64,000 nt of DNA from Flavobacterium tiangeerense (GTDB lineage: Bacteria > Bacteroidota > Bacteroidia > Flavobacteriales > Flavobacteriaceae), in the NCBI RefSeq assembly GCF_007830355.1, contig NZ_VLKO01000005.1:1-64000 (forward strand). Reading direction: 5' to 3'. Below the pieces are notes generated by a model. The model was not told where the DNA came from. It worked only from the letters and a program-made list of their open reading frames with translations, and searched no databases. This document shows positions 1-64,000 of this stretch, piece after piece (position 1 is the stretch's first letter; every line of letters begins with the position of its first letter). A program made the translations under genes and the position numbers.

Positions 1-172
1 TGCATTGAGTGCCATGGTAGGCTTTCAGGTATCAGATTCTTGGTTTATTGGGTATGCATACGATATGGAAACCACACGATTGGCTAATTACAATTCTGGA
101 TCACATGAAATATTTCTTCGTTACGAAATATTCAAAACATACAACAAAATTACATCACCTAGATTCTTTTAA
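1..172 (+). CDS. PorP/SprF family outer membrane protein, C-terminal fragment
   Basis: Only the last 56 codons are in the window; the frame runs from base 2 to the TAA at 170-172. The tail has GYAYDMETTRLANYNSGSHE followed by a barrel strand and the ending SPRFF, which is the usual C-terminal signature of PorP/SprF proteins of Bacteroidota. In gliding flavobacteria these outer-membrane proteins work with the type IX secretion machinery and some help anchor large surface adhesins. The downstream gene, 14 nt away, is a TPR/PD40/OmpA protein of the PorE type, and such pairs are usually cotranscribed. The N-terminus lies outside the window, so the particular paralogue cannot be named. Confidence 0.8.
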   Translation, partial: ALSAMVGFQVSDSWFIGYAYDMETTRLANYNSGSHEIFLRYEIFKTYNKITSPRFF

Positions 173-186
173 TTTAATATAACGTT

Positions 187-2145
187 ATGAAATTAAGCGC
201 CAAACATTTCGGATGCTGTGTAGTTTTTTTAGTATCAACAGTAATGGGGTATACACAAAAAAAAGGAGTGGCAACCGCAGATAAAAACTTCGAAAATTAT
301 TCTTACGTTGATGCTATAGCTACTTATGAGAAAGTAGCAGAGAAAGGCTACAAAGACGAGAAAATGTTTCAAAAGCTAGGAGACTCCTATTTCTTCATAG
401 CCGATTTGATCAAGGCAGAGAAGTGGTACACTGCACTTTTTGAGATGAATCCCACTCAAGAGCCAGAGTACTATTACAGATATTCTCAATCATTAAAAGC
501 CGTAGGGAATTATGCTAAGGCCGATAAAATGTTAGAGCAATTTATAGCAAAATCAGCCACAGACCAGCGAGGGAAACTATTTGCAAGTCAGCGCGATTAC
601 TTAAAAGACATCAAGGAAAATTCAGGAAAATATGAAATTTTTGATGCAGGAATCAACTCCCCGTACTCAGATTACGGTAGTGCTTACTACAACAACACCT
701 TACTTTTTGCCTCAGCACGAGATACAGGCGGAGTAGCAAAAAAAGTGTTCAAGTGGAACAATGAATCTTTCACTAACTTGTACAGCTCCCAGATCAGTAC
801 AGATGGTAGTGCGGGCAAACCAGAGGTATTCAATAAAAACATCAACAGTAGATTTCATGAGTCAACACCCGTTTTTACCAAAGATGGCCAAACCATGTAC
901 TTCACGCGTAATAATTACCTAAACGGGAAAAAGCAAAAAGACAGCAGACGAATTATATTATTAAAACTCTACAAGGCCACAAACGAAAACGGAAAATGGG
1001 TCAATGTACAAGAGCTACCTTTTAACAGTAACGAATACAGTGTAGCGCATCCAGCGCTGAGTGTAGACGAGAAAACCTTGTATTTTGCATCAGACATGCC
1101 AGGTACCAAGGGATTATCAGATCTTTTTAAAGTAAGCATCAATGCTAATGACACCTACGGGACACCAGAGAATCTAGGATTGCCTATCAACACAGAGGCA
1201 AGAGAAACCTTTCCGTATATCTCACCAGATAACAAAATGTACTTTGCCAGTGATGGACACCCAGGACTAGGAGGGTTAGATGTGTTTGTGATGGATTTGT
1301 CCTCAAAAACTCCCGGCAGTACCATAAAAAACATAGGAACACCTATAAACAGTACCCAAGACGATTTTTCATTTGTGATAGATGCAGAGAATAAAAAAGG
1401 ATTTGTAACCTCCAATAGAGAGGGAGGATTAGGATCGGACGACATCTATAGATTCAATAAATTTCCTGTTCCTGTTTGTAATCAAGCACTTCAAGGAGTC
1501 ATCAAGGATCAAGATACAGGTTTAGTCTTGTCCAATGCTAAGGTAAGTTTGTTTGACGCGAATTTTAATTTGATCCAAGAAATTACCACTCCATTATCAG
1601 GAGCCTACAGCTTTGAGGTAGAATGTGGTAAGGCGTATTATTTACGTGGAGAAAAGCCAGAGTATGAAACCAAAGAGAATAAAATTGTAATAGCAAAAGT
1701 ATCTGGAGTAACGCAAGGCCCATTAGCCTTAGAGCCAAGAAAAAAAGCTGTTAATGTAGGTACAGATTTAGCTAAAACCTTGGATATTCCAATGCTTTAT
1801 TTTGATTTAGACAAGTCATTTATTCGTAAGGATGCGGCATTTGAGCTAGAAAAAGTATTAGCAGTGATGCAACAATACCCAAAGATGACCATCGACATTA
1901 GATCCCATACAGATTGCAGACAAACTGTTGCTTACAACCAGGCGCTATCTGATAGAAGAGCTAAATCAACTAAGGCATGGTTGGTAAAAAACGGTATAGC
2001 TGCTAGTAGATTAACCGCTAAAGGATACGGCGAATCACAACTTGTAAACGATTGTGGATGTGAACCTACAAACAAATCAAACTGTACAGAGACACAACAT
2101 CAAGCCAATAGAAGAAGTGAGTTTATTATTGTATCTATGCAATAA
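187..2145 (+). CDS. TPR-PD40-OmpA peptidoglycan-binding outer membrane protein (PorE-like)
   Basis: 652 residues with the domain order of PorE. A signal peptide (about 1-23) is followed by TPR-like helices (about 35-120), PD40/WD40-like beta-propeller repeats (about 205-430, with repeated YFASD/GGLGSDDIY-type strands), a carboxypeptidase-regulatory-like beta domain (about 435-510) and a C-terminal OmpA domain (about 540-650) with SHTD, NQALSDRRA and NRRSEF blocks that bind peptidoglycan. In Porphyromonas PorE links the type IX secretion complex to the cell wall. Here the gene follows a PorP/SprF gene by 14 nt, so the pair probably forms one envelope-anchored unit. Flavobacteria carry several such pairs; whether this is the core secretion pair or a substrate-specific paralogue cannot be told. 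A terminator follows at 2171-2207. Confidence 0.85.
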   Translation: MKLSAKHFGCCVVFLVSTVMGYTQKKGVATADKNFENYSYVDAIATYEKVAEKGYKDEKMFQKLGDSYFFIADLIKAEKWYTALFEMNPTQEPEYYYRYSQSLKAVGNYAKADKMLEQFIAKSATDQRGKLFASQRDYLKDIKENSGKYEIFDAGINSPYSDYGSAYYNNTLLFASARDTGGVAKKVFKWNNESFTNLYSSQISTDGSAGKPEVFNKNINSRFHESTPVFTKDGQTMYFTRNNYLNGKKQKDSRRIILLKLYKATNENGKWVNVQELPFNSNEYSVAHPALSVDEKTLYFASDMPGTKGLSDLFKVSINANDTYGTPENLGLPINTEARETFPYISPDNKMYFASDGHPGLGGLDVFVMDLSSKTPGSTIKNIGTPINSTQDDFSFVIDAENKKGFVTSNREGGLGSDDIYRFNKFPVPVCNQALQGVIKDQDTGLVLSNAKVSLFDANFNLIQEITTPLSGAYSFEVECGKAYYLRGEKPEYETKENKIVIAKVSGVTQGPLALEPRKKAVNVGTDLAKTLDIPMLYFDLDKSFIRKDAAFELEKVLAVMQQYPKMTIDIRSHTDCRQTVAYNQALSDRRAKSTKAWLVKNGIAASRLTAKGYGESQLVNDCGCEPTNKSNCTETQHQANRRSEFIIVSMQ

Positions 2146-2170
2146 ATCTTCTCAAAATAATAAAAATCTA

Positions 2171-2207
2171 AAAAGGCTATCCAAGTTATATATGGATAGC
2201 CTTTTTT
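2171..2207 (+). terminator. Intrinsic terminator of the PorP/OmpA operon
   Basis: A 13-bp perfect stem (arms AAAAGGCTATCCA and its complement) with a 9-nt loop ends in a run of T, 26 nt after the OmpA-family stop codon. Confidence 0.85.
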
Positions 2208-2227
2208 GTTACTTGATAAAATTATAA

Positions 2228-2258
2228 AAAACCATAGGATAATTTTTCCTATGGTTTT
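2228..2258 (-). terminator. Intrinsic terminator of the minus-strand secreted protein gene
   Basis: A 12-bp perfect stem (arms AAAACCATAGGA and its complement) with a 7-nt loop. Read on the minus strand it ends in TTTTTTAT, and it sits just after the stop of the gene at 2272-2931. Confidence 0.8.
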
Positions 2259-2271
2259 AGTTTATACAGTT

Positions 2272-2931
2272 TTAATTCTTTCTGTTGATTATTATAGGGG
2301 TATTATTTGATTTTTGATCTTCAATTTTGTTTTTTGGATTAGTAGATCTGTAATAATAAGAATCCTCATCAGAAGAGTCTTGATTGTTGCCATAGCCTAC
2401 AGAGTTTGAATTTTGACCATAGTAGTATGCTTTTCCGCCTTTTACAGTACCTATCATGTCTATAATTTGTCCTCTACGGTTGTAGATGATTTCTAATCCG
2501 CCCACACGCTCTAGAGCAAATCTATTGTAAGTCATGTAAACAGATCCTATTCGCTTCACTCGGTCGTTAGCATCGTAATTGATAAATACATTACCTACTT
2601 GTCTCACGCGACCTAGATTATCATGCTCAATTCTCACTCCATAATTGATAAGACGATTTCTATTAGGTGTTCCATACGTTCTATTGACTCTACTGTTTGA
2701 GTTTGCTTTGTAATACATCTCACCGCGAGTTGTTGGCCTGGTATTAAAATCCAGTTGACCATCAGGAAATACATAAAAGGCAATGCCTCTTTCTATGAAT
2801 TCTACAGGTTCGTCATTGTCATAAAGAGAAGACGATTTTATAATTACAGAGAAATCTTTTTTCTCTGTTGCGTTGGCAACACTACCTCCAAATACGAAGA
2901 TACTAGCAACTAAAAGGGTAATTTTTTTCAT
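2272..2931 (-). CDS. Secreted protein of unknown function
   Basis: 219 residues. A clear signal peptide (MKKITLLVASIFVFGGSVANA, cleavage after ANA) precedes about 195 residues with no domain I can name. The mature part is rich in Asn, Tyr, Arg and Gly. Its middle (about 75-150) has repeating short strands of the type RVRQVGNVFINYDANDRVKR and RVGGLEIIYNRRGQIID, which look like successive beta-hairpins, as in YD-repeat or MORN-like sheets. The C-terminal 45 residues are low complexity (Asn, Ser, Tyr, Lys) and probably disordered. It is transcribed alone, away from umuC, and ends at its own terminator. I infer an envelope or periplasmic protein; similar short genes in flavobacteria are annotated as hypothetical. 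Confidence 0.7.
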   Translation of the reverse strand: MKKITLLVASIFVFGGSVANATEKKDFSVIIKSSSLYDNDEPVEFIERGIAFYVFPDGQLDFNTRPTTRGEMYYKANSNSRVNRTYGTPNRNRLINYGVRIEHDNLGRVRQVGNVFINYDANDRVKRIGSVYMTYNRFALERVGGLEIIYNRRGQIIDMIGTVKGGKAYYYGQNSNSVGYGNNQDSSDEDSYYYRSTNPKNKIEDQKSNNTPIIINRKN

Positions 2932-3257
2932 GATACTTCTATTTTGAATTTTGCCTACTCTTGAGCTTTTCGGCTTTCGCTTTAACTGTTTAGTTGAATA
3001 GGGGTATTCAAGTAGTGTGCCAAAAAAAAGTAGCTGTGATCTAGAACTAGTATTTAAACTGCTGCTGTTGTAGTTTTTATATCGTTTAAAATGCAGTATA
3101 TCAATGATGTATAGAATTAATTTTAAACCAAAAATATTTTCAAAAGAGTGGTTATTTTTAATTTTTTAAGCAAATAGAATCAAACTACTTATCAACACTG
3201 CTTAAAATTAACTTCTGTTACGAACACGCTTCAACTGATATTGAGTAATTTTGTAGC
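2932..3257. promoter_or_regulatory. Divergent promoter region between the secreted protein gene and umuC
   Basis: 326 bases without a gene. The umuC side has a -7 element TAATTTTG at 3246-3253, four bases before the ATG, and an interrupted palindrome TGTTACGAACA at 3216-3226, about where the -33 element should lie. The minus-strand side has a perfect 7-4-7 hairpin, TTGAATA-GGGG-TATTCAA (2994-3011), 63 nt before the start of the 2931 gene, and a possible minus-strand -7 element (TATTTTTG complement) at 3129-3136. The rest is AT-rich with no reading frame of note. Confidence 0.5.
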
Positions 3258-4532
3258 ATGTATGCACTAGTAGATTGTAACAATTTTTATGCCTCATGCG
3301 AACGTGTTTTTCAGCCGAAATTCAACGGGAAACCTGTTGCAATTTTGTCTAATAATGACGGTTGTGTCATTTCACGTAGTAATGAGGCGAAAGCGGTAGG
3401 AATAGGAATGGGAGCGCCCGCTTTTCAAATAAAAGAAATTGTAAAACAGCATGATGTGCAATTATTTTCTTCAAATTATGCCTTGTATGGTGATTTGAGC
3501 AATCGAGTAATGAAGATTTTAGAGCAGTTTACACCAAATGTAGAGATTTATAGTATTGATGAAGCTTTTTTAAACTTTGATGGATTATCAATTGAGGACT
3601 ATCACCAGTATGGAATTCAAATGAAGAGCCGAGTGCACAAATGGGTTGGTATTCCGGTTTGTATTGGCTTTGCCGAAACCAAAGCATTATCAAAAGTAGC
3701 TAATAAGATTGCTAAAAAATTCCAAGATAGAACGCAAGGTGTTTATGTTATAGATAGTGATGAAAAGCGAGTAAAAGCACTTAAATGGACTAAGATTGAA
3801 GATGTTTGGGGGATAGGACATCGACTGAATAAGAAAATGAAAACTAGAAATATAGCAACCGCTCTTGACTTTACCGCACCACAACATGAGGCTTGGATAA
3901 AAAAAGAAATGGGTGTACTGGGAATGCGTTTAAAGTATGAACTAGAAGGTAAATCTGTCTTAGACCTAGAGCCTATTGCTACCCAAAAAAAGAGTATTGC
4001 TACTACCAGAAGTTTTCCTAAACAAATTGCGGAGTTTGATTTATTACGAGAGCGTGTAGCTACTTTTGCTGCGCAATGTGCCGAGAAATTACGCAAGCAA
4101 AAATCTTGTTGCCACACCATAATAGTCATGCTAGTTGTAGACAAACACAGCATACAAACATCTAAATATTATTTTAATTGCGCCGTAACATTGCCTTATG
4201 GGTCTAATTCTACATTGACTATTGCCAATGCCGCGATTACCTTACTTAAAAAACTTCATGCAGGCAATGACCACTTAAAATTTAAAAAAGCAGGTGTAAT
4301 TGTTACTGAACTTATTGATGAAAATAAAAAACAGTTTGATCTTTTTGAGGAAGAAAACCCCAAACATTTACAACTAATGAAAGTAATTGATGGGTTGAAT
4401 GCTAAAATAGGCGACAAAAAAATAAAACTAGCATCGCAGAATTTAAGTTTGACCTGGAATATGAAACAAAACCATTTGTCACCTAGATACACCACCAGTT
4501 TTAAAGATATACTTGAAATAAAATGCCAGTAA
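3258..4532 (+). CDS. umuC: UmuC-type Y-family DNA polymerase (translesion synthesis)
   Basis: 424 residues, the usual UmuC length. The N-terminal catalytic motif ALVDCNNFYASCERVFQP (about 3-20) and the palm motif SIDEAFLNF (about 101-109) carry the metal-binding acidic residues. The rest follows UmuC through the little-finger region and the C-terminal tail. UmuC is the catalytic subunit of DNA polymerase V; with processed UmuD it copies across damaged bases. The umuD gene overlaps its end by 10 bp, so the two are translationally coupled. Here umuC comes first, the reverse of the E. coli order. A -7 box ends four bases before the ATG, so the message is nearly leaderless, and a palindrome at the -33 position suggests damage-controlled repression. 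Confidence 0.92.
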   Translation: MYALVDCNNFYASCERVFQPKFNGKPVAILSNNDGCVISRSNEAKAVGIGMGAPAFQIKEIVKQHDVQLFSSNYALYGDLSNRVMKILEQFTPNVEIYSIDEAFLNFDGLSIEDYHQYGIQMKSRVHKWVGIPVCIGFAETKALSKVANKIAKKFQDRTQGVYVIDSDEKRVKALKWTKIEDVWGIGHRLNKKMKTRNIATALDFTAPQHEAWIKKEMGVLGMRLKYELEGKSVLDLEPIATQKKSIATTRSFPKQIAEFDLLRERVATFAAQCAEKLRKQKSCCHTIIVMLVVDKHSIQTSKYYFNCAVTLPYGSNSTLTIANAAITLLKKLHAGNDHLKFKKAGVIVTELIDENKKQFDLFEEENPKHLQLMKVIDGLNAKIGDKKIKLASQNLSLTWNMKQNHLSPRYTTSFKDILEIKCQ

Positions 4533-4963
4533 ATAAAACATCCAAACTTACTTTTTACTTTCCTGATTTTGAAAGTGAATTGCGCATTCCTTTTATAAAC
4601 GAAGGAGTTTCAGCAGGATTTCCATCGCCAGCTGCTGATTTTATGGAAATGAGTATCGATTTGAACAAACAATTGAGTGAAAACCCGCTGGCTACTTTTT
4701 ATATTAAGGTCAAAGGAAACTCTATGATTGATGCAGGTATTGATGACAAGGATGTTCTTGTTGTTGACCGAAGCCTAGAGCCACAAAATAATAAAATAGC
4801 CATTTGTTTTATTGATGGAGAGTTTACCGTAAAGCGAATGAAGGTAGAAAAAGATTGTTTGTATCTCATGCCAGAAAATCCAGATTATCCACCCATAAAA
4901 GTCACTGAGGAAAACGAACTCATCATTTGGGGGATTGTAACTTATGTAATTAAAAAGCTGTAA
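4523..4963 (+). CDS. umuD: UmuD-type self-cleaving S24 peptidase
   Basis: 146 residues, matching UmuD. The putative self-cleavage site is Ala31-Gly32 (in SAGFPSP), Ser67 sits in GNSMID and Lys104 in FTVKRMK. The 37-residue spacing between the Ser and Lys equals that of the E. coli dyad (Ser60/Lys97). RecA-stimulated cleavage yields the active UmuD' subunit of Pol V. The start ATG lies inside the end of umuC (10-bp overlap), and no other ATG would keep the cleavage site region. No DNA-binding domain is present, so it is not itself a LexA-like repressor. A two-way hairpin follows at 4997-5025. Confidence 0.9.
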   Translation: MPVNKTSKLTFYFPDFESELRIPFINEGVSAGFPSPAADFMEMSIDLNKQLSENPLATFYIKVKGNSMIDAGIDDKDVLVVDRSLEPQNNKIAICFIDGEFTVKRMKVEKDCLYLMPENPDYPPIKVTEENELIIWGIVTYVIKKL

Positions 4964-4987
4964 GCCATTTAATTTAAACTTAATTAT

Positions 4988-5027
4988 AAAAAAAAAACGA
5001 CCTGCATCTATTAAGAGCAGGTCGTTT
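4988..5027. terminator. Bidirectional terminator between umuD and the RND pump gene
   Basis: Perfect 9-bp stem ACGACCTGC/GCAGGTCGT with an 11-nt loop. A run of A precedes it, giving a T run on the minus strand, and TTTG follows it. It lies between convergent genes and can serve both. Confidence 0.8.
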
Positions 5028-5046
5028 GTTATGATGTGAGAAGGTG

Positions 5047-8000
5047 TTAGTGTTTTGGAGTAACTCCGTCCTCATTTAATTCTCTGTGTTCGTAATCAGC
5101 AATCATCTCAGCTTCATAATTTACTTTTTGACCTTTAGAGAATTTAGCAATTAGTTTCTCCATGATTTCATAAATCACCGGAACAATAATCAAGGTTAGG
5201 AATAATGATGAAATTAAACCACCAATAATTACCCAAGCCAAACCGTTTTTCCATTCGGCACCAGCACCAGATGCTAATGCAATTGGGAACATACCAAATA
5301 CCATCGCAATGGTTGTCATCAAAATAGGACGAAGACGTGCGTGATTCGCTTGAATTAATGCGGTTCTGATGCTCTCACCCGCAGCTCTTCGCTGATTGGT
5401 GTAATCCACAAGCATAATCGCATTTTTACAAACTAGACCAATTAACATAATCACCCCAAGAATAGTAAAAATATTCAACGTATTATTGGTCAAAGCCAAG
5501 GCTAATAATGCTCCAATAAACGAAAGCGGAATAGCAAACAATACCACAAATGGGTGTGCAAAACTGTCGTATAACGAAACCATTACTAGGTAAACCAGGA
5601 TAATAGCAGCCAATAAAGCAATTCCTAAGGTTCCAAAACCTTCTGTTTCATTCTCTTTTTGTCCACCCCAAATATAGTCTACACCAACTGGTTTCTTCAA
5701 TTTGTCAATTTTCTCTTCCCATTGTGATACAATAGTTCCAGAAGAGATACCAACATTTTGGCCTTTAACAGTTACAGACGCTGTTTTGTCTCTACGCTCT
5801 AATTGGCTTGGACCAGAACCTTCCGTAACGGTTGCAAATTGATTTAACTTAATTTGTTGACCCATATCATTGATGAATATCAAGTTGCTTACATCGGCAA
5901 TACTTTTTCTATCGAAAGCATTATACTTAATATTGATGTCGTATTCGTATTCTCCAGCTCTAAAACGTCCGTCTGTGTTTCCACTAAAAGCAGTTTGCAT
6001 AGTCATACCTACGGTTTGTAAACTCAAACCAAGTGCGGCCATTTTATCTCTGTCTACTTTTACGCTTACTTCAGGATTTCCGTCCTCTACTGATAATTCA
6101 ATTTCTGTTGCACCTGGAATAGAACGCAATTCTTTTTCGGCAGCAATAGCAAATTTCATAGCACTTGCTACATCTGGACCTGTTACAATAAGTCCTAAAG
6201 TAGCATCTTCAGCTGTTCCTAAAATACCTACGGGAACCGTTTTTACTTTGGCACCCACTAGTAATTTTTCTAATTTACGTTTGGTTTTTGCAGCGTAAAC
6301 ATTTGCAGGTTCATTACGTTGGTCTAATTCAACCATTTTCACGTTAATTTCTGCTTTATAAGCAGTTGATTGTGAAGCCCCCATACCACCACTAGTTTGA
6401 CCCACAATAGTAAATTGACTGTGAACAAAATCTTCTTTGTCTAAAAAGGCTTCTGCTTTTTGTGTCATAAAGTTGGTTTGTTCTAGCGAGGCATCTTTTG
6501 GCATTTCGATTTGAACTAAAAACTCACCACTATCCGATGCTGCAAAGAATTCACCACCAATAAATCCTGCTGGTACTAATGCAATTGAGCTGAAGAATAA
6601 AACTAAAACAATGGCAAGTGTTGTTTTATAATGATCCAAAGACCATGTCAGTAATCCTGAGATCCAGTTGATGAAACGGGTTAAATAACTTTCAAAACCA
6701 AGAATGATTCGTCCAAAAAGGTTTTTACCTGTAATATGTTCTAATTTTCCGTATCTAGATGATAACCAAGGAATAATAGTAAACGAAGCAACTAATGACA
6801 ACAAAGTGGATATAATTACCGTGACACAAAATTGCGTAATAATATTAGAAACCAGACCAGAACTCAATGCAATTGGTAAAAACACAACCACAATTACAAG
6901 CGTAATCGATACTACAGTTCCACCAATTTCGGCTGTACCATCATAGGCAGCTCGAACTTTGTTTTTGCCCATTTCCATGTGCCTGTAAATATTCTCCAAA
7001 ACCACAATGGCGTCATCCACAAGAATACCTACAACGAGAGACAATCCTAACAAACTCATTAAGTTCAAGGTGTAGCCCATTAAGTAAATCCCAATAAAAG
7101 TGGCAATTAACGAAGCAGGAATAGATACCATTACAATCAAGGAGTTTCGAATACTGTGCAAGAAAAATAGCATTACAAAAGCCACTAAAAGAACGGCAAT
7201 AAGCAAATCGTGCACAACGGCATCAGCAGCTTCAAGGGTAAAAATTGTACTGTCTTTGGCAATTTCTAGTTTTAAATCGGCAGCTTTATATTCGCCTTCC
7301 AGTTTCGCAATGGTTTTCACCAATTCTTCACTTACAGCAACTGCGTTGGCATCAGATTGCTTAATAATTTGTAAAATAATCGCACTTTTCTGATTCACAC
7401 GAGCTACTTTCTCTGTAATTTTTTGGGTATCCTGGACATCAGCAATATCGCCTAAACGCACTTGGATTCCACCTCTTGAGGAAACAATTAAGTTTCTTAA
7501 TTCTTCGACATTTTTATATTTTCCGGCTAAACGAATTAATATTTTTTGTTCTCTAGTTTGAATATTTCCTGTTGGAAAATCTAAGTTCGAAGATAAAATA
7601 TTCTGTTGTACCTGTGGAATAGAAAGTCCGTAGGCTTGCATTTTTACGGCATCAAGGTTTACTTGAATTTCTCTTTCTTGTCCACCGGTAATATTTACTT
7701 GAGCTACTCCTGGCACACGAGAAAGTACCGGTGCAAGTTTCTTGTCTATTAAGTCGTAAAAAGCTACTTCGTCCATTTTTCCGTTGGCACCAATGGTCAT
7801 AATTGGTAAATCGCTTAACGAAAACTTGTTTAATGAAGGCGCCTGAGCGTCATCTGGTAAGTCATTGATGATGGCATTTATTTTACGCTGTGCATCATTC
7901 ATAGAAATATTTACATCAGCATTAGATGTTAATGTTATCGAAACCGAAGATAAACTTTCAAAAGACTTAGAATCAATTTTTTTGATGTTTTCCAGAGATG

Positions 8001-8214
8001 AAATTGCGTCTTCAATTTTCTTGGTAACGGTATTTTCGACCTCACTAGGTGATGCTCCGGGATAAACCGTTGCAATCGAAATCACGTTGGTTTCAAATTT
8101 CGGGATCAACTCATAGCCTAATTGGCTGTAACTGAACAGTCCTCCTAATGTTAGAATCGTAAATAATACGATAACTAATGAAGGACGTTTTATGGATATT
8201 TCTGCTAATTTCAT
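5047..8214 (-). CDS. RND efflux pump inner-membrane permease (HAE1/AcrB family)
   Basis: 1055 residues, the expected size. TM1 (about 12-32) is followed by a large periplasmic porter/docking segment, TM2-TM6 from about 340, a second large periplasmic domain, and TM7-TM12 from about 860. Asp400-Asp401 in TM4 (VGILVDDAIVV) match the AcrB proton-relay pair, and the FSLSDLPIMTI and GGQERE blocks are typical of the porter domain. It exports hydrophobic or amphipathic compounds using the proton gradient. It is the last gene of tetR-tolC-MFP-RND, 43 nt after the MFP, so it should be controlled by the TetR operator at 11352-11381. The C-terminal tail is short and charged. The substrate cannot be predicted. 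Confidence 0.93.
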   Translation of the reverse strand: MKLAEISIKRPSLVIVLFTILTLGGLFSYSQLGYELIPKFETNVISIATVYPGASPSEVENTVTKKIEDAISSLENIKKIDSKSFESLSSVSITLTSNADVNISMNDAQRKINAIINDLPDDAQAPSLNKFSLSDLPIMTIGANGKMDEVAFYDLIDKKLAPVLSRVPGVAQVNITGGQEREIQVNLDAVKMQAYGLSIPQVQQNILSSNLDFPTGNIQTREQKILIRLAGKYKNVEELRNLIVSSRGGIQVRLGDIADVQDTQKITEKVARVNQKSAIILQIIKQSDANAVAVSEELVKTIAKLEGEYKAADLKLEIAKDSTIFTLEAADAVVHDLLIAVLLVAFVMLFFLHSIRNSLIVMVSIPASLIATFIGIYLMGYTLNLMSLLGLSLVVGILVDDAIVVLENIYRHMEMGKNKVRAAYDGTAEIGGTVVSITLVIVVVFLPIALSSGLVSNIITQFCVTVIISTLLSLVASFTIIPWLSSRYGKLEHITGKNLFGRIILGFESYLTRFINWISGLLTWSLDHYKTTLAIVLVLFFSSIALVPAGFIGGEFFAASDSGEFLVQIEMPKDASLEQTNFMTQKAEAFLDKEDFVHSQFTIVGQTSGGMGASQSTAYKAEINVKMVELDQRNEPANVYAAKTKRKLEKLLVGAKVKTVPVGILGTAEDATLGLIVTGPDVASAMKFAIAAEKELRSIPGATEIELSVEDGNPEVSVKVDRDKMAALGLSLQTVGMTMQTAFSGNTDGRFRAGEYEYDINIKYNAFDRKSIADVSNLIFINDMGQQIKLNQFATVTEGSGPSQLERRDKTASVTVKGQNVGISSGTIVSQWEEKIDKLKKPVGVDYIWGGQKENETEGFGTLGIALLAAIILVYLVMVSLYDSFAHPFVVLFAIPLSFIGALLALALTNNTLNIFTILGVIMLIGLVCKNAIMLVDYTNQRRAAGESIRTALIQANHARLRPILMTTIAMVFGMFPIALASGAGAEWKNGLAWVIIGGLISSLFLTLIIVPVIYEIMEKLIAKFSKGQKVNYEAEMIADYEHRELNEDGVTPKH

Positions 8215-8257
8215 ACGTTTTTTTTCTTTATGGCTTTAAGACTTTCGGCTTCAAGAC

Positions 8258-9325
8258 TTATTTAATAACCTCCACTTTGCTTCCGTCTTGCAAATTGATT
8301 TGTCCGGTTACAATTACTTGCTCACCATCTTCAAGGCCGTTTAAGATCTCTACTTTATCGCCTAGAATTCTACCAGCAGTTACTTTTTTTAACTTGGCAA
8401 TTCCATTCTCAATTACAAATATTTGGTTACTACTCACACTACCTACAAAAGCATTTCGTGGAACAATTTTCAAAGCTTGTTTTTGTTGGTTTGATGCAAA
8501 AGCAGCGGTACCGTACATTCCTGCTTTTAGGTCTTTATTAGCGTTGTTTGTAATTTCTATTTCAACAGGGAAGTTTAAAGTTTCATCCGCTTTTGCAGCA
8601 ATGAAAGTTATTTTTCCTGAAAAAGTTTTGTCTGGATATACACTTGCAACTACAGTAGTAGCAGTTCCTACTCTTAATCCAGCTACTTGACTTTCGTTTA
8701 CGTTAACTTTCAATTTTAACTTCGATACGTTTACAATATCAAATAATTGTGTTGCAGGCATTCCAGTAATGATAGATCCTACTTCAATGTGTTTTTTATT
8801 GATAAACCCACTTATTGGCGCTTTAATTCTAGTATCACCCACGTTAATGTTAGCTTGAGTCAATTGTGACTTAGCATTTACCATTTGTAATTTGGCTTGG
8901 TCTAGTTGTTGCTTGGTTACACCTCCGGTTTTAAATGCATTTTCAAATCGGTTGTAATCAGCAACAGCGTTTTGATAAATGGCATTTGCGTTTTGAGCAT
9001 TTACATTCACCACATCACTACGCACAATAGCAAGAGTTTGTCCTACGCTTACGTAGTCACCTTCTTTGGCCAATATTTTGGTTATTTTACCTGACTTTTC
9101 TGCTGAAAATTTTAATTCTTGAACTGGTTCAAAATTTCCGTTAGAAACAAAGTCAAGAGAAACTTCTTCTGTTTTTACCACATCAGTTCTTACGGATATC
9201 GTTGCATTTTTCTCAGCTACAATCGCAGTTTTAGCTTCGTTCTCTTTTTTGTTATTGGTAAGTACGTAAGCAATAATTCCTAGAGAGGCAGCAATTACAA
9301 CTACGGTTATGATAATTTTTTTCAT
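8258..9325 (-). CDS. RND efflux periplasmic adaptor (membrane fusion protein)
   Basis: 355 residues. An N-terminal signal/anchor (IIITVVVIAASLGIIAYVL) is followed by a first barrel-sandwich half (about 65-100, SAEKSGKITKILAKEGDYV), a short alpha hairpin (about 100-160, ending near VTKQQLDQAKLQ), the second lipoyl half (about 160-185, IKAPISGFINKKHIEVGS), and the beta-barrel and membrane-proximal domains to the end. This is the HlyD/AcrA-type adaptor joining the RND permease to the TolC-like channel. The hairpin is short, as in MexA-type adaptors rather than HlyD ones. It starts 5 nt after the end of the tolC-like gene in the same operon, so the three parts are made together. Confidence 0.92.
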   Translation of the reverse strand: MKKIIITVVVIAASLGIIAYVLTNNKKENEAKTAIVAEKNATISVRTDVVKTEEVSLDFVSNGNFEPVQELKFSAEKSGKITKILAKEGDYVSVGQTLAIVRSDVVNVNAQNANAIYQNAVADYNRFENAFKTGGVTKQQLDQAKLQMVNAKSQLTQANINVGDTRIKAPISGFINKKHIEVGSIITGMPATQLFDIVNVSKLKLKVNVNESQVAGLRVGTATTVVASVYPDKTFSGKITFIAAKADETLNFPVEIEITNNANKDLKAGMYGTAAFASNQQKQALKIVPRNAFVGSVSSNQIFVIENGIAKLKKVTAGRILGDKVEILNGLEDGEQVIVTGQINLQDGSKVEVIK

Positions 9326-9330
9326 TTTGA

Positions 9331-10671
9331 TTATTTATTGGTTAATGTTTTTAGTTCTCCTTTTGCTTTAATTAATTGTATTTCGGCTAATTTATATTCT
9401 AATAGCGCTGTAGTGTAATTGTTTTGGGCAACAACAAGTTCACTTTCTGCTTCAAGTAGATCCGTTAAGGATGCTAGGCCTTGAGTATAGTTGTTGTTAG
9501 TATTGGTCAAGACTTCTTGCGCTAGTTTCGCGTTTTCTTTTTGATTGTTGATCGATACGATGCTATTCTCGATTTGTGTTCTAGCGTTGGTATATTGTAA
9601 ATCCAATGCTAGTTTCGTTTCTTCTAAATCAACTTTTATAGAAGCAAGTTTGTTATCAGCTTGGCTTACTCTTGATTTTGTTCCAAATCCCGAAAAGATT
9701 GGGATGCGTAAATTTAAGCCTACCGAAGCAAAATCAGACCAGTACACTCCATCTGATGGTTTCTTGAACCAAGGCATCTCTGGACCTTGACCGATGAAGT
9801 TATATCCTCCGGTAAGTGATAAACTTGGGTAGTAGGCAGCCTCTATAGATTTTTTTTGGTACTCCAATAATTGTTCGTTCTTTTTAAGCAATAAATATTC
9901 GGTTCTTGTTTTTGTATCTGGAGTCAGTGAAAGAACATTTGGAGTAATTTCGAATTCCGTTTCAGGAATAGAAATGCGAGTATCCATTGGTAAACCCATA
10001 AAAAATTTCAGTGCATTTTCTTGCAGTGTAACGGCATTTATGGTTTGCTGACGTAGTGTATTGATGTTTGAGATACGAACTAAAGTTCTGTCTAAGTCAA
10101 TTTTTTTGGCCAATCCGTTATCGTATTGTCCTTTTATGATGTCCTTAACTTTTGTGGTGTTTTTAAGGTTATTGTCTAGTACAGTTAAGTTTTGGCGTGT
10201 TACGTAAACTTGGTAGTACGCATTGGCTACACGCTCTATAACTTGCTCTTCAGTTAATTGTGCGTTTATTTGGTAAAACTCACGAGTTGATTTTGCCGCC
10301 TTCAAACCTATAAATACAGCTTGGTCGTATAAGGCTTGATTAAGGGAAATTCCTGCGGTTGAGCTCCATTTTTGACCAAAAGCAGCTTGAATTGTAGTTC
10401 CAGGTTGACCGAATCCAGCTCCGTCAATTACGGTAGTTTGTAAAATTGGGTTGTAATTTAAGCTACCATTTGCGGCAATTTGCGGCAAAGCCCTTGAACG
10501 AACTTCTTGAATTTCGTATTCTCCTTTTTCTACTTGTAATCTTGCCTTTTTTGCATCGGCTTTATTCTCCAATGCGTATACGATTGCGTCTTGTAAAGTA
10601 AGGCTTTTTATTTCTTGTGCATTGATGCTTAAAGAAAGCAGCACGGTCATTAGTATAATTGTTTTTCTCAT
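9331..10671 (-). CDS. TolC-family outer membrane efflux channel
   Basis: 446 residues with a signal peptide (MRKTIILMTVLLSLSINAQ) and two outer-membrane-efflux-protein repeats of long amphipathic helices separated near residue 230. The typical TolC features are visible: an early LTLQDAIVYALENKADAKKA helix, NLRIPIFSGFGTKSRV before the second strand region, and the final EAESELVVAQNNYTTALLEY helix. It forms the trimeric outer-membrane duct of the tripartite pump. It is separated from tetR by a single base and from the adaptor gene by 5 nt, so regulator and pump form one transcript. Confidence 0.92.
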   Translation of the reverse strand: MRKTIILMTVLLSLSINAQEIKSLTLQDAIVYALENKADAKKARLQVEKGEYEIQEVRSRALPQIAANGSLNYNPILQTTVIDGAGFGQPGTTIQAAFGQKWSSTAGISLNQALYDQAVFIGLKAAKSTREFYQINAQLTEEQVIERVANAYYQVYVTRQNLTVLDNNLKNTTKVKDIIKGQYDNGLAKKIDLDRTLVRISNINTLRQQTINAVTLQENALKFFMGLPMDTRISIPETEFEITPNVLSLTPDTKTRTEYLLLKKNEQLLEYQKKSIEAAYYPSLSLTGGYNFIGQGPEMPWFKKPSDGVYWSDFASVGLNLRIPIFSGFGTKSRVSQADNKLASIKVDLEETKLALDLQYTNARTQIENSIVSINNQKENAKLAQEVLTNTNNNYTQGLASLTDLLEAESELVVAQNNYTTALLEYKLAEIQLIKAKGELKTLTNK

Positions 10672-10672
10672 T

Positions 10673-11269
10673 TTATAAGCTTGATTTGATTAAATTTTTT
10701 TCTAATTCTAGTATGCCCTTGTCTGTTGCCATTGCTCTAGTATGGTATTGTAGTGCTTCCATTTCAAGCGCAAAGGCTTCTCGTTCTGACCTAATATTTT
10801 CGTTGATCGAAAAAATTAACATGTAATAAAACTTGACATATGCATCTACATTTAGGTCTTTGCGATATAAACCTTGGGCTATCCCTTTTTCGATATTTTT
10901 CCTAAAACAGGACTCGCACATTTCTACTTGATCAGATAACACTTTTTGGTACACCTCAGGGTAGTGCTTCTTTAATTGGTACACCGGTGAAGTATCAGTA
11001 GACTTAAACATGTTTTCAAACATCCGTCTGATTTCAAAATTCTCTTCAATGGCATTAAAATCTTGAGAGGTTATCGTGTTTATGATCGTGTTTACTTCAG
11101 TATGAATCACTTGAACACTTTCTTCTATGAGTAACTCTTTATTAGCAAAATACTTGTAAATTGTTTTTTTTGAAATACACATTTCGCCTGCAATATCATC
11201 CATAGTGATACTCTTGAAACCCAGTTTCAAAAACATTTCCTTAGCTTTAGATATGATTTTCTCTTTCAT
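10673..11269 (-). CDS. TetR/AcrR family repressor of the efflux operon and of yceI
   Basis: 198 residues. The N-terminal TetR helix-turn-helix (about 15-50, ITMDDIAGEMCISKKTIYKYF) is canonical, and the C-terminal two thirds form the helical ligand and dimer domain. It is the first gene of the efflux operon, so it probably represses its own transcript until a pump substrate binds. A 30-bp inverted repeat lies directly upstream of the -7 box at 11341-11348. The same repeat, in the same position, precedes yceI at 12041-12069, so I infer that both promoters are targets. The start ATG follows a short leader of about 70 nt. Confidence 0.9.
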   Translation of the reverse strand: MKEKIISKAKEMFLKLGFKSITMDDIAGEMCISKKTIYKYFANKELLIEESVQVIHTEVNTIINTITSQDFNAIEENFEIRRMFENMFKSTDTSPVYQLKKHYPEVYQKVLSDQVEMCESCFRKNIEKGIAQGLYRKDLNVDAYVKFYYMLIFSINENIRSEREAFALEMEALQYHTRAMATDKGILELEKNLIKSSL

Positions 11270-11340
11270 TTTAATTGTGCAATTATAGTTGGTTTTTTTT
11301 TTGGAGCTAATAGACGCTCAACGTCTGTTTAAATTCTATG

Positions 11341-11381
11341 CAAAGATACAGCGGAAACTTTAGAAACTAAATAAGTTTCCG
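11341..11381 (-). promoter_or_regulatory. TetR-operon promoter with 9-12-9 operator
   Basis: On the minus strand the -7 box TATCTTTG occupies 11348-11341. Three bases upstream begins a perfect inverted repeat, CGGAAACTT (11352-11360), 12-nt spacer, AAGTTTCCG (11373-11381), which covers the -33 region. The yceI promoter has the same arms, spacer length and distance, so this is a shared operator, most likely for the TetR protein encoded next to it. Confidence 0.8.
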
Positions 11382-11421
11382 TTTTATTAGTAATTATTTA
11401 ACGTTAGCTTTTCATTATTGA

Positions 11422-11943
11422 TTATACTGTAAATTCTAGATTGGCAATTAACTTAATATCCTGACCTAGAGCAAGTCCGCTTGCTTGTTGAAAGGAATTT
11501 TGCGTCAAGCCAAAATCTTTTCGATTGATATTGGCTGTGATCTCAAAAGCAGCTTTTTTGTTGCCATTGTAAGCGTTAATTCCAATAAATTCTGCGTCAA
11601 GTTCTACTGATTTGGTGATATTTTTAATGGTGAGATTTCCTTTTAAGAAATTGATATTAGGAGTAACTTTTTCAAATGAAGTAGATTTAAAACTAATTAA
11701 TGGATATTCCTTCACATTAAAGAAATCATTCATCTTTAAGTGATTGTCTATTTGTTCTAATGTAGCGTCTCTGCTATTTACATCAAGTGAAAAAGCGATT
11801 GATGCATCGGCTATTTCATTATTATCTATGTCAATATGACCGTCAAATTCATTGATGCTGCCCGCTAAATACGCAATGATAGAGTGTCTCATTTTAATAA
11901 GAACATCAGATTGATTCGAGTCAATGGTCCAAGTGGTTTTCAT
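11422..11943 (-). CDS. YceI family lipid-binding-like protein, cytoplasmic form
   Basis: 173 residues, one YceI domain (WTIDSNQSDVLIKMRHSI at the start, KEYPLISFKSTSF near 85, GNLTIKNITKSVELDAEFIG near 110, NRKDFGLTQN near 140). YceI proteins are lipocalin-like barrels that bind polyisoprenoids. Most are secreted, but this one has no signal peptide, so it should stay in the cytoplasm. It is transcribed alone from a promoter carrying the same operator as the efflux operon, which suggests induction by the same compound and a role in stress from a hydrophobic ligand. The next gene upstream, in the other direction, makes polyprenyl diphosphate. The ligand is not known. Confidence 0.88.
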   Translation of the reverse strand: MKTTWTIDSNQSDVLIKMRHSIIAYLAGSINEFDGHIDIDNNEIADASIAFSLDVNSRDATLEQIDNHLKMNDFFNVKEYPLISFKSTSFEKVTPNINFLKGNLTIKNITKSVELDAEFIGINAYNGNKKAAFEITANINRKDFGLTQNSFQQASGLALGQDIKLIANLEFTV

Positions 11944-12029
11944 AAGGATTTGAATATTTTAAATTAGAAAAGAAAGCAACAATGTTTTCAATTGGGAAAG
12001 TAGATAACTGAAGCAGTCAATTTCGAGTG

Positions 12030-12069
12030 CAAATGTAAGACGGAAACTTTAAATACCAAATAAGTTTCC
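12030..12069 (-). promoter_or_regulatory. yceI promoter with second copy of the TetR-type operator
   Basis: Minus-strand -7 box TACATTTG at 12037-12030. Three bases upstream is CGGAAACTT (12041-12049), a 12-nt spacer and AAGTTTCC (12062-12069). Arms, spacer length and distance to the -7 box equal those of the tetR promoter; only the outermost base of the far arm differs. Confidence 0.8.
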
Positions 12070-12213
12070 TGAGTATTTAGATTTATTTAACGTTTGAGTA
12101 ACTTTAACATTTTAGCTAGTTTGAAGTTTTTTGAGTTTCTTTGCGAATATAAAGTTCAAAAGTTGGGATATTTTGTATTCCTTTTTTAATTTTAAACGCT
12201 AAACAAAACAACA

Positions 12214-13188
12214 ATGCACAATATCGTTCAATATCAAGAGTTCCTTTCTGCTTATTTGCAATCTCAATATGAAACCAAAGAACCAAGGAATTTGTATGAG
12301 CCTATTCATTATATTTTAGATTTAGGTGGTAAAAGAATGCGCCCAGTATTGACTTTAATGAGTGCTGAGGTTTTTGATGCCGATTATAAAAAAGCACTTC
12401 CAGCAGCCTTAGCGGTTGAGGTTTTTCATAATTTCTCTCTGGTGCATGATGATATTATGGATGATGCTCCTTTGCGTAGAGGTCATGAAACGGTGCATGA
12501 AAAATGGAATATTAATACTGGTATCTTGTCTGGTGATGCAATGTTAATTCTTGCCTATCAGTATTTTGAGCAATACGAGCCGTTGATTTTTAGAGATTTA
12601 GCCAAGTTATTTAGCAAAACAGCTCTTGAAGTTTGCGAAGGGCAACAATGGGATGTTGATTTTGAAGATCGTACAGATGTTACCATTCCTGAATATTTAA
12701 AAATGATTCAGTATAAAACAGCTGTTTTAGTGGCAGCAGCCATGAAAATGGGAGCAATTATTGCCGAAACTTCAGTTGAAAATGCAAATTTAATTTATGA
12801 TTTTGGTCTTAATTTAGGATTGGCTTTCCAATTGCAAGATGACTTTTTAGACGCTTTTGGAAACCCAGAAACTTTTGGAAAACAAGTTGGCGGAGATATC
12901 ATTGAAAACAAAAAAACCTATTTATACCTTAAAGCAGTTGCTTTTTCAAATGAAAAAGAAGCTGAGGAGCTGAAAAGCTTGTTTTCTATTCAACCGGAAG
13001 ATAATACCGATAAGATAGAACGCGTTAAGGCACTTTTTAATAGTTCAGGTGCGTCCAAAGCTACTCAGGATGCGATACAAGAATTTACGTTTAAGGCGTT
13101 CCAAACTCTTGATAAAATGAACATCAATATTGAGAAAAAGGAAATGCTGAAAGCTTTTGGTGAAAACCTGATGGGTAGAAAGGTTTAA
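12214..13188 (+). CDS. Trans-polyprenyl diphosphate synthase
   Basis: 324 residues. Both aspartate-rich motifs are intact: DDIMDD (79-84) within VHDDIMDDAPLRRG, and DDFLD (209-213) within FQLQDDFLDAFG. LGGKRMRP near 38 binds isopentenyl diphosphate. The enzyme condenses allylic diphosphates with IPP to make isoprenoid chains for quinones, carotenoids or undecaprenyl precursors. Phe74, five residues before the first motif, is the kind of bulky residue that limits chain length in short-chain enzymes, so a C15-C20 product is more likely than a long chain; this is inference. The gene is divergent from yceI and is followed by a small unknown gene. Confidence 0.9.
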   Translation: MHNIVQYQEFLSAYLQSQYETKEPRNLYEPIHYILDLGGKRMRPVLTLMSAEVFDADYKKALPAALAVEVFHNFSLVHDDIMDDAPLRRGHETVHEKWNINTGILSGDAMLILAYQYFEQYEPLIFRDLAKLFSKTALEVCEGQQWDVDFEDRTDVTIPEYLKMIQYKTAVLVAAAMKMGAIIAETSVENANLIYDFGLNLGLAFQLQDDFLDAFGNPETFGKQVGGDIIENKKTYLYLKAVAFSNEKEAEELKSLFSIQPEDNTDKIERVKALFNSSGASKATQDAIQEFTFKAFQTLDKMNINIEKKEMLKAFGENLMGRKV

Positions 13189-13224
13189 AAAACCAACGAC
13201 AATAGCGAATCAAAATTTAAAAAA

Positions 13225-13232
13225 TACTTTTG
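13225..13232 (+). promoter_or_regulatory. -7 promoter element TACTTTTG
   Basis: Matches the Bacteroidota TAnnTTTG element and lies 22 bases before the TTG proposed as start of the 134-residue gene. Confidence 0.5.
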
Positions 13233-13253
13233 AAAAATTGACTTTAAGTTTGG

Positions 13254-13658
13254 TTGACTAGGATTAATACTGATTTTAAAATTGACATTGAAATTTTTAA
13301 ATATATGTTTGTAGCCCCTAAAAACACCGATTTACTACTTTCTGAAGCAGAAGGAGATAACTTGTATTTAAAGTTAATTGAACAAATGAATAAGGATTTC
13401 AATTTAGCAAATGAAGCGGTTGATTTTCCTTTGAGTATTTCTCCTAATGAATTAAAGCTGGAATTGCATGAAAAAATCTACCGACTCATTCAATACAAGT
13501 TTGCTGAATACCTCAATTTACTTTATATAATTGATGTTTCTGAAGAAGAAATAAAAAAATTAGATGGATCTGATTTGGTAATCCTAGCAGAACAAGTTGC
13601 TTTCTTAATTCTAAAAAGAGAATGGCAAAAAGTATGGTTTAAAAACAAATACAAATAA
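13254..13658 (+). CDS. Small conserved-looking cytoplasmic protein, function unknown
   Basis: 134 residues from a TTG start; an in-frame ATG at 13305 would give a protein 17 residues shorter (MFVAPKNTD). I kept the TTG because a -7 element ends 22 nt before it and the extra residues (TRINTDFKIDIEIFKY) continue the same helical, charged composition. There is no signal peptide, membrane segment or recognisable motif. The sequence is mostly helical with acidic patches (VSEEEIKKLDGSDLVILAEQ) and ends in a basic, Trp-containing tail (KREWQKVWFKNKYK). It follows the polyprenyl synthase by 65 nt on the same strand but seems to have its own promoter. I do not recognise the family. Confidence 0.6.
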   Translation: MTRINTDFKIDIEIFKYMFVAPKNTDLLLSEAEGDNLYLKLIEQMNKDFNLANEAVDFPLSISPNELKLELHEKIYRLIQYKFAEYLNLLYIIDVSEEEIKKLDGSDLVILAEQVAFLILKREWQKVWFKNKYK

Positions 13659-13686
13659 AGCTTTTACAGCAACTGTTTAAGCAAAA

Positions 13687-14223
13687 CTAAAAATACAACC
13701 TTACAAAAGGCATAAAACGGCTTCCGTAAATATTGTTTTCATCATCTATCACATTATACCGAACTCCAATAGTTGCAAATCCAGAGCGATAACCCGCTCC
13801 CAAGAATAGACCCGTGTTCCAGAAACTTTGAGAATTACTGTTAGATCCGTCTAAATTAACGTTTACTCTGAGTTGTTCTAATTCTGCTGATAATTGAATT
13901 TCCGGTAAAGGATTTAAAAGCCCAATAACACTCCCGCCATACAAGTGTGAGGCAAAGCTATTTTGTTGTTTTAAGTATTTATACTGCAAGCCAACTCCTA
14001 TAGAACCATATTCATTTACATTGTAAATGGCACTTGGAGCTAAAGAGATATCAGTATACCCTGACCCAAAGCCAAGACCTATGCCGCCGCCAAATTGTAC
14101 TTTATCCCAAAATTGTTGCTCTTTTGGAGTAGATGTATTGTCTTGCTGTGCCTTCACTTCATTAAAAAAAAACAAGACAAACAAGACAAAAAGGGTTCTA
14201 AAACGATTGAAAAAACATTTCAT
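13687..14223 (-). CDS. Outer membrane beta-barrel-like secreted protein, unknown function
   Basis: 178 residues. A signal peptide (about 1-25, ending EVKAQ) is followed by alternating beta strands: FGGGIGLGFGSGYTDISLAP, YGSIGVGLQYKYLKQQ, HLYGGSVIGLLNP, FWNTGLFLGAGYRSG and ATIGVRYNVI, ending in FMPFVRLYF. The aromatic last strand is typical of outer-membrane barrels, and the size suits an eight-stranded barrel. The gene runs convergently with the 134-residue gene and divergently from the 2-oxoglutarate dehydrogenase gene, 125 nt away. Some databases give such neighbours the name alpha-ketoglutarate decarboxylase by mistaken transfer; nothing in the sequence supports an enzyme. Confidence 0.7.
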   Translation of the reverse strand: MKCFFNRFRTLFVLFVLFFFNEVKAQQDNTSTPKEQQFWDKVQFGGGIGLGFGSGYTDISLAPSAIYNVNEYGSIGVGLQYKYLKQQNSFASHLYGGSVIGLLNPLPEIQLSAELEQLRVNVNLDGSNSNSQSFWNTGLFLGAGYRSGFATIGVRYNVIDDENNIYGSRFMPFVRLYF

Positions 14224-14301
14224 AGCTATAAGTTTTTAGTTTTTTAACAATATTCAACGTAAAAGTATCTTAAAATAAATTATAAATTTATTGTATTATC
14301 G

Positions 14302-14309
14302 TACTTTTG
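14302..14309 (+). promoter_or_regulatory. sucA promoter -7 element TACTTTTG
   Basis: TAnnTTTG element 39 bases before the ATG at 14349. The longest reading frame would start with a TTG inside this element (14307), so that upstream start is rejected. Confidence 0.65.
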
Positions 14310-14348
14310 CCAAACTATTTTAACAAAAAAGTATATTCACTACATATT

Positions 14349-17120
14349 ATGGATAGGTTTTCATTTTTAAACGCAGCACACACCGAATTTTTTGCACAGT
14401 TATACGATCAATATTTAGAGAATCCAGATAGCGTTGAGCCAAGTTGGAGAAGTTTTTTTCAAGGTTTTGACTTTGGGATGACGACTTACAATGAGGAAAA
14501 TCCAGTAGCACAATTGGCAAATTTTGCCTCTACCAATACTGATGTAAGTCTGGTTTCTGATAAACTCCAAAAAGAATTTAATGTTCTTAAGCTAATCGAT
14601 GGGTATCGTACACGAGGACATTTGTTTACAAAAACAAATCCTGTTAGAGCAAGACGTACCGTATCTCCTACACTTGATATTGTTAATTTTGGTTTGTCAT
14701 CATCAGATTTGAATACTGTTTTTGATGCTGCAAAAGCGATAAATATCCAACCGTGTACACTTCAAGAAATTATTACACATTTAGATACAATATATTGTCA
14801 GCACATCGGTATTGAGTATATGTATATTCGTAAACCTGAAGTGGTAGAGTGGATCCAGAAAAAACTTGGGGTAAATGACAATCAACCTAAGTTTTCTAAC
14901 GATGAGAAAAAAGCAATTTTAAATAAACTGAATCAAGCAGTGTCTTTTGAAAACTTTTTGCATACCAAATATGTGGGTCAAAAACGTTTTTCATTAGAAG
15001 GTGGTGAGTCAATCATACCAGCACTTGATGCGCTTATTGAGAAAGCAGCAGAGAAAGGTGTAGAGCAATTTGTAATGGGGATGGCCCACCGTGGTCGTCT
15101 TAATGTTTTGGCTAATATTTTTGGTAAATCAACCCAAGATATTTTTGGTGAATTTGATGGTAAAGATTATGATCAGGAGTACTTTGATGGAGATGTAAAA
15201 TACCATTTAGGTTTAACGGCTGATAAAGTAACAAGTACTGGCAAAAAAATAAATATTAATTTGGCGCCAAATCCTTCGCATCTTGAGACGGTAGGAGCAG
15301 TTATTGAAGGTATTACACGTGCCAAACAAGATAAATATTTTCCAGACGATTTCTCTAAAGTTTTACCTATTGCAGTTCATGGTGATGCTGCCATTGCAGG
15401 ACAAGGAATTTTGTATGAAATTGTTCAAATGGCGCAGCTTGATGGGTATAAAACAGGCGGTACCATTCACATTGTGATCAACAATCAAGTAGGTTTTACA
15501 ACAAACTATCTTGATGCCCGTTCTTCTACGTATTGTACCGATGTTGCAAAGGTTACACTCTCGCCAGTATTGCATGTAAACGCTGATGATGCAGAGTCTG
15601 TAGTACACGCTATGCAGTTTGCATTAGATTTCCGTATGCAATTTGGGTGTGATGTATTTATTGATTTATTAGGATATAGAAAATACGGTCATAATGAAGG
15701 TGACGAACCTCGTTTTACACAACCCGTTTTATATAAAATTATTGCAAAGCACAAAAACCCAAGAGATTTGTATACTGAAAAGTTACTTTCTGAAGGGGTT
15801 ATAAACGCTGATTTAGTTAAAACTTTAGAGAAAGAATACAAAGACGATCTGGATCAAAACTTAGAGGCTTCCCGTAAAAAAGATTTAACAATCATCACTC
15901 CGTTCATGCAAAACGAATGGGATGGATTCAAGCAAGTGTCAAATGATGTGATGCTTCAAAAAGTAGATACCAAGGTTGATAAAGCAACTTTAGATTCTAT
16001 TATTTCAACCGTATCAAGTTTACCAACAGACAAGAAATTCCTTAATAAAATCACAAAAATTGTTACCGATAGAAAAACAGTCTATGATAACAATACTATT
16101 GACTGGGGAACTGCAGAAACACTTGCTTATGGATCATTATTGACAGAAGGTTATGATGTTCGAATTTCAGGACAAGATGTTGAGCGTGGTACTTTTTCAC
16201 ACCGTCACGCAGTAGTAAAAGTTGAGGACTCAGAGGAAGAAGTAGTATTATTGGATCACATCCAAAACAAAAAAGGAAAATTCCGTATTTTCAATTCATT
16301 ACTTTCAGAGTACGGCGTACTTGGTTTTGATTACGGGTATGCACTAGCAAATCCAAATGCACTTACCATTTGGGAAGCACAATTTGGGGATTTCTCCAAT
16401 GGAGCTCAAATCATGATTGACCAATACATTTCATGTGGCGAAGACAAATGGAACAACCAGAACGGTATTGTTTTATTGTTGCCTCATGGGTATGAAGGAC
16501 AAGGAGCAGAGCACTCATCGGCAAGAATGGAACGATATTTACAACTTTGTGCACGTCACAACATGTACGTTGCCGATTGTACTACGCCAGCCAACTTTTT
16601 TCACTTGTTGAGAAGACAAATGAAAACCAATTTCCGTAAGCCGCTAGTTGTGTTTTCACCAAAAAGTTTATTGCGTGATCCAAGATGTGTTTCTACAGTT
16701 GAGGAATTAGCCAATGGAGAATTTCAAGAAACTATAGATGACGCTACAGTAAACAAAGCAGAGGTAAAAACCCTAGTATTCTGTACGGGTAAATTTTACT
16801 ATGATATTGTAGCCGAAAGAACCAACAACGGTCGTAATGACGTTGCAGTAGTTCGTGTGGAGCAATTGTTTCCACTACCGGTTGAACAACTTAAAGCGAT
16901 AATTGCACAGTATCCAAATGCAGATGATTATGTTTGGGCGCAAGAAGAGCCAAAAAACATGGGAGCTTATAGTTATATGTTGATGAATTTTGATTTGGTA
17001 AAATGGAGATTAGCATCTCTAAAAGCCTATGCAGCACCAGCAGCAGGAAGTTACACTAGAGCAAAAAGACGTCACGCTGATGCAATTAGAATGGTATTTG
17101 ACAAAAATTTATTTAGATAA
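14349..17120 (+). CDS. sucA: 2-oxoglutarate dehydrogenase E1 component
   Basis: 923 residues from the ATG at 14349, which begins MDRFSFLNAAHTEFFAQLYD, the normal start of the family. It contains the short E1 N-terminal segment, the TPP-binding half (VMGMAHRGRLNVL near 255, VHGDAAIAGQG near 350, HIVINNQVGFTT near 380), the transketolase-like pyrimidine domain (ISGQDVERGTFSHRHAVV near 610) and the C-terminal domain with PHGYEGQGAEHSSARMERYL near 720. It decarboxylates 2-oxoglutarate and transfers the succinyl group to E2 in the citric acid cycle. sucB follows by 83 nt, separated by an AT-rich inverted repeat and its own possible promoter. E3 is not in the window. Confidence 0.96.
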   Translation: MDRFSFLNAAHTEFFAQLYDQYLENPDSVEPSWRSFFQGFDFGMTTYNEENPVAQLANFASTNTDVSLVSDKLQKEFNVLKLIDGYRTRGHLFTKTNPVRARRTVSPTLDIVNFGLSSSDLNTVFDAAKAINIQPCTLQEIITHLDTIYCQHIGIEYMYIRKPEVVEWIQKKLGVNDNQPKFSNDEKKAILNKLNQAVSFENFLHTKYVGQKRFSLEGGESIIPALDALIEKAAEKGVEQFVMGMAHRGRLNVLANIFGKSTQDIFGEFDGKDYDQEYFDGDVKYHLGLTADKVTSTGKKININLAPNPSHLETVGAVIEGITRAKQDKYFPDDFSKVLPIAVHGDAAIAGQGILYEIVQMAQLDGYKTGGTIHIVINNQVGFTTNYLDARSSTYCTDVAKVTLSPVLHVNADDAESVVHAMQFALDFRMQFGCDVFIDLLGYRKYGHNEGDEPRFTQPVLYKIIAKHKNPRDLYTEKLLSEGVINADLVKTLEKEYKDDLDQNLEASRKKDLTIITPFMQNEWDGFKQVSNDVMLQKVDTKVDKATLDSIISTVSSLPTDKKFLNKITKIVTDRKTVYDNNTIDWGTAETLAYGSLLTEGYDVRISGQDVERGTFSHRHAVVKVEDSEEEVVLLDHIQNKKGKFRIFNSLLSEYGVLGFDYGYALANPNALTIWEAQFGDFSNGAQIMIDQYISCGEDKWNNQNGIVLLLPHGYEGQGAEHSSARMERYLQLCARHNMYVADCTTPANFFHLLRRQMKTNFRKPLVVFSPKSLLRDPRCVSTVEELANGEFQETIDDATVNKAEVKTLVFCTGKFYYDIVAERTNNGRNDVAVVRVEQLFPLPVEQLKAIIAQYPNADDYVWAQEEPKNMGAYSYMLMNFDLVKWRLASLKAYAAPAAGSYTRAKRRHADAIRMVFDKNLFR

Positions 17121-17203
17121 AAAATAGTTTAAAGTTTAAGGTTTAAAGCTACTTTTGGGTGACTTTGAACTTTAAACAATTCACACCTTAAACAATAACA
17201 AAG
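17121..17203 (+). promoter_or_regulatory. sucA-sucB intergenic region with AT-rich inverted repeats and a -7 element
   Basis: Contains GTTTAAAGTT (17127-17136) and its exact complement AACTTTAAAC (17168-17177), and a TACTTTTG element at 17150-17157. This suggests that sucB can also be transcribed alone. Confidence 0.45.
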
Positions 17204-18439
17204 ATGATTTTAGAAATGAAAGTCCCTTCGCCAGGGGAATCTATAAAAGAAGTTGAAATTGCAACTTGGTTAGTAAAAGATGGAGATTATGTAGAAAAAG
17301 ATCAAGCAATTGCTGAAGTTGATTCAGACAAAGCAACACTTGAATTGCCAGCTGAAGCTAGCGGAATCATTACATTAAAAGCAGAAGAAGGTGATGCTGT
17401 AGCAGTAGGAGCAGTAGTTTGTTTGATTGATACAAGTGCTGCAAAACCATCAGGCGATGCACCAGCGGCAGCAGTTGATCCCGAGACTTCGGGACCAAAA
17501 GCAGTTGTAGAAACTGTAGCTCCAAAAGCGGCACCAGTGGCACAAACACCACCATCAGCAGCTGAAGGACATGCATCTCCAGCAGCAAGAAAAATATTAG
17601 ACGAAAAAAATATAGCGCCAACCACTGTCTCTGGTACAGGTAAAGGCGGAAGAATTACAAAAGAAGATGCTGTAAATGCAGTGCCATCAATGGGAACTCC
17701 TACTGGAGGATCTAGAGGTACAGAGCGTACAAAGTTGTCTATGTTGCGTCGTAAAGTGGCTGAAAGATTAGTTGCCGCTAAAAACGAAACAGCCATGTTA
17801 ACTACTTTTAATGAAGTAAACATGACACCGATCAACTTGATTCGTAATGAATATAAAGACGCTTTCAAAGCTAAACATGGTGGGGTAGGATTAGGTTACA
17901 TGTCATTTTTTACAAAAGCAGTAACAAGAGCATTACAATTATATCCAGACGTTAACTCTATGATGGATGGCGATCATAAAATAGCTTTTGATTTTTGCGA
18001 TATTTCAATTGCAGTTTCTGGACCAAAAGGATTAATGGTTCCTGTGGTTCGTAATGCAGAGAACTTGACTTTCCGTGGAGTTGAAGCTGATATTAAAAGA
18101 TTAGCAATCAAAGCGCGTGATGGTCAAATTACAGTAGATGATATGACTGGTGGAACATTTACAATCACTAATGGTGGTGTATTTGGTTCTATGTTGTCAA
18201 CTCCAATTATCAACCCACCACAATCAGGGATTCTAGGAATGCACAACATTATTGAGCGTCCAATTGCTGTAAATGGTAAAGTTGAAATTCACCCAATGAT
18301 GTATGTGGCACTTTCTTATGACCACAGAATTATTGATGGTCGTGAGTCTGTTGGTTTCTTAGTAGCAGTAAAAGAAGCTTTAGAAAACCCAATGGAATTA
18401 TTGATGGATAACAATCCTAAAAAAGCATTGGAATTGTAA
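17204..18439 (+). CDS. sucB: Dihydrolipoamide succinyltransferase (2-oxoglutarate dehydrogenase E2)
   Basis: 411 residues. There is one lipoyl domain (about 1-75) with lipoyl-Lys43 in [10 protein letters not shown], an Ala/Pro-rich linker (about 78-120), a peripheral-subunit-binding domain (about 120-157, [14 protein letters not shown] and [10 protein letters not shown]), and a catalytic acyltransferase domain (about 185-411) with His374 in [11 protein letters not shown]. It accepts the succinyl group from SucA and passes it to CoA. One lipoyl domain is normal for bacterial SucB. The gene follows sucA and ends at a strong terminator (18471-18503). The start ATG opens [13 protein letters not shown], which is typical. 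Confidence 0.96.
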
Positions 18440-18470
18440 TTACAAAGAATACAATTTTTCGAAATAAAAG

Positions 18471-18503
18471 AAAAACCCGACTTGTACTCAAGTCGGGTTT
18501 TTT
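18471..18503 (+). terminator. Terminator of the sucAB unit
   Basis: Perfect stem AAAAACCCGACTTG / CAAGTCGGGTTTTT with a 4-nt loop TACT and a T run; on the minus strand it can also end the convergent gene at 18519. Confidence 0.9.
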
Positions 18504-18518
18504 GATGGGGTATATTAT

Positions 18519-20030
18519 TTACTTAGTTTTTATAATTTTTACTGTTTTTTTAACTCCATCTGATGTTACTTTTAAAAAATAAATACCTGCAGATAAATTA
18601 GATAAATCAATTTCAGCACTCAGACTATTAGGCTTCTGGGTTAAAATTGTTTCTCCTTTGATAGAAATAAATGTTATTTCATCAATAATGGAATCATTTG
18701 AAATTGAAATAACGTTTTTCACGGGATTTGGATAAAAAGAAAAGTTTTTGAATGCCAATTCATCTATACCCAACGTGCTAGATTTTACAGTTACCGCTAG
18801 TCTTTGCACGCTTTCAATTCCGTTTATCGTTTGTGATGCATAATAGGTGGTTCCATCCACAATAACAGTGGTTAATGGCAAAGGAACTTGGCTTGTTTTA
18901 TTTGTTTTTCCAGCCAATGGATTCTGATTTAAATACCATTTAATATTTTGACCTTCAACTACAAGATCGGCCAATGTTTGACCGGCCTTGAATTCTATGG
19001 TCAATTTGGGTTGTCCATTTATCAGCGGAGATGGCGTATTTATAACAATTGGATTTTGGGTTGTACAGCCATTATTATCTCTCGTGAGAAATACGTAATT
19101 TCCTGGAACTAGATTATTAAAAGTGTTATTAACTTGGAAAACCTGTCCATTATCTAATGAATATGAATAAGGAGATACCCCGCCTGATGCATTTACTATT
19201 ACAGATTGATTGCTGCTCACAGTTGTGGTTGTTAAAGCAAGAGGTTCGGTTATGGTTGCTGTTGCAGTAGCCATGCAATTACTAGAATCTGTTACGGTGA
19301 TTACGTGGGTTCCAGCTGATAAGCCTGTAAATACAGTACTGGCCTGGCTAGGTCCGTTATTTAATGAATACTTGTAAGGTAAAGTACCTCCGCTAGTAAA
19401 TACCGTCATAGAGCCATCTGCATTACCACTACAATTTATGTATGTACTAGCAGCAGTAATTACAATAGGAGTTGGTTGAGCAATTGTTACTACAGTATTA
19501 ACTATATTTAAGCAACCAATGGCATCTTTTACGTCGAAAGAGTAGCTGCCTGGAATTAAGTTATTAAAAACATTATTTGGTGTAAATACACTTCCATTTT
19601 TAGAATACGTGTATGGAGGCGTGCCTCCTGTTGCACTAACGGTCACAGAGCCATTGTTTATGCAATCTATTTGTTTAATGATCGCAGTAGGAATAAGAGC
19701 GGTGTTTACTATCAAATTAAAATAATTTGTGGTAATGTTGCCAAGGTTATTAATTCTTGCATAAATAGTTTGTGATGTTATGCCGTTACTAGGAGCAGCT
19801 GCAATGGTAAAACTGGTAGGGTTAGAGATTGTATTGGTGCCACTTAATGCATCTGCGGCTGCAAGATGATACGTTACTGTAGTTTGAGTAGGGTTTAAAT
19901 TCCCAATCAGTAAAGAGTAGTTTTGTGTTAAATTAAAAATTTTAGTGCCTGCACAATTAGTCAAATTAGCAACTTGAGCGTAAAAACTCAACGACGTGAA
20001 TAAAAAAAAGGAAAGTAAAATTTTCTTCAT
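18519..20030 (-). CDS. T9SS-secreted surface protein with SprB repeats and type A sorting domain
   Basis: 503 residues. A signal peptide (MKKILLSFFLFTSLSFYAQ) is followed by Ig-like beta regions and at least three SprB-type repeats, recognisable by GGTPPYTYSKNG (near 134), GGTLPYKYSLNNG (near 213) and GGVSPYSYSLDNG (near 283), each followed by F-N-N/G-L-xxGxY/H. The last 80 residues (FKNFSFYPNPVKNVISI, LSNLSAGIYFLKVTSDG) are a type A C-terminal sorting domain, which directs export through the type IX system and attachment to the surface. SprB-like repeats occur in the mobile gliding adhesin, but this protein is small, so it may bind carbohydrates or surfaces rather than drive gliding. It is transcribed alone. 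Confidence 0.85.
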   Translation of the reverse strand: MKKILLSFFLFTSLSFYAQVANLTNCAGTKIFNLTQNYSLLIGNLNPTQTTVTYHLAAADALSGTNTISNPTSFTIAAAPSNGITSQTIYARINNLGNITTNYFNLIVNTALIPTAIIKQIDCINNGSVTVSATGGTPPYTYSKNGSVFTPNNVFNNLIPGSYSFDVKDAIGCLNIVNTVVTIAQPTPIVITAASTYINCSGNADGSMTVFTSGGTLPYKYSLNNGPSQASTVFTGLSAGTHVITVTDSSNCMATATATITEPLALTTTTVSSNQSVIVNASGGVSPYSYSLDNGQVFQVNNTFNNLVPGNYVFLTRDNNGCTTQNPIVINTPSPLINGQPKLTIEFKAGQTLADLVVEGQNIKWYLNQNPLAGKTNKTSQVPLPLTTVIVDGTTYYASQTINGIESVQRLAVTVKSSTLGIDELAFKNFSFYPNPVKNVISISNDSIIDEITFISIKGETILTQKPNSLSAEIDLSNLSAGIYFLKVTSDGVKKTVKIIKTK

Positions 20031-20087
20031 AATTGAGTAGGTATTAGAAGTATTATAAAAAAGTAGTTATCCAATTTTTTAAACACA

Positions 20088-20528
20088 TTATTTTAACAAA
20101 TATAAGCAATTGTTAAAGTAGTCAATGATTCCTTTTCCTTTCATCAAGATATCAGCACCTATTATTCCGTGAACGGGTTTGGCTTTGTGGGCCAATAAAG
20201 CCGTATTTACGTGTGATAAATCAAAAATTACGAGGTTGAAATGGTTGTCTTTCCATGTACCTAATTGGAGTTTGTTTTTCAAAGCCAATTGGGTTTCCAT
20301 TCCTGTGGCACCAGCTCCGGAGGCCTTGGTGTCTGAGTTTTTGGGTTGTAATTGAAATACTTCTATACTTTCAAAACCAATGCAGCTGTTTGAGGCGCCA
20401 GTATCTAAAATAAAATTCCCTTTTATCCCGTTGATTTTTGCTTTTATCAACAAGTGCTGCGTTTTCATAATCTTGAATGGGATTTTCTTGTAGCTTACTT
20501 TCTTGAGAATTTTATCTAAATTTTTCAT
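20088..20528 (-). CDS. Retropepsin-like aspartyl protease
   Basis: 146 residues, one copy of the clan AA aspartic protease fold. The flap side reads LLIKAKINGIKGNFILDTGAS, with catalytic Asp42 in DTGAS, and the second half contains HGIIGADILMKGKGIIDY. One active-site motif per chain means that it should work as a dimer, as retroviral proteases do. There is no signal peptide or membrane segment, so it is likely cytoplasmic. The gene lies between a T9SS cargo gene on the same strand and tatD on the other. Substrate unknown. The family call is firm from the DTGAS and GIIGxDxL pairing. Confidence 0.8.
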   Translation of the reverse strand: MKNLDKILKKVSYKKIPFKIMKTQHLLIKAKINGIKGNFILDTGASNSCIGFESIEVFQLQPKNSDTKASGAGATGMETQLALKNKLQLGTWKDNHFNLVIFDLSHVNTALLAHKAKPVHGIIGADILMKGKGIIDYFNNCLYLLK

Positions 20529-20628
20529 AGTTTCTGTTGGGATTTTGAATCTCTATTTTGCGATATTAAAGTCATTAAAATTAACATCTTGATTGTTTAT
20601 AGGTATGGGAAACTACGTCTAATAATCG

Positions 20629-20636
20629 TAATTTTG
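20629..20636 (+). promoter_or_regulatory. tatD promoter -7 element TAATTTTG
   Basis: TAnnTTTG element 24 bases before the TTG at 20661. It lies inside the longest open frame, whose first TTG (20589) is therefore upstream of the transcript. Confidence 0.55.
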
Positions 20637-20660
20637 CATCTCAAAACTGAAAAGATACAC

Positions 20661-21440
20661 TTGGAAACAAATATAGTCATCACTGACACACATACACACC
20701 TTTATGCCGAAGATTTTGATCAAGATAGAGACCAAATGATTCAACGAGCCATTGATGCTGGTGTTTCGCGTTTCTTTATTCCTGCGATAGATTCTACTTG
20801 TACGCAATCTATGTATGATTTAGAACAGAATTACCCAGGTCATATCTTTTTAATGATGGGATTGCATCCTACTTATGTTAATGAAAATTATGAGCAAGAG
20901 TTACAACATGTTGCAGACGAGCTTTCAAAACGAAAGTTCTATGCTATTGGTGAAATAGGGATTGATTTGTATTGGGATAAAACTCATTTGCCACAGCAAC
21001 AAATTGCTTTTAGAAAACAAATACAACTTGCAAAAGAGTACAAACTCCCTATTGTGATTCATTGTCGTGAAGCTTTTGACGAAATATTCGAAATTTTAGA
21101 ACAAGAGAAATCTCCAGAATTATTTGGTATTTTTCATTGTTTTTCAGGAACCTATGAGCAAGCGTTACAGGCTATCTCGTATAACATGAAACTAGGAATT
21201 GGCGGTGTAGCTACTTTCAAGAATGGTAAAATAGATCAGTTTTTAAATCAAATAAACCTCAAACATATTGTTCTAGAAACCGATTCCCCTTATTTAGCAC
21301 CCGTGCCGTATAGAGGAAAAAGGAATGAGAGCAGTTATATTGTAAACGTTGTAGAAAAGTTGTCTCAACTTTATGGCCTTTCGGCAAATGAAATAGCGGC
21401 GGTAACTACGGCAAATTCTAAAGCTATTTTTGGGATTTAA
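20661..21440 (+). CDS. TatD family metal-dependent hydrolase/DNase
   Basis: 259 residues from a TTG at 20661; no ATG is available before the active site. The metal-binding set is complete: HxH at 11-13 (TDTHTHLY), Glu in GEIGIDLYW, His in VIHCREAF, His in FHCFSGT, and Asp in LETDSPYLAPVP. TatD proteins are TIM-barrel 3'-5' exonucleases involved in DNA repair and RNA turnover. The frame extends 24 codons upstream to another TTG, but that part spans a -7 promoter element and has no similarity to the family. The next gene, an acyltransferase, starts 65 nt downstream. Confidence 0.9.
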   Translation: METNIVITDTHTHLYAEDFDQDRDQMIQRAIDAGVSRFFIPAIDSTCTQSMYDLEQNYPGHIFLMMGLHPTYVNENYEQELQHVADELSKRKFYAIGEIGIDLYWDKTHLPQQQIAFRKQIQLAKEYKLPIVIHCREAFDEIFEILEQEKSPELFGIFHCFSGTYEQALQAISYNMKLGIGGVATFKNGKIDQFLNQINLKHIVLETDSPYLAPVPYRGKRNESSYIVNVVEKLSQLYGLSANEIAAVTTANSKAIFGI

Positions 21441-21505
21441 ACTAGATTTTAACTTATTTTAATATTTTTTTTGTTCATTTGCCCACACAAAAATTGAGAA
21501 CCAAA

Positions 21506-22642
21506 ATGCAGAAATTTGACGCTATTAGGCCCTTTTATGATTCGGAAATAAATGAAGCACTTCATGATGTGGTAAATCATCCTATGATGAAGGCATTGAT
21601 GAATTTTACATTTCCAGATGTGGCAGATGAGGTATGGAAAGAGCAACTGAAAAAAACGCATTCTATTCGTGATTTTCAATGTAATTTTATATATCAATCT
21701 GTACAAAGAGTATTAGAAAAAAGTTCTGACGGTATTACTACATCAGGATTTGAAAACTTAGAGGCTAATACTTCTTACATGTTCATTTCAAACCATAGGG
21801 ATATATTATTAGATACTACCTTATTGAATACGGCTTTGTTTGAACATGGTTTAGTAATGACAGCATCAGCAATAGGTGATAATTTAGTTAAAAAATCATT
21901 TTTAAAAACATTAGCAAAACTCAACAGGAATTTCTTAGTTCAAAGAGGATTAACACCAAGAGAAATGTTGCAAAGCTCTAAATTATTATCTGAGTTTATG
22001 GGTAATTTGCTTTTGCATGAAAATCGTTCGGTGTGGATTGCTCAGCGCGAAGGAAGAACAAAAGATGGTAATGACGAGACAAATCCAGGTGTTTTAAAAA
22101 TGATTGGAATGGCATCTGATGAGAAAAATGTGATGGACTATTTTAAGAAAATAAAAATAGTTCCTGTTTCTATTTCTTATGAATATGATCCTACTGATGC
22201 CTTAAAAATGCCTCAACTAATGGCCGAAGCTAATAATGAAGTGTACGTTAAGGAGAAAAATGAAGATTTCATGACTATTCTAAGCGGAGCTTTAGGCCAA
22301 AAGAAACGAATTCATATTCATGTAGGCACTGTTTTGGATGCCGAGATTGATCGGGTAAAAGCGGATAACGACAATTCAAATAAACAAGTCGCAGCACTGG
22401 CGCAAGAAATAGACGATACGATTTTGAGTAATTACAAATTGTGGCCTACTAATTTTATAGCGTATGATATTGTTCATAAAACAGAACGATACGCCCATTT
22501 GTATAGTGAAAACGAAAAATCATTGTTTGAACGCCGATTAGAAATGCGTATAGATCATGATAATCCTGTGGCACTAGATGGATTTTTAGCCATGTATGCT
22601 AATCCTGTTGTCAATAAATTAAAATACCATGACATTGTATAA
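21506..22642 (+). CDS. Glycerolipid acyltransferase (PlsC/PlsB superfamily)
   Basis: 378 residues from the ATG at 21506 (MQKFDAIRPFYDSEI); the frame is open 9 codons further to a TTG. The acyltransferase block SNHRDILLDT (95-104) resembles the HX4D motif, but the aspartate is one place later (His97, Asp103; Asp99 is also near). The substrate motif appears as AQREGRTKDG (near 183), equivalent to EGxRS in PlsB/PlsC. It should esterify glycerol-3-phosphate or lysophosphatidate in membrane lipid synthesis. No membrane span is obvious. Its end overlaps the asparaginase gene by 14 bp, so the two are coupled even though their functions differ. Confidence 0.8.
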   Translation: MQKFDAIRPFYDSEINEALHDVVNHPMMKALMNFTFPDVADEVWKEQLKKTHSIRDFQCNFIYQSVQRVLEKSSDGITTSGFENLEANTSYMFISNHRDILLDTTLLNTALFEHGLVMTASAIGDNLVKKSFLKTLAKLNRNFLVQRGLTPREMLQSSKLLSEFMGNLLLHENRSVWIAQREGRTKDGNDETNPGVLKMIGMASDEKNVMDYFKKIKIVPVSISYEYDPTDALKMPQLMAEANNEVYVKEKNEDFMTILSGALGQKKRIHIHVGTVLDAEIDRVKADNDNSNKQVAALAQEIDDTILSNYKLWPTNFIAYDIVHKTERYAHLYSENEKSLFERRLEMRIDHDNPVALDGFLAMYANPVVNKLKYHDIV

Positions 22643-23660
22643 AGCTAAAATACTTTTAATTTATACCGGCGGAACCATTGGTATGCGCAAAGATTTTGAG
22701 ACTGGAGCACTCAAGGCCTTTAATTTTAGTAAGTTATTGCAAAATATCCCAGAGCTAAAACAATTAGATTGTGATATTGAAACAGTTTCATTTGAGGTAC
22801 CCATAGACTCCTCTAATATGAATCCCGCTGAATGGTCAAAAATGGCAACCCTAATGGAGCAAAATTACAGCACCTATGACGGTTTTGTAGTACTTCATGG
22901 ATCAGATACCATGTCATACTCTGCATCGGCGTTGAGTTTTATGCTCGAAAATTTAGACAAACCAGTGATTTTTACAGGCTCTCAATTGCCAATAGGTGAT
23001 TTACGAACTGATGCCAAAGAGAATTTAATTACTGCCATACAAATAGCTTCGTTACGAGATCAAAACGGGCCTTTGATACAAGAAGTCTGCCTTTATTTTG
23101 AATACAAGTTGTACAGAGGAAACCGCACCACAAAGATAAATGCCGAACATTTTAAAGCATTTACCTCTCCTAATTATCCTGAGCTGGTGGAGTCTGGTGT
23201 ACATTTGAAAATTAATCCAGAAATGTTTTTGCCTAAAAGCACTACTAAATCATTTCAAGTACATAAGAAGTTAGATAATAATGTTGCCATCATAAAAATG
23301 TTTCCGGGTATTAGTGAAGCTGTTTTAGCGGCTATTTTTAATATCCCTAACTTAAAAGGAATTGTTCTAGAAACGTATGGATCTGGAAACGCACCTACAG
23401 AAGACTGGTTTCTTCATTTATTACACAATGCTATCAAAGCAGGATTGCATATTGTAAATGTAACACAATGTTCAGGTGGTAGTGTAAGTATGGGGCATTA
23501 CGAAACCAGTACCGAATTGAAAGAATTAGGATTAATATCTGGAAAAGACATCACCACCGAGGCTGCAATTACAAAACTAATGTATGTATTAGGCCAAGAT
23601 ATTGCTGCCAAGGATTTTAAAGCTTTTTTTGAAAAGCCATTGCGTGGCGAAATGATTTAA
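22629..23660 (+). CDS. ansA: Type I (cytosolic) L-asparaginase
   Basis: 343 residues, the length of AnsA. The first catalytic Thr is in YTGGTIGM (Thr16). HGSDTM holds the second Thr-Asp pair (Thr94, Asp93), and the catalytic Lys is in DAKEN (Lys130). There is no signal peptide, in agreement with the cytosolic type. The enzyme hydrolyses asparagine to aspartate and ammonia. The gene overlaps the preceding acyltransferase gene by 14 bp and is followed within 60 nt by tRNA-Ser. Confidence 0.92.
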   Translation: MTLYKAKILLIYTGGTIGMRKDFETGALKAFNFSKLLQNIPELKQLDCDIETVSFEVPIDSSNMNPAEWSKMATLMEQNYSTYDGFVVLHGSDTMSYSASALSFMLENLDKPVIFTGSQLPIGDLRTDAKENLITAIQIASLRDQNGPLIQEVCLYFEYKLYRGNRTTKINAEHFKAFTSPNYPELVESGVHLKINPEMFLPKSTTKSFQVHKKLDNNVAIIKMFPGISEAVLAAIFNIPNLKGIVLETYGSGNAPTEDWFLHLLHNAIKAGLHIVNVTQCSGGSVSMGHYETSTELKELGLISGKDITTEAAITKLMYVLGQDIAAKDFKAFFEKPLRGEMI

Positions 23661-23715
23661 AGTTAGATTTTGCTTTTCAAAGTCAGTTTTTTTTAAGTTA
23701 TTTGCAAACCTAATT

Positions 23716-23802
23716 AGAGAGGTGTCCGAGTGGTTGAAGGAGCTAGCCTGGAAAGCTAGTATATGGGTAACTGTATCGAGGGTTCGAATCCCTTCCTCTC
23801 TG
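23716..23802 (+). tRNA. tRNA-Ser (anticodon GGA)
   Basis: The acceptor stem AGAGAGG (23716-23722) pairs with CCTCTCT (23795-23801). The discriminator base is G at 23802. The anticodon stem CTAGC/GCTAG encloses the loop CTGGAAA, with anticodon GGA at 23750-23752. A long variable arm and GGTTCGAATC T-arm are present, as expected for a class II serine tRNA. The CCA end is not encoded (GCA follows). The gene marks the left side of the accessory region up to 29 kb. Confidence 0.96.
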
Positions 23803-23811
23803 CAAAAAAAT

Positions 23812-23839
23812 AATGCTTTCCGAAAGGGGAGCATTTTTT
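23812..23839 (+). terminator. Terminator after tRNA-Ser
   Basis: Stem AATGCTTTCC / GGGGAGCATT (two G-U pairs) with a GAAA tetraloop, followed by a T run. Confidence 0.8.
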
Positions 23840-23890
23840 GTTTTATAGCGTGGCAAGCTTTTTAGTTTGTCTAAGCTATAAAACAAAAAA
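23834..23890. repeat. Nested hairpin element, copy 1 of the 29-bp repeat
   Basis: The outer arms TTTTTTGTTTTATAGC (23834-23849) and their exact complement (23875-23890) enclose 25 bases. Inside these is a second stem, CAAGCT-TTTT-AGTTTG (23854-23869), held by one G-T pair. The 29-bp core (23848-23876) recurs at 23971-23999. Confidence 0.75.
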
Positions 23891-23970
23891 GGATCAGGCA
23901 TGAAATGCCGAGCATTAATTTTATTGTGAGACGCCCTTCTTGGGATCAACGGAGTTAATCTCTAGCTTTG

Positions 23971-23999
23971 GCGTGGCAAACTTTTTAGTTTGTCTAAGC
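23971..23999. repeat. Copy 2 of the 29-bp repeat
   Basis: Identical to 23848-23876 except for G to A at the tenth base. That change turns the inner stem into the perfect pair CAAACT/AGTTTG, so the hairpin is kept. Confidence 0.75.
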
Positions 24000-24092
24000 A
24001 AAAAAATTAAAAGGAGTAAATTTGTTTTGCAGGCGTCTGTCTAAGTAATCCGCGTTGCAAACGCTTTGCTTTCGTTAATTAAGTAAGTAGGT

Positions 24093-24166
24093 TGTCATTC
24101 CGACAAAGGATGAATGGCAACAAACGCGAGCAACAAACAGAGATTCCTCCTTCGTCGGAAGGACAA
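24093..24166. repeat. Extragenic palindromic repeat of flavobacterial type
   Basis: The left arm begins TTGTCATTCCGAC (24093) and the right arm ends GTCGGAAGGACAA (24166). Arms of 24 bases match with three differences around a 26-base centre. The GTCATTCCGACGAAGG motif resembles dispersed palindromes that I recall from flavobacterial genomes. Confidence 0.65.
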
Positions 24167-24209
24167 ATGAACTCTTAACTTAATGACATTCAACGAGCAC
24201 CAGTGGTTT

Positions 24210-25298
24210 TTAAGAAAAATCAATAGGATGAAACAAATTATTTCCTAAACCGAAAGGAACTAGTTTCAAATGTTGCAATCTTCCAATTATAATAGCAGGA
24301 TGTGTTTGGAATTTTTTTGCATAATTAATAATATCACTTTCGGTTAATGATTGATTGCTAATAATTTCTTTTTCTTGTTGTTTATTCAAAAGAAAATCAG
24401 CAGAAAAAGCATCCGCTTCATTTTCATAAATTTGATTTTCTCCATCATATTCAATGTTCTCGATTGAAATATATTTTTTACCATGAAGTAAAATGTGTCC
24501 TATCTCATGGAAGAAAGTAAACCAAAATATATCATTTCTTCTATAACGTCCACTCAATTGTATCAAAGGAACATCATTTAGCCATCTTGTAGAGCCATGA
24601 ATTGGTGCTTTAGGCAAACAGGGTGTATGCACAACTTTAACTCCCGCATAACTGCATAAATCTTGTATTTTAGTAAAAAAGTCTGCAGGTTGCGAAACCA
24701 TTATCGTTTTTAACTTTGGCAAAATTTCGGTCAATTTCGTTTTATTAAATTCAGGGATGTTCAAAGCTGCAGCTTGAATTTCCCCCTGTCTTAACCATGC
24801 TGCTATTGCTCCTGCATTTTCATTTTCTTTCAATGAAATTCTGAAATTCACTAGTAGTTTTTGATTGTGGTAAAAATCATAGTACCCTTTAGTGTTAGAT
24901 ACTTCAAAATACTCAAATAAGTGTATTACCTTTTCTTCTTTTTTTATAGTTGGTTTAACCCAGCCTAGTGCAGCCATTTTAGCATAAGGAAATGTTTTAG
25001 ACCATGCTACACCTTCTTCTATTGTTTTTTGATATGCTACTCTAGCTAAGTATTCATCGTAGGTTCTTTGTCTGTTAATCCAGAAATGGGAGGGAATTTT
25101 TAATACTTGTTCAAATAAAATTCCCATTTCGGGAGTGATACTACTTTTTCCATTCAAAACATCTGAGATTGTTTTTTCAGGTTTACCAGTTCTTACCGCA
25201 AATTCTTTTGCTCCCATTTCTTTTTCAGCTAAAATTTCAGCTAAAGTAGTTCCCGGATGTGAAACTGATTGAGGGTAATATTGGGTAATTGTTGCCAT
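24210..25298 (-). CDS. HigA-type antitoxin fused to an ImmA/IrrE zinc peptidase
   Basis: 362 residues. The N-terminal XRE/HigA helix-turn-helix (about 15-70, HPGTTLAEILAEKEMGAKEF and GKPEKTISDVLNG) is followed by a long linker. A C-terminal ImmA/IrrE peptidase domain carries HEIGH (about 264) and a downstream NEADAFSADFLL, giving a complete zinc-binding set. HigA antitoxins bind their operator and neutralise the HigB toxin. The fused peptidase suggests that the antitoxin may cut itself or a partner on a signal, as ImmA does. The gene follows higB by 11 nt, so the order is toxin then antitoxin, the normal hig arrangement. The original host function and trigger cannot be read from sequence. Confidence 0.85.
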   Translation of the reverse strand: MATITQYYPQSVSHPGTTLAEILAEKEMGAKEFAVRTGKPEKTISDVLNGKSSITPEMGILFEQVLKIPSHFWINRQRTYDEYLARVAYQKTIEEGVAWSKTFPYAKMAALGWVKPTIKKEEKVIHLFEYFEVSNTKGYYDFYHNQKLLVNFRISLKENENAGAIAAWLRQGEIQAAALNIPEFNKTKLTEILPKLKTIMVSQPADFFTKIQDLCSYAGVKVVHTPCLPKAPIHGSTRWLNDVPLIQLSGRYRRNDIFWFTFFHEIGHILLHGKKYISIENIEYDGENQIYENEADAFSADFLLNKQQEKEIISNQSLTESDIINYAKKFQTHPAIIIGRLQHLKLVPFGLGNNLFHPIDFS

Positions 25299-25309
25299 TT
25301 GTGCTTTTG

Positions 25310-25642
25310 TTAATGATAATCTTCAATTTCAATTATTTCAACTCCTTTTATCGCTATCCAGAGATATTGACCGTTTTCGTTAGTAGGGATAGGGTCTTCG
25401 TGAGGTTCAAAAATTAATCGATAGGGATGAACTAAATTACAAGCCCATTGTCCTTTTCTATTTCCAACTAATTCATGGTAATTACCAGGTAAATATCTAA
25501 CATCTTCTAACGTTTGTGCTGCTGCTAAATCATCAAGGCGCTGTTTGTATAAATCAGCTTCTCGTTTGCCAAGTTTTTTTTCGGCTAATCGATCATCGTT
25601 AGCATACTTTCTTAATTTGTTATCATCAAACGTAATTGTCAT
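25310..25642 (-). CDS. HigB-like RelE-superfamily toxin
   Basis: 110 residues, the size of a HigB/RelE mRNA interferase. Recognisable blocks are KLRKYANDDRLAEKKLG, the helical DLYKQRLDDLAAA, LPGNYHELVGNRKGQWAC and the final strands HPYRLIFEP and VEIIEIEDYH. Such proteins cut mRNA in the ribosome and are held in check by the neighbouring HigA. The gene is first in the operon. A TACCTTTG -7 box (minus strand) ends one base before the ATG, so the message is nearly leaderless, and a 7-5-7 inverted repeat sits at the -33 position as a probable HigA site. Confidence 0.85.
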   Translation of the reverse strand: MTITFDDNKLRKYANDDRLAEKKLGKREADLYKQRLDDLAAAQTLEDVRYLPGNYHELVGNRKGQWACNLVHPYRLIFEPHEDPIPTNENGQYLWIAIKGVEIIEIEDYH

Positions 25643-25643
25643 G

Positions 25644-25679
25644 CAAAGGTAAATTATTTTATTAACAGTAAGTGTTAAT
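25644..25679 (-). promoter_or_regulatory. higBA promoter and probable autoregulatory operator
   Basis: Minus-strand -7 box TACCTTTG at 25651-25644. The perfect inverted repeat ATTAACA-N5-TGTTAAT lies at 25661-25679, covering the -33 region. Confidence 0.65.
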
Positions 25680-25693
25680 TAAAATTTATTTTT

Positions 25694-28600
25694 TTAAATC
25701 TCAATTTTATCTATTTCCTTCATAATCCTATCGGTCTCACTTAGCGCTACAATAATCTTTTGGTAATGCAGAATGTCTTCAAAGGATAATTCTCGTTCCT
25801 TTCGGTCTTTGAGCCATTTTTGAGCGGGTTGGTAGCCGCCTATGTAAAAGTTCCAAGCTACTTCGGGAACGTTGTCAAAATATTGTGTGTCGTTGATGTA
25901 CACGCGACCTAAGTGCTTCTCGACTGCGCTCGAAGGGACAAATTTTGGTTTACCTACAATATTGTCGCCATCTTCGGGATATTCTGTGATATAATTTTCT
26001 ACTGTTTCACTTTCTAGTAAATGGATTTGACGTAACTCGCCACCTAATGCTACTAGCTCATAAAACTTTTTAATATCAGTAGGATAAGGAACTCTTGGAA
26101 AATCAATTTTTAAAAACTCTTTGTATTTCTCTCTGTACGTTGGACTGTGTAATACCGCATAGATGTAATCAAGTAGGTCAATTGGCGTTAAAAGATCTGA
26201 TTGTATACTTTCAATCTTTTCAGGTGAAAATTTCATCAACAGATCATTGCATATTTTATAAACAATATCCATGTTAAGATTAGGCGTGCGAACCACTTCA
26301 TCTAATAAACTTGGCTGATTAGTTTTTTCTGGGTATAAATAGAGAGGGAAGACACTATCAATTCCAACGCTATCTGATCTTATACATCCTGTAGAGAAAA
26401 TGTTTTTTGTTAAGAAATAATAACTTGTTGGATTGTTTTGAGGTTGTCTATTTACAGATAATATTCCTAGATTGTCTCTATCAATAAAATGTTTCATTAT
26501 TTCATTTCTCGGATAACAATGAAACCCTTTTGTTTTTCCTGTGTAAAAAGTATATCTATCGTCAAAGAGGCGATATGATATTTTTGTTATTTTTCCTTTA
26601 TAAGGATAGTTTTCTTGTAAATCTTTCTTTGCAAAATTCACTTGCCAATCTCTTACATCTTTTCCTAATTGATATTTTGTTCTAGCCGTTTCATCATCTA
26701 ATAATAAAAAATCTTCAATCGTTTTGGTTAAATCGTTTTCAGTCTTATGTATTGTGAAATTATCTCTTGCAGTAACAATTCCAACATTATTTAAAGTAAA
26801 TAGTTCATTTAATTTAAATCCTTCATCATAATTTTCTTGAATGTCAAAATCTTTACTTACAAAAAAATAATTTGGAGCAACATTTGGCAACTTTTTATAA
26901 TCAATAGTTTTTATAGAATTATTTGATAGAAAATCATATTTCAATTCCCTTTTACCAAATAAATCATAATGAAAAACATCTGCCAATTCATCAACTTTTT
27001 TCTTACCTGTTTTTACAAATAAGTTAATGGAAACACCCTGCATGATGTCAAAGACATTTTGGTCAACAGAACCATCAGGTGAAACTTCTTTTTTCTTACT
27101 ATTTCCGTGTAAATCTATGGTGTAAATTTTATCGTAGGTTTTCAGTAAATTCCATCGCATTCCTCTGAAAGTAGGATTATCTAAAAAGCCATGAGGATTA
27201 ATAAATGCTAAAATTCCACTACCGTTTTTGTCAATAAAATGTTGCCCAAAACGCATAAATTTTACGTAATCGTCATTTATCCATTTAGGATTTCTTTCTT
27301 TTAATTTTTCTTTACCTCCTGGTTCTTTTTTATAATCTTCCATCAGGTTCATAATCCATTCGCCTTTGTTGGCACTTTCGCCACTATACGGCGGATTCCC
27401 TATCACCACCATAACGGGTGCATCACGTTTTATGGCGTTGGCTTGATCGGCTTCGTCACTCAACCAGCTGCTAAATAAGGTTTGAGAGTCGGGGTGGGCT
27501 TCTTCTAAACTATTGGTTAGGAAAATTCTAAAACGTTGGTCATCGGTGGGTTTGTAACCTGTTTCGGTTAGTAACATGTCCATCTTCAGGTGTGCCATAG
27601 CGTAAGAGGCCATTAGCAACTCAAAACCATTTAAACGTGGTATTAAATCGTTAGTAACGTACTTGCTCCAAATGCCTTGTTGTCCCTTGAATTTCTTGTG
27701 AATGTGTTTTACCACCTCGGCAAGAAAGGTTCCCGTTCCAGTGGCGGGATCTAAGATTTGTACTTTGTGAACTTCGACTTCGGTTTCTACTTCTACAATT
27801 TTAGATTTAGCACCTACACCAGTTTGCGTAACGGCTTTTTTCTTGATTTTAATTTTGCTGGTATCAGCTAAACCTTGTGGCAAGTTGAACTCAGTTTTTA
27901 AAATATCATCTACCGCACGCACTATAAAATTTACTACAGGTTGTGGTGTGTACCAAACTCCGCGAGCTTTACGTAAGGCTGGATTGTATTCACCAAGAAA
28001 GGTTTCGTAAAAATGCACCACAGGATCTTCTTGCTTGGTGCTTTTCCCGAAGTTTTTCATAATATCCTCGACATCACTGGCCAAGAAAATAGAAATTAAT
28101 TCATCTACTATCCAAACCAAGCGCGTATCTAAGTCGTAACCTGCAATGTCTTGAAATAATTTTCGTAAAAAAGGATTGCTTTTAGGTATAAGTGTGGCAG
28201 CTTCTTCCCGTGAAAAATTTTCTAATGTTGGGTCGTGATAACGAGCGGCAAACATTCCGTAAGCAATGGTTTGCGCATAAATATCGGCGAAAGCCTTATT
28301 GTCGATATCATGAATTAGCATTTGCTGAAACGATAACATTTGCGATTTTAGTTGCGAACGGTTGTTGTGTTCATCATCACTGATTAAAGATTTTTCAATA
28401 ACATCGGCCATTAATTTTGCTTTACCGGCCATCATTTGCGCCAGCTTTGTGGGGCTTTTAATGGTTTGCGATATGGTTTCGGCAAAGTTTTTAATCAAGT
28501 TTTTAAACTGGTCGAAGTTTTCGGGTTTAGCAATGATGCTTCCATTTTCTAGAGAAGCAATTTCAATTTTAGTAACAAATTCACCATCTTTATAAAAATG

Positions 28601-28909
28601 GAAATCCATATAATCTGTAAATATCAAATTACTTAAACCCGCTTTGTATCGATCAAACTGTTCTTTGAGTTTTTTATCTTTTAGATCTACGCCAATATCT
28701 TTAGCTTCTACATACCCAACAGGAATGTCCTTACGTGTCAATACATAATCAGGTGCGCCACAAGCCACTCTAGCGGGCTCATTTGTAACTAAAACGTCTG
28801 GCAAAATAGCCATTAAAAGATTCTGCAAATCCCCACGGTAGGAGTGTTCTCGTGCGTTACCTGTTTGAAATAAAGTATTTATTTTAGTAATGTATTGTTC
28901 AATGGTCAT
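25694..28909 (-). CDS. Single-chain restriction-modification enzyme (type IIG/ISP-like)
   Basis: 1071 residues combining nuclease and methylase. The N-terminal PD-(D/E)xK nuclease has Asp54 (GAPDYVL), Glu68 and Lys70 (VGYVEAKD). A helical linker leads to an N6-adenine methyltransferase with motif I DPATGTGTFL (about 386) and motif IV GNPPYSG (about 505). The last 350 residues should be target recognition. No helicase motor is seen, so it is more like type IIG than type I or full type ISP. It would both protect and cut at one asymmetric site. It lies 51 nt upstream of the higB promoter region and may share the island with the toxin-antitoxin pair. A 25-bp repeat-like palindrome occurs inside the gene (25916-25940). 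Confidence 0.88.
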   Translation of the reverse strand: MTIEQYITKINTLFQTGNAREHSYRGDLQNLLMAILPDVLVTNEPARVACGAPDYVLTRKDIPVGYVEAKDIGVDLKDKKLKEQFDRYKAGLSNLIFTDYMDFHFYKDGEFVTKIEIASLENGSIIAKPENFDQFKNLIKNFAETISQTIKSPTKLAQMMAGKAKLMADVIEKSLISDDEHNNRSQLKSQMLSFQQMLIHDIDNKAFADIYAQTIAYGMFAARYHDPTLENFSREEAATLIPKSNPFLRKLFQDIAGYDLDTRLVWIVDELISIFLASDVEDIMKNFGKSTKQEDPVVHFYETFLGEYNPALRKARGVWYTPQPVVNFIVRAVDDILKTEFNLPQGLADTSKIKIKKKAVTQTGVGAKSKIVEVETEVEVHKVQILDPATGTGTFLAEVVKHIHKKFKGQQGIWSKYVTNDLIPRLNGFELLMASYAMAHLKMDMLLTETGYKPTDDQRFRIFLTNSLEEAHPDSQTLFSSWLSDEADQANAIKRDAPVMVVIGNPPYSGESANKGEWIMNLMEDYKKEPGGKEKLKERNPKWINDDYVKFMRFGQHFIDKNGSGILAFINPHGFLDNPTFRGMRWNLLKTYDKIYTIDLHGNSKKKEVSPDGSVDQNVFDIMQGVSINLFVKTGKKKVDELADVFHYDLFGKRELKYDFLSNNSIKTIDYKKLPNVAPNYFFVSKDFDIQENYDEGFKLNELFTLNNVGIVTARDNFTIHKTENDLTKTIEDFLLLDDETARTKYQLGKDVRDWQVNFAKKDLQENYPYKGKITKISYRLFDDRYTFYTGKTKGFHCYPRNEIMKHFIDRDNLGILSVNRQPQNNPTSYYFLTKNIFSTGCIRSDSVGIDSVFPLYLYPEKTNQPSLLDEVVRTPNLNMDIVYKICNDLLMKFSPEKIESIQSDLLTPIDLLDYIYAVLHSPTYREKYKEFLKIDFPRVPYPTDIKKFYELVALGGELRQIHLLESETVENYITEYPEDGDNIVGKPKFVPSSAVEKHLGRVYINDTQYFDNVPEVAWNFYIGGYQPAQKWLKDRKERELSFEDILHYQKIIVALSETDRIMKEIDKIEI
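25916..25940. repeat. Repeat-like palindrome inside the restriction-modification gene
   Basis: CTTCTCGA-CTGCGC-TCGAAG followed by GGACA. It resembles dispersed flavobacterial palindromes and encodes the stretch VPSSAVEK in the C-terminal region of the enzyme. Confidence 0.45.
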
Positions 28910-29446
28910 GTAGCGAATTTTTCTTGTTTGATTTTTTACATGCAGTGATCCCTTTAAAAACAGTTTTAAAATCGTGGTATTTTAAATGCTGTTATCATTT
29001 TTTTTAGGTACTGATATGTAATGATGCTTTATTATAGCGTTTGAAGGCTAAATGTAAGAAATTCGGAGTTGAATTTCATAATATCTTATCAACAAAAGAG
29101 AAATTGTGGTACAAATACAAAACGGGAGCTGGTTTTAATCCTGTCCTGTTCTCGTTTTCAACTAATCCTACATATCTATAAAAAAGCCATAACGTTTGCA
29201 ACGCGACTCACTAAATTTGCGATCAGTCATTTACCAATCAACATTTTAGATTTACAATATTTAATTTCACAGTATCAAATGTAAACTTAGGTGTTTATTT
29301 ACAAGCAGTAGAGTTGCAGCGAGAATGTGTTGCAAATTATTTTAAACAGCAACAATTGTGTCCTTCATACCTAGGAAATACTATCTTTGTTAATAAGGTT
29401 CTAGTGCAATCTAAAATGTATAATCCATTAAATTAAGTAGGATAGA
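28910..29446. promoter_or_regulatory. Intergenic region at the right side of the restriction island
   Basis: 537 bases. A promoter for the following barrel gene is visible: TTG (29356-29358), 23-nt spacer, TATCTTTG (29382-29389). The sequence TTTGCAACGCG (29195-29205) is the exact complement of 24051-24061 on the other side of the island. A 71-codon open frame (29069-29284) lacks coding character. Otherwise AT-rich, nothing else seen. Confidence 0.5.
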
Positions 29447-30169
29447 ATGATAAAAGTTCTAAAAAAATATAGAAACAGCTTTCTTGTGGGATGTATTTTT
29501 ATTAGTATGTCTGCTTTTGGTCAAGAGAATCAAGCTATTGAGGAAAAGGCAATTGTTAAGGTAGATTCATTATACAGAGAAGATCAGTTTTATTTTGCTT
29601 TATCATACAACTCATTGGTAAACAGACCTGCGGGAGTGTCTCAAAATAAATTTTCTTCGGGTGTGTCGTTGGGTTTTTTAAGAGACATGCCTATTAATGC
29701 TAATAGAACTTGGGCCGTAGCCACAGGACTTGGATTTACATATAACAATTTCAATCAAAATCTTATAGTGAATGAGCAAAATAGTGTTGTGAATTACCAA
29801 CTCATTCCAGCCGATGTCCGTGTAGATAAAAACAAGTTTTCTCAACTCTCAGTGGATGTGCCCATAGAATTAAGATGGCGTACATCAACTTATGAGAGTC
29901 ATAAATTTTGGCGCATTTATACGGGTTTAAAATTTAGTTATTTGTTGTATGATCGTTCCCTTTTTAACGGAAGTCCAGAGCGTATTATAGTTCAAAACAA
30001 TTCTGATTTTAATGCACTTCAATACGGAGTGTATCTTGCTACGGGCTACAACACTGTAAATTTGTATATGTATTATGGTTTAAATCCTTTGTTTCAAAAA
30101 GCAACATTAAATGGAGCTTCTGTAAACATGAGAGCATTTAATTTGGGAATTATTTTTTATATCTTATAA
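29447..30169 (+). CDS. Outer membrane beta-barrel protein, PorT-like
   Basis: 240 residues. A signal peptide (about 1-25, ending SAFGQ) is followed by beta strands with aromatic ends: FYFALSYNSLVNR, GVSLGFLRDMPIN, WAVATGLGFTYNNFNQNL, LSVDVPIELRWR, WRIYTGLKFSYLLYDRS, YGVYLATGYNTVNLYMYYGL and MRAFNLGIIFYIL. This is the outer-membrane-barrel family that includes PorT/SprT of the type IX secretion system. I cannot say whether it is SprT itself, so the name is withheld. A good promoter (29356-29389) precedes it. It converges with the next gene, overlapping it by 6 bp at the stop codons. Confidence 0.7.
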   Translation: MIKVLKKYRNSFLVGCIFISMSAFGQENQAIEEKAIVKVDSLYREDQFYFALSYNSLVNRPAGVSQNKFSSGVSLGFLRDMPINANRTWAVATGLGFTYNNFNQNLIVNEQNSVVNYQLIPADVRVDKNKFSQLSVDVPIELRWRTSTYESHKFWRIYTGLKFSYLLYDRSLFNGSPERIIVQNNSDFNALQYGVYLATGYNTVNLYMYYGLNPLFQKATLNGASVNMRAFNLGIIFYIL

Positions 30170-30790
30170 CCATAAGAACAATAAAAACAATTGTGGAACG
30201 GCACCTAATGCAAAACCAATAACGAGTTCTTTATAAGTGTGCGCGTTCATTACCAGTCGGGACGATGCTATAAGTCCGTTCAATAAAATGAGTAATGCAA
30301 CGGTAATTGTATTTTCCAATTGCAAATGCATGCTTAAACCTATAATAAAAACGGTCAAAGAGCTTATGCTTAGTAAGTGTAAGCTTGCTTTAATGTTCAT
30401 AAAAAGCAAGAGTAATGCCATTAAACTACTAAAAAGTCCCCCAATTAAAAAGAAATGCAATTCAGGATAACGATTAATCACGATTGTGTTTTTGACTAGC
30501 AAAATAATTAAAAAACAATGCAATAATAACGGAATCTTTCGTTGTGCAATTTTATAAACCATCACAGAATCAATTTGTCCTGAAACCTTTAGGATAAAAA
30601 ATCCTAAAATAGGAATGCACACGGTTAATAAAACCACTTGAAAGAGCACAAATAATTTTTCTTGAAACTGAAACGTGTTTCCACTATACCACATATATAG
30701 TAAAGCTGCTATAGTTGGTATAAAAACAGGGTGAAAGACATAAGAGAAAACAGGAAGGATTTTTTTCAAGACAATTTTTTTTGAAAACAA
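30164..30790 (-). CDS. PAP2-like polytopic membrane protein
   Basis: 208 residues with about six hydrophobic segments (about 14-34, 40-66, 85-105, 110-130, 135-160, 186-206). The region SSRLVMNAHTYKELVIGFALGAVPQ (about 175-199) resembles the C-terminal half of the PAP2 phosphatase signature (SRxxxxxH then a glycine-rich membrane segment). The N-terminal KXXXXXXRP motif is not clear; KIAQRKIPLL may be a remnant. It may be a lipid phosphatase relative that lost part of its active site, or a structural homologue. It is transcribed alone, convergent with the PorT-like gene. Confidence 0.6.
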   Translation of the reverse strand: MFSKKIVLKKILPVFSYVFHPVFIPTIAALLYMWYSGNTFQFQEKLFVLFQVVLLTVCIPILGFFILKVSGQIDSVMVYKIAQRKIPLLLHCFLIILLVKNTIVINRYPELHFFLIGGLFSSLMALLLLFMNIKASLHLLSISSLTVFIIGLSMHLQLENTITVALLILLNGLIASSRLVMNAHTYKELVIGFALGAVPQLFLLFLWL

Positions 30791-30891
30791 ATATAATGAA
30801 TCTTATAAGTGTAAAAAACACCCTTTTTCTTTTGCTACTTGTTTTTTGAATTCTAGAAGCTTTATCCTAGAAAGAGCGTGTAATTTTTGTG

Positions 30892-30899
30892 TATTTTTG
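30892..30899 (+). promoter_or_regulatory. -7 element TATTTTTG before murF-alr
   Basis: TAnnTTTG element 50 bases upstream of the ATG at 30950; no clear -33 TTG at the usual distance. Confidence 0.45.
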
Positions 30900-30949
30900 A
30901 TAAAAATTAAAGCTTAATTGCAATTTTAAGTAAGATAATAAGGAGAACT

Positions 30950-33394
30950 ATGAGTCAAAAAATTCTAGCAAGTTTGCAAACAATTCAATCCGTGCGTCAT
31001 GGCGATTTTGATAATGATGACTTAGATGCAGTTTCTATTGATAGCCGTTCGTTGCAAAACGGAGTTCAAACGCTTTTTTTTGCTTTGGTTGGCGTGCAGC
31101 ATGACGCGCATGACTATATAGATGATCTTATTGTATCGGGTGTTCAAAACTTTGTAGTCACTTTTATCCCAAAAGAGTGCGAAGGGAAAGCTAATTTTTA
31201 TGTCGTTTCGAATACGATGACGGCCTTGCAAGAATTTGCAGCATATTACAGAGCGCTTTTTCAAATTCCAGTTATTGGGTTAACCGGTAGCAACGGAAAG
31301 ACCATTGTTAAGGAGTGGCTCAATTTTTTATTGGCTCCAGATTATAATATTATTCGCAGTCCAAAGAGTTATAATTCTCAGGTAGGTGTTCCATTATCTG
31401 TTGTTGGCATAAATGAAAAACACAACTTAGGTATTTTTGAAGCAGGTATTTCAACTCGTGGCGAAATGCAAAACTTAGAAAAAATCATCAAGCCTACCAT
31501 AGGAGTGCTAACCAATATAGGTACTGCTCATGACGAAGGATTTACCAATACAACTGAAAAAATTAAAGAGAAATTATTATTATTTCAAAATGCTGAAGTA
31601 CTAATTTATTATAAAAATCAAACCGTTGAAGCATACTTGCCGTCGGACATACAAAAATTCTCTTGGAGTTTTTTAAATCCCTTAGCAACTGTACTTGTTA
31701 CTAAAGAAGTGAAGGATTCCAATACTATTTTGCACATTCATTGCGGAGAAGTGGTTTTTGATGTTAAAATTCCTTTTTTTGATGAAGCTTCAATAGAAAA
31801 TGCCATTTCTTGTATTTTAGTTTTGTTGTTTTTACATGTTGAGGTCAGTACTATTCAGGAGCGTATATCGCAATTGTATCCGGTTGAAATGCGCCTGAAA
31901 TTAAAAAATGGCATCAACAATTGCAATATTATTGATGATAGTTATAGTAGTGATTTCCAGTCGTTAAAAATTGCATTGGACTTTCTTGAAAATCAAAAAC
32001 AGTCTAAGAAAAAGACATTAATTTTATCAGATATTTTTCAAAGCGGATTATCCCTTGAGGAGTTGTATGATAAAGTTTCGCATCTCATCAAGGTCAATAA
32101 TATTGATCGAGTAATCGCTATTGGTGAAACTATTAGTAAATTTCAAGATAAGTTTACCAATGCTCTTTTTTTCAAAACGACAGCCGAGTTTATTGCCGAT
32201 ATAGCACAACTAGATTTTTTTAATGAAACCATTTTAATAAAAGGAGCAAGAGCATTTCAATTTGAAGAAATAGTGTATTTACTCGAAGAGAAAACACATG
32301 AAACTGTTTTAGAAATCAATTTGAATGCCATATCGCACAACCTAAATTTTTTCAAAGCTAAACTTAAGCCAAATGTAAAAATTATGGTAATGGTCAAGGC
32401 TTTTGGATATGGTAATGGCGGTCTTGAAATTGCAAAATTGTTAGAGTTTAATAAGGTGAATTATCTAGGTGTGGCCTTTGCAGATGAGGGAATAGCATTA
32501 AAAAAAGGTGGGATTAAAGTTCCTATTATGGTTCTCAATCCAGAAAGTACCAGTTTTTCAGCAATTATCAAACATAAATTAGAACCAGAGATTTACAGTT
32601 TAAAAGGACTTTACGCCTTTTTAAAAATTGCCAGCCAAAAAGGATTAGAGAATTTTCCCATTCATATTAAGATGGATACTGGAATGCATCGATTGGGTTT
32701 TGAAGCGGCTACAATAGACGAATTGATTTTGGCTTTGCAAGGAAACAAAACAGTGCAAGTCAAAAGTATTTTATCACATTTAGCAACTAGTGATGATCCT
32801 TCTCAACATGATTTTGCTCGATCACAAATAGCGCTTTTTGAGCAACTATCCTCAAAACTGATGGCTCAATTACCGAATGTTCCATTGCGACACATCTTGA
32901 ACACATCTGGAATTAGTAATTTTATGGATTCTCAATATGACATGGTTCGGTTGGGGATTGGTTTGTATGGAGTTTCAAATGATAGTGACGAACAACATAA
33001 ACTTGAAAATGTTGGGACACTTAAATCCATAATTTCACAATTACGCACTATTAAAGCGGGAGAAAGTGTAGGATATGGCAGGCGATTTGTTGCTTCAAAA
33101 GACACGGTAATTGCCACTATACCTATTGGTTATGCTGATGGAATTTCACGAGGTTTGGGCAATGGTGTAGGTCATGTGCTAGTGCGAAATACTAAAGCGG
33201 CCATTGTGGGTAGTGTCTGTATGGACATGTTGATGGTTGATGTGACTGGAATTGATTGTAAAGAAGGAGATGTAGTGGTGCTTTTTGGAGAGCAGCTCCG
33301 AGTGAATGAAATTGCTGAGAAATTAAATACAATTCCTTATGAAATATTAACGAATGTATCTCAACGGGTAAAACGTGTCTTTTATAGAGAATAG
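30950..33394 (+). CDS. Bifunctional MurF ligase / alanine racemase
   Basis: 814 residues. The N-terminal part (about 1-435) is MurF, with P-loop GSNGKTIVKE near 113 and the Mur ligase middle and C-terminal domains; the usual Thr-Thr after GK is Thr-Ile here. The C-terminal part (about 440-814) is alanine racemase, with PLP-Lys483 in VMVKAFGYG, MDTGMHRLGF, and GYGRRF carrying the second catalytic Tyr. Alr makes D-alanine, Ddl joins two, and MurF adds D-Ala-D-Ala to the UDP-MurNAc-tripeptide. The fusion couples supply and use of D-Ala and is known from Bacteroidota. The gene stands alone, followed by mscL 90 nt later. Confidence 0.93.
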   Translation: MSQKILASLQTIQSVRHGDFDNDDLDAVSIDSRSLQNGVQTLFFALVGVQHDAHDYIDDLIVSGVQNFVVTFIPKECEGKANFYVVSNTMTALQEFAAYYRALFQIPVIGLTGSNGKTIVKEWLNFLLAPDYNIIRSPKSYNSQVGVPLSVVGINEKHNLGIFEAGISTRGEMQNLEKIIKPTIGVLTNIGTAHDEGFTNTTEKIKEKLLLFQNAEVLIYYKNQTVEAYLPSDIQKFSWSFLNPLATVLVTKEVKDSNTILHIHCGEVVFDVKIPFFDEASIENAISCILVLLFLHVEVSTIQERISQLYPVEMRLKLKNGINNCNIIDDSYSSDFQSLKIALDFLENQKQSKKKTLILSDIFQSGLSLEELYDKVSHLIKVNNIDRVIAIGETISKFQDKFTNALFFKTTAEFIADIAQLDFFNETILIKGARAFQFEEIVYLLEEKTHETVLEINLNAISHNLNFFKAKLKPNVKIMVMVKAFGYGNGGLEIAKLLEFNKVNYLGVAFADEGIALKKGGIKVPIMVLNPESTSFSAIIKHKLEPEIYSLKGLYAFLKIASQKGLENFPIHIKMDTGMHRLGFEAATIDELILALQGNKTVQVKSILSHLATSDDPSQHDFARSQIALFEQLSSKLMAQLPNVPLRHILNTSGISNFMDSQYDMVRLGIGLYGVSNDSDEQHKLENVGTLKSIISQLRTIKAGESVGYGRRFVASKDTVIATIPIGYADGISRGLGNGVGHVLVRNTKAAIVGSVCMDMLMVDVTGIDCKEGDVVVLFGEQLRVNEIAEKLNTIPYEILTNVSQRVKRVFYRE

Positions 33395-33484
33395 TTATAA
33401 TTTTGTTAATTTTTTGCTTATTCGCATTAAAAATTTATTTAAGTTCGTACTCACAAACAAATATTAACTTAAATTTAAATTATT

Positions 33485-33898
33485 ATGGGATTTTTTAGTG
33501 ATTTCAAAGCTTCTTTGATGAAGGGCGATGTGATAAGTTTAGCTACTGCTGTTGTAATGGGTGGTGCTTTTGGTAAAATTATTGGTTCAGCAGTAGATGA
33601 TGTCATTATGCCAATAGTTGGTTTAGTAACAGGCGGAATAGATTTTACTCAGAAATTTGTAGCTTTAAACGGGAATTCATATCCGGATTTAGCTGCTGCA
33701 AAAGCTGCTGGTGCTGCCGTAATTACGTATGGTAATTTAGTACAAGCAATCATCAATTTTGTAATTATTGCTTTCTTTATTTTTGTAGTGTTAAGAGCTG
33801 CTGAAAAAGCTAAAAAGAAAGAAGAAGTTGCAGCTGCTCCTGCTGGTCCTACTCAAGAAGAGTTGTTAACTCAAATTAGAGATTTATTAAAAAAGTAA
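33485..33898 (+). CDS. mscL: Large-conductance mechanosensitive channel
   Basis: 137 residues. The N-terminal amphipathic helix and TM1 ([20 protein letters not shown] then [24 protein letters not shown]) are the MscL signature. A short periplasmic loop (about 55-80) follows, then TM2 (about 83-107, [20 protein letters not shown]) and a charged C-terminal bundle (KAKKKEE to the end). The channel opens on membrane stretch to release solutes in osmotic downshock. The periplasmic loop contains an Ala-rich stretch ([13 protein letters not shown]) seen in some flavobacterial forms. A terminator follows at 33925-33952. Confidence 0.93.
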
Positions 33899-33924
33899 TT
33901 TCCGCTACATTATATATTCTAACT

Positions 33925-33952
33925 AAACCGCTACGTAATTGTGGCGGTTTTT
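33925..33952 (+). terminator. Terminator after mscL
   Basis: Stem AAACCGCTAC / GTGGCGGTTT (one mismatch pair) with a 6-nt loop and T run. Confidence 0.8.
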
Positions 33953-34057
33953 CTTTGTGTATATTTCATTCTGTATCTAAGTTTTGGCATAAACCAAATG
34001 GAGCTCGTTTAATAAAAAGTTTGTTTTGTAACATTTTGTTATTTTTTGTGAACGCTA

Positions 34058-34087
34058 TTGAAATGTTTTTAATATTAATTACTTTTG
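34058..34087 (+). promoter_or_regulatory. asd promoter (TTG-N19-TACTTTTG)
   Basis: TTG at 34058-34060, 19-nt spacer, TACTTTTG at 34080-34087. A clean match to the Bacteroidota -33/-7 consensus, 34 nt before the ATG. Confidence 0.7.
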
Positions 34088-34121
34088 TTCTTCAAATGTA
34101 AACCTAGAAAAAACACATACG

Positions 34122-35111
34122 ATGAAAATAGCAGTTGTAGGAGCCACAGGAATGGTAGGCGAGATCATGTTGAAAGTTTTAGCCGAAAGAAACTTCCCAG
34201 TAACAGAATTAATTCCAGTAGCATCAGAACGTTCTGTAGGGAAAGAGATTGATTTTAAAGGTCAAAAATATACTGTTGTGGGCTTGCAAACTGCTGTTGA
34301 TATGAAAGCGGATATTGCTTTATTTTCAGCTGGTGGTGAAACTTCTCTGGAGTGGGCTCCAAAATTTGCTGCTGCGGGAACTACGGTTATTGATAACTCA
34401 TCGGCTTGGAGAATGGATCCTACCAAAAAACTTATTGTTCCAGAGATTAATGCTGATGCGCTAACTGCTGCTGATAAAATTATCGCCAATCCAAACTGTT
34501 CGACTATTCAAATGGTCTTGGTATTAGCGCCATTGCACCGTAAATACAATATCAAACGTGTGATTGTTTCTACTTACCAATCCATCACCGGAACGGGAGT
34601 TAAGGCAGTGCAACAATTAGAAAACGAATATGCAGGCGTACAAGGTGAAATGGCCTATAAGTATCCTATTCACCGCAATGCGATTCCACAATGTGACTCT
34701 TTTGAAGAAAATGGATATACCAAAGAAGAGATGAAATTGGTTCGTGAAACACAAAAAATATTAGATGACAGAACCATTGCTGTAACGGCTACTGCAGTGC
34801 GTGTTCCTGTTGTAGGAGGACACAGTGAGGCTGTGAATGTGGAGTTCACAAACGACTTTGATGTGAGTGAGGTAAGAGCCATTTTACACCACACTGATGG
34901 AGTTGTTCTTCAAGATAACATTGATGCTTTTACTTATCCAATGCCACTTTATGCCGAAGGGAAAGACGCTGTTTTTGTAGGTAGAATTCGTCGTGATGAA
35001 AGTCAAGAAAATACTTTGAATATGTGGATTGTTGCTGATAACTTGCGTAAAGGAGCTGCTACAAATACAGTTCAAATTGCTGAATATTTGGTAGCTAACA
35101 AATTGGTGTAA
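34122..35111 (+). CDS. asd: Aspartate-semialdehyde dehydrogenase
   Basis: 329 residues. The N-terminal NADP-binding motif is VVGATGMVG (5-13), the catalytic Cys126 sits in NPNCSTIQ, and the catalytic His is in VVGGHSEAVNVEF (near 245). It reduces aspartyl phosphate to aspartate semialdehyde, the branch point to lysine/diaminopimelate, threonine and methionine. DAP is needed for the peptidoglycan made by the MurF-Alr enzyme encoded just upstream. It is transcribed alone from a clear promoter and stops at a long hairpin. Confidence 0.94.
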   Translation: MKIAVVGATGMVGEIMLKVLAERNFPVTELIPVASERSVGKEIDFKGQKYTVVGLQTAVDMKADIALFSAGGETSLEWAPKFAAAGTTVIDNSSAWRMDPTKKLIVPEINADALTAADKIIANPNCSTIQMVLVLAPLHRKYNIKRVIVSTYQSITGTGVKAVQQLENEYAGVQGEMAYKYPIHRNAIPQCDSFEENGYTKEEMKLVRETQKILDDRTIAVTATAVRVPVVGGHSEAVNVEFTNDFDVSEVRAILHHTDGVVLQDNIDAFTYPMPLYAEGKDAVFVGRIRRDESQENTLNMWIVADNLRKGAATNTVQIAEYLVANKLV

Positions 35112-35132
35112 ACCAGTTTTTTGTACTTTAAC

Positions 35133-35186
35133 AAAACCATTTGCTTCACGAAAAAATATTTTTGTGAAACAAATGGTTTTCTTTTT
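35133..35186 (+). terminator. Long terminator hairpin after asd
   Basis: Long stem starting AAAACCATTTG and ending CAAATGGTTTT, with inner pairs TTCACGAAAAA / TTTTTGTGAA around ATA, followed by a T-rich stretch. Confidence 0.85.
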
Positions 35187-35198
35187 TCTTGTTTTTGC

Positions 35199-35206
35199 TA
35201 TCTTTG
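35199..35206 (+). promoter_or_regulatory. -7 element TATCTTTG before the His/Cys protein gene
   Basis: TAnnTTTG element seven bases upstream of the ATG at 35213. The frame is open further upstream to a TTG at 35189, which lies before the promoter and is rejected. Confidence 0.6.
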
Positions 35207-35212
35207 GCGCTA

Positions 35213-35566
35213 ATGAAAATAAACAAACTCATAGTTAGTTTTTCTCTGGTTGTTACGGTATTGTGCTCAATGCTGTTTCAGTCCTTGCATACCTATGAGC
35301 ACTGGTCTAAACAGCTTTCCCAAAAGCAGTGCCACCATAAATACAATGTCACCGGTAAGGAGATAACACACCAACACAAAAAAGTTGATCACTGTTATGT
35401 ATGCGAATTTGCACTAGGAAGTTACATACCTCCAGCAAATTTGTCGTATCAATTGTATGCAACTTTTGATAAAATCCCATATTTTTTTACTGCGTCGCAA
35501 ACGGTTATTTCGTTTTCTGGCAGTTTGTATTCCCTTCGAGGTCCCCCAGTAACTAGTTTAAGCTAA
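35213..35566 (+). CDS. Small exported His/Cys-rich protein, probable metal-related partner of a TonB receptor
   Basis: 117 residues from the ATG at 35213. An N-terminal hydrophobic signal/anchor (KLIVSFSLVVTVLCSMLFQS) is followed by a His-rich stretch (HTYEHW, QCHHKYN, THQHKKVDHCYVCEFALG). The HxxxHCYVCEF core looks like a metal-binding knuckle, and two more histidines and a cysteine lie upstream. I do not know a named family. Similar short proteins with HCxxCxF cores are found before TonB-dependent receptors in Bacteroidota. The next gene, 149 nt on, is such a receptor, so I infer a periplasmic or membrane role in metal (zinc or copper) handling. Confidence 0.65.
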   Translation: MKINKLIVSFSLVVTVLCSMLFQSLHTYEHWSKQLSQKQCHHKYNVTGKEITHQHKKVDHCYVCEFALGSYIPPANLSYQLYATFDKIPYFFTASQTVISFSGSLYSLRGPPVTSLS

Positions 35567-35715
35567 ATTTATTTCAGCTTCTGTAATTTTTATTCCAGGC
35601 AAGTTCATTCATTTGATTTTTCTGGATGCAGTACTATTTACTAAATAATTCCGCTAGCACAAGCCTCCTTGTTTTAAAAGGCTTACTGACTAGACGGATA
35701 CTACACTAATTTTCA

Positions 35716-37923
35716 ATGAAAAAAATGATCATATCCCTATTATTGGGATTTACGGCAATGCTTCAAGCGCAAAATACCCTTTCGGGAACAGTAACAGATT
35801 TAAAAAACCAACCCATAAAAGGCGTTTCAGTCTATGCATCAGAATTGCATAAAGGGACTACAACAGATGAAAACGGAAAATACACTCTTTCCAACCTGCC
35901 CAATAAAAACTTAAAAATCAGTTTTACATTCATAGGATTTGCAACCCAAAACAAAACCATAAACAGTCTTCAAAAAGAAAATACACTTGATGTTATGCTC
36001 GAAGAAGCAATTTTCGAAATGGATGAAGTGATTGTTTCAACGGCTTTCAATAAAATGCAATCGCAAAATGTCATGAAAGTGGAGCACGAAAGCATCAAAA
36101 ATTTACAACGAAAAGGAACAGCCACTTTGATCGAAGGATTGGCAACCATTCCTGGAGTTTCTCAAGTTTCTACAGGAACTTCTATTGGGAAACCGGTAAT
36201 TCGTGGTTTAAGCGGCAACCGTGTTTTGGTGTACTCGCAAGGCGTTCGAATTGAAAATCAACAATTTGGCGACGAACATGGTTTGGGATTGAACGATTCT
36301 GGAGTTGAAAGTGTTGAGGTTATAAAAGGGCCAGCTTCATTGTTATATGGTTCCGATGCTTTGGGTGGTGTTTTGTATTTTAACCCAGAAAAATTTGCTG
36401 ATGCAAATACCTTTAAAACAAACTTCAGTCAAAGATATTTCTCGAATACCGCTGGTAGCAGTTCTTCATTAGGTTTGAAAACGTCGACTGATAACTGGAA
36501 ATTTATGGCTCGTGGAAGTTACAATACTCATTCTGATTATAAAGTTGCCGATGGTGACCGAGTGACAAATACCCGTTACAATGAAACCGATTTCAAAACT
36601 GGAATAGGATACAGCAATGCTAAGTTTTCAAGTGTGTTGCGTTACAATTACAATGAATTGGATTTGGGAATTCCAGAAGATGGGATTGGAGAACAAACAA
36701 CAAGCAAGAAAACTGGATTTCCAAAACAAGGAGTTTTCAATCATTTATGGAGTTTAAACAATGTTTTCTTTTTTGAACAATCAAAACTGGATGTTGATTT
36801 AGGCTATGTTGCCAATGATCGAAGTGAGTTTGAAGACAGCAATGTGGCGGTTTTACAAATGAAACTAAAGACATTTAATTACAACGCAAAATACCATTTG
36901 CCAAAAATGGGAAGAATAGAAACCATTGTAGGTGTACAAGGAATGCATCAAACCAATGTGAATTCTGGAGAAGAATATTTGATTCCCGATGCCGTTACAA
37001 ATGATTTTGGTGTTTTTGGAACCGCAAATTATGAGTGGAAATCTAATGTGTTGCAAGCCGGGTTGCGTTTTGATAATAGAAATGTTACTACAGAGACACA
37101 AGGAATTGCAGGCGAAGAAGGTTCCTTTGAAGCGATCGATAAATCATACGACAGTTTCAATGCCTCGTTGGGTTATAAAACCAATCTGGCCGATGATGTA
37201 ACGTTGCGTTTGAATGTGGCATCGGGATTTAGAGCGCCAAATCTGGCTGAATTAACTTCAAATGGTGTGCATGAAGGAACGAATCGCTATGAAATAGGAA
37301 ACAGCAATTTAAAAACAGAGCAAAACGTACAAACAGATTTAAATTTAGAATACAAAGTGGATCATGTTGAGTTTTTTGTCAACGGATTTTACAATCACAT
37401 CAACAATTACATTTACACCTCTCCAACTGGAGAGATAATTGATGAAAATGCCGTGTTCGATTATATTCAAGATAATGCAAAGTTGTACGGAGGCGAAATA
37501 GGATTGCATTTTCATCCGCATCCATTGGATTGGTTGCATTTTGAAACGAGTTTTGAAACCGTAACAGGCAAAAAACAAAATGGAGACTACTTGCCGTTAA
37601 TTCCAGCTAACAATTGGAACAACACTATTAGAACCGAATTCAAAATCAAAAATTGGTTGGAAGATGGTTTTGCAACTTTAAATGTTGCTAGTACATTCAG
37701 CCAAAAAAATGTAAGTGGATTTGAAACCGAATCGAAAGGGTATAACCTAGTAAATTTAGGCTTTGGCGGCACAGTAAAACTGGGCAAAACTGTATTTGAT
37801 GTCAACATCAACGGGAATAATTTATTCGATAAAGGATACATTGCGCATCTTTCTCGCTTAAAAACGGATGGCATTCCAAACATTGGAAGAAACATCGTTT
37901 TTGGGCTGAATTTTAACTTGTAA
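35716..37923 (+). CDS. TonB-dependent receptor with carboxypeptidase-like N-terminal domain, probably for a metal
   Basis: 735 residues. A signal peptide (about 1-18) precedes a carboxypeptidase-regulatory-like domain (about 20-100, LSGTVTDLKNQPIKGVSVYA), a plug (about 110-235; GTSIGKPVIRGLSGNRVLVY and VESVEVIKGPASLLYGSDAL) and a 22-strand barrel to the terminal FGLNFNL. The plug sequence ENQQFGDEHGLGLND is typical of receptors assigned to metal uptake (CirA/ZnuD/copper types) rather than SusC. There is no SusD partner. The His/Cys-rich gene upstream supports a metal substrate, but the substrate is inferred. The shared terminator at 37946-37981 follows. Confidence 0.85.
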   Translation: MKKMIISLLLGFTAMLQAQNTLSGTVTDLKNQPIKGVSVYASELHKGTTTDENGKYTLSNLPNKNLKISFTFIGFATQNKTINSLQKENTLDVMLEEAIFEMDEVIVSTAFNKMQSQNVMKVEHESIKNLQRKGTATLIEGLATIPGVSQVSTGTSIGKPVIRGLSGNRVLVYSQGVRIENQQFGDEHGLGLNDSGVESVEVIKGPASLLYGSDALGGVLYFNPEKFADANTFKTNFSQRYFSNTAGSSSSLGLKTSTDNWKFMARGSYNTHSDYKVADGDRVTNTRYNETDFKTGIGYSNAKFSSVLRYNYNELDLGIPEDGIGEQTTSKKTGFPKQGVFNHLWSLNNVFFFEQSKLDVDLGYVANDRSEFEDSNVAVLQMKLKTFNYNAKYHLPKMGRIETIVGVQGMHQTNVNSGEEYLIPDAVTNDFGVFGTANYEWKSNVLQAGLRFDNRNVTTETQGIAGEEGSFEAIDKSYDSFNASLGYKTNLADDVTLRLNVASGFRAPNLAELTSNGVHEGTNRYEIGNSNLKTEQNVQTDLNLEYKVDHVEFFVNGFYNHINNYIYTSPTGEIIDENAVFDYIQDNAKLYGGEIGLHFHPHPLDWLHFETSFETVTGKKQNGDYLPLIPANNWNNTIRTEFKIKNWLEDGFATLNVASTFSQKNVSGFETESKGYNLVNLGFGGTVKLGKTVFDVNINGNNLFDKGYIAHLSRLKTDGIPNIGRNIVFGLNFNL

Positions 37924-37945
37924 ATCAATTGCTTCATCCACATAT

Positions 37946-37981
37946 CAAAAAAACGCTATTCGAAAGAGTAGCGTTTTTTTT
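37946..37981 (+). terminator. Terminator after the TonB receptor, copy A of a duplicated hairpin
   Basis: AAAACGCTATTC / GAGTAGCGTTTT stem (short mismatch near the loop) with a T run. The same hairpin recurs at 41569-41603, differing only in the length of the A run. Confidence 0.85.
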
Positions 37982-38077
37982 GGGTTTAAGTGCAAAAAGT
38001 ACGGGTTACTATTTCAGTTCTTTTTTTCGTATTATTGTATGTGTAATCGAGTTAAATTTTTATAATCCAAAATAACG

Positions 38078-39091
38078 ATGCTACAAAACCAATCTGTAAT
38101 TCCTGATATTAAAGCCATTATAGCAGCTTCAAAAGACAAAGCAATTAGAGCGGTAGACAATGAAAGAACCTTGATGTACTGGCATATTGGGCAACGTATT
38201 TTCGAGGAAGAACAAAACGGAAAGGACCGTGCTGATTATGGGACTTATTTAATTAAATTTCTTTCTCAACAATTACAGCCAGAATATGGGAGTGGTTTTT
38301 CAGTTAGGCAATTAGAGAGATACCGACAGTTTTACCGAATGTTTCCAATTGCGTCCGCACTGCGGACGCAATTGAGTTGGACACAATATAAATTCCTTTT
38401 GGTAATTGACAATCAGTATAAAAGAGAATTTTACATTGCAGAAAGCGTAAAAAATAATTGGAACACAAGACAATTAGAGCGTCAGATTTATAGTAGTCTT
38501 TGGGAACGTCTTTTAATGAGCAATGATAAAGAAAGCGTACTCGCTGTTGCCAAAAATGAAAAACTGCCTTCGGATGCTAAAGAGATTATAAAAGACCCGA
38601 TGTATCTTGAATTTCTGGGCTTAAAACGAGAAGCGGCTTACTATGAAAAAGATTTAGAAAGTGCTATAATTACTCATTTGCAAGATTTTTTATTGGAACT
38701 AGGAAATGGTTTTTCATTTGTAGCAAGACAAAAAAGAATACACATTGATGGCGATGAATTTTTTACAGACTTAGTTTTTTATAATCGGATATTACAATGC
38801 TTTGTTATTATCGAAATCAAAACAGATAAACTTACGCATCAGGATATAGGACAACTACAGATGTATGTCAATTATTACGATCGGGTAGAAAAACTGCCCC
38901 GTGAAAATCCAACTATTGGTATTTTGCTTTGTGCAAATAAAAATGACGGCGTTGTAAAATTTATGTTGCCGGAAAACGAGAAAAATATTGTAGCTAGTCA
39001 ATATAAACTATACCTACCTACTGAGCAACAGTTGCTGGAAGCTGTGAATATAGAATTGCAAAATTTTGAGGAAGCCAAAGAAAATAATTAA
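38078..39091 (+). CDS. DUF1016 family PD-(D/E)xK nuclease (YhcG-like)
   Basis: 337 residues. The N-terminal DUF1016 helical domain (about 5-170, YWHIGQRIFEEEQNGKDRADYG, RQLERYRQFYRMFP, QLSWTQYKFLLVI) is followed by the C-terminal nuclease-like domain (about 175-330) with DEFFTDLVFYNRILQCFVIIEIK, giving the Asp, Glu and Lys of the active site, and DIGQLQMYVNYYD. YhcG proteins are often near restriction systems and mobile genes; their function is not settled. A perfect 14-1-14 palindrome in the DNA (38346-38374) encodes residues 90-99, in the segment between RMFP and LSWTQY, which is the variable part of the family. No clear promoter. Likely mobile, given the duplicated terminators on either side. 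Confidence 0.85.
   Translation: MLQNQSVIPDIKAIIAASKDKAIRAVDNERTLMYWHIGQRIFEEEQNGKDRADYGTYLIKFLSQQLQPEYGSGFSVRQLERYRQFYRMFPIASALRTQLSWTQYKFLLVIDNQYKREFYIAESVKNNWNTRQLERQIYSSLWERLLMSNDKESVLAVAKNEKLPSDAKEIIKDPMYLEFLGLKREAAYYEKDLESAIITHLQDFLLELGNGFSFVARQKRIHIDGDEFFTDLVFYNRILQCFVIIEIKTDKLTHQDIGQLQMYVNYYDRVEKLPRENPTIGILLCANKNDGVVKFMLPENEKNIVASQYKLYLPTEQQLLEAVNIELQNFEEAKENN
38346..38374. repeat. Perfect 14-1-14 palindrome within the DUF1016 gene
   Basis: CAATTGCGTCCGCA (38346-38359), one base C, then the exact complement TGCGGACGCAATTG (38361-38374). A far higher GC core than its surroundings. Confidence 0.8.
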
Positions 39092-39155
39092 GGAAACGAT
39101 AGAACTGTAGAAAATACTTTACCCCAAATAGCAGCGTTTTTTTTAACTTTATTTA

Positions 39156-39198
39156 AGACTTGGTCAAGTCTAGAACACTAACTATTTCCTTATTTTTG
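39156..39198 (+). promoter_or_regulatory. Prolyl oligopeptidase promoter with palindrome
   Basis: -7 element TATTTTTG at 39191-39198, 22 nt before the ATG. The perfect inverted repeat AGACTTG-GT-CAAGTCT lies at 39156-39171, about where the -33 element should be. Confidence 0.5.
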
Positions 39199-39220
39199 TA
39201 ACAACCTAAAAAAATAACTA

Positions 39221-41341
39221 ATGAAGAAATCCTTTTTAATAATGGCTGTAACCTCTGCAATGGCAACTTTTGGCCAAAATAAAAACGAAAAAATAACATA
39301 CCCAACGACCAACAAAGGAACTACGGTAGATGCTTATTTTGATGCAAAAGTCCCAGATCCCTACCGTTGGCTAGAAGATGATAAATCAGCTGAGACCGGT
39401 GCTTGGGTCAAAGCTCAAAACGAAGTAACCTACGGGTATCTCAATCAAATTCCGTTTCGTGATGCGTTAAAAGCAAGAATGGAAAAGCTTTGGAATTACG
39501 AAAAAATAGGAGCGCCTTTCAAAGAAGGGAATTTCACATATTACTATAAAAACAACGGTTTGCAAAACCAGTCGGTGTTGTATAGAAAAGATGCCAAAGG
39601 AACCGAAACGGTTTTCTTAGATCCCAACACCTTCTCTAAAGACGGAACCACGTCACTTGGCGGATTAGATTTTTCCAAAGACGGTTCAAAAGTAGCCTAT
39701 GCCATTTCAGAAGGTGGAAGCGACTGGCGCAAAGTAATCATCATGGATGCCATTACCAATACAATTATTGAAGACACCATTGTCGATGTGAAATTCAGCG
39801 GCGTGTCCTGGAGAGGGAATGAAGGTTTCTACTATTCCAGTTATGACAAACCAAAAGGAAGTGAATTATCAGCAAAAACAGATGAGCACAAACTCTATTT
39901 TCATAAATTAGGCACAGCTCAAAAAGACGATCAAATCATTTTTGGTGCCGATCAAAAACGCCGTTATGTAGGCGGTGGCGTGACTGAGGACGACCGCTAC
40001 CTTGTGATATCAGCCGCAAACTCCACCTATGGGAACGAGTTGTACATCAAAGATTTAACAAAACCCAACAGTCCTATTGTGACTATTGTAGATAATTTCA
40101 AGAGTGACAACAGTATTATTGAAAATGAAGGCGGAAAATTATTCATAGAAACTGATTTGAATGCGCCCAACAAACGCATCGTTACTGTGGATATCAAGAA
40201 TCCAAAACCAGAAAACTGGAAAGACTTCATTCCAGAAACAGAGAATGTTTTATCACCATCAACAGGTGGCGGTTATTTCTTTGCAAATTACATGAAAGAT
40301 GCCGTTTCATTGGTAAAACAATATGATTACACAGGAAAATTGATACGCGAAATCAAACTTCCTGGAGTAGGAACAGCGGGCGGTTTTGGCGGAAAGAAAA
40401 AAGAGAAAAACCTTTATTTCTCCTTTACAAATTATATCACACCCGGTTCTATTTTTAGTTTAGATACGCAAACAGGAACCTCTGTTGTGTATGAAAAACC
40501 AAAAGTAGATTTCAATACGGATCTGTATGAGTCTAAACAAGTGTTTTATACCTCAAAAGACGGTACCAAAATCCCAATGATCATCACCCACAAAAAAGGA
40601 TTAAAACTTGATGGGACAAATCCAACCATGCTTTACGGATATGGCGGATTCAACGTGAGTTTAACACCAAGTTTTAGCATAGCCAATGCCATCTGGATGG
40701 AAAACGGAGGCGTGTATGCCGTACCCAACTTGCGTGGTGGAGGTGAATACGGAAAAAAATGGCATGATGCAGGAACCAAAATGCAAAAACAAAACGTATT
40801 TGATGATTTCATTGCAGCAGCCGAATATTTAATTGCACAAAAATACACCTCTTCACAATACCTAGCCATTCGTGGTGGGTCAAACGGAGGTTTGTTAGTA
40901 GGCGCTACCATGACACAACGCCCAGAATTAATGAAGGTAGCCTTGCCAGCAGTAGGTGTGATGGACATGTTGCGCTACCATACCTTTACCGCAGGAGCAG
41001 GTTGGGCGTATGATTACGGAACAGCTCAGGACAGCAAAGAAATGTTCAGCTACATTCAACGATATTCACCGGTACACAACGTAAAAACAGGAACCCAGTA
41101 CCCAGCCACTATGGTCACAACAGGAGATCATGATGATAGAGTAGTGCCGGCACACAGCTTTAAATTTGCTGCTGAGTTGCAAGAAAAACAAGCAGGAACA
41201 AACCCAACCCTTATTCGCATAGACATCAATGCAGGACACGGCGCCGGAAAATCAGTAGCAGCAACCATACAAGAAAACGTAGACATACAAGCCTTTACAC
41301 TCTACAACATGGGGATTATGACCATCCCTGCCAGTAAATAA
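39221..41341 (+). CDS. Prolyl oligopeptidase family serine peptidase (S9), exported
   Basis: 706 residues. A signal peptide (MKKSFLIMAVTSAMATFGQ) is followed by the N-terminal cap start DPYRWLED, a seven-blade beta-propeller (about 75-420) and the alpha/beta-hydrolase domain (about 430-706). The catalytic triad is Ser554 (GGSNGGLLVG), Asp in GDHDDRVVP and His in NAGHGAGK. The family cleaves short peptides after proline. Export to the periplasm suggests a role in using peptides from outside. Transcribed alone from a promoter bearing a 7-2-7 palindrome. It lies between two copies of one terminator hairpin with the DUF1016 gene. Confidence 0.93.
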   Translation: MKKSFLIMAVTSAMATFGQNKNEKITYPTTNKGTTVDAYFDAKVPDPYRWLEDDKSAETGAWVKAQNEVTYGYLNQIPFRDALKARMEKLWNYEKIGAPFKEGNFTYYYKNNGLQNQSVLYRKDAKGTETVFLDPNTFSKDGTTSLGGLDFSKDGSKVAYAISEGGSDWRKVIIMDAITNTIIEDTIVDVKFSGVSWRGNEGFYYSSYDKPKGSELSAKTDEHKLYFHKLGTAQKDDQIIFGADQKRRYVGGGVTEDDRYLVISAANSTYGNELYIKDLTKPNSPIVTIVDNFKSDNSIIENEGGKLFIETDLNAPNKRIVTVDIKNPKPENWKDFIPETENVLSPSTGGGYFFANYMKDAVSLVKQYDYTGKLIREIKLPGVGTAGGFGGKKKEKNLYFSFTNYITPGSIFSLDTQTGTSVVYEKPKVDFNTDLYESKQVFYTSKDGTKIPMIITHKKGLKLDGTNPTMLYGYGGFNVSLTPSFSIANAIWMENGGVYAVPNLRGGGEYGKKWHDAGTKMQKQNVFDDFIAAAEYLIAQKYTSSQYLAIRGGSNGGLLVGATMTQRPELMKVALPAVGVMDMLRYHTFTAGAGWAYDYGTAQDSKEMFSYIQRYSPVHNVKTGTQYPATMVTTGDHDDRVVPAHSFKFAAELQEKQAGTNPTLIRIDINAGHGAGKSVAATIQENVDIQAFTLYNMGIMTIPASK

Positions 41342-41568
41342 AAGCAACAGAGGTACGGTGTGGTTACTCTTTTTTTTTAGGAGCTTAATCCTGCTATCCG
41401 TTTCAATCTTTATATCCGCCGAAAAGGCGGAAATAAAGGATTTTCACTTCAAATGGAATTCACTGAACTCCTATGGAAATAAAAGTATAGTGAAGTAATC
41501 AGGGCTAGGGCATTCAACTCCTCAGATGATTGTCTTCACGAGGAAAAAAGCCATCACCACACAAATTT

Positions 41569-41603
41569 CAAAAAACGCTATTCGAAAGAGTAGCGTTTTT
41601 TTT
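41569..41603 (+). terminator. Terminator copy B
   Basis: Same hairpin and T run as 37946-37981, with six instead of seven leading A. It lies 228 nt after the prolyl oligopeptidase stop. Confidence 0.75.
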
Positions 41604-41656
41604 GTTTAAGATTATTTCTGTTTTAAAAAATCAAGTTGAAAACTAAAAATTAATGA

Positions 41657-41686
41657 GGTCAATTGTAGGCGGGTCAATTGTAGGCG
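41657..41686 (+). promoter_or_regulatory. Tandem 15-bp direct repeat, probable controller-protein operator
   Basis: GGTCAATTGTAGGCG occurs twice without a gap (41657-41671 and 41672-41686). Each unit has the palindromic core CAATTG. The array ends 6 bp before the -7-like box TAATTTTA (41693-41700), where C proteins of restriction systems usually bind. Confidence 0.65.
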
Positions 41687-41706
41687 TAAAAGTAATTTTA
41701 TCAAAT

Positions 41707-41928
41707 ATGGATATTAAAGAAAAATTCGGTCATAAAGTAAAAGAATTAAGAGAGAATAAAGGTTTCTCTATTGAGCAACTAGCTAACATATCGAATGTTG
41801 ACAGAAATTATATCTCAGACATCGAAAAGGGAAAAAGAAATGTTTCTATTGAAATTATTGAGAAAATCATCCTAGCTCTCGATACTGAATTTATGGAGTT
41901 CTTCAACGATAAAAATTTTAAGAAATGA
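41707..41928 (+). CDS. XRE-type controller protein of the HpaII-like restriction system
   Basis: 73 residues from the ATG at 41707 (MDIKEKFGHKVKELRENKGF); the frame is open 18 codons upstream, but that part covers the tandem repeat and promoter. A single XRE helix-turn-helix (about 17-55, FSIEQLANISNVDRNYISDI then EKGKRNVSIEII) fills nearly the whole protein, the size and shape of restriction-system C proteins. These delay the endonuclease until the methylase has protected the DNA, and regulate themselves. It overlaps the methyltransferase gene by 4 bp (ATGA), so C, M and R form one coupled unit. Confidence 0.85.
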   Translation: MDIKEKFGHKVKELRENKGFSIEQLANISNVDRNYISDIEKGKRNVSIEIIEKIILALDTEFMEFFNDKNFKK

Positions 41929-43190
41929 AAATGAAAGAGAGTATATCAATTGAAGAGTTTGATAAGAAAAAATTTAAAATTCGCTTCGTCGATGAAGAAG
42001 ATAATAGAAAAGCGGTTATAACTCATTATTTGCATAATTATGATAATGGTGTAAAAGATCACTTTCATGAAGAAGCATCAGAGTACATTGATCAAATTGT
42101 TGAGTATAAAAATGAAGAAGAAAATTTAAATCTTGTTTCAGAAGAAGCATTACAACAATTACTATTTGAAGTCGAAACCGTCCCATTTCCAACACCTAAA
42201 AATTATACTTTTAAATTTATAGACCTTTTTGCAGGGATTGGTGGATTCAGAATGGCCATGCAAAATCTGGGCGGAAAATGTGTTTTCACCTCTGAATGGG
42301 ATGAAAATGCTAAGAAAACGTATAGAGCAAATTATGGAGAAACACCATTTGGAGATATAACAAAAGAAAGAACTAAGAATTATATACCAGATGATTTTGA
42401 TGTATTGTGTGCTGGGTTTCCTTGTCAAGCTTTTTCAATAGCAGGTAAAAGAGGAGGTTTTGAAGATACAAGAGGAACGCTTTTTTTTGATGTAGCAGAA
42501 ATAATAAAGAATAAAAAACCAAAAGCAATTTTCTTAGAAAATGTAAAAGGTTTAAGAAATCATAATGGTGGAAAAACTTTAGCGACAATTTTAAATGTTT
42601 TGCGCAATGACTTAGGATATTTTATTCCAGAGCCGCAAATAATAAACGCTAAGAATTTTGGAGTACCACAAAATCGGGAGCGTATTTATATAGTTGGTTT
42701 TAGAAATGATCTCAATATTAATTCATTTTCGTATCCTGAGCCTTATGAAGAAAAAGTCTTTTTCGGAGAAATAAAAGAGGAAAATGTAGTTCCTACGAAA
42801 TATTATTTATCAACTCAGTATTTGCAAACTCTAGTAAGTCACAAAGAGAGGCATGCAAATAAAGGTAATGGTTTTGGATATGAGATTATACAAGACAATG
42901 AAGTTTCAAATGCTATTGTAGTCGGTGGAATGGGTCGAGAGAGAAATTTAGTTATTGATAATCGAATAACAGATTACACCCCAACTACTCATATTAAAGG
43001 CGAAGTGAATCGTAAAGGAATACGAAAAATGACTCCAAGAGAGTGGGCAAGATTGCAAGGTTTTCCAGATAATTTTATAATTCCTGTTGCTGATGCATCT
43101 GCTTATAAACAATTTGGGAATTCCGTTGCGGTTCCAGCTATTCAAGCAACAGCACAAAAAATTATTGATTTGATAAAAGCTAAATTATGA
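41925..43190 (+). CDS. DNA (cytosine-5) methyltransferase of the HpaII-like system
   Basis: 421 residues. An N-terminal extension of about 95 residues, unlike the core, precedes the C5 methylase core: motif I FIDLFAGIGGFRMAM (98-112), catalytic Cys167 in GFPCQAFS, ENV motif (FLENVKGL, near 201), QNRERIYIVGF (near 250) and motif X FGNSVAVP (near 403). The target recognition region lies between motifs VIII and IX. It should protect the site cut by the next gene's product, which looks like HpaII (CCGG), so the target is probably CCGG. It overlaps C by 4 bp and R by 4 bp. The extension may help recruit or regulate; similar extensions exist in other C5 methylases. Confidence 0.92.
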   Translation: MKMKESISIEEFDKKKFKIRFVDEEDNRKAVITHYLHNYDNGVKDHFHEEASEYIDQIVEYKNEEENLNLVSEEALQQLLFEVETVPFPTPKNYTFKFIDLFAGIGGFRMAMQNLGGKCVFTSEWDENAKKTYRANYGETPFGDITKERTKNYIPDDFDVLCAGFPCQAFSIAGKRGGFEDTRGTLFFDVAEIIKNKKPKAIFLENVKGLRNHNGGKTLATILNVLRNDLGYFIPEPQIINAKNFGVPQNRERIYIVGFRNDLNINSFSYPEPYEEKVFFGEIKEENVVPTKYYLSTQYLQTLVSHKERHANKGNGFGYEIIQDNEVSNAIVVGGMGRERNLVIDNRITDYTPTTHIKGEVNRKGIRKMTPREWARLQGFPDNFIIPVADASAYKQFGNSVAVPAIQATAQKIIDLIKAKL

Positions 43191-44341
43191 TTAAAGGAAA
43201 TAAAGGTGATTGGAGTGAGTTATATGTTCTTGTAAAGTTAATAGCTGACGGAAAATTATATCAGTCGGATATTAATTTGAATAAGGATTTGAATAATATA
43301 TATGACGTTATAAAGGCTTTTAAAAATGAAAAAGATTATGTTTTAGAATTTGATAGAAATGAACAAATAAATATTATAAAAGTTGTTAATGAAGAAAAAC
43401 TTCTATTACAATCACACACTTTAATAGAATTTGAAGAGATTGCAAATAAAATATTCAACGGTATAAAAAGTAATAGCGGTTTATCTTTTAATATCTCAGA
43501 AGCTAATAGTTTTATCGATAACTCCTTAATCAAAAAACTTAAAGCTGAATCTAATGTAAAATCAGATCTTAAATTAAAAATTTATGATCATAGATTAGCA
43601 AAAGAAACGGATTTAGGTTTTAGTATCAAATCTTTAATTGGTTCTGATTCGACATTGTTTAATACTGGACCGAAAAATAATTTTATATACAAAATTGAAG
43701 GCGATCTTGGAATGAGTGTAAGTGATTTTAATTCATACACTTTAAAACCGCCAGAAAGAAAATCTAAAATCACCTTTAGATTGAAAGAATTGTTAGAAAA
43801 AGAATGTTCTATCTCTTTTGACAAGATTCAATCGTTTCAGTTATGGAAAAATTTAAAAATGATAGATGGAGATCTTCCAGAAATTATTGCTTTTGCTTTG
43901 TACTATAGATGGATTTACGGAAAATCTTCTGTAAAAGAAGTCGCTGAAATCTTAGAAAAAGAAGACCCTTTAAATTTTTACAATAATGAAGTTTCTGAAC
44001 AAAAAATGTATGAATATAAAATTAAGAAATTTTTAGCAGAATGTGCAATGGGAATGACCTCTGAAAAAGTATGGTTAGGAGAATATGATTCTTTTGGAGG
44101 AGTTATAATCGCTAAAAATGATGGGGAAATTGTTTGTTTCCACATATATGATTTTAATCTATTTAGAAATTATTTGATTAATAATACTGTATTTGAACAA
44201 GCCTCAACAGGTGAGGATGAAAACAATCCTGGGAATCCAAGAACCAAAAAAGGTACTAAAAAGTATTATTATGGTTGGTTATATCAGGCTGAAAATGATT
44301 TAAATTTTAAAATTAATATACAAATACGATTTAAAAAATAA
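43187..44341 (+). CDS. HpaII-type type II restriction endonuclease
   Basis: 384 residues. The start KGNKGDWSELYVLVKLIADG matches the HpaII endonuclease family opening (KGNKGEWSE-type), and the protein keeps the family length. The likely active-site region is near residues 150-200 (KIEGDLGMSVSDFN), but I cannot name each catalytic residue. It cuts unmodified DNA, by family CCGG. The frame overlaps the methylase by 4 bp. Codon use is more AT-rich than in the surrounding housekeeping genes, which agrees with transfer. A Vsr mismatch nuclease, common beside C5 methylases, is not present. Confidence 0.82.
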   Translation: MIKGNKGDWSELYVLVKLIADGKLYQSDINLNKDLNNIYDVIKAFKNEKDYVLEFDRNEQINIIKVVNEEKLLLQSHTLIEFEEIANKIFNGIKSNSGLSFNISEANSFIDNSLIKKLKAESNVKSDLKLKIYDHRLAKETDLGFSIKSLIGSDSTLFNTGPKNNFIYKIEGDLGMSVSDFNSYTLKPPERKSKITFRLKELLEKECSISFDKIQSFQLWKNLKMIDGDLPEIIAFALYYRWIYGKSSVKEVAEILEKEDPLNFYNNEVSEQKMYEYKIKKFLAECAMGMTSEKVWLGEYDSFGGVIIAKNDGEIVCFHIYDFNLFRNYLINNTVFEQASTGEDENNPGNPRTKKGTKKYYYGWLYQAENDLNFKINIQIRFKK

Positions 44342-44653
44342 TGGATCTTGCTAAACCAAATCGACGTTAAATACGCCTGCGAATTATTAGCATTACCAAT
44401 ACTAAAGCTGAAATACGCTTTGCAAAATTGTTATAGAATCTCTGTAATCGCTACCGTAAAAAAGTACAGAACCTTTTTTATTACATCGGCTTTAATCCTC
44501 AAAAAACTCAAATTTGAAATCTTAAACTAGAATCCAGTCCTTTACTCAATACCACAAATTCTCTCTTTTATTTTCCCAATATTTTATTAAGGTGTTCGGT
44601 TTTTCATACAGCAATCGGTAAATTTGAGAATAGAACATTAAATAATAAAAATT
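44342..44653. other. Intergenic region between the restriction operon and the raiA-like gene
   Basis: 312 bases. A -7 element TAAATTTG (44619-44626) lies 27 nt before the raiA-like ATG. A 60-codon frame at 44348-44530 shows no recognisable family and an odd composition; it may be a decayed gene end. No repeats or RNA structure beyond this were seen. Confidence 0.4.
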
Positions 44654-44968
44654 ATGACAGTACAAATCAACACAGACAATAACGTAGAGGGACATGCACG
44701 CTTAAAATCATATATCCAAGATGAGGTAGCCACTACTTTGGCTCGTTTTGAGGAAAAGGTAACTCGCCTTGAGGTGCATTTAGGAGATGAAAATAGTGAC
44801 AAAGGCGGAGTAAATGACAAGCGTTGTACCATTGAGGCTAGACCTATAAACATGCAGCCTGTAGCAGTAACAAACCACGCCGATACTACTGAGAAAGCTT
44901 TTCACGGCGCACTTGATAAAATAAAAAAAGTACTAGAAACCTCTTTCGAGAAAAAGAGGGCGTTTTAA
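44654..44968 (+). CDS. Ribosome hibernation factor-like protein (RaiA/HPF short type)
   Basis: 104 residues, single S30AE/RaiA-like domain: MTVQINTDNNVEGHARLKSY, ARFEEKVTRLEVHLGDENSD, IEARPINMQPVAVTNHA and AFHGALDKIKKVLETSFEKK. Such proteins bind the 30S subunit and silence ribosomes in stationary phase. This is a short form without the C-terminal dimerisation domain, so it is closer to RaiA or short HPF. The gene has its own -7 element. Its last three codons and the following terminator are copied 1,065 bp downstream (46026-46097), which marks an insertion directly after the gene. Confidence 0.85.
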   Translation: MTVQINTDNNVEGHARLKSYIQDEVATTLARFEEKVTRLEVHLGDENSDKGGVNDKRCTIEARPINMQPVAVTNHADTTEKAFHGALDKIKKVLETSFEKKRAF

Positions 44969-45032
44969 ACCATAGCCTTTTGGCACACTAAAAAAAATGA
45001 CACTGTCTTATGGAGATAGTGTCATTTTTTTT
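44961..45032. repeat. Left 72-bp direct repeat (end of raiA-like gene plus terminator)
   Basis: Starts at CGTTTTAA, the end of the raiA-like gene, and runs through a hairpin (TGACACTGTCT / GAGATAGTGTCA, short loop) with T run. Identical to 46026-46097 except for one base in an A run and the final T/C. Confidence 0.9.
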
Positions 45033-45160
45033 GGTTAAGAATCTTTAGAATTGCAATAGTAGTTTTTATTATTTTAATAGTAAATTAGTATTCTCGCTGT
45101 GATTCCAAAAAGCATTGAAAAGTAGCCATTTGAGAAAACGAAATTTATTAGAACAAAATA

Positions 45161-45988
45161 ATGGAAAACATAAAATTATTCGAAAGCCAAAAAATACGTT
45201 CCTTGTGGGATAATGAACAAGAGAAATGGTTTTTCTCCATTGTAGATATCATTGCTGCTTTAACTGATAGTAATAATCCACAAGTGTATTGGCGTGTTTT
45301 AAAAAAACGACTTTTGGCTGAGGGAAATGAAACCGTTACAAATTGTAACGGTTTGAAAATGGTAGCTCCTGATGGTAAAATGCGTTTAACAGATGTTGCT
45401 GATACAGAGCAACTATTCCGTTTGATTCAATCTATTCCTTCGCCAAAAGCAGAGCCTTTTAAACAATGGTTAGCTAAAATAGGCTACGAACGAATAGAAG
45501 AGAGTCAAGATCCAGAAAAGGCGATTGATCGTGCTATGGAAAATTATTTGAAATTAGGATACTCTACAGCATGGATTAATCAGCGCTTGAAAAGCATCGA
45601 AGTTAGAAAAGAACTCACCGATGAATGGGAAAATAGAGGTGTTAAAAAAGGGCAGGAATTTGCTTCACTTACTGATATAATTACCCAAGCTTGGAGCGGA
45701 AACACAGTAAAGCAGTACAAGAATTTAAAAGGCTTAAAAAAAGAAAACCTAAGAGATAATATGACCAACTTAGAGTTGGTTTTAAATATGTTGGCGTAAG
45801 CAACCACAACAGAGATTAGTAAAGAAAACAATCCTAAAACCTTTGCAGATAATAAAAGAATTGCCCGAAAAGGCGGTGAAATTGCTGGAAATACCCGAAA
45901 GCAAATTGAAGAACAAACGGGTAAAAAAATTGTTAGCCCACAAAATGCTAAAGTTTTAAAAGAAGATAATAATATATTAAAAGAATAG
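45161..45988 (+). pseudogene. Bro-N/prophage antirepressor-like protein, interrupted by an in-frame stop
   Basis: The open part (45161-45799) encodes 212 residues: a Bro-N domain (about 1-105, FESQKIRSLWDNEQEKWFFS through LTDVADTEQLFRLIQSI) and a conserved helical C-terminal region. At 45797 the frame meets TAA, but the same frame continues unbroken to TAG at 45986-45988 for another 62 codons with family-like sequence (TTTEISKENNPKTFADNK, ARKGGEIAGNTRKQIEEQTG). A GAA to TAA change would explain this exactly. The protein may thus be truncated but possibly still active, since Bro-N is whole. Members act as phage or mobile-element DNA-binding regulators. A perfect 12-1-12 palindrome lies at 45330-45354. 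Confidence 0.85.
45330..45354. repeat. Perfect 12-1-12 palindrome within the Bro-N gene
   Basis: AAACCGTTACAA (45330-45341), one base A, exact complement TTGTAACGGTTT (45343-45354). It encodes part of residues 57-65. Confidence 0.8.
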
Positions 45989-46025
45989 TTGAAACAACAA
46001 ATTAGATGATGAACTAGTTTTAGAA

Positions 46026-46097
46026 CGTTTTAAACCATAGCCTTTTGGCACACTAAAAAAAAATGACACTGTCTTATGGAGATAGTGTCATTTTTTT
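46026..46097. repeat. Right 72-bp direct repeat, also a terminator
   Basis: Copy of 44961-45032 including the hairpin and T run. It serves as terminator for the cassette on the plus strand and for the L,D-transpeptidase gene on the minus strand. Confidence 0.9.
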
Positions 46098-46130
46098 CGG
46101 GTGTATACGTAAAAGCATTGCTGGAACTGA

Positions 46131-47705
46131 TTATTTATCAAACAGTAAGTTGGCTAGCGCCTCATCACGCTCATACACGTCTTCGTAAAAATGAATCACA
46201 CCATCTGGATCTACCCAAGCGGTAAAATAACCTATGTAAACCGGAATTTTATTTTTTAGGGTGTACCATTTTTCATCGCCGGTATCCATGGCGGCATTAA
46301 TTTTTTCAGGATTCCATTTTGGGTCGTCTTTCATGATGGCTGCCGCTAGTTGTCTTGGTTTTGCAACCCGAATGCATCCATGGCTAAAAGCGCGGTCTTC
46401 TCTGCCAAACAAACCTTTGGAGGGCGTATCATGCAAGTAAATTGAATTTGAATTGGGAAATAAAAATTTCACAAGACCTAGAGAATTATGATTTCCGGGT
46501 TTTTGTCGCACCAGATTGTCTTTCCACTCCATATTGTGTTGCTCCAAGTAATTGGGGTTTTTGGTAATAGCGGGTAAGATTTCTTTTTTAATGATGCTTT
46601 GCGGCACATTCCAGTACGGTCTAAAAACAATATACTTCATGGGCGCGCTAAAAATCACTGTTTTATTCAGGGTCTTGCCCACCACAACTTTCGACTGGAG
46701 TTCGGGTTTTCCGTCTCTAAAAAAAGTAAGTTCGTAGGCAGGAATGTTAACTACAATCAGTTCTTTGGATTTTGTGATGTCTTTTGATATCCATCTGCAG
46801 CGTTCCATATTGATCATTAAAGTCCTAATTCTACTTTCGACAGGCACATTCATGTACCGAATGTGTTTTGGCAAAATCTTTTTGTTCAAGAGATTGCCGC
46901 TTCTTTTCTTAAAGTGCAGTATTCCCTCGGCTAGTTCATCGTCATAAACAGCACTTTTAGAATCGGTAGAAATATCTTTAGTGATAAACAAGCGGGTGCG
47001 AATGGCTGCAATGGTGGCTGCGCTGTCTCCGGGTTTGTAGGACGCAACAGTAGAGTCAATAGGAATGGGTTTCCAGCCGCCTTTTTTTTCTATTTTTCTA
47101 TATTCTTCAAGAACGTTTTTTAATAAATAATACTGCTTGATGGCACCTTTTTCATTTTTATGAATCAACTTAGGATCAACTAATAAGGAATCCAAATAGT
47201 CCACGTAGGATTGTTTTTGTCTTGGTAGAAACCATCCTAATTCTTTAGATTTCTCTGGATCAATTCCATGAAATACTTTGTCTACATAAAAGAAATATAT
47301 CGCAGAGCACAGCAACTCCGTGTTGATATTGGGTTTTTTAGTTTCGGCAGGACTTGTGAACAAAGCATCCAGTTTTTCCTTGTAGGGTATTTTGGTTCGC
47401 ACGCCTTCTTCACTGATGTTGTTGACTTTATTGTACATAACGCCAGCAAACTCATTGATGCCGTTTTTATCATACCAAATATACTTGAACTGATGTTTGC
47501 GGTACAATTGCGCCACTTCGGTTTGATACTGTTGCAAGGCGGGATGCTGGGTAAAAAAAGTTTGGATTTGAGTGCTATCAAAAGTGGCTTCAAATATAGG
47601 AGTGCTTTTTGTAGCGTTTGTGGCGAGTTCCTTTTTCTTGCAAGAAACAAAGGTCAGGAACAAGATAAAAACAAGGCAAAATACGGTAACGTACAGTTTT
47701 TTCAT
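46131..47705 (-). CDS. L,D-transpeptidase lipoprotein (YcbB/LdtD-like)
   Basis: 524 residues from the ATG at 47705, which gives a lipoprotein signal (MKKLYVTVFCLVFILFLTFV then Ser-Cys22); the frame is open 25 codons upstream without signal character. The long N-terminal part (about 40-290) is the YcbB scaffold/PG-binding-like region. The YkuD catalytic domain follows (about 310-500) with SHGCIRVAKP, catalytic Cys444, and the preceding YLHDTPSKGLFGREDRAFSH. It makes 3-3 cross-links in peptidoglycan or attaches proteins to it, at the outer face of the membrane. Alone on its strand; terminated by the duplicated hairpin. Confidence 0.88.
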   Translation of the reverse strand: MKKLYVTVFCLVFILFLTFVSCKKKELATNATKSTPIFEATFDSTQIQTFFTQHPALQQYQTEVAQLYRKHQFKYIWYDKNGINEFAGVMYNKVNNISEEGVRTKIPYKEKLDALFTSPAETKKPNINTELLCSAIYFFYVDKVFHGIDPEKSKELGWFLPRQKQSYVDYLDSLLVDPKLIHKNEKGAIKQYYLLKNVLEEYRKIEKKGGWKPIPIDSTVASYKPGDSAATIAAIRTRLFITKDISTDSKSAVYDDELAEGILHFKKRSGNLLNKKILPKHIRYMNVPVESRIRTLMINMERCRWISKDITKSKELIVVNIPAYELTFFRDGKPELQSKVVVGKTLNKTVIFSAPMKYIVFRPYWNVPQSIIKKEILPAITKNPNYLEQHNMEWKDNLVRQKPGNHNSLGLVKFLFPNSNSIYLHDTPSKGLFGREDRAFSHGCIRVAKPRQLAAAIMKDDPKWNPEKINAAMDTGDEKWYTLKNKIPVYIGYFTAWVDPDGVIHFYEDVYERDEALANLLFDK

Positions 47706-48127
47706 AAGACCAAATAATATTTTAAAAACAGCGGTTTTGTGATGCAAAATTAAGGCAAATAGGAACCTCGCCGACCACAATGGAATAGCGTCAAGCTTGT
47801 GGCAAGACTACTACTGTTTGTTTTATTTTAAATTTTTTCAAAAAGTAAAAATAGTAAATTACTGTAAATAAACGTTTTGCAAAGTAATTTTTGTTTTGTT
47901 TAACTGTATTAGGCTTACATAACAAGAGGCTTAATCCAATAATTATACAACAAATGCGCAAATACTTGTAACTAATATCTAGTTTTTATGGCGCTATTTT
48001 GTTGTTTGATACTGTTGTGAGTATAGACTAGCTTTTTGGTGCCAAATAGTTTTGTATTTCAGGCTGTGGCCAAAGATATAAAGCTGATAATCCTGTATCT
48101 TTATTTTGACGGAATGCACCCTGTAGT
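47706..48127. promoter_or_regulatory. Divergent region between the L,D-transpeptidase and AsmA genes
   Basis: 422 bases, AT-rich. On the plus side TATCTTTA (48096-48103) is a near-consensus -7 box 24 nt before the AsmA ATG. On the minus side a TATCTTTG complement (48071-48078) is far (365 nt) from the L,D-transpeptidase start. No repeats or RNA gene recognised. Confidence 0.4.
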
Positions 48128-50584
48128 ATGAAAAAAAGAATCTTGAATATAATAAACCATCTCAAAGCCATGCCTTACAAGAAAATCTTAAAGGGTCTTG
48201 GTATTTTTATAGTGGTACTTGTGGCTGTATTGGGTCTAGTTACCGGACTATTTTCATGGTATTTTACAAGCCATAAAAAAGAAATTGTAGCACTTGTAAA
48301 TGCTAAAATCAATGAAAAAAGCACTGCATCAGTAGTCATAGGTGACATAGATTATAAGTTGTTTAAGGGTTTTCCTAGCATGACATTGGCTTTAAGCCAA
48401 GTTGTAGTAAAAGATAGCATGTGGCAAGCGCACAAAAGGACGCTGCTTCGTGCCGAAAAAATCGAGTTGCGATTGAACGTCGTAGCACTTTTGGGTAACC
48501 AAATCGAAATGGATAAAATTGAAATTCAGCAGGCCAAAATCCATCTTTTTAAAGGGAAAAACGGTTTAGACAATACGCTTTTGTTTCGGGTTAAACCCAA
48601 AAATAAAGAGGACAAGAAGAACTCGCCACCATCTATTGATCAAATAATTTTAAGCCAAGTTCGGTTTATATCTGAGCATCAAGAAAACCACAAACTGTTT
48701 GATTTTGATTTCATTTCTTTGCAAAGTAAAGTACAATATGATGGAGATAATTGGCATGCCTTTGCTGATTTGAGTACGCACGCAAGAAGCATGGCATTTA
48801 ACACACAAAGAGGTAGTTTTATAGAAAATAAAAAAGTGGAAGGCCTTTTGGGTTTAGATTTTAATGCCGAAAGTAATTCCATTGCTGTGGTGTCTAAGGA
48901 ACTGGCCATAGGAAATACGTTTTTTGAGGTTGATGCCCGTTTTAATTTAGACCCTAATACATCACCTTTTAAAATTGCGTTAAACGCGACCTTGCTTTGG
49001 CGTGAAGCCTCAAGTTTATTGAGCAATAATATTAGTGAAAAGGTAAATCAATTTGATTTTAAAAAACCCATTCAGGTGGGCTGTACTATAAACGGAGACA
49101 TGAGTAAAACAGGGGATCCAGAAATTATAGTACAAGCCAAAATAAAAAACAATGATTTAAAACTTCCTGATGGGCTAATTACAGCCTGTACTTTTGATGC
49201 TACGTTTACTAATAATTATAAAAAAGGAGCGGGTTTCAATGATGCTAATTCAGCCATTACGATTACCGATATGAAAGGAAAGTTTAAAACCATCCCTTTT
49301 GAAATTCCTATCGGAATCATTTTGAATTTGGAGAAAACAGAAGCAGCTGGAAGTTTTCGATCTAATTTCCCGATTACACAATTGAATCAAGTGATCAATA
49401 AAGAATTGATGCATTTTTCTGGCGGTCAAGCCAAAGTGAACTTAGATTTTAAATTTGATGTTCAAAAGTTACGCATTAAAAAACCCAAGTTTACTGGGAA
49501 TGTTTATGTTAAAGATGCTATCGTAAATTATGGCCCACGAAATCTCACGTTTCTTAAAACCGATATACAACTTGACTTTACAGAAAAAGCGTTGCTCATT
49601 AAAAAAATTAACTTCAAGGACAATCGCAACTCGGTTTTCATGGAGGGACGAATAGACAATTTCATGACTCTGTACTATGAAAATCCAGAAAAAATGGTTG
49701 TAAATTGGGATATATACGCTCCTTTTTTAGATGTGAAACAATGTATAGGAGCCCTAACGAGTAGTAGTGGTAAACCAGTCATTAAAGAAAAATCACAGGA
49801 CTCATTCTCGGAAGAGTTATATGAAGTCATAGATAAATGCCAAGTTGTACTAAAGCTAAAAGCAGATAAAATGACGTACAGCAAACTTGTGGCTACCCAA
49901 ACCAAAGCAACAATTGTATTGGCAAATAATACTTTACGCGTAAATAATGGCAGCGTGCAATGTGCAGGCGGAACTGTAGATTTTGAAGGGCAATTGACTC
50001 CAGAAAAAGATCATTTTAAATGGCAGTCGGAAACAAAAATACAGAAAGTAAACCTGACTCAGTTTTTAGAAGGATTGAACAATTTTGGCATCACATCTTT
50101 TGAACCTCGCAATGTCAAAGGGAAGCTTACTGCTACTGCTACAGTGCAAGGACAGCTGCAACCTGGCGGACAGCTTAAAACCAACTCCATGACAGGTGTA
50201 GCCAAATTTGAAGTGGTAAAAGGAGCGTTGATAGATTTTAAACCTATTACTAACATTGCTAAGTTTGCCTTTCCTTTTCGGGATGTAAATAATATTTCCT
50301 TCAGTGATTTATCAGGTGATTTTAAAATAAATGGTGAAAAAATTCAGGTAAACGCTTTAAAAGTGAGTTCGAATATGCTGAATTTAGATGCAAAAGGAGT
50401 ATATTCGTATGGTCGAGGAACTCGATTGGCTATGACTATTCCATTGCGAAATCCTAAAAAAGATCACTTACTCGCAACGGATAAAGAGCGAGATGAAAAA
50501 CGTACCAAAGGCATCGTCTTGCACTTACTAGCCGCAGATGTCGATGGGAAAATTAAAATTAAATGGAACAAAAATCATGAATAA
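48128..50584 (+). CDS. AsmA family envelope protein
   Basis: 818 residues. A single N-terminal transmembrane segment (about 24-48, GIFIVVLVAVLGLVTGLFSW) anchors a large periplasmic region of long beta strands. The AsmA N-terminal motif follows (INEKSTASVVIGDIDYKLFK then GFPSMTLALSQVVV), and the AsmA-like C-terminal domain lies at about 600-780 (LRVNNGSVQCAGGTVDFEGQ, MTGVAKFEVVKGALIDFKP, LSGDFKINGEKIQVNALKV). AsmA/TamB/YhdP relatives form long grooves that carry phospholipids to the outer membrane. The last 8 bp overlap the next gene's start. Preceded by a possible promoter; the protein length is normal for Bacteroidota AsmA. Confidence 0.85.
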   Translation: MKKRILNIINHLKAMPYKKILKGLGIFIVVLVAVLGLVTGLFSWYFTSHKKEIVALVNAKINEKSTASVVIGDIDYKLFKGFPSMTLALSQVVVKDSMWQAHKRTLLRAEKIELRLNVVALLGNQIEMDKIEIQQAKIHLFKGKNGLDNTLLFRVKPKNKEDKKNSPPSIDQIILSQVRFISEHQENHKLFDFDFISLQSKVQYDGDNWHAFADLSTHARSMAFNTQRGSFIENKKVEGLLGLDFNAESNSIAVVSKELAIGNTFFEVDARFNLDPNTSPFKIALNATLLWREASSLLSNNISEKVNQFDFKKPIQVGCTINGDMSKTGDPEIIVQAKIKNNDLKLPDGLITACTFDATFTNNYKKGAGFNDANSAITITDMKGKFKTIPFEIPIGIILNLEKTEAAGSFRSNFPITQLNQVINKELMHFSGGQAKVNLDFKFDVQKLRIKKPKFTGNVYVKDAIVNYGPRNLTFLKTDIQLDFTEKALLIKKINFKDNRNSVFMEGRIDNFMTLYYENPEKMVVNWDIYAPFLDVKQCIGALTSSSGKPVIKEKSQDSFSEELYEVIDKCQVVLKLKADKMTYSKLVATQTKATIVLANNTLRVNNGSVQCAGGTVDFEGQLTPEKDHFKWQSETKIQKVNLTQFLEGLNNFGITSFEPRNVKGKLTATATVQGQLQPGGQLKTNSMTGVAKFEVVKGALIDFKPITNIAKFAFPFRDVNNISFSDLSGDFKINGEKIQVNALKVSSNMLNLDAKGVYSYGRGTRLAMTIPLRNPKKDHLLATDKERDEKRTKGIVLHLLAADVDGKIKIKWNKNHE

Positions 50585-51116
50585 AGCAATGTTTTTCAGT
50601 AAGTCTGTGTGTTTATTTGCAGTAGTATTTTTTGTGTGGGGAACACCTTTTGCAACAGCACAACAGCAAAAAGATAAAGACGCCATTCATACCGTACTTA
50701 ATAATTGGCATAAAGCCGCAGCAGAAGCAAACTATAAAGACTATTTTAGTTTAATGACCGATGATGCTGTTTTTATTGGCACCGATGCAACAGAGAATTG
50801 GGATAAAAAAGCCTTTCAAGCCTACGCAAAACCTCATTTTGATAAAGGTAAAGCTTGGAGTTTTACACCGCTGGAACGACATTTGTTTTTTGATAAAACT
50901 GGAACTACAGCTTGGTTTGATGAATTGCTTGACACTCAAATGAAAATTTGCAGAGGATCTGGTGTTTTGGTAAAAGTGGGTAACCAATGGCAAATACAGC
51001 ATTATGTTTTATCGATGACCATTCCTAATGAAAATTTCAGTAAAGTGATCGAATTGAAAGCAGCAAGCGAGTCGATTATTATCGATAAGCTCAAGGCTAA
51101 AGGAATGAAAAACTAA
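50577..51116 (+). CDS. Exported SnoaL/NTF2-like (DUF4440-type) protein
   Basis: 179 residues from the ATG at 50577, which overlaps the AsmA stop by 8 bp and provides a signal peptide (about 1-28, ending FATAQQ). The mature part is an NTF2-like fold: helix AIHTVLNNWHKAAAEANYKD, YFSLMTDDAVFIGTDATENW, then sheets GTTAWFDELLD and VLVKVGNQWQIQHYVLSM. Residues in this cone-shaped pocket bind small molecules in the family, but no catalytic set is evident. Coupling to AsmA suggests an envelope function. Longer upstream frame (13 codons) lies within AsmA and is rejected. Confidence 0.8.
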   Translation: MNKAMFFSKSVCLFAVVFFVWGTPFATAQQQKDKDAIHTVLNNWHKAAAEANYKDYFSLMTDDAVFIGTDATENWDKKAFQAYAKPHFDKGKAWSFTPLERHLFFDKTGTTAWFDELLDTQMKICRGSGVLVKVGNQWQIQHYVLSMTIPNENFSKVIELKAASESIIIDKLKAKGMKN

Positions 51117-51219
51117 GAGGTGGTACTTTTTTAAGCAACAAATAGGTTTCGTTTTCGAGAGTTTGTCTCTTGATTTTTCATTTTTTTGCTACTTTGACAT
51201 TCTATCTTATATAATTCCT

Positions 51220-51227
51220 TAATTTTG
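51220..51227 (+). promoter_or_regulatory. trmB promoter -7 element TAATTTTG
   Basis: TAnnTTTG element 18 nt before the GTG at 51246. The longest frame would start at a TTG inside this element. Confidence 0.55.
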
Positions 51228-51245
51228 CCCAAATATTCAAAAAAA

Positions 51246-51923
51246 GTGGGAAGCAAAAATAAATTAAAGAGGTTCAAAGAAAACGAGACATTCAATAACG
51301 TTTTTCAACCAACGAGAGAAGAAGTAGTAGGCGATTTATTTCCGTTGAAAGGAAAGTGGAATACTGATTTTTTTAAAAATGACAATCCATTAGTTCTGGA
51401 GCTAGGTTGCGGAAAAGGCGAATATTCTGTGGGACTTGCAGAACGATATCCAAACAAAAATTTTGTAGGTATCGATATCAAAGGCGCTCGTTTTTGGCGT
51501 GGAGCCAAAACAGCGGTTGAAACCAGATTGTATAATGTGGCTTTTATTCGAACTCAAATTGAACTCATCAACCATATTTTTGCTGAAAACGAAGTAGATG
51601 AAATCTGGATCACTTTTCCAGATCCACAAATAAAATACAAGCGAACAAAACACCGAATGACAAATTCAGAGTTTTTGCAATTGTATAAAAAAATCCTCAA
51701 AAAAGACGGTGTTGTAAACTTAAAAACCGATAGTGAATTCATGCATGGCTACACGCTAGGCTTGCTACATGGTGAAGGTCATGAGGTTTTGTATGCCAAT
51801 CACAATGTGTATGTTAATGAAGGAAGTCCAGAGGAAGTAACTGCTTTTCAAACTTTTTACGAAAAACAATACTTAGAAATTAACAAAGCAATAACATATA
51901 TTCGATTCAAAATCAAAGAATAG
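51246..51923 (+). CDS. trmB: tRNA (guanine-N7-)-methyltransferase
   Basis: 225 residues from a GTG at 51246, which yields the typical MGSKNKLKRFKENE start. SAM-binding motif I is ELGCGKGEYSVGLAERYPN (near 65), then FVGIDIKGARFWRGAK, and the TrmB signature DEIWITFPDPQIKYKRTKHR near 125. It methylates G46 in the variable loop of tRNAs. The seven extra codons back to the TTG at 51225 overlap a -7 promoter box. It is followed 42 nt later by a LysE-type gene. Confidence 0.92.
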   Translation: MGSKNKLKRFKENETFNNVFQPTREEVVGDLFPLKGKWNTDFFKNDNPLVLELGCGKGEYSVGLAERYPNKNFVGIDIKGARFWRGAKTAVETRLYNVAFIRTQIELINHIFAENEVDEIWITFPDPQIKYKRTKHRMTNSEFLQLYKKILKKDGVVNLKTDSEFMHGYTLGLLHGEGHEVLYANHNVYVNEGSPEEVTAFQTFYEKQYLEINKAITYIRFKIKE

Positions 51924-51965
51924 TTTTATATTTGATGCAGATATTTCTGTACTAGCACTTTGACT

Positions 51966-52601
51966 ATGAATTTAATCACTTCCTTGTTTTTGGGTTTTAT
52001 TACCGCTTTTGTAGGCATTACACCTCCGGGTTTAATCAATATGACTGCCGCCAAAGTGAATATCAAGGAAGGCAAAAGTAGTGCCTACTGGTTTGTACTA
52101 GGAGCTGTAATTGTGATCTTTTTTCAGGCGGCCTTAGCACTTTTTTTTGCCCAATTCATCAAAGAACGTCCAGATGTTATTGTGCTCTTGCGTGAAATAG
52201 GTTTTGGAATTTTTGCTTTACTCACCATTTATTTTTTGTTTTTAGCCAAAAAACCGGTTAAGAAAAAAGACAAAATCAAGAAACGAAGTACGTCTACACG
52301 TTTTTTCTTAGGCATGCTGCTCTCTGCACTTAATTTTTTCCCTATTCCGTATTATGTGTTTGTGGGGGTTACACTTGCTTCCTACAATTTATTTTATTTT
52401 GATACTACTCATGTCTTTATTTTTGTTTCTGGGGTTGTGTTAGGGTCTTTTTTAGTCTTTTATTGTTACATTACTTTTTTTCAAAAAATTCAAGACAAGA
52501 CAGATTATCTCATGCGCAACATGAATACTATAATTGGCAGTATTACAGGTTTGATATCTCTTGTCACCTTAGTGAATATTGTTCGATACTATTGGGGATA
52601 A
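51966..52601 (+). CDS. LysE family exporter
   Basis: 211 residues from the ATG at 51966 (MNLITSLFLGFITAFVGITP). Six membrane segments (about 1-22, 38-60, 68-90, 112-134, 143-165, 180-203) with the LysE N-terminal signature GFITAFVGITPPGLINMTAA. A basic loop (KKPVKKKDKIKKRSTST, about 93-109) lies between TM3 and TM4. The family exports amino acids such as lysine, arginine, threonine or homoserine. Substrate not predictable. A TTG two codons earlier is in frame but is less likely. Confidence 0.85.
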   Translation: MNLITSLFLGFITAFVGITPPGLINMTAAKVNIKEGKSSAYWFVLGAVIVIFFQAALALFFAQFIKERPDVIVLLREIGFGIFALLTIYFLFLAKKPVKKKDKIKKRSTSTRFFLGMLLSALNFFPIPYYVFVGVTLASYNLFYFDTTHVFIFVSGVVLGSFLVFYCYITFFQKIQDKTDYLMRNMNTIIGSITGLISLVTLVNIVRYYWG

Positions 52602-52632
52602 TTCTTGTAACTCATTGTAGAACTCCACAATC

Positions 52633-52962
52633 ATGACTGATACTAATTTCTTTGAACGTGTTTATGATATCGTAAGGCAAATACCGTACGGCAAAGTAAC
52701 TTCATACGGCGCTATTGCAAAAGCGCTAGGAGCAGCGCGATCAGCCAGAATGGTGGGTTGGGCCATGAATGCATCACACACTCTTGAGGATGTACCTGCA
52801 CACAGAGTTGTCAACCGAAACGGACTATTAACGGGCAAAATGCACTTTGATGGCACCAATTTAATGCAGCAACTTCTAGAAAACGAGGGGATTGTGGTAG
52901 TAGACAACCAGATTGTTGATTTTAAGAAACATTTTTGGCAGCCCAAAACAGCTGTTGAGTAA
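52633..52962 (+). CDS. Alkyltransferase-like protein (ATL), MGMT domain without active Cys
   Basis: 109 residues, a stand-alone MGMT DNA-binding domain: FFERVYDIVRQIPYGKVTSY, a wing and helix-turn-helix (GAIAKALGAARSARMVGWAM), and PAHRVVNRNG. In true alkyltransferases the motif is PCHRV; here the Cys is Ala56. It therefore cannot accept alkyl groups. ATL proteins bind O6-alkylguanine and hand the lesion to nucleotide excision repair, so this is the likely role. It is located 31 nt after the LysE-type gene, possibly one transcript. Confidence 0.9.
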   Translation: MTDTNFFERVYDIVRQIPYGKVTSYGAIAKALGAARSARMVGWAMNASHTLEDVPAHRVVNRNGLLTGKMHFDGTNLMQQLLENEGIVVVDNQIVDFKKHFWQPKTAVE

Positions 52963-53052
52963 CAATTTTAAACTGAAAATCAGTTATAATTCCTACTGAT
53001 TGATAAATCAATAAATGCAATACAAATACTTTAAAATATTAACTTTTCATCC

Positions 53053-53060
53053 TATCTTTG
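53053..53060 (+). promoter_or_regulatory. -7 element TATCTTTG before the mrp-like gene
   Basis: TAnnTTTG element 71 nt before the ATG. The leader contains CTGA-AA-TCAG at 53065-53074, and a related AACTGA-AAA-TCAGTT lies upstream at 52971-52985; possible regulator sites, weak. Confidence 0.45.
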
Positions 53061-53131
53061 TAATCTGAAATCAGTTTAAATAAAGATAATATTCTGGTGT
53101 GCAAATACCAAGTGAAAACAGTTAACGAGAA

Positions 53132-54259
53132 ATGAAATTAGATAGAAAAGACATTCTTAAAGCTTTAGAAACAATTACTATAGCTGGCGAAGGGAAAAAT
53201 ATGGTAGAGAGTGGTGCAATTACAAACGTAATCACTTTTGGAGATGAGGTAGTTGTTGATTTAGTCTTGCATACACCAGCGATGCACATCAAGAAACGCG
53301 CTGAAGATGATATCAAAAAAACGATCCTTGAATTGGTTTCGGCTGATGCCAAAATTAAAATTAATACTAAAGTTGAAGTAGCTGATAAGCCAGAAATTAA
53401 AGGAAAATCAATACCAGGAATAAAAAATATTATAGCCGTAGCCTCTGGAAAAGGAGGAGTAGGTAAATCAACAGTTACAGCAAACCTAGCTGTAACATTA
53501 GCAAAAATGGGTTTTTCAGTAGGGATTTTAGATGCCGATATTTACGGACCATCTATGCCTATCATGTTTGATGTTGAAAATGAAAAACCAATATCAGTTA
53601 CCGTTGATGGAAGGTCTAAAATGAAACCAGTAGAAAGCTATGAGGTAAAAATTCTATCTATTGGGTTTTTTACTGCGCCAAGCCAAGCTGTAATCTGGAG
53701 AGGACCCATGGCTTCTAAAGCTTTGAACCAAATGATCTTTGATGCTGATTGGGGAGAACTTGATTTTATGCTTATTGATTTGCCTCCAGGAACAGGAGAT
53801 ATTCACTTATCTATTGTACAATCATTGCCTATTACCGGCGCCGTTGTAGTAAGTACACCACAAGCGGTTGCTTTGGCTGATGCCAAAAAAGGAGTATCCA
53901 TGTTCTTGTCTGAAGCTATCAATGTTCCTGTTTTAGGAATTATTGAAAACATGGCGTATTTCACACCCGAAGAGTTACCAGAAAACAAATATTACATCTT
54001 TGGTCAAGAAGGAGCTAAGAATCTTTCAGAGGATTTAGGCGTACCTTTCTTGGGGGAAATTCCAATTGTACAATCTATTCGCGAAGCTGGAGATTATGGT
54101 CGTCCTGCAGCCATGCAAATGGCCTCAGTAGTAGAACATATTTTTGATGAGGTAACCCGCAATGTAGTGCGAGAGGTAGTAGCTCGAAACGAGAGTTTAC
54201 CAGCCACCGAAGCAGTAAAAATAACAACAATGGCCGGTTGCTCAGCTGTAAAAAAATAA
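53132..54259 (+). CDS. Mrp/NBP35-type Fe-S cluster carrier ATPase
   Basis: 375 residues. An N-terminal MIP18/DUF59 domain (about 1-85) is joined to a ParA-like ATPase with P-loop ASGKGGVGKST (104-114), DADIYGPSMP, and LIDLPPGTGD. It moves [4Fe-4S] clusters to target proteins. In most bacterial Mrp proteins a CxxC between NM and GxEGA binds the cluster; here the stretch ENMAYFTPEELPENKYYIFG has none, and the only nearby Cys is in the tail (MAGCSAVKK). This form is common in Bacteroidota. The nifU-domain gene follows by 69 nt and ferredoxin a little further. Confidence 0.9.
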   Translation: MKLDRKDILKALETITIAGEGKNMVESGAITNVITFGDEVVVDLVLHTPAMHIKKRAEDDIKKTILELVSADAKIKINTKVEVADKPEIKGKSIPGIKNIIAVASGKGGVGKSTVTANLAVTLAKMGFSVGILDADIYGPSMPIMFDVENEKPISVTVDGRSKMKPVESYEVKILSIGFFTAPSQAVIWRGPMASKALNQMIFDADWGELDFMLIDLPPGTGDIHLSIVQSLPITGAVVVSTPQAVALADAKKGVSMFLSEAINVPVLGIIENMAYFTPEELPENKYYIFGQEGAKNLSEDLGVPFLGEIPIVQSIREAGDYGRPAAMQMASVVEHIFDEVTRNVVREVVARNESLPATEAVKITTMAGCSAVKK

Positions 54260-54328
54260 TATTAGAATCTTTTGAAAATGATTTATAATCTTTCAATTTT
54301 CTAATCTTTCAATCTTTAAATAAAGAAA

Positions 54329-54568
54329 ATGACAACAGAAGAATTAACAATAGAAGTTCAAAAAGCACTCGAAGAAATAAGACCTTTCTTGAATTCAGAT
54401 GGCGGCGATATTACACTTATCTCCATTGAAGATGACAAACATGTAAAGGTTCGTCTTGAAGGAGCTTGCACCAGTTGTAGCGTAAACCAAATGACGCTGC
54501 GAGCAGGTGTTGAAACAACCATCAAAAAATTTGCTCCTCAAATAGAGACTGTTGTCAATATTTTATAA
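54329..54568 (+). CDS. NifU C-terminal-domain Fe-S scaffold
   Basis: 79 residues, a stand-alone NifU C-terminal domain. The cluster-binding CxxC is Cys47-Cys50 in GACTSCSVNQMTLRAGVE, and the start EIRPFLNSDGGDITLISIED is typical of Nfu. It assembles or carries [4Fe-4S] clusters for target proteins. Between the mrp-like gene and ferredoxin it supports an Fe-S assembly group. A long inverted repeat and a second repeat unit follow (54583-54700). Confidence 0.92.
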   Translation: MTTEELTIEVQKALEEIRPFLNSDGGDITLISIEDDKHVKVRLEGACTSCSVNQMTLRAGVETTIKKFAPQIETVVNIL

Positions 54569-54735
54569 CATCAGTATGGCGTGACCCTTTTATTAAAATA
54601 GGCTACCAGTAGTACAACTGAGTGGCCTATTTCAATAAAACGGTCAGGCTATCCGCTCCGCTTTGGCGGATTGCTTCTATCCTTCACGCGGGCGCAACTA
54701 ACAACATAATCGTAACACACACACACTAGAATAGC
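54569..54735. repeat. Long inverted repeat and GCTATCCG-type repeat between nifU and ferredoxin genes
   Basis: Arms of 21 bases start GACCCTTTTATT (54583-54603) and match, inverted, 54625-54645 with two differences. They are followed by TCAGGCTATCCGCTCCGCTT with a small stem TCCGC/GCGGA. The GCTATCCG core recurs at 41393-41401 (TGCTATCCG). Confidence 0.6.
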
Positions 54736-55053
54736 ATGGATGTATTAATCAAAATAAAAGATAGAGAAGGAGTAGTGCATGAATTACAAGCTCCTACAGA
54801 TATGGCAATGAATATTATGGAGCTTTGTAAAGCTTATGAACTTCCTGTAGAAGGAACTTGTGGCGGTATGGCTATGTGTGCTTCTTGCCAATGCTATGTT
54901 TTAAATGATGTTGCCCTGCCAGAAATGGGTGATGATGAAGAGGCTATGCTGTCTGAAGCTTTTTATGTTAAATCAAACAGCCGTTTGGGATGCCAAATCC
55001 CAATTACCGAAGAGTTAGAAGGATTAGAGTTAGAACTAGCTCCTGAAAATTAA
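54736..55053 (+). CDS. [2Fe-2S] ferredoxin, adrenodoxin type
   Basis: 105 residues. The cluster ligands are Cys42, Cys48, Cys51 and Cys86, spacing CX5CX2CX34C, the adrenodoxin/ISC ferredoxin pattern. GTCGGMAMCASCQCYV and ELPVEG surround them. It passes electrons to Fe-S assembly or monooxygenase partners. It lies after the mrp-like and nifU genes, 167 nt away, with a repeat between, and ends at a perfect terminator that isolates it from the next operon. Confidence 0.92.
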   Translation: MDVLIKIKDREGVVHELQAPTDMAMNIMELCKAYELPVEGTCGGMAMCASCQCYVLNDVALPEMGDDEEAMLSEAFYVKSNSRLGCQIPITEELEGLELELAPEN

Positions 55054-55075
55054 GCAAAAGTTACCACCAACATAC

Positions 55076-55111
55076 AACCTCAAATAATGAAAATTATTTG
55101 AGGTTTTTTTT
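55076..55111 (+). terminator. Terminator between ferredoxin and the SpeD operon
   Basis: Perfect 13-bp stem AACCTCAAATAAT / ATTATTTGAGGTT with GAAA loop and a run of T. Confidence 0.9.
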
Positions 55112-55177
55112 TATTCAAAATAAAAGAGATATATTCGTACAGTACAAAATCACATTTCAATTTTTCATTACGAATAC

Positions 55178-55540
55178 ATGAACCTTACGACCTATTCTCC
55201 TGGATTGCATAAACTAGTTACCTTGCAAGTTCAGGACTCTCAAAAATTAACGGATAGTGCCGGTTTCACTAAGGTTACAGAAGAAATTTTGACTCAATTT
55301 TCGCTAGAAAAAGTAGGTGTCGTAGTTCATGATTTCGAAAATAGGAGTTTCACTATTTCATTTTGCCTCAAAGAATCCCACATTTGTATTCACACTTGGC
55401 CAGAGTACAACCAGCTCACTTTAGATGTCTATTTGTGCAATTATTTACAAGACAATTCACAAAAAGTAAAAGATGTAATGGCTGCCTATGTGGCTTATTT
55501 TGATGGGGTGCTTATAAAAGATTTCGAAATTAACAGATAA
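55178..55540 (+). CDS. S-adenosylmethionine decarboxylase, SpeD-like (short prokaryotic form)
   Basis: 120 residues, like the small Thermotoga/Bacillus-type SpeD. Self-cleavage between Glu66 and Ser67 (KESHICIHTWPE) makes the pyruvoyl group. The proton donors are His72 and Cys87, keeping the exact spacing (Ser, +5, +20) of the Thermotoga enzyme (Ser63, His68, Cys83). It forms decarboxylated SAM, the aminopropyl donor. It is the first gene of a seven-gene operon ending at 61298. The DUF4178 gene begins 5 nt after its stop. The product must be consumed by the spermidine-synthase-like gene at 57178. Confidence 0.9.
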   Translation: MNLTTYSPGLHKLVTLQVQDSQKLTDSAGFTKVTEEILTQFSLEKVGVVVHDFENRSFTISFCLKESHICIHTWPEYNQLTLDVYLCNYLQDNSQKVKDVMAAYVAYFDGVLIKDFEINR

Positions 55541-55545
55541 TACGT

Positions 55546-56760
55546 ATGGAAGTTACCTGTACAAATTGCAATCATACCACACAATTAGATCTAAACTTTG
55601 ATGTAAAAATCTATGCGTGTACCAATTGCGTTTATGTTTATCAAGAACGAGATGGTTTACGATTTAAAGATCAATTAAGACCATTTACATTTTCAGATCA
55701 ATTACAAGTGGGTCAAGTAGGTATTTTTAACAATACCGATTACACCATTACGGGGATTTTGGTCAAAGAAAATGAAGGATTTGAATGGACGGAATACATC
55801 CTGCAAGGCAAAGAAAATTTTTTATATCTATCCGAAGCCGATGGGCACTGGATCATTCTTGAAGAAATAGAATTTGCTTCAAAAGTAGGGAATCATCCAT
55901 TAACGGTTGATTATGAAGAACTAACTTTTGACAGATACGATTATTTTTATCCCAAATTAATAGCGGCTCGCGGTTTTTTTGACTTTGATATTTTTGAGAA
56001 AGCAGAGCTCATTGAATATATAAATCCGCCTCAAGTACTTTCTTTTGAACGAAATGGAAGTGAACAAAATGCTTTTTTGGGGAAACACATTTCTAAAGCA
56101 GCAATTAAAAAAGCTTTCAAAGCTTCTTATTTACCCACTAAAGTTGGTGTAGGAATGGTGCAGCCTTTTCTGTTTAACTTGCGTAATTTAGCCATTACTC
56201 TATGCTGTGTTTTAGCATTAATTTTAGTGTCTAATTGGTATTTGAACAAAGAGCGTGTTCGAACAGAAGTCCTGGATACCCAATTAGCATTGGCAAACTT
56301 TAATTCTAAAGATTTTGTAAGTCCTAGTTTTACCCTTACCGGTAGCGCTGCACCATTAAAGGTACAATTGTATGCACCCGTGAGCAATTCGTGGGTCAAT
56401 GTTCAAGTAGCACTTATCAATGAAAAAACAGGTGAAGAAGTCTACGCTAGTAAAGATATTGAGCATTATTCAGGCTACACAGATGGTGAGTCATGGTCCG
56501 AAGGTTCAAATTCGGAGGAGTTTAATTTGTGTGGTATTCCTGCGGGAACCTATCATTTGAACATCACCCCAATGAAAGCTCCTGAAGATGTGAATAGTGA
56601 TTTTATAAATGTAAAAGTGGTTTGGAGCGAGCCTTCATCCAGAAATATTTGGCTCATTTTAATAATTATGGTTGTTTTTGTACTGATCTTGTATTATATA
56701 GAGAAAAATTTCGAAGCTAAAAGATGGGGAGAAACTAACGAGTCTTTTTTTAATTCTTAA
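55546..56760 (+). CDS. DUF4178 zinc-ribbon membrane protein
   Basis: 404 residues. An N-terminal zinc ribbon has Cys5/Cys8 and Cys25/Cys28 (CTNC repeats). A DUF4178-like beta domain follows (about 45-200; VGIFNNTDYTITGILVKENE, EWTEYILQGKENFLYLSEAD, GHWIILEEI). A transmembrane segment (about 217-236) is followed by an external beta-rich domain (about 250-370) and a second TM (about 370-390) with a short tail. DUF4178 proteins are found with SpeD/SpeE-like and DUF350 genes, but their activity is not known. The topology suggests that the ribbon is cytoplasmic and the middle domain periplasmic. 5 nt after speD, 2 nt before the next gene. Confidence 0.8.
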   Translation: MEVTCTNCNHTTQLDLNFDVKIYACTNCVYVYQERDGLRFKDQLRPFTFSDQLQVGQVGIFNNTDYTITGILVKENEGFEWTEYILQGKENFLYLSEADGHWIILEEIEFASKVGNHPLTVDYEELTFDRYDYFYPKLIAARGFFDFDIFEKAELIEYINPPQVLSFERNGSEQNAFLGKHISKAAIKKAFKASYLPTKVGVGMVQPFLFNLRNLAITLCCVLALILVSNWYLNKERVRTEVLDTQLALANFNSKDFVSPSFTLTGSAAPLKVQLYAPVSNSWVNVQVALINEKTGEEVYASKDIEHYSGYTDGESWSEGSNSEEFNLCGIPAGTYHLNITPMKAPEDVNSDFINVKVVWSEPSSRNIWLILIIMVVFVLILYYIEKNFEAKRWGETNESFFNS

Positions 56761-56762
56761 GT

Positions 56763-56948
56763 ATGGATAAGATTTTAGATTTTATGCGCAGTAATGCTCT
56801 TTCACTTGTGATAGGAGCTATTTTTTACGCTTTGTTTTTATATTACAACACCTCTGGCAGTCAGCTATGTGATTGCGAATCTACCGAAAATTATAAACCG
56901 TCATCTGTACACTCACGTGGTGCAGTAAACCGTTTTTATCATAAATAA
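56763..56948 (+). CDS. Small single-pass membrane protein of the SpeD operon
   Basis: 61 residues. One transmembrane helix (about 12-30, ALSLVIGAIFYALFLYYN) is followed by a soluble tail SGSQLCDCESTENYKPSSVH with a CDC motif. No family recognised. The gene begins 2 nt after the DUF4178 stop and is followed 21 nt later by DUF350, so it is read with them. The Cys pair next to the membrane could bind a metal or be lipid-modified; this is only a guess. Confidence 0.65.
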   Translation: MDKILDFMRSNALSLVIGAIFYALFLYYNTSGSQLCDCESTENYKPSSVHSRGAVNRFYHK

Positions 56949-56969
56949 ATTAATTTTAAACTATCAAAT

Positions 56970-57185
56970 ATGGATTTTATCGCTTCAAAACCTATTTTAA
57001 ACTCGCTTGTTTTTTCACTTTTAGGAATTATCATTTTGCTGATAGCGTACTTTATTATTGAAAAACTAACTCCCGAGAATACTTGGAAACAAATTACAGA
57101 AAAAAATAATACCGCTGTAGCTATTGTCTTTGGTGCACTTATTATTGGTTTTTCAATGATTATTAGTGCCGCAATACATGGGTAA
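56970..57185 (+). CDS. DUF350 membrane protein
   Basis: 71 residues, two transmembrane helices (about 10-30, NSLVFSLLGIIILLIAYFII; about 48-70, AVAIVFGALIIGFSMIISAA) with a short loop carrying KLTPENTWKQITEKNNTA. DUF350 members (YjfL and relatives) usually have one or more such pairs; this has one pair, half the YjfL length. They occur with glutathionylspermidine- or polyamine-related genes in many bacteria, but their function is unproven. The end overlaps the next gene by 8 bp. Confidence 0.8.
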   Translation: MDFIASKPILNSLVFSLLGIIILLIAYFIIEKLTPENTWKQITEKNNTAVAIVFGALIIGFSMIISAAIHG

Positions 57186-58695
57186 AAAATTTTTAAAGTT
57201 TGAATACCTGCTGCTTTTTGCTGTTTTTACAATTGCAACTTGTGGTTTGGTATATGAATTGGTTGCAGGAACATTGGCCAGTTACTTATTAGGCGATTCG
57301 GTAAAACAGTTTTCGTTTATCATAGGGGTTTATCTTTTCGCTATGGGAGTGGGTTCTTATTTTGCTAAATTCCTAACAAAGAACATGCTCAACACTTTTG
57401 TAGAAATTGAAATCTTGGTTGGGCTTATCGGTGGTTTAAGTTCTGTTGTACTGTTCTTGCTGTTTGAGAGCGTATACTCTTTTCAATTTATTTTATACCT
57501 GTTAGTGTTTATAACGGGCTGTCTTGTGGGACTTGAAATCCCATTGTTGATGAACATTTTAAAAGACAAAGTACAGTTTAGAGACTTGGTTTCTAATGTG
57601 TTTACTTTTGATTATATCGGAGCATTATTGGCATCCATATTATTTCCGTTAGTGTTGGTTCCTAAACTCGGAATCATGGGAACTTCCTTGTTTTTTGGGA
57701 TGATCAACGTGAGTATTGCCATTGCCTTGTGCTTTCTTTTAAAAGCCGAATTGAAGAGCGTGTATCTATTAAGGACGAAAGCCATTGGAGCTTTCTTAAT
57801 CTTGTTTATAGTGTACTTGTTTTCAAATTCTATTTTGTCGTATTCTGAAGGGAAACTGTACGGTGAAAACATTATTTACTCAAATGCAACTCCCTACCAG
57901 CGCATTGTGCTTACTCATAACAAGAGCGATTACCGCTTATACTTGAATAATAATTTGCAATTCAGTTCAACAGATGAATACCGATATCATGAAGCACTGG
58001 TGCATCCTGCTATGTCTATGGCCAAAAAAGTAGATAATGTGTTGGTTTTAGGCGGTGGAGACGGATTAGCCGTTCGAGAAATTTTGAAATACAAAGATGT
58101 AAAGCATGTCACTCTTGTAGATCTTGATGAAGGAATGACCAAGTTGTTTCAAACCAATTCTGTTTTGACTAAATTCAATCAAAATTCCTTGAATAATGCC
58201 AAAGTAGAAGTACTCAACAAAGATGCTTTTGTATGGGCTAAGAATACCAAAAAACAATATGATGTAGTGGTGGTGGACTTTCCAGATCCTTCAAATTACA
58301 GTTTAGGGAAGTTGTATTCTTGGAGTTTTTACAGTACCCTCAAACAAATTTTAACTCCTGATGCCGTGGTGGTAGTGCAAACAACCTCGCCGTATTTTGC
58401 TCCAAAATCGTTTTGGTGTATCAATAAAACCATGATGGAAGTTTTTCCTCAGGTGGATGCGTATCACGCCTATGTTCCTTCTTTTGGAGAATGGGGATTT
58501 TCAATTGCTATGAATGGGTTTCAAACTAATTTTAACACCGTAAACAGGCAAGTAGAAGGGTTGCGTTTTTACAATTATCAGTTTGATAAATTCAATTATT
58601 TTGCCAAAGATATGATTTCAAAAGACATTGAAATCAATCGATTAGATAACCAAATTTTAGTGCGCTACTTTGATGAAGAATGGGGAAAATTATAA
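57178..58695 (+). CDS. Membrane-fused spermidine synthase-like aminopropyltransferase
   Basis: 505 residues from the ATG at 57178. The first about 220 residues hold seven hydrophobic segments; the last about 270 form a spermidine-synthase domain with motif LVLGGGDGLAVRE (about 289-301), TLVDLDEGMTKLF, and the active-site region VVDFPDPSNYSLGKLYSWSF (catalytic Asp). The usual pattern is D(S/A)xDP; this membrane family has DxPDP. It would transfer aminopropyl from decarboxylated SAM to an unknown amine near the membrane. It overlaps the DUF350 gene by 8 bp and the flavin oxidase gene by 23 bp. A GTG four codons earlier is in frame but is less likely. Confidence 0.87.
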   Translation: MGKKFLKFEYLLLFAVFTIATCGLVYELVAGTLASYLLGDSVKQFSFIIGVYLFAMGVGSYFAKFLTKNMLNTFVEIEILVGLIGGLSSVVLFLLFESVYSFQFILYLLVFITGCLVGLEIPLLMNILKDKVQFRDLVSNVFTFDYIGALLASILFPLVLVPKLGIMGTSLFFGMINVSIAIALCFLLKAELKSVYLLRTKAIGAFLILFIVYLFSNSILSYSEGKLYGENIIYSNATPYQRIVLTHNKSDYRLYLNNNLQFSSTDEYRYHEALVHPAMSMAKKVDNVLVLGGGDGLAVREILKYKDVKHVTLVDLDEGMTKLFQTNSVLTKFNQNSLNNAKVEVLNKDAFVWAKNTKKQYDVVVVDFPDPSNYSLGKLYSWSFYSTLKQILTPDAVVVVQTTSPYFAPKSFWCINKTMMEVFPQVDAYHAYVPSFGEWGFSIAMNGFQTNFNTVNRQVEGLRFYNYQFDKFNYFAKDMISKDIEINRLDNQILVRYFDEEWGKL

Positions 58696-60298
58696 TACCT
58701 CGAGACGCTTTTTTGTAAAGACGGTTGCATTAGCTTTATTAGCAGTTCCATTTTTACAGGCATGTCAAGAAAAGGTAATTCAGGTTCTTATTCGTTTGTC
58801 TGGCACCAATCATATTTTGGGGCACCGATTGCGCACCAAAAACTTTCCAAAACCAACCAAACAAATTCATATTCCCTATTTAATTGTAGGAGGTGGAATA
58901 TCTGCACTAAGTGCTGCTAGGCAATTTTCAAAAAAAGGAATTCATGATTTTTTAGTGGTGGAATTAGAAAATCATTTGGGAGGAAATTCATCAAGTGGAG
59001 AAAATAAGTATTCTAAATATCCGCTAGGAGCGCACTACTTACCATTACCTAATAAATCCGATCAAGAACTGCTTGATTTTCTAGAGGAAGAAGCCATTAT
59101 TCAAGGTTATGATCATAAGGGTTTTCCAATATTTGATGTGCAACAACTCACATTTGCACCAGATGAAAGATTGTTTTATAGAAACAATTGGCAGGAAGGT
59201 TTGGTACCAAAAACAGGAAACACGCCAAATGAGGATGCACAAATTCAAGATTTTTTCTTGAAGATGAGCACTTTTAGAGCGGGTAAAGATAAGAACGGAG
59301 TGTATTATTTTGATATTCCGTTATCCAAATCTTCTCAGGAACCATCCATACGAGCTTTAGATAAATTGACAATGCAACAATGGATCACGCAAGAAGGATA
59401 CACAGCGCAACCACTCTTGAATTATATTGATTATTGCTGTAGAGATGATTTTGGTTTGGGGATCAAAGAAGTTTCGGCTTGGGCCGGTATTCACTACTTT
59501 GCAGCTCGTAAGCAGGACACGGCTCCAGATGGAAATGATACCGTACTTACTTGGCCAGAAGGCAATGCACGTTTGGCTTCACATTTAAAGAAATATACTC
59601 ATTCTAAAACACTAACCAATCACATTGTATTTGATGTAAAAATTGAAAACAATAAAGTAATTGCTGCCACATTTGATGCGCAAAATCAATCTTCACTTGA
59701 GATAATTGCCGATAAGGTTATTATGGCTACACCTCAGTTTGTCAATCAATACTTTTTTAAGGATCGAAAAAAAATCACCAAAGATTTTCACTACGCGCCT
59801 TGGTTTTTGGCAACTCTCGTAGTTTCAGAACTTCCAGATAATGGTAGTTTTCCCTTGTGCTGGGACAATGTAATTTATGGTTCAAAAGGGTTGGGGTATA
59901 TCTACGACCAACACCAAACGGTACAGCAAATCCAACCGAAGAAAGTGATTACGTATTATTATAGTTTTTCAACACTTGAGATTAAGAAAAACCGCCGACT
60001 GTTGTACTCCCAAAAAGAAAACTATTGGAAACAAATAGTTCTTGACGATTTAAAAATGGCGCATCCCACCATTGAAAGTTTTATAGAGGACATACACATT
60101 CATCGTTTGGGACATGGAATGATTAGTCCTGTTCCGGATTTTATTTTTGGTCAAGCCAAAAAAGAAGCTTCAGCTAGCATTGATAATCGGATTTTCTTTG
60201 CTCATTCTGATTTGGCTGGAATTTCAATTTTTGAAGAAGCATTTCATCAAGGTATTAACATTGTAAACACAATTCTAGATGGAGCAGCCGTGGATTGA
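58673..60298 (+). CDS. Tat-exported lipoprotein flavin oxidoreductase (amine-oxidase-like)
   Basis: 541 residues from the ATG at 58673. The signal has a twin-arginine motif SRRFFVK (10-16), a hydrophobic core, and a lipobox LQAC with Cys31, so it should be exported folded and lipid-anchored. An FAD-binding Rossmann motif is IVGGGISALSAARQF (71-85), with HLGGNSSSG following. The C-terminal end ISIFEEAFHQGINIVNTIL matches the last helix of flavin amine oxidases/desaturases. It overlaps the aminopropyltransferase gene by 23 bp. I infer a periplasmic oxidase or dehydrogenase acting on an amine or the product of its neighbour. The CQEKVIQ after Cys31 is an unusual short linker. Confidence 0.8.
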   Translation: MKNGENYNTSRRFFVKTVALALLAVPFLQACQEKVIQVLIRLSGTNHILGHRLRTKNFPKPTKQIHIPYLIVGGGISALSAARQFSKKGIHDFLVVELENHLGGNSSSGENKYSKYPLGAHYLPLPNKSDQELLDFLEEEAIIQGYDHKGFPIFDVQQLTFAPDERLFYRNNWQEGLVPKTGNTPNEDAQIQDFFLKMSTFRAGKDKNGVYYFDIPLSKSSQEPSIRALDKLTMQQWITQEGYTAQPLLNYIDYCCRDDFGLGIKEVSAWAGIHYFAARKQDTAPDGNDTVLTWPEGNARLASHLKKYTHSKTLTNHIVFDVKIENNKVIAATFDAQNQSSLEIIADKVIMATPQFVNQYFFKDRKKITKDFHYAPWFLATLVVSELPDNGSFPLCWDNVIYGSKGLGYIYDQHQTVQQIQPKKVITYYYSFSTLEIKKNRRLLYSQKENYWKQIVLDDLKMAHPTIESFIEDIHIHRLGHGMISPVPDFIFGQAKKEASASIDNRIFFAHSDLAGISIFEEAFHQGINIVNTILDGAAVD

Positions 60299-61298
60299 TA
60301 AGCCCAAAACAGATGTTGTTTTTATTCTAGCGCCTGCTTTTTTTGTGGTTACTGTCGTTTTTTTATTTCAAGATACGTTACAGTATGTGGAGGAGCATTT
60401 TTCCTTTTATACCTGGTTGTTTCTGATTGTTTTTATAGATGTGGCGCATGTGTATGCTACCTTGTTTAAAACGTATTTTGTTCCAGAGGTATTTCGAAAA
60501 AGATGGTCTTTATTGATTTTTCTTCCGATTTTATGTTTTGTAATTGGTATGATTCTCTTTAGTTTTGGAAGCCTTGTCTTTTGGTCAGTCTTGGCGTATG
60601 TAGCTGTTTTTCATTTTATAAGGCAGCAATATGGATTCATGCGCTTGTATTCACGCAAAGAAGTTAAAACCAAGTGGAGTACTTTTTACGATGCTTTAGT
60701 TATTTATACCGCTACAGGATATCCTATGTTGTATTGGTTTTTTTCAACACCTAGAGCCTTCAACTGGTTCACGCCCCACGATTTTGTAAAACTCGAACAT
60801 CAAGGAATTTTAAGTGTTTTGGGTTGGGTTTACGCACTAATTCTAGTAAGTTATCTAGTTTTTACGGGGTATAAATATGTAAAAGATCAGTATTTTAATA
60901 TTCCAAAAAACGCCATTATTGCAGGAACTTTTTTATCATGGTATTTCGGAATCGTATATTTTAATAATGATTTGGTTTTTACGTTACTCAATGTGGTGTC
61001 TCATGGTATTCCGTATATGGCTTTGATTTATCTTAATGATATTCAAAAAAAAACTACCAATACATATCGTTTTTTAGGTTCTCTGCGCGGTGCTAAAGGA
61101 GTACTTCTTTTTATTAGTTTTGTGGTTTTTATCGCTTTTTGCGAAGAATATTTTTGGGAAATATTGGTTTGGAACGATCAGTTTGCTGTTGCTAATTATG
61201 ATTTTTCCAGCTGGCAATTTATCTTGGTTCCCTTACTCACAGTACCTCAATTCACTCATTATTTACTAGATGGTTTTATTTGGAAATCCAAGAAGTAA
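60279..61298 (+). CDS. Polytopic membrane protein with intramembrane histidines, last gene of the SpeD operon
   Basis: 339 residues, eight or nine hydrophobic segments. Histidines lie in or next to these: His57 (FIDVAHVYATL), His112 (VFHFIRQQYGF), His242 (VSHGIPYM) and His327 (PQFTHYLLDGFIWK). Such a set could coordinate a metal, as in membrane di-iron enzymes, but no named motif is matched. It overlaps the flavin oxidase gene by 20 bp, so it is translationally coupled and probably part of the same system. Family not recognised by name; relatives are likely annotated as hypothetical. Confidence 0.7.
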   Translation: MEQPWIDKPKTDVVFILAPAFFVVTVVFLFQDTLQYVEEHFSFYTWLFLIVFIDVAHVYATLFKTYFVPEVFRKRWSLLIFLPILCFVIGMILFSFGSLVFWSVLAYVAVFHFIRQQYGFMRLYSRKEVKTKWSTFYDALVIYTATGYPMLYWFFSTPRAFNWFTPHDFVKLEHQGILSVLGWVYALILVSYLVFTGYKYVKDQYFNIPKNAIIAGTFLSWYFGIVYFNNDLVFTLLNVVSHGIPYMALIYLNDIQKKTTNTYRFLGSLRGAKGVLLFISFVVFIAFCEEYFWEILVWNDQFAVANYDFSSWQFILVPLLTVPQFTHYLLDGFIWKSKK

Positions 61299-61336
61299 CT
61301 TTTCAATTTGAAAAGAATAATTGTTGCTACTGCAAA

Positions 61337-61364
61337 AAAAAATCCTGATGATGAATCAGGATTT
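61337..61364 (-). terminator. Terminator between the SpeD operon and the DUF3050 gene
   Basis: AAATCCTGAT / ATCAGGATTT stem with short loop. On the minus strand it is followed by a run of T, and it may act both ways. Confidence 0.8.
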
Positions 61365-61389
61365 GCAATATGTTAAGGCAGACTTTTTA

Positions 61390-62175
61390 CTAATCAGCTA
61401 GCATTTTTTCAGGAATTAATTGTTCTTCTATAGCATCCCAAAGACCAATTCTTTTTTCTAATGCCATTTTCGAAACTTCCTCCACATCTGACCATTTTTG
61501 TTCGTCAGTACCACAAAGCTCTGTAATCATTTTCATGGCCATTGGTCCGTGTTCGTCAGCGTCAAGTTCAATATGTCTTTCAAAATAATAGATAAGTTTA
61601 CTCAAGTCTGTTTCAGGGAAATTAGCTTGAAAGTTTTTTAAGATTTCAGTAAACATACTAGGAATCAAATCTTCTCTGCCAAAAGTGAAAGCAGCGGCAA
61701 TTTCATGAGATTTACCTTCTTCAATAACTCGGAAAGTAAAGTCTAAAAAAGCTTTAATGTTGGGATGTAAATTACTTGTTTTAATCGCTACAAAAATATT
61801 TTTCAAAGAGTCTACCTCCTGTAAAAAGCCTTTGATTCCATTGGTATCTGCTTGACACGCTTCCATGGCTTCAATATACATTTCATAATGACTGGAGCGT
61901 TTACCATCAAGAGTCAAATCAGACTCTTCGGCTAATACAATTTCATTGATTAAATATCTCGTTTCAGGATTTGGAGTAGCAAACCATGGCGTTGCTGTGC
62001 AGGTAAGTTTAGACTGAAGCGCTTTTAAAAGTGACATAAAGTCCCAAACAGCGTAGACGTGATTCTCTAGAAAACATTGTAAATCTTCAATTGTTCTCAC
62101 TTTATTGTACAATGTGTGCTGCAGTAATTGTTCTTTTTGTGATTGAATACTATTGTTTATAGTGGCAATATTCAT
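61390..62175 (-). CDS. DUF3050 protein, heme-oxygenase-like fold
   Basis: 261 residues, all-helical. Segments NHVYAVWDFMSLLKALQ (about 38-54), EIVLAEESDLTLDGKRSSHY (about 77-96), FTFRVIEEGKSHEIAAAFTFGREDLIP (about 147-173) and YFERHIELDADEHGPMA (about 207-223) hold the His and acidic residues of a possible two-metal centre. DUF3050 belongs to the heme-oxygenase-like superfamily; some members are di-iron oxidases. No partner gene is visible. Its own promoter may be a near-consensus TATCTTTA (62193-62200, minus strand). Ends with a hairpin shared with the SpeD operon. Confidence 0.75.
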   Translation of the reverse strand: MNIATINNSIQSQKEQLLQHTLYNKVRTIEDLQCFLENHVYAVWDFMSLLKALQSKLTCTATPWFATPNPETRYLINEIVLAEESDLTLDGKRSSHYEMYIEAMEACQADTNGIKGFLQEVDSLKNIFVAIKTSNLHPNIKAFLDFTFRVIEEGKSHEIAAAFTFGREDLIPSMFTEILKNFQANFPETDLSKLIYYFERHIELDADEHGPMAMKMITELCGTDEQKWSDVEEVSKMALEKRIGLWDAIEEQLIPEKMLAD

Positions 62176-62198
62176 AGGTGGTATTTTTGTGTAAAGAT

Positions 62199-62224
62199 AA
62201 AAAAGCTTCTTGTTTCCAAGAAGC
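62199..62224 (-). terminator. Terminator of the glutaryl-CoA dehydrogenase gene
   Basis: Minus-strand stem GCTTCTTG-GAAA-CAAGAAGC followed by TTTTTT. Confidence 0.8.
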
Positions 62225-62266
62225 CTTTGTTATCATTTTTAAGTATACTTTAATAAACGTTTACTA

Positions 62267-63445
62267 CTACTTAAAAGCTGGAATTCCAGTAATATCCATA
62301 CCTGTGATTAGCAAGTGAATGTCGTGTGTCCCTTCGTATGTAATTACAGATTCTAAGTTCATCATGTGGCGCATAATTGAGTATTCTCCAGTAATCCCCA
62401 TTCCACCTAAAATTTGTCTGGCTTCACGAGCTATATTGATAGCCATGTCAACATTGTTTCTTTTGGCCATTGAGATTTGAGCCGTTGTTGCTTTTCCTTC
62501 GTTTCTTAAAACGCCTAATCTCCAAGTTAGCAATTGTGCTTTGGTGATTTCAGTAATCATTTCGGCCAATTTCTTTTGTTGCAATTGTGTTCCTGCAATT
62601 GGTTTGTCAAACTGAATTCTTTCCTTGGCATAACGCAAAGCGGTATCGTAGCAATCCATAGCGGCACCAATAGCGCCCCAAGCAATTCCATAACGAGCCG
62701 AGTCTAAGCAACCAAGTGGTGCTCCTAATCCAGATTTATTTGGTAAAAGGTTTTCTTTTGGAACCTTTACGTTGTCAAAAATTAATTCTCCTGTAGATGA
62801 TGCACGAAGCGACCATTTGTTGTGTGTTTCTGGAGTAGTGAAACCTTCCATACCGCGCTCTACAATCAAACCGTGAATTCTACCTTCTTCATTTTTAGCC
62901 CAAACTACGGCAATATCAGCAAACGGTGCATTAGAAATCCACATTTTGGCACCATTTAAAAGGTAATGGTCACCCATGTCTTTAAAGTTGGTAGTCATTC
63001 CACCCGGATTAGATCCATGATCAGGTTCGGTCAAGCCAAAACAACCCATGAATTCTCCAGTAGCTAATTTTGGTAAATATTTCATGCGTTGCTCTTCGTT
63101 TCCATATTTCCAAATAGGATACATCACTAAAGAGGATTGAACAGATGAAGTAGAACGAACACCAGAATCTCCGCGCTCAATTTCTTGCATGATTAAACCG
63201 TATGATATTTGGTCTAAACCAGCACCGCCGTACTCAACAGGGATGTATGGACCAAAGCCACCAATTTCACCCAAACCTTTTATAATTTGTTTCGGGAATT
63301 CAGCACGTTGTGCAAAGTCTTCAATAATAGGCGATACTTCTTTTTTTACCCAAGCACGTGCAGAATCACGCACTAGTTTGTGTTCTTCCGTTAGTAAATC
63401 GTCTAAGTTATAATAATCTGGTGATTGAAATAAGTCTGGTTTCAT
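62267..63445 (-). CDS. Glutaryl-CoA dehydrogenase-type acyl-CoA dehydrogenase
   Basis: 392 residues, the size of GcdH. It has the FAD/acyl-CoA region GCFGLTEPDHGSNPGGMTTN (near 135-155), the middle beta barrel and the C-terminal helices, with the catalytic base Glu371 in TYEGTHDIH. The EGTHDIH form with the end GMDITGIPAFK matches the glutaryl-CoA branch rather than the general short-chain group. It oxidises and decarboxylates glutaryl-CoA to crotonyl-CoA in lysine/tryptophan breakdown. It is transcribed alone, from a -7 box at 63468-63475 with a strong 11-12-11 inverted repeat just upstream. Confidence 0.88.
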   Translation of the reverse strand: MKPDLFQSPDYYNLDDLLTEEHKLVRDSARAWVKKEVSPIIEDFAQRAEFPKQIIKGLGEIGGFGPYIPVEYGGAGLDQISYGLIMQEIERGDSGVRSTSSVQSSLVMYPIWKYGNEEQRMKYLPKLATGEFMGCFGLTEPDHGSNPGGMTTNFKDMGDHYLLNGAKMWISNAPFADIAVVWAKNEEGRIHGLIVERGMEGFTTPETHNKWSLRASSTGELIFDNVKVPKENLLPNKSGLGAPLGCLDSARYGIAWGAIGAAMDCYDTALRYAKERIQFDKPIAGTQLQQKKLAEMITEITKAQLLTWRLGVLRNEGKATTAQISMAKRNNVDMAINIAREARQILGGMGITGEYSIMRHMMNLESVITYEGTHDIHLLITGMDITGIPAFK

Positions 63446-63467
63446 GGTTTAGTACTTTTTATAGCTA

Positions 63468-63516
63468 CAAATTTACATAAAGAAATATAACAAAAGCATT
63501 AACAATTGTTATATTT
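63468..63516 (-). promoter_or_regulatory. Glutaryl-CoA dehydrogenase promoter with 11-12-11 inverted repeat
   Basis: Minus-strand -7 box TAAATTTG at 63475-63468. Perfect arms AAATATAACAA (63483-63493) and TTGTTATATTT (63506-63516) with a 12-nt spacer cover the -33 region. Confidence 0.6.
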
Positions 63517-63562
63517 TTATATTTTCATAATTTATTTGTCAAATGAAATCCTTCAGTAAAAC

Positions 63563-63919
63563 TTAAGTTGCAATATTTTTATGTTGTAATTTAATTTGCT
63601 TTAAATAAGCAACTTCTTCTTCTAATTTTGCGGTGTACTTAAGCATAATATTTAATGTATCTTTTGGTATTGAAATAATTTGTAGACCGATAGCATTATC
63701 ATTAATAACACAATTATCATTAGTTACAATATTTGGAACTTCTTTTTTAATTTCCTCGATAGAAGTTTCAAGTACATTAGATAGTTTTTCGAATTCTTTC
63801 TCAGTTATTGGTGATTTTCCATTTTCTTTACGAGAATAAGTAGTTTGCTCCATTGCCATTTTAATAGCCATTTGTTTTTGCGTCAAGCCTTTTTTTATTC
63901 TAATTTCTTTTAAGTTCAT
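63563..63919 (-). CDS. Small XRE-family regulator
   Basis: 118 residues. An N-terminal XRE helix-turn-helix (about 5-60, IRIKKGLTQKQMAIKMAMEQ then TTYSRKENGKSPITEKEFEK) is followed by a helical tail ending in a coiled-coil-like stretch (LNIMLKYTAKLEEEVAYLKQ). It probably dimerises through the tail. It is transcribed towards the glutaryl-CoA dehydrogenase gene, 117 nt away. A 12-bp palindrome ATATGCGCATAT overlaps its -7 box and may be its own operator. Target unknown; similar short XRE proteins are common in flavobacteria. Confidence 0.85.
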   Translation of the reverse strand: MNLKEIRIKKGLTQKQMAIKMAMEQTTYSRKENGKSPITEKEFEKLSNVLETSIEEIKKEVPNIVTNDNCVINDNAIGLQIISIPKDTLNIMLKYTAKLEEEVAYLKQIKLQHKNIAT

Positions 63920-63942
63920 TTTAGTGGTTGATTTGGTTCTTA

Positions 63943-63959
63943 CAAATATATGCGCATAT
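63943..63959 (-). promoter_or_regulatory. XRE gene promoter with palindromic operator
   Basis: Minus-strand -7 box TATATTTG at 63950-63943, overlapped by the perfect palindrome ATATGCGCATAT (63948-63959). Confidence 0.6.
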
Positions 63960-64000
63960 TTTTTTCCTATGAAATTTATTTTATAATTATTTTCTTCTAA

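What the first reader, a model, noticed from the sequence alone, without database searches (positions are those of the whole stretch)
55178..61298. Seven-gene SpeD/DUF4178/DUF350/membrane aminopropyltransferase/Tat flavin oxidase operon
All seven genes are on one strand with gaps of 5, 2 and 21 nt and overlaps of 8, 23 and 20 bp, isolated by terminators at both ends. SpeD keeps its pyruvoyl Ser67, His72 and Cys87; the synthase domain is fused to seven membrane segments; the flavin enzyme has both a twin-arginine motif and a lipobox. Known: SpeD and SpeE families make aminopropyl donors and transfer them. Known: many Bacteroidota make spermidine by the carboxyspermidine route instead, so this set is not needed for bulk spermidine. 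Inference: it aminopropylates (and then oxidises) something at or outside the membrane, such as a lipid, peptide or polyamine. DUF350 and DUF4178 occurring with SpeD/SpeE-like genes has been noted from genome context, but the biochemistry is unknown to me.
Basis: partly seen in the sequence, partly recalled or inferred. Interest (0 to 1): 0.78.

Follow-up and report, generated by a model that had tools for sequence, protein, structure and literature searches.

The report
Envelope protein C-terminal lysine aminopropylation system
This seven-gene operon of a Flavobacterium-like bacterium pairs an aminopropyltransferase-family enzyme, predicted to be anchored in the membrane, with a tiny predicted membrane protein whose last residue is lysine, as in distant relatives, and the enzyme likely adds aminopropyl groups to that lysine outside the membrane, which would be a new protein modification in bacteria.

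Summary
In detail: seven same-strand genes with the stated gaps and overlaps, in the same order in 78 of 80 related loci, the other two lying on short contigs. SpeD / membrane-SpeE / DUF350 / DUF4178 operons are in print without a known substrate. New here is a candidate substrate. The overlooked 61-residue gene encodes a one-helix protein ending His-Lys. A membrane protein or lipoprotein ending in lysine was found at 49 of 56 membrane-SpeE loci; three others carry a GSP_synth ligase and a partner ending Gly-Gly; at four none was found. Chosen blind, the longest ORF between DUF4178 and DUF350 ends in lysine in 20 of 24 intervals; background 13%. A search with the tail removed gave 118 of 120 listed homologues ending Gly-Lys. 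Beside GSP_synth ligases, 0 of 17 upstream ORFs end in lysine. Charges suggest that the SpeE domain lies outside, with the tail and the Tat-exported oxidase; this depends on counting one long predicted helix as two. Best reading: SpeD makes decarboxylated AdoMet, and membrane-SpeE aminopropylates the C-terminal lysine; oxidase and last gene process it. Nothing here is biochemically tested.

The parts
55076..55105 (+). terminator-like hairpin plus T run between the upstream ferredoxin-like gene and the operon
   Evidence: 13 pairs, T-rich tail
55178..55540 (+). SpeD: AdoMet decarboxylase family, pyruvoyl Ser67, His68, His72, Cys87
   Evidence: PF02675 71.9 bits; TIGR03330 63.3 bits, below its 75.65 equivalog cut-off; residues over 36 sequences
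55546..56760 (+). DUF4178 protein: N-terminal CxxC pairs, DUF4178 domain, hydrophobic segment near residue 215, further domain, hydrophobic C-terminal segment
   Evidence: PF13785 52.7 bits, residues 54-183; segments read by eye from the translation
56763..56948 (+). 61-aa protein with one hydrophobic segment, ending ...NRFYHK: proposed substrate
   Evidence: no Pfam/NCBIfam family; homologues in 79 of 80 named loci, all 79 ending HK; C-terminal Lys partner in 49 of 56 membrane-SpeE loci
56940..56945 (+). codons of the C-terminal His-Lys (CAT AAA) before TAA: proposed modification site
   Evidence: sequence; conservation
56970..57185 (+). DUF350, 71 aa, two hydrophobic segments
   Evidence: PF03994 55.8 bits; segments read by eye
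57178..58695 (+). membrane-SpeE: membrane domain (residues about 4-214, counted as seven crossings) fused to an aminopropyltransferase domain (about 231-446)
   Evidence: NF002956 645.4 bits; AF2 model pLDDT 92.3; solved aminopropyltransferases match at residues about 222-503; catalytic residues invariant in 41 sequences; charge pattern
58673..60298 (+). FAD amine-oxidase-family protein with twin-arginine motif and lipobox
   Evidence: PF13450 45.0, PF01593 31.8 bits; alignment A2, 20 sequences; profile hits to amine oxidases
60279..61298 (+). 339-aa polytopic membrane protein with invariant D54, H57, H112, H242, E289, E290, H327, D331 among others
   Evidence: alignment A1, 18 sequences; no Pfam or NCBIfam family above cut-off and no PDB sequence match; AF2 pLDDT 82.6; no confident fold match
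61340..61364 (-). terminator-like hairpin of the converging DUF3050 gene, not of this operon

Best explanation
The operon encodes a SpeD-family AdoMet decarboxylase, a SpeE-family aminopropyltransferase predicted to be anchored in the membrane and a small predicted membrane protein that ends in lysine, and the most likely mechanism is that the transferase adds an aminopropyl group from decarboxylated AdoMet to the side-chain amine of that C-terminal lysine on the outer face of the inner membrane. Shown by the sequence and calls: the gene set and order, the conserved catalytic residues of SpeD and SpeE, and the conserved C-terminal lysine. Inferred: SpeD makes the donor in the cytoplasm; the SpeE domain lies outside; the donor reaches it, perhaps through the membrane domain or DUF350; SpeE makes N6-(3-aminopropyl)lysine (+57.06 Da), possibly more than once. 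More tentative: the Tat-exported flavoprotein oxidises the aminopropyl-lysine, either removing it in the manner of LSD1 or polyamine oxidase, or making a reactive aldehyde; the last gene, a polytopic protein with four invariant histidines, would be a membrane-embedded, probably metal-dependent, partner enzyme. DUF4178 may couple the complex to the cytoplasm.
For: (1) A membrane protein or lipoprotein ending in Lys was found at 49 of 56 loci with full-length membrane-SpeE; 3 others (L061, L062, L160) carry GSP_synth and a partner ending Gly-Gly; none was found at L040, L056, L057, L060. In 4 of the 49 (L158, L159, L170, L171) K-ending was the search criterion and 2 (L033, L151) were read by eye. 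The 49 form 44 clusters at 60% identity. (2) Blind rule, longest ORF between DUF4178 and DUF350: 20 of 24 end in K; background 90 of 688 gene-like ORFs. (3) Homologue search with a lipoprotein alignment cut short by about 16 residues: 118 of the 120 listed (237 found) end in GK. (4) Tail fused to a DUF4178 domain in L053 and L166 keeps the lysine. (5) Blind rule at GSP_synth loci: 0 of 17 immediately upstream ORFs (21 loci) end in K; Fisher against 20 of 24, 5e-8, ignoring relatedness. Genome G188 has one system of each kind (L030 ...FYHK; L197 ...RGFGG). E. coli YjfM ends ...WGG beside YjfC, annotated peptide--spermidine ligase. (6) SpeE Y270-H271-E272, D317, D349, D367-x-x-D370 and Q401 invariant in 41. 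(7) Mean K+R over 41 sequences: N-terminus and loops 2-3, 4-5, 6-7 have 2.3, 2.3, 3.0, 3.5; loops 1-2, 3-4, 5-6 have 0.0, 0.02, 0.2, which puts the SpeE domain outside if there are seven crossings. The oxidase has a Tat motif and lipobox. (8) A candidate for another triamine route is present in 29 of 32 genomes.
Against: No modification has been observed. The donor would have to cross the membrane; no transporter for decarboxylated AdoMet is known to me. The outside placement depends on counting helix 134-187 of the model as two crossings; with one, the SpeE domain would be inside. K or R also occurs at position 168, just beyond loop 5-6 as I bounded it, in 21 of 41, and the charge bias of the 61-aa family (N-in, C-out) is weak. 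Three hybrid loci have membrane-SpeE with a Gly-Gly tail, so SpeE does not always face a tail lysine; L056, L057 and L060 have no tail protein in the fetched stretch. Some other hydrophobic neighbours at GSP_synth loci do end in K (L179:1406-2023, L183:3208-3531, L184:3302-3691, L189:749-1081). AAA is the lysine codon in 42 of 47, so part of the conservation could be nucleotide-level, although AAG occurs 5 times and AAA is kept in genomes of up to 73% GC. This genome has no other full-length SpeE, so a spermidine role is not excluded. The last gene's metal-enzyme reading rests on invariant residues alone.
Confidence: 0.55

Rival explanations
1. SpeE aminopropylates a membrane lipid or an exported small molecule, and the lysine-ended protein is a regulatory or scaffold subunit whose C-terminus is needed for binding.
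For: The enzyme has a large predicted membrane domain; DUF350 and the polytopic last gene would suit a lipid substrate; a paper on related operons proposes effects on membrane structure (PMC11237479, passages read).
Against: A binding tail need not be exactly C-terminal Lys and almost never Arg (1 Arg among 120), and the upstream protein at ligase loci lacks it (0 of 17).
Confidence: 0.17
2. The set simply makes spermidine or a related soluble polyamine at the membrane.
For: SpeD and SpeE domains keep their catalytic residues, and this genome has no other SpeD and no other full-length SpeE.
Against: A candidate for another triamine route is present in 29 of 32 genomes, including this one; the system is patchy (7 of 24 same-genus genomes); it does not explain the lysine tail, the Tat oxidase or the membrane domain. 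Recalled, not read: Li et al. 2019 reported that such fusions do not complement a spermidine synthase mutant.
Confidence: 0.1
3. The C-terminal lysine is a cell-wall anchor, as in Braun's lipoprotein, joined to peptidoglycan by an L,D-transpeptidase; SpeE modifies something else.
For: Braun's lipoprotein also has a C-terminal Lys that is linked to the wall (recalled); the tails are probably extracytoplasmic.
Against: No transpeptidase domain among the seven genes; partners at ligase loci often have similar Gly/Ser/Arg-rich ends without Lys; the shortest tail proteins are about 45-60 aa.
Confidence: 0.06
4. Same substrate, other side: the tail is aminopropylated in the cytoplasm, before insertion, by a SpeE domain that lies inside.
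For: SpeD and AdoMet are cytoplasmic, so no donor export is needed; the model lists residues 134-187 as one helix, and six crossings would put the domain inside.
Against: A 54-residue helix is about twice a membrane crossing, with invariant Pro162 in the middle; positive-inside pattern over 41 sequences; the type-B partners have lipoprotein signals and the oxidase a Tat signal.
Confidence: 0.14

Closest known systems
E. coli YjfM-YjfC and YgiB-YgiC (DUF1190 protein plus ATP-grasp peptide-spermidine ligase; with DUF350 YjfL)
   Same: DUF350 beside a protein with a Gly/Ser/Arg-rich tail and an enzyme that handles polyamine groups (yjf genes; ygi genes recalled); ligase activity known from a paper title seen in reference lists (Pederick 2023).
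   Different: YjfM ends Gly-Gly and the enzyme is an ATP-grasp ligase acting on a carboxylate; here the tail ends in Lys and the enzyme is an aminopropyltransferase. This genome has no GSP_synth.
SpeE-7TM / DUF350 / DUF4178 / Ctha_1186 lipoprotein operons described with PspA (PMC11237479, passages read)
   Same: Same SpeE fusion, DUF350 and DUF4178; the type-B lipoprotein of this report is the Ctha_1186 family (P0158).
   Different: No PspA or CesT gene among the seven here; a 61-aa helix protein replaces the lipoprotein; the last gene is added (an oxidase is mentioned for a variant in that paper). Its main text has no occurrence of 'lysine'.
Polyamine aminopropyltransferases (soluble SpeE; PDB 1uir, 7xif, 6qmm)
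   Different: Fused membrane domain, predicted extracytoplasmic; acceptor-side motifs differ (DFPDPSNYSLGKLYS and QTTSPY here).
Aminopropylated microcin C and diatom silaffins (the first a title seen in the references of PMC13381572; the second recalled)
   Same: Precedents for putting aminopropyl units on a peptide, in silaffins on lysine side chains.
   Different: Microcin C is a peptide-nucleotide antibiotic and silaffins are eukaryotic; to my knowledge neither uses a membrane-SpeE or a C-terminal lysine.

Membership tests
Membrane-fused polyamine aminopropyltransferase (NF002956/PRK03612) | score above the curated cut-off | tested here: met
   645.4 bits against 472
Membrane-fused polyamine aminopropyltransferase (NF002956/PRK03612) | donor-side catalytic residues kept | tested here: met
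   YHE, GGGDG, D317, D349, DxxD, Q401 invariant or nearly so in 41 sequences
Membrane-fused polyamine aminopropyltransferase (NF002956/PRK03612) | aminopropyl transfer to a polyamine | not testable with these tools
   needs an enzyme assay
AdoMet decarboxylase, Bacillus type (TIGR03330) | equivalog cut-off | tested here: not met
   63.3 bits against 75.65; the broader PF02675 is met, 71.9 against 25, so it is filed only as SpeD family
AdoMet decarboxylase, Bacillus type (TIGR03330) | pyruvoyl Ser with His and Cys | tested here: met
   Ser67, His68, His72, Cys87 in the window
YgiBC/YjfMC peptide-spermidine ligase system | GSP_synth ATP-grasp enzyme | tested here: not met
   no PF03738 match in G000
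YgiBC/YjfMC peptide-spermidine ligase system | exported partner protein with modified C-terminus | tested here: inconclusive
   protein with conserved C-terminus present, but it ends in Lys and no modification can be tested
PspA/CesT envelope-stress operon (PMC11237479, second group) | PspA-CesT/Tir pair in the operon | tested here: not met
   none among the seven genes
Flavin amine oxidase (PF01593) | score above gathering cut-off | tested here: met
   31.8 against 19.8
Braun-type lipoprotein | lipobox plus C-terminal Lys | tested here: not met
   the 61-aa protein has C-terminal Lys, but no lipobox was recognised by eye in its sequence
Known fold for the last gene | match to a solved structure | tested here: inconclusive

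The most novel reading that the evidence does not exclude
Bacteria of several phyla carry an extracytoplasmic protein-lysine aminopropylation system: decarboxylated AdoMet is exported and a membrane-SpeE makes N6-(3-aminopropyl)lysine, or a longer polyamine chain, on the very C-terminal lysine of a dedicated envelope protein. It is a sister chemistry to the ATP-grasp ligases beside tails ending in Gly or Ser, and in Bacteroidota a Tat oxidase and a new membrane enzyme rewrite or crosslink the mark.
Probability: 0.37. Interest if true: 0.92.

Novelty: new variant of a known kind. Interest (0 to 1): 0.8.

Why it matters
Many genomes carry a SpeD plus membrane-SpeE pair whose substrate is unknown ('thousands' of such SpeD genes in Li et al. 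2019, recalled). If the C-terminal lysine is the acceptor, that question becomes testable with one peptide and one mass spectrum. It would add a post-translational modification with an AdoMet-derived donor, probably outside the cytoplasm, and would unify two sets of envelope operons (SpeE type, partner ends in K; ATP-grasp type, partner ends otherwise, often G or S) as tail-modifying systems.

Tried and rejected
Phage-defence reading: PADLOC gave one hit in six proteins (mad2, SpeE domain, 69.5 bits); rejected.

Bulk spermidine as the main role: weakened but not excluded.

Fold of the last gene: Foldseek, VIA-align and PDB sequence search gave nothing usable. A resemblance to four-histidine membrane oxygenases came to mind from memory only and is not claimed.

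Nucleotide-level explanation of the tail lysine: checked by codons; AAA dominates (42 of 47) but AAG occurs and the residue holds in high-GC genomes, so rejected as the main cause.

First comparison with GSP_synth loci used partners picked by eye for a Gly/Ser/Arg-rich end (0 of 15 in K, Fisher 6e-15). The choice was not blind, so it is replaced by the rule (0 of 17).

VIA-align of the membrane-SpeE model listed only matches dominated by the SpeE domain in the 50 rows shown, so it did not settle the number of membrane crossings.

Actinobacterial DUF4247 variants could not be reached with these tools.

Literature: nine searches; I saw no title or abstract in their listings that reports C-terminal lysine aminopropylation of envelope proteins. 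Most subscription papers are not held. Seen as passages only: PMC11237479, PMC10407285, PMC11107197, PMC12568646, PMC10948618, PMC12270671, PMC13381572, PMC9992855. Li et al. 2019 and Pederick et al. 2023: titles seen in reference lists, content recalled.

Full report
What is there. The seven genes are real, tightly packed and on one strand. Families: SpeD; DUF4178; an unassigned 61-aa protein; DUF350; membrane-SpeE; an FAD amine-oxidase-family protein; an unassigned 339-aa membrane protein. The best-matching named record is a Flavobacterium (last gene 96% identical). The left terminator-like hairpin is on the operon's strand; the right one belongs to the opposite-strand DUF3050 gene.

Is the set conserved? 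In an even sample of 295 class genomes the last gene is in 20. In 18 of these it lies beside membrane-SpeE and the oxidase: in 12 in the order of the window, in 6 more distant loci as SpeE - last gene - oxidase. In G149 it is near the end of another contig, and G280 has a fragment. The oxidase, without the last gene in the stretch fetched, accompanies membrane-SpeE in plasmid-collection records of Novosphingobium, Gemmatirosa and Burkholderia. The system is patchy: 7 of 24 same-genus genomes have membrane-SpeE.

The overlooked gene. Homologues of the 61-aa gene were found in 79 of the 80 named loci (L091 lacks it, contig end). All 79 end in HK, behind a hydrophobic segment. I then read the gene upstream of DUF350, or near membrane-SpeE where DUF350 is elsewhere, in all 56 fetched loci with full-length membrane-SpeE outside those 80 (50 from Bacteroidota genomes, 6 from plasmid-collection records of Proteobacteria and Gemmatimonadota; two loci, L040 and L067, are from one genome). 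In 49 a membrane protein or lipoprotein ends in Lys: 30 short proteins or fusions (His before Lys in 23, Gly in 6, Val in 1) and 19 type-B proteins with Gly before Lys in all 19. Type B is mostly lipoproteins of about 230-510 aa; L067 is cut by a contig end and L166 is a DUF4178 fusion. Of the other seven, L061, L062 and L160 end in Gly-Gly beside a GSP_synth ligase (PF03738). In L040 (contig end), L056, L057 and L060 none was found.

Selection bias. In four of the 49 (L158, L159, L170, L171) I found the protein by looking for hydrophobic ORFs ending in K, and L033 and L151 were read by eye (L151 has no standard start codon in that frame), so these six are not independent. Two further tests avoid the bias. 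First, the longest ORF in the DUF4178-DUF350 interval, chosen without regard to its end, ends in K in 20 of the 24 intervals that the rule could score. The four others are L031 and L169 (a shorter, hydrophobic ORF ends in K), L033 and L151. The background is 90 of 688 gene-like ORFs of 120 aa or more. Second, a type-B lipoprotein alignment cut short by about 16 residues found 237 homologues; of the 120 listed, 118 end in GK, one (P0149) is a record marked partial, and one ends RRR. In three same-genus genomes (L036, L037, L039) a second membrane protein of 267-288 aa, without a Pfam family in the two tested, lies directly upstream of membrane-SpeE and also ends in FGK. In L053 and L166 the tail is fused to a DUF4178 domain (29.3 and 52.7 bits, cut-off 25). 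The codon is AAA in 42 and AAG in 5 of 47.

The switch. DUF350 also occurs with ATP-grasp enzymes, as in E. coli yjfLMC, where YjfC is annotated peptide--spermidine ligase and YjfM ends ...WGG. GSP_synth occurs in 21 of 295 class genomes. A blind rule (longest same-strand ORF of 60 aa or more ending -60 to +150 nt from the ligase ORF) found an upstream ORF in 17 of the 21 loci: last residue S in 6, G in 4, E in 3, A in 2, N in 1, D in 1, never K. L198 and L199 among them are the hybrid loci L062 and L061. Not all 17 look like tail proteins (L180, L184 and L188 do not), and other hydrophobic neighbours at four ligase loci end in K. Fisher's exact test for 20 of 24 against 0 of 17 gives 5e-8 (relatedness ignored). 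Genome G188 has both systems, each with its own kind of tail (L030 ...SFYHK; L197 ...RGFGG). A partner that ends in a free amine where an aminopropyltransferase is encoded, and not where a carboxylate ligase is encoded, is what tail modification predicts.

Where it happens. The AlphaFold2 model of membrane-SpeE (36 sequences, mean pLDDT 92.3) has a helical membrane domain before a SpeE fold that matches solved aminopropyltransferases. Over 41 sequences the N-terminus and loops 2-3, 4-5 and 6-7 carry 2.3-3.5 Lys+Arg on average; loops 1-2, 3-4 and 5-6 (residues 161-166) carry 0.0-0.2, and the stretch after the last helix 1.5. Position 168 is Lys or Arg in 21 of 41. With seven crossings the positive-inside rule puts the SpeE domain outside. 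The count rests on taking model helix 134-187 as a hairpin: it is 54 residues long, Pro162 is invariant and Gly165 present in 40 of 41, and hydropathy dips at 166-168 between two peaks. This is inference; six crossings would put the domain inside. The tail proteins are weakly C-out by charge or lipoproteins, and the oxidase is a Tat-type lipoprotein. How decarboxylated AdoMet would get out is unknown; the membrane domain or DUF350 is a guess.

Bulk polyamines. Of 32 genomes with membrane-SpeE that I chose, 21 have a deoxyhypusine-synthase-family gene (homospermidine-type candidate), 4 have nspC above cut-off and 6 have a second SpeE above 190 bits; together 29 of 32 (missing G036, G237, G345). 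The window's genome has the first kind, next to an arginine-decarboxylase-like gene, and no nspC match. These two genes score below the NCBIfam equivalog cut-offs, so their activity is inferred.

Oxidase and last gene. In the 60 of 140 PDB hits shown, mostly the FAD-binding part of the oxidase profile matches; putrescine oxidases match over a longer stretch. In the 30 short-tail loci, tallied by hand, His-Lys tails occur in 21 of 22 loci with the oxidase and in 2 of 8 without. The last gene has invariant D54, H57, H112, H242, E289, E290, H327 and D331 among others and no recognised relative of known structure. That it is an enzyme is inference.

Prior knowledge. PMC11237479 (passages read) describes membrane-SpeE / DUF350 / DUF4178 / Ctha_1186-lipoprotein operons, variants with AdoMet decarboxylase and polyamine oxidase, and suggests aminopropylation of other substrates; it does not mention lysine in its main text. 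Li et al. 2019 (not held; recalled) showed that such SpeDs are active and that the fusion does not complement spermidine synthase. The gene association is therefore known; the C-terminal-lysine substrate, the switch at ligase loci, the likely extracytoplasmic placement and the last gene are what this report adds. Verdict: a new variant of a known but unexplained kind, with a specific and cheaply testable mechanism.

Noticed in passing
L061, L062, L160: Hybrid loci with membrane-SpeE, SpeD and a GSP_synth ligase, partner protein ending Gly-Gly; SpeE might extend a polyamine that the ligase has attached.
   Followed up: partly
L036:8224-9090, L037:5238-6041, L039:6011-6817: A second membrane protein directly upstream of membrane-SpeE also ends FGK.
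   Followed up: partly
L053:9195-10589 and L166:5760-6464: DUF4178 domain and lysine tail fused into one polypeptide.
   Followed up: yes
L033 (G057:C1): DUF4178, oxidase and last gene are each split over frames in this assembly; sequencing errors or decay.
   Followed up: no
G000:C4 (L178:12712-13683 and 13776-15176): Deoxyhypusine-synthase-family gene beside an arginine-decarboxylase-like gene: candidate homospermidine route of the host.
   Followed up: partly
L178:2578-3243: Second PF01564-type protein, 221 aa, closest to PRK04457 at 55 bits, far below cut-off; function unclear.
   Followed up: no
L056, L057: Membrane-SpeE preceded by a 715-747-aa gene, without DUF350 or tail protein found nearby: a third arrangement.
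   Followed up: no
window:61390-63445 and L151, L152: Genes that look by sequence like the DUF3050 and acyl-CoA dehydrogenase neighbours of the window's operon also lie next to it in two other same-genus genomes.
   Followed up: no
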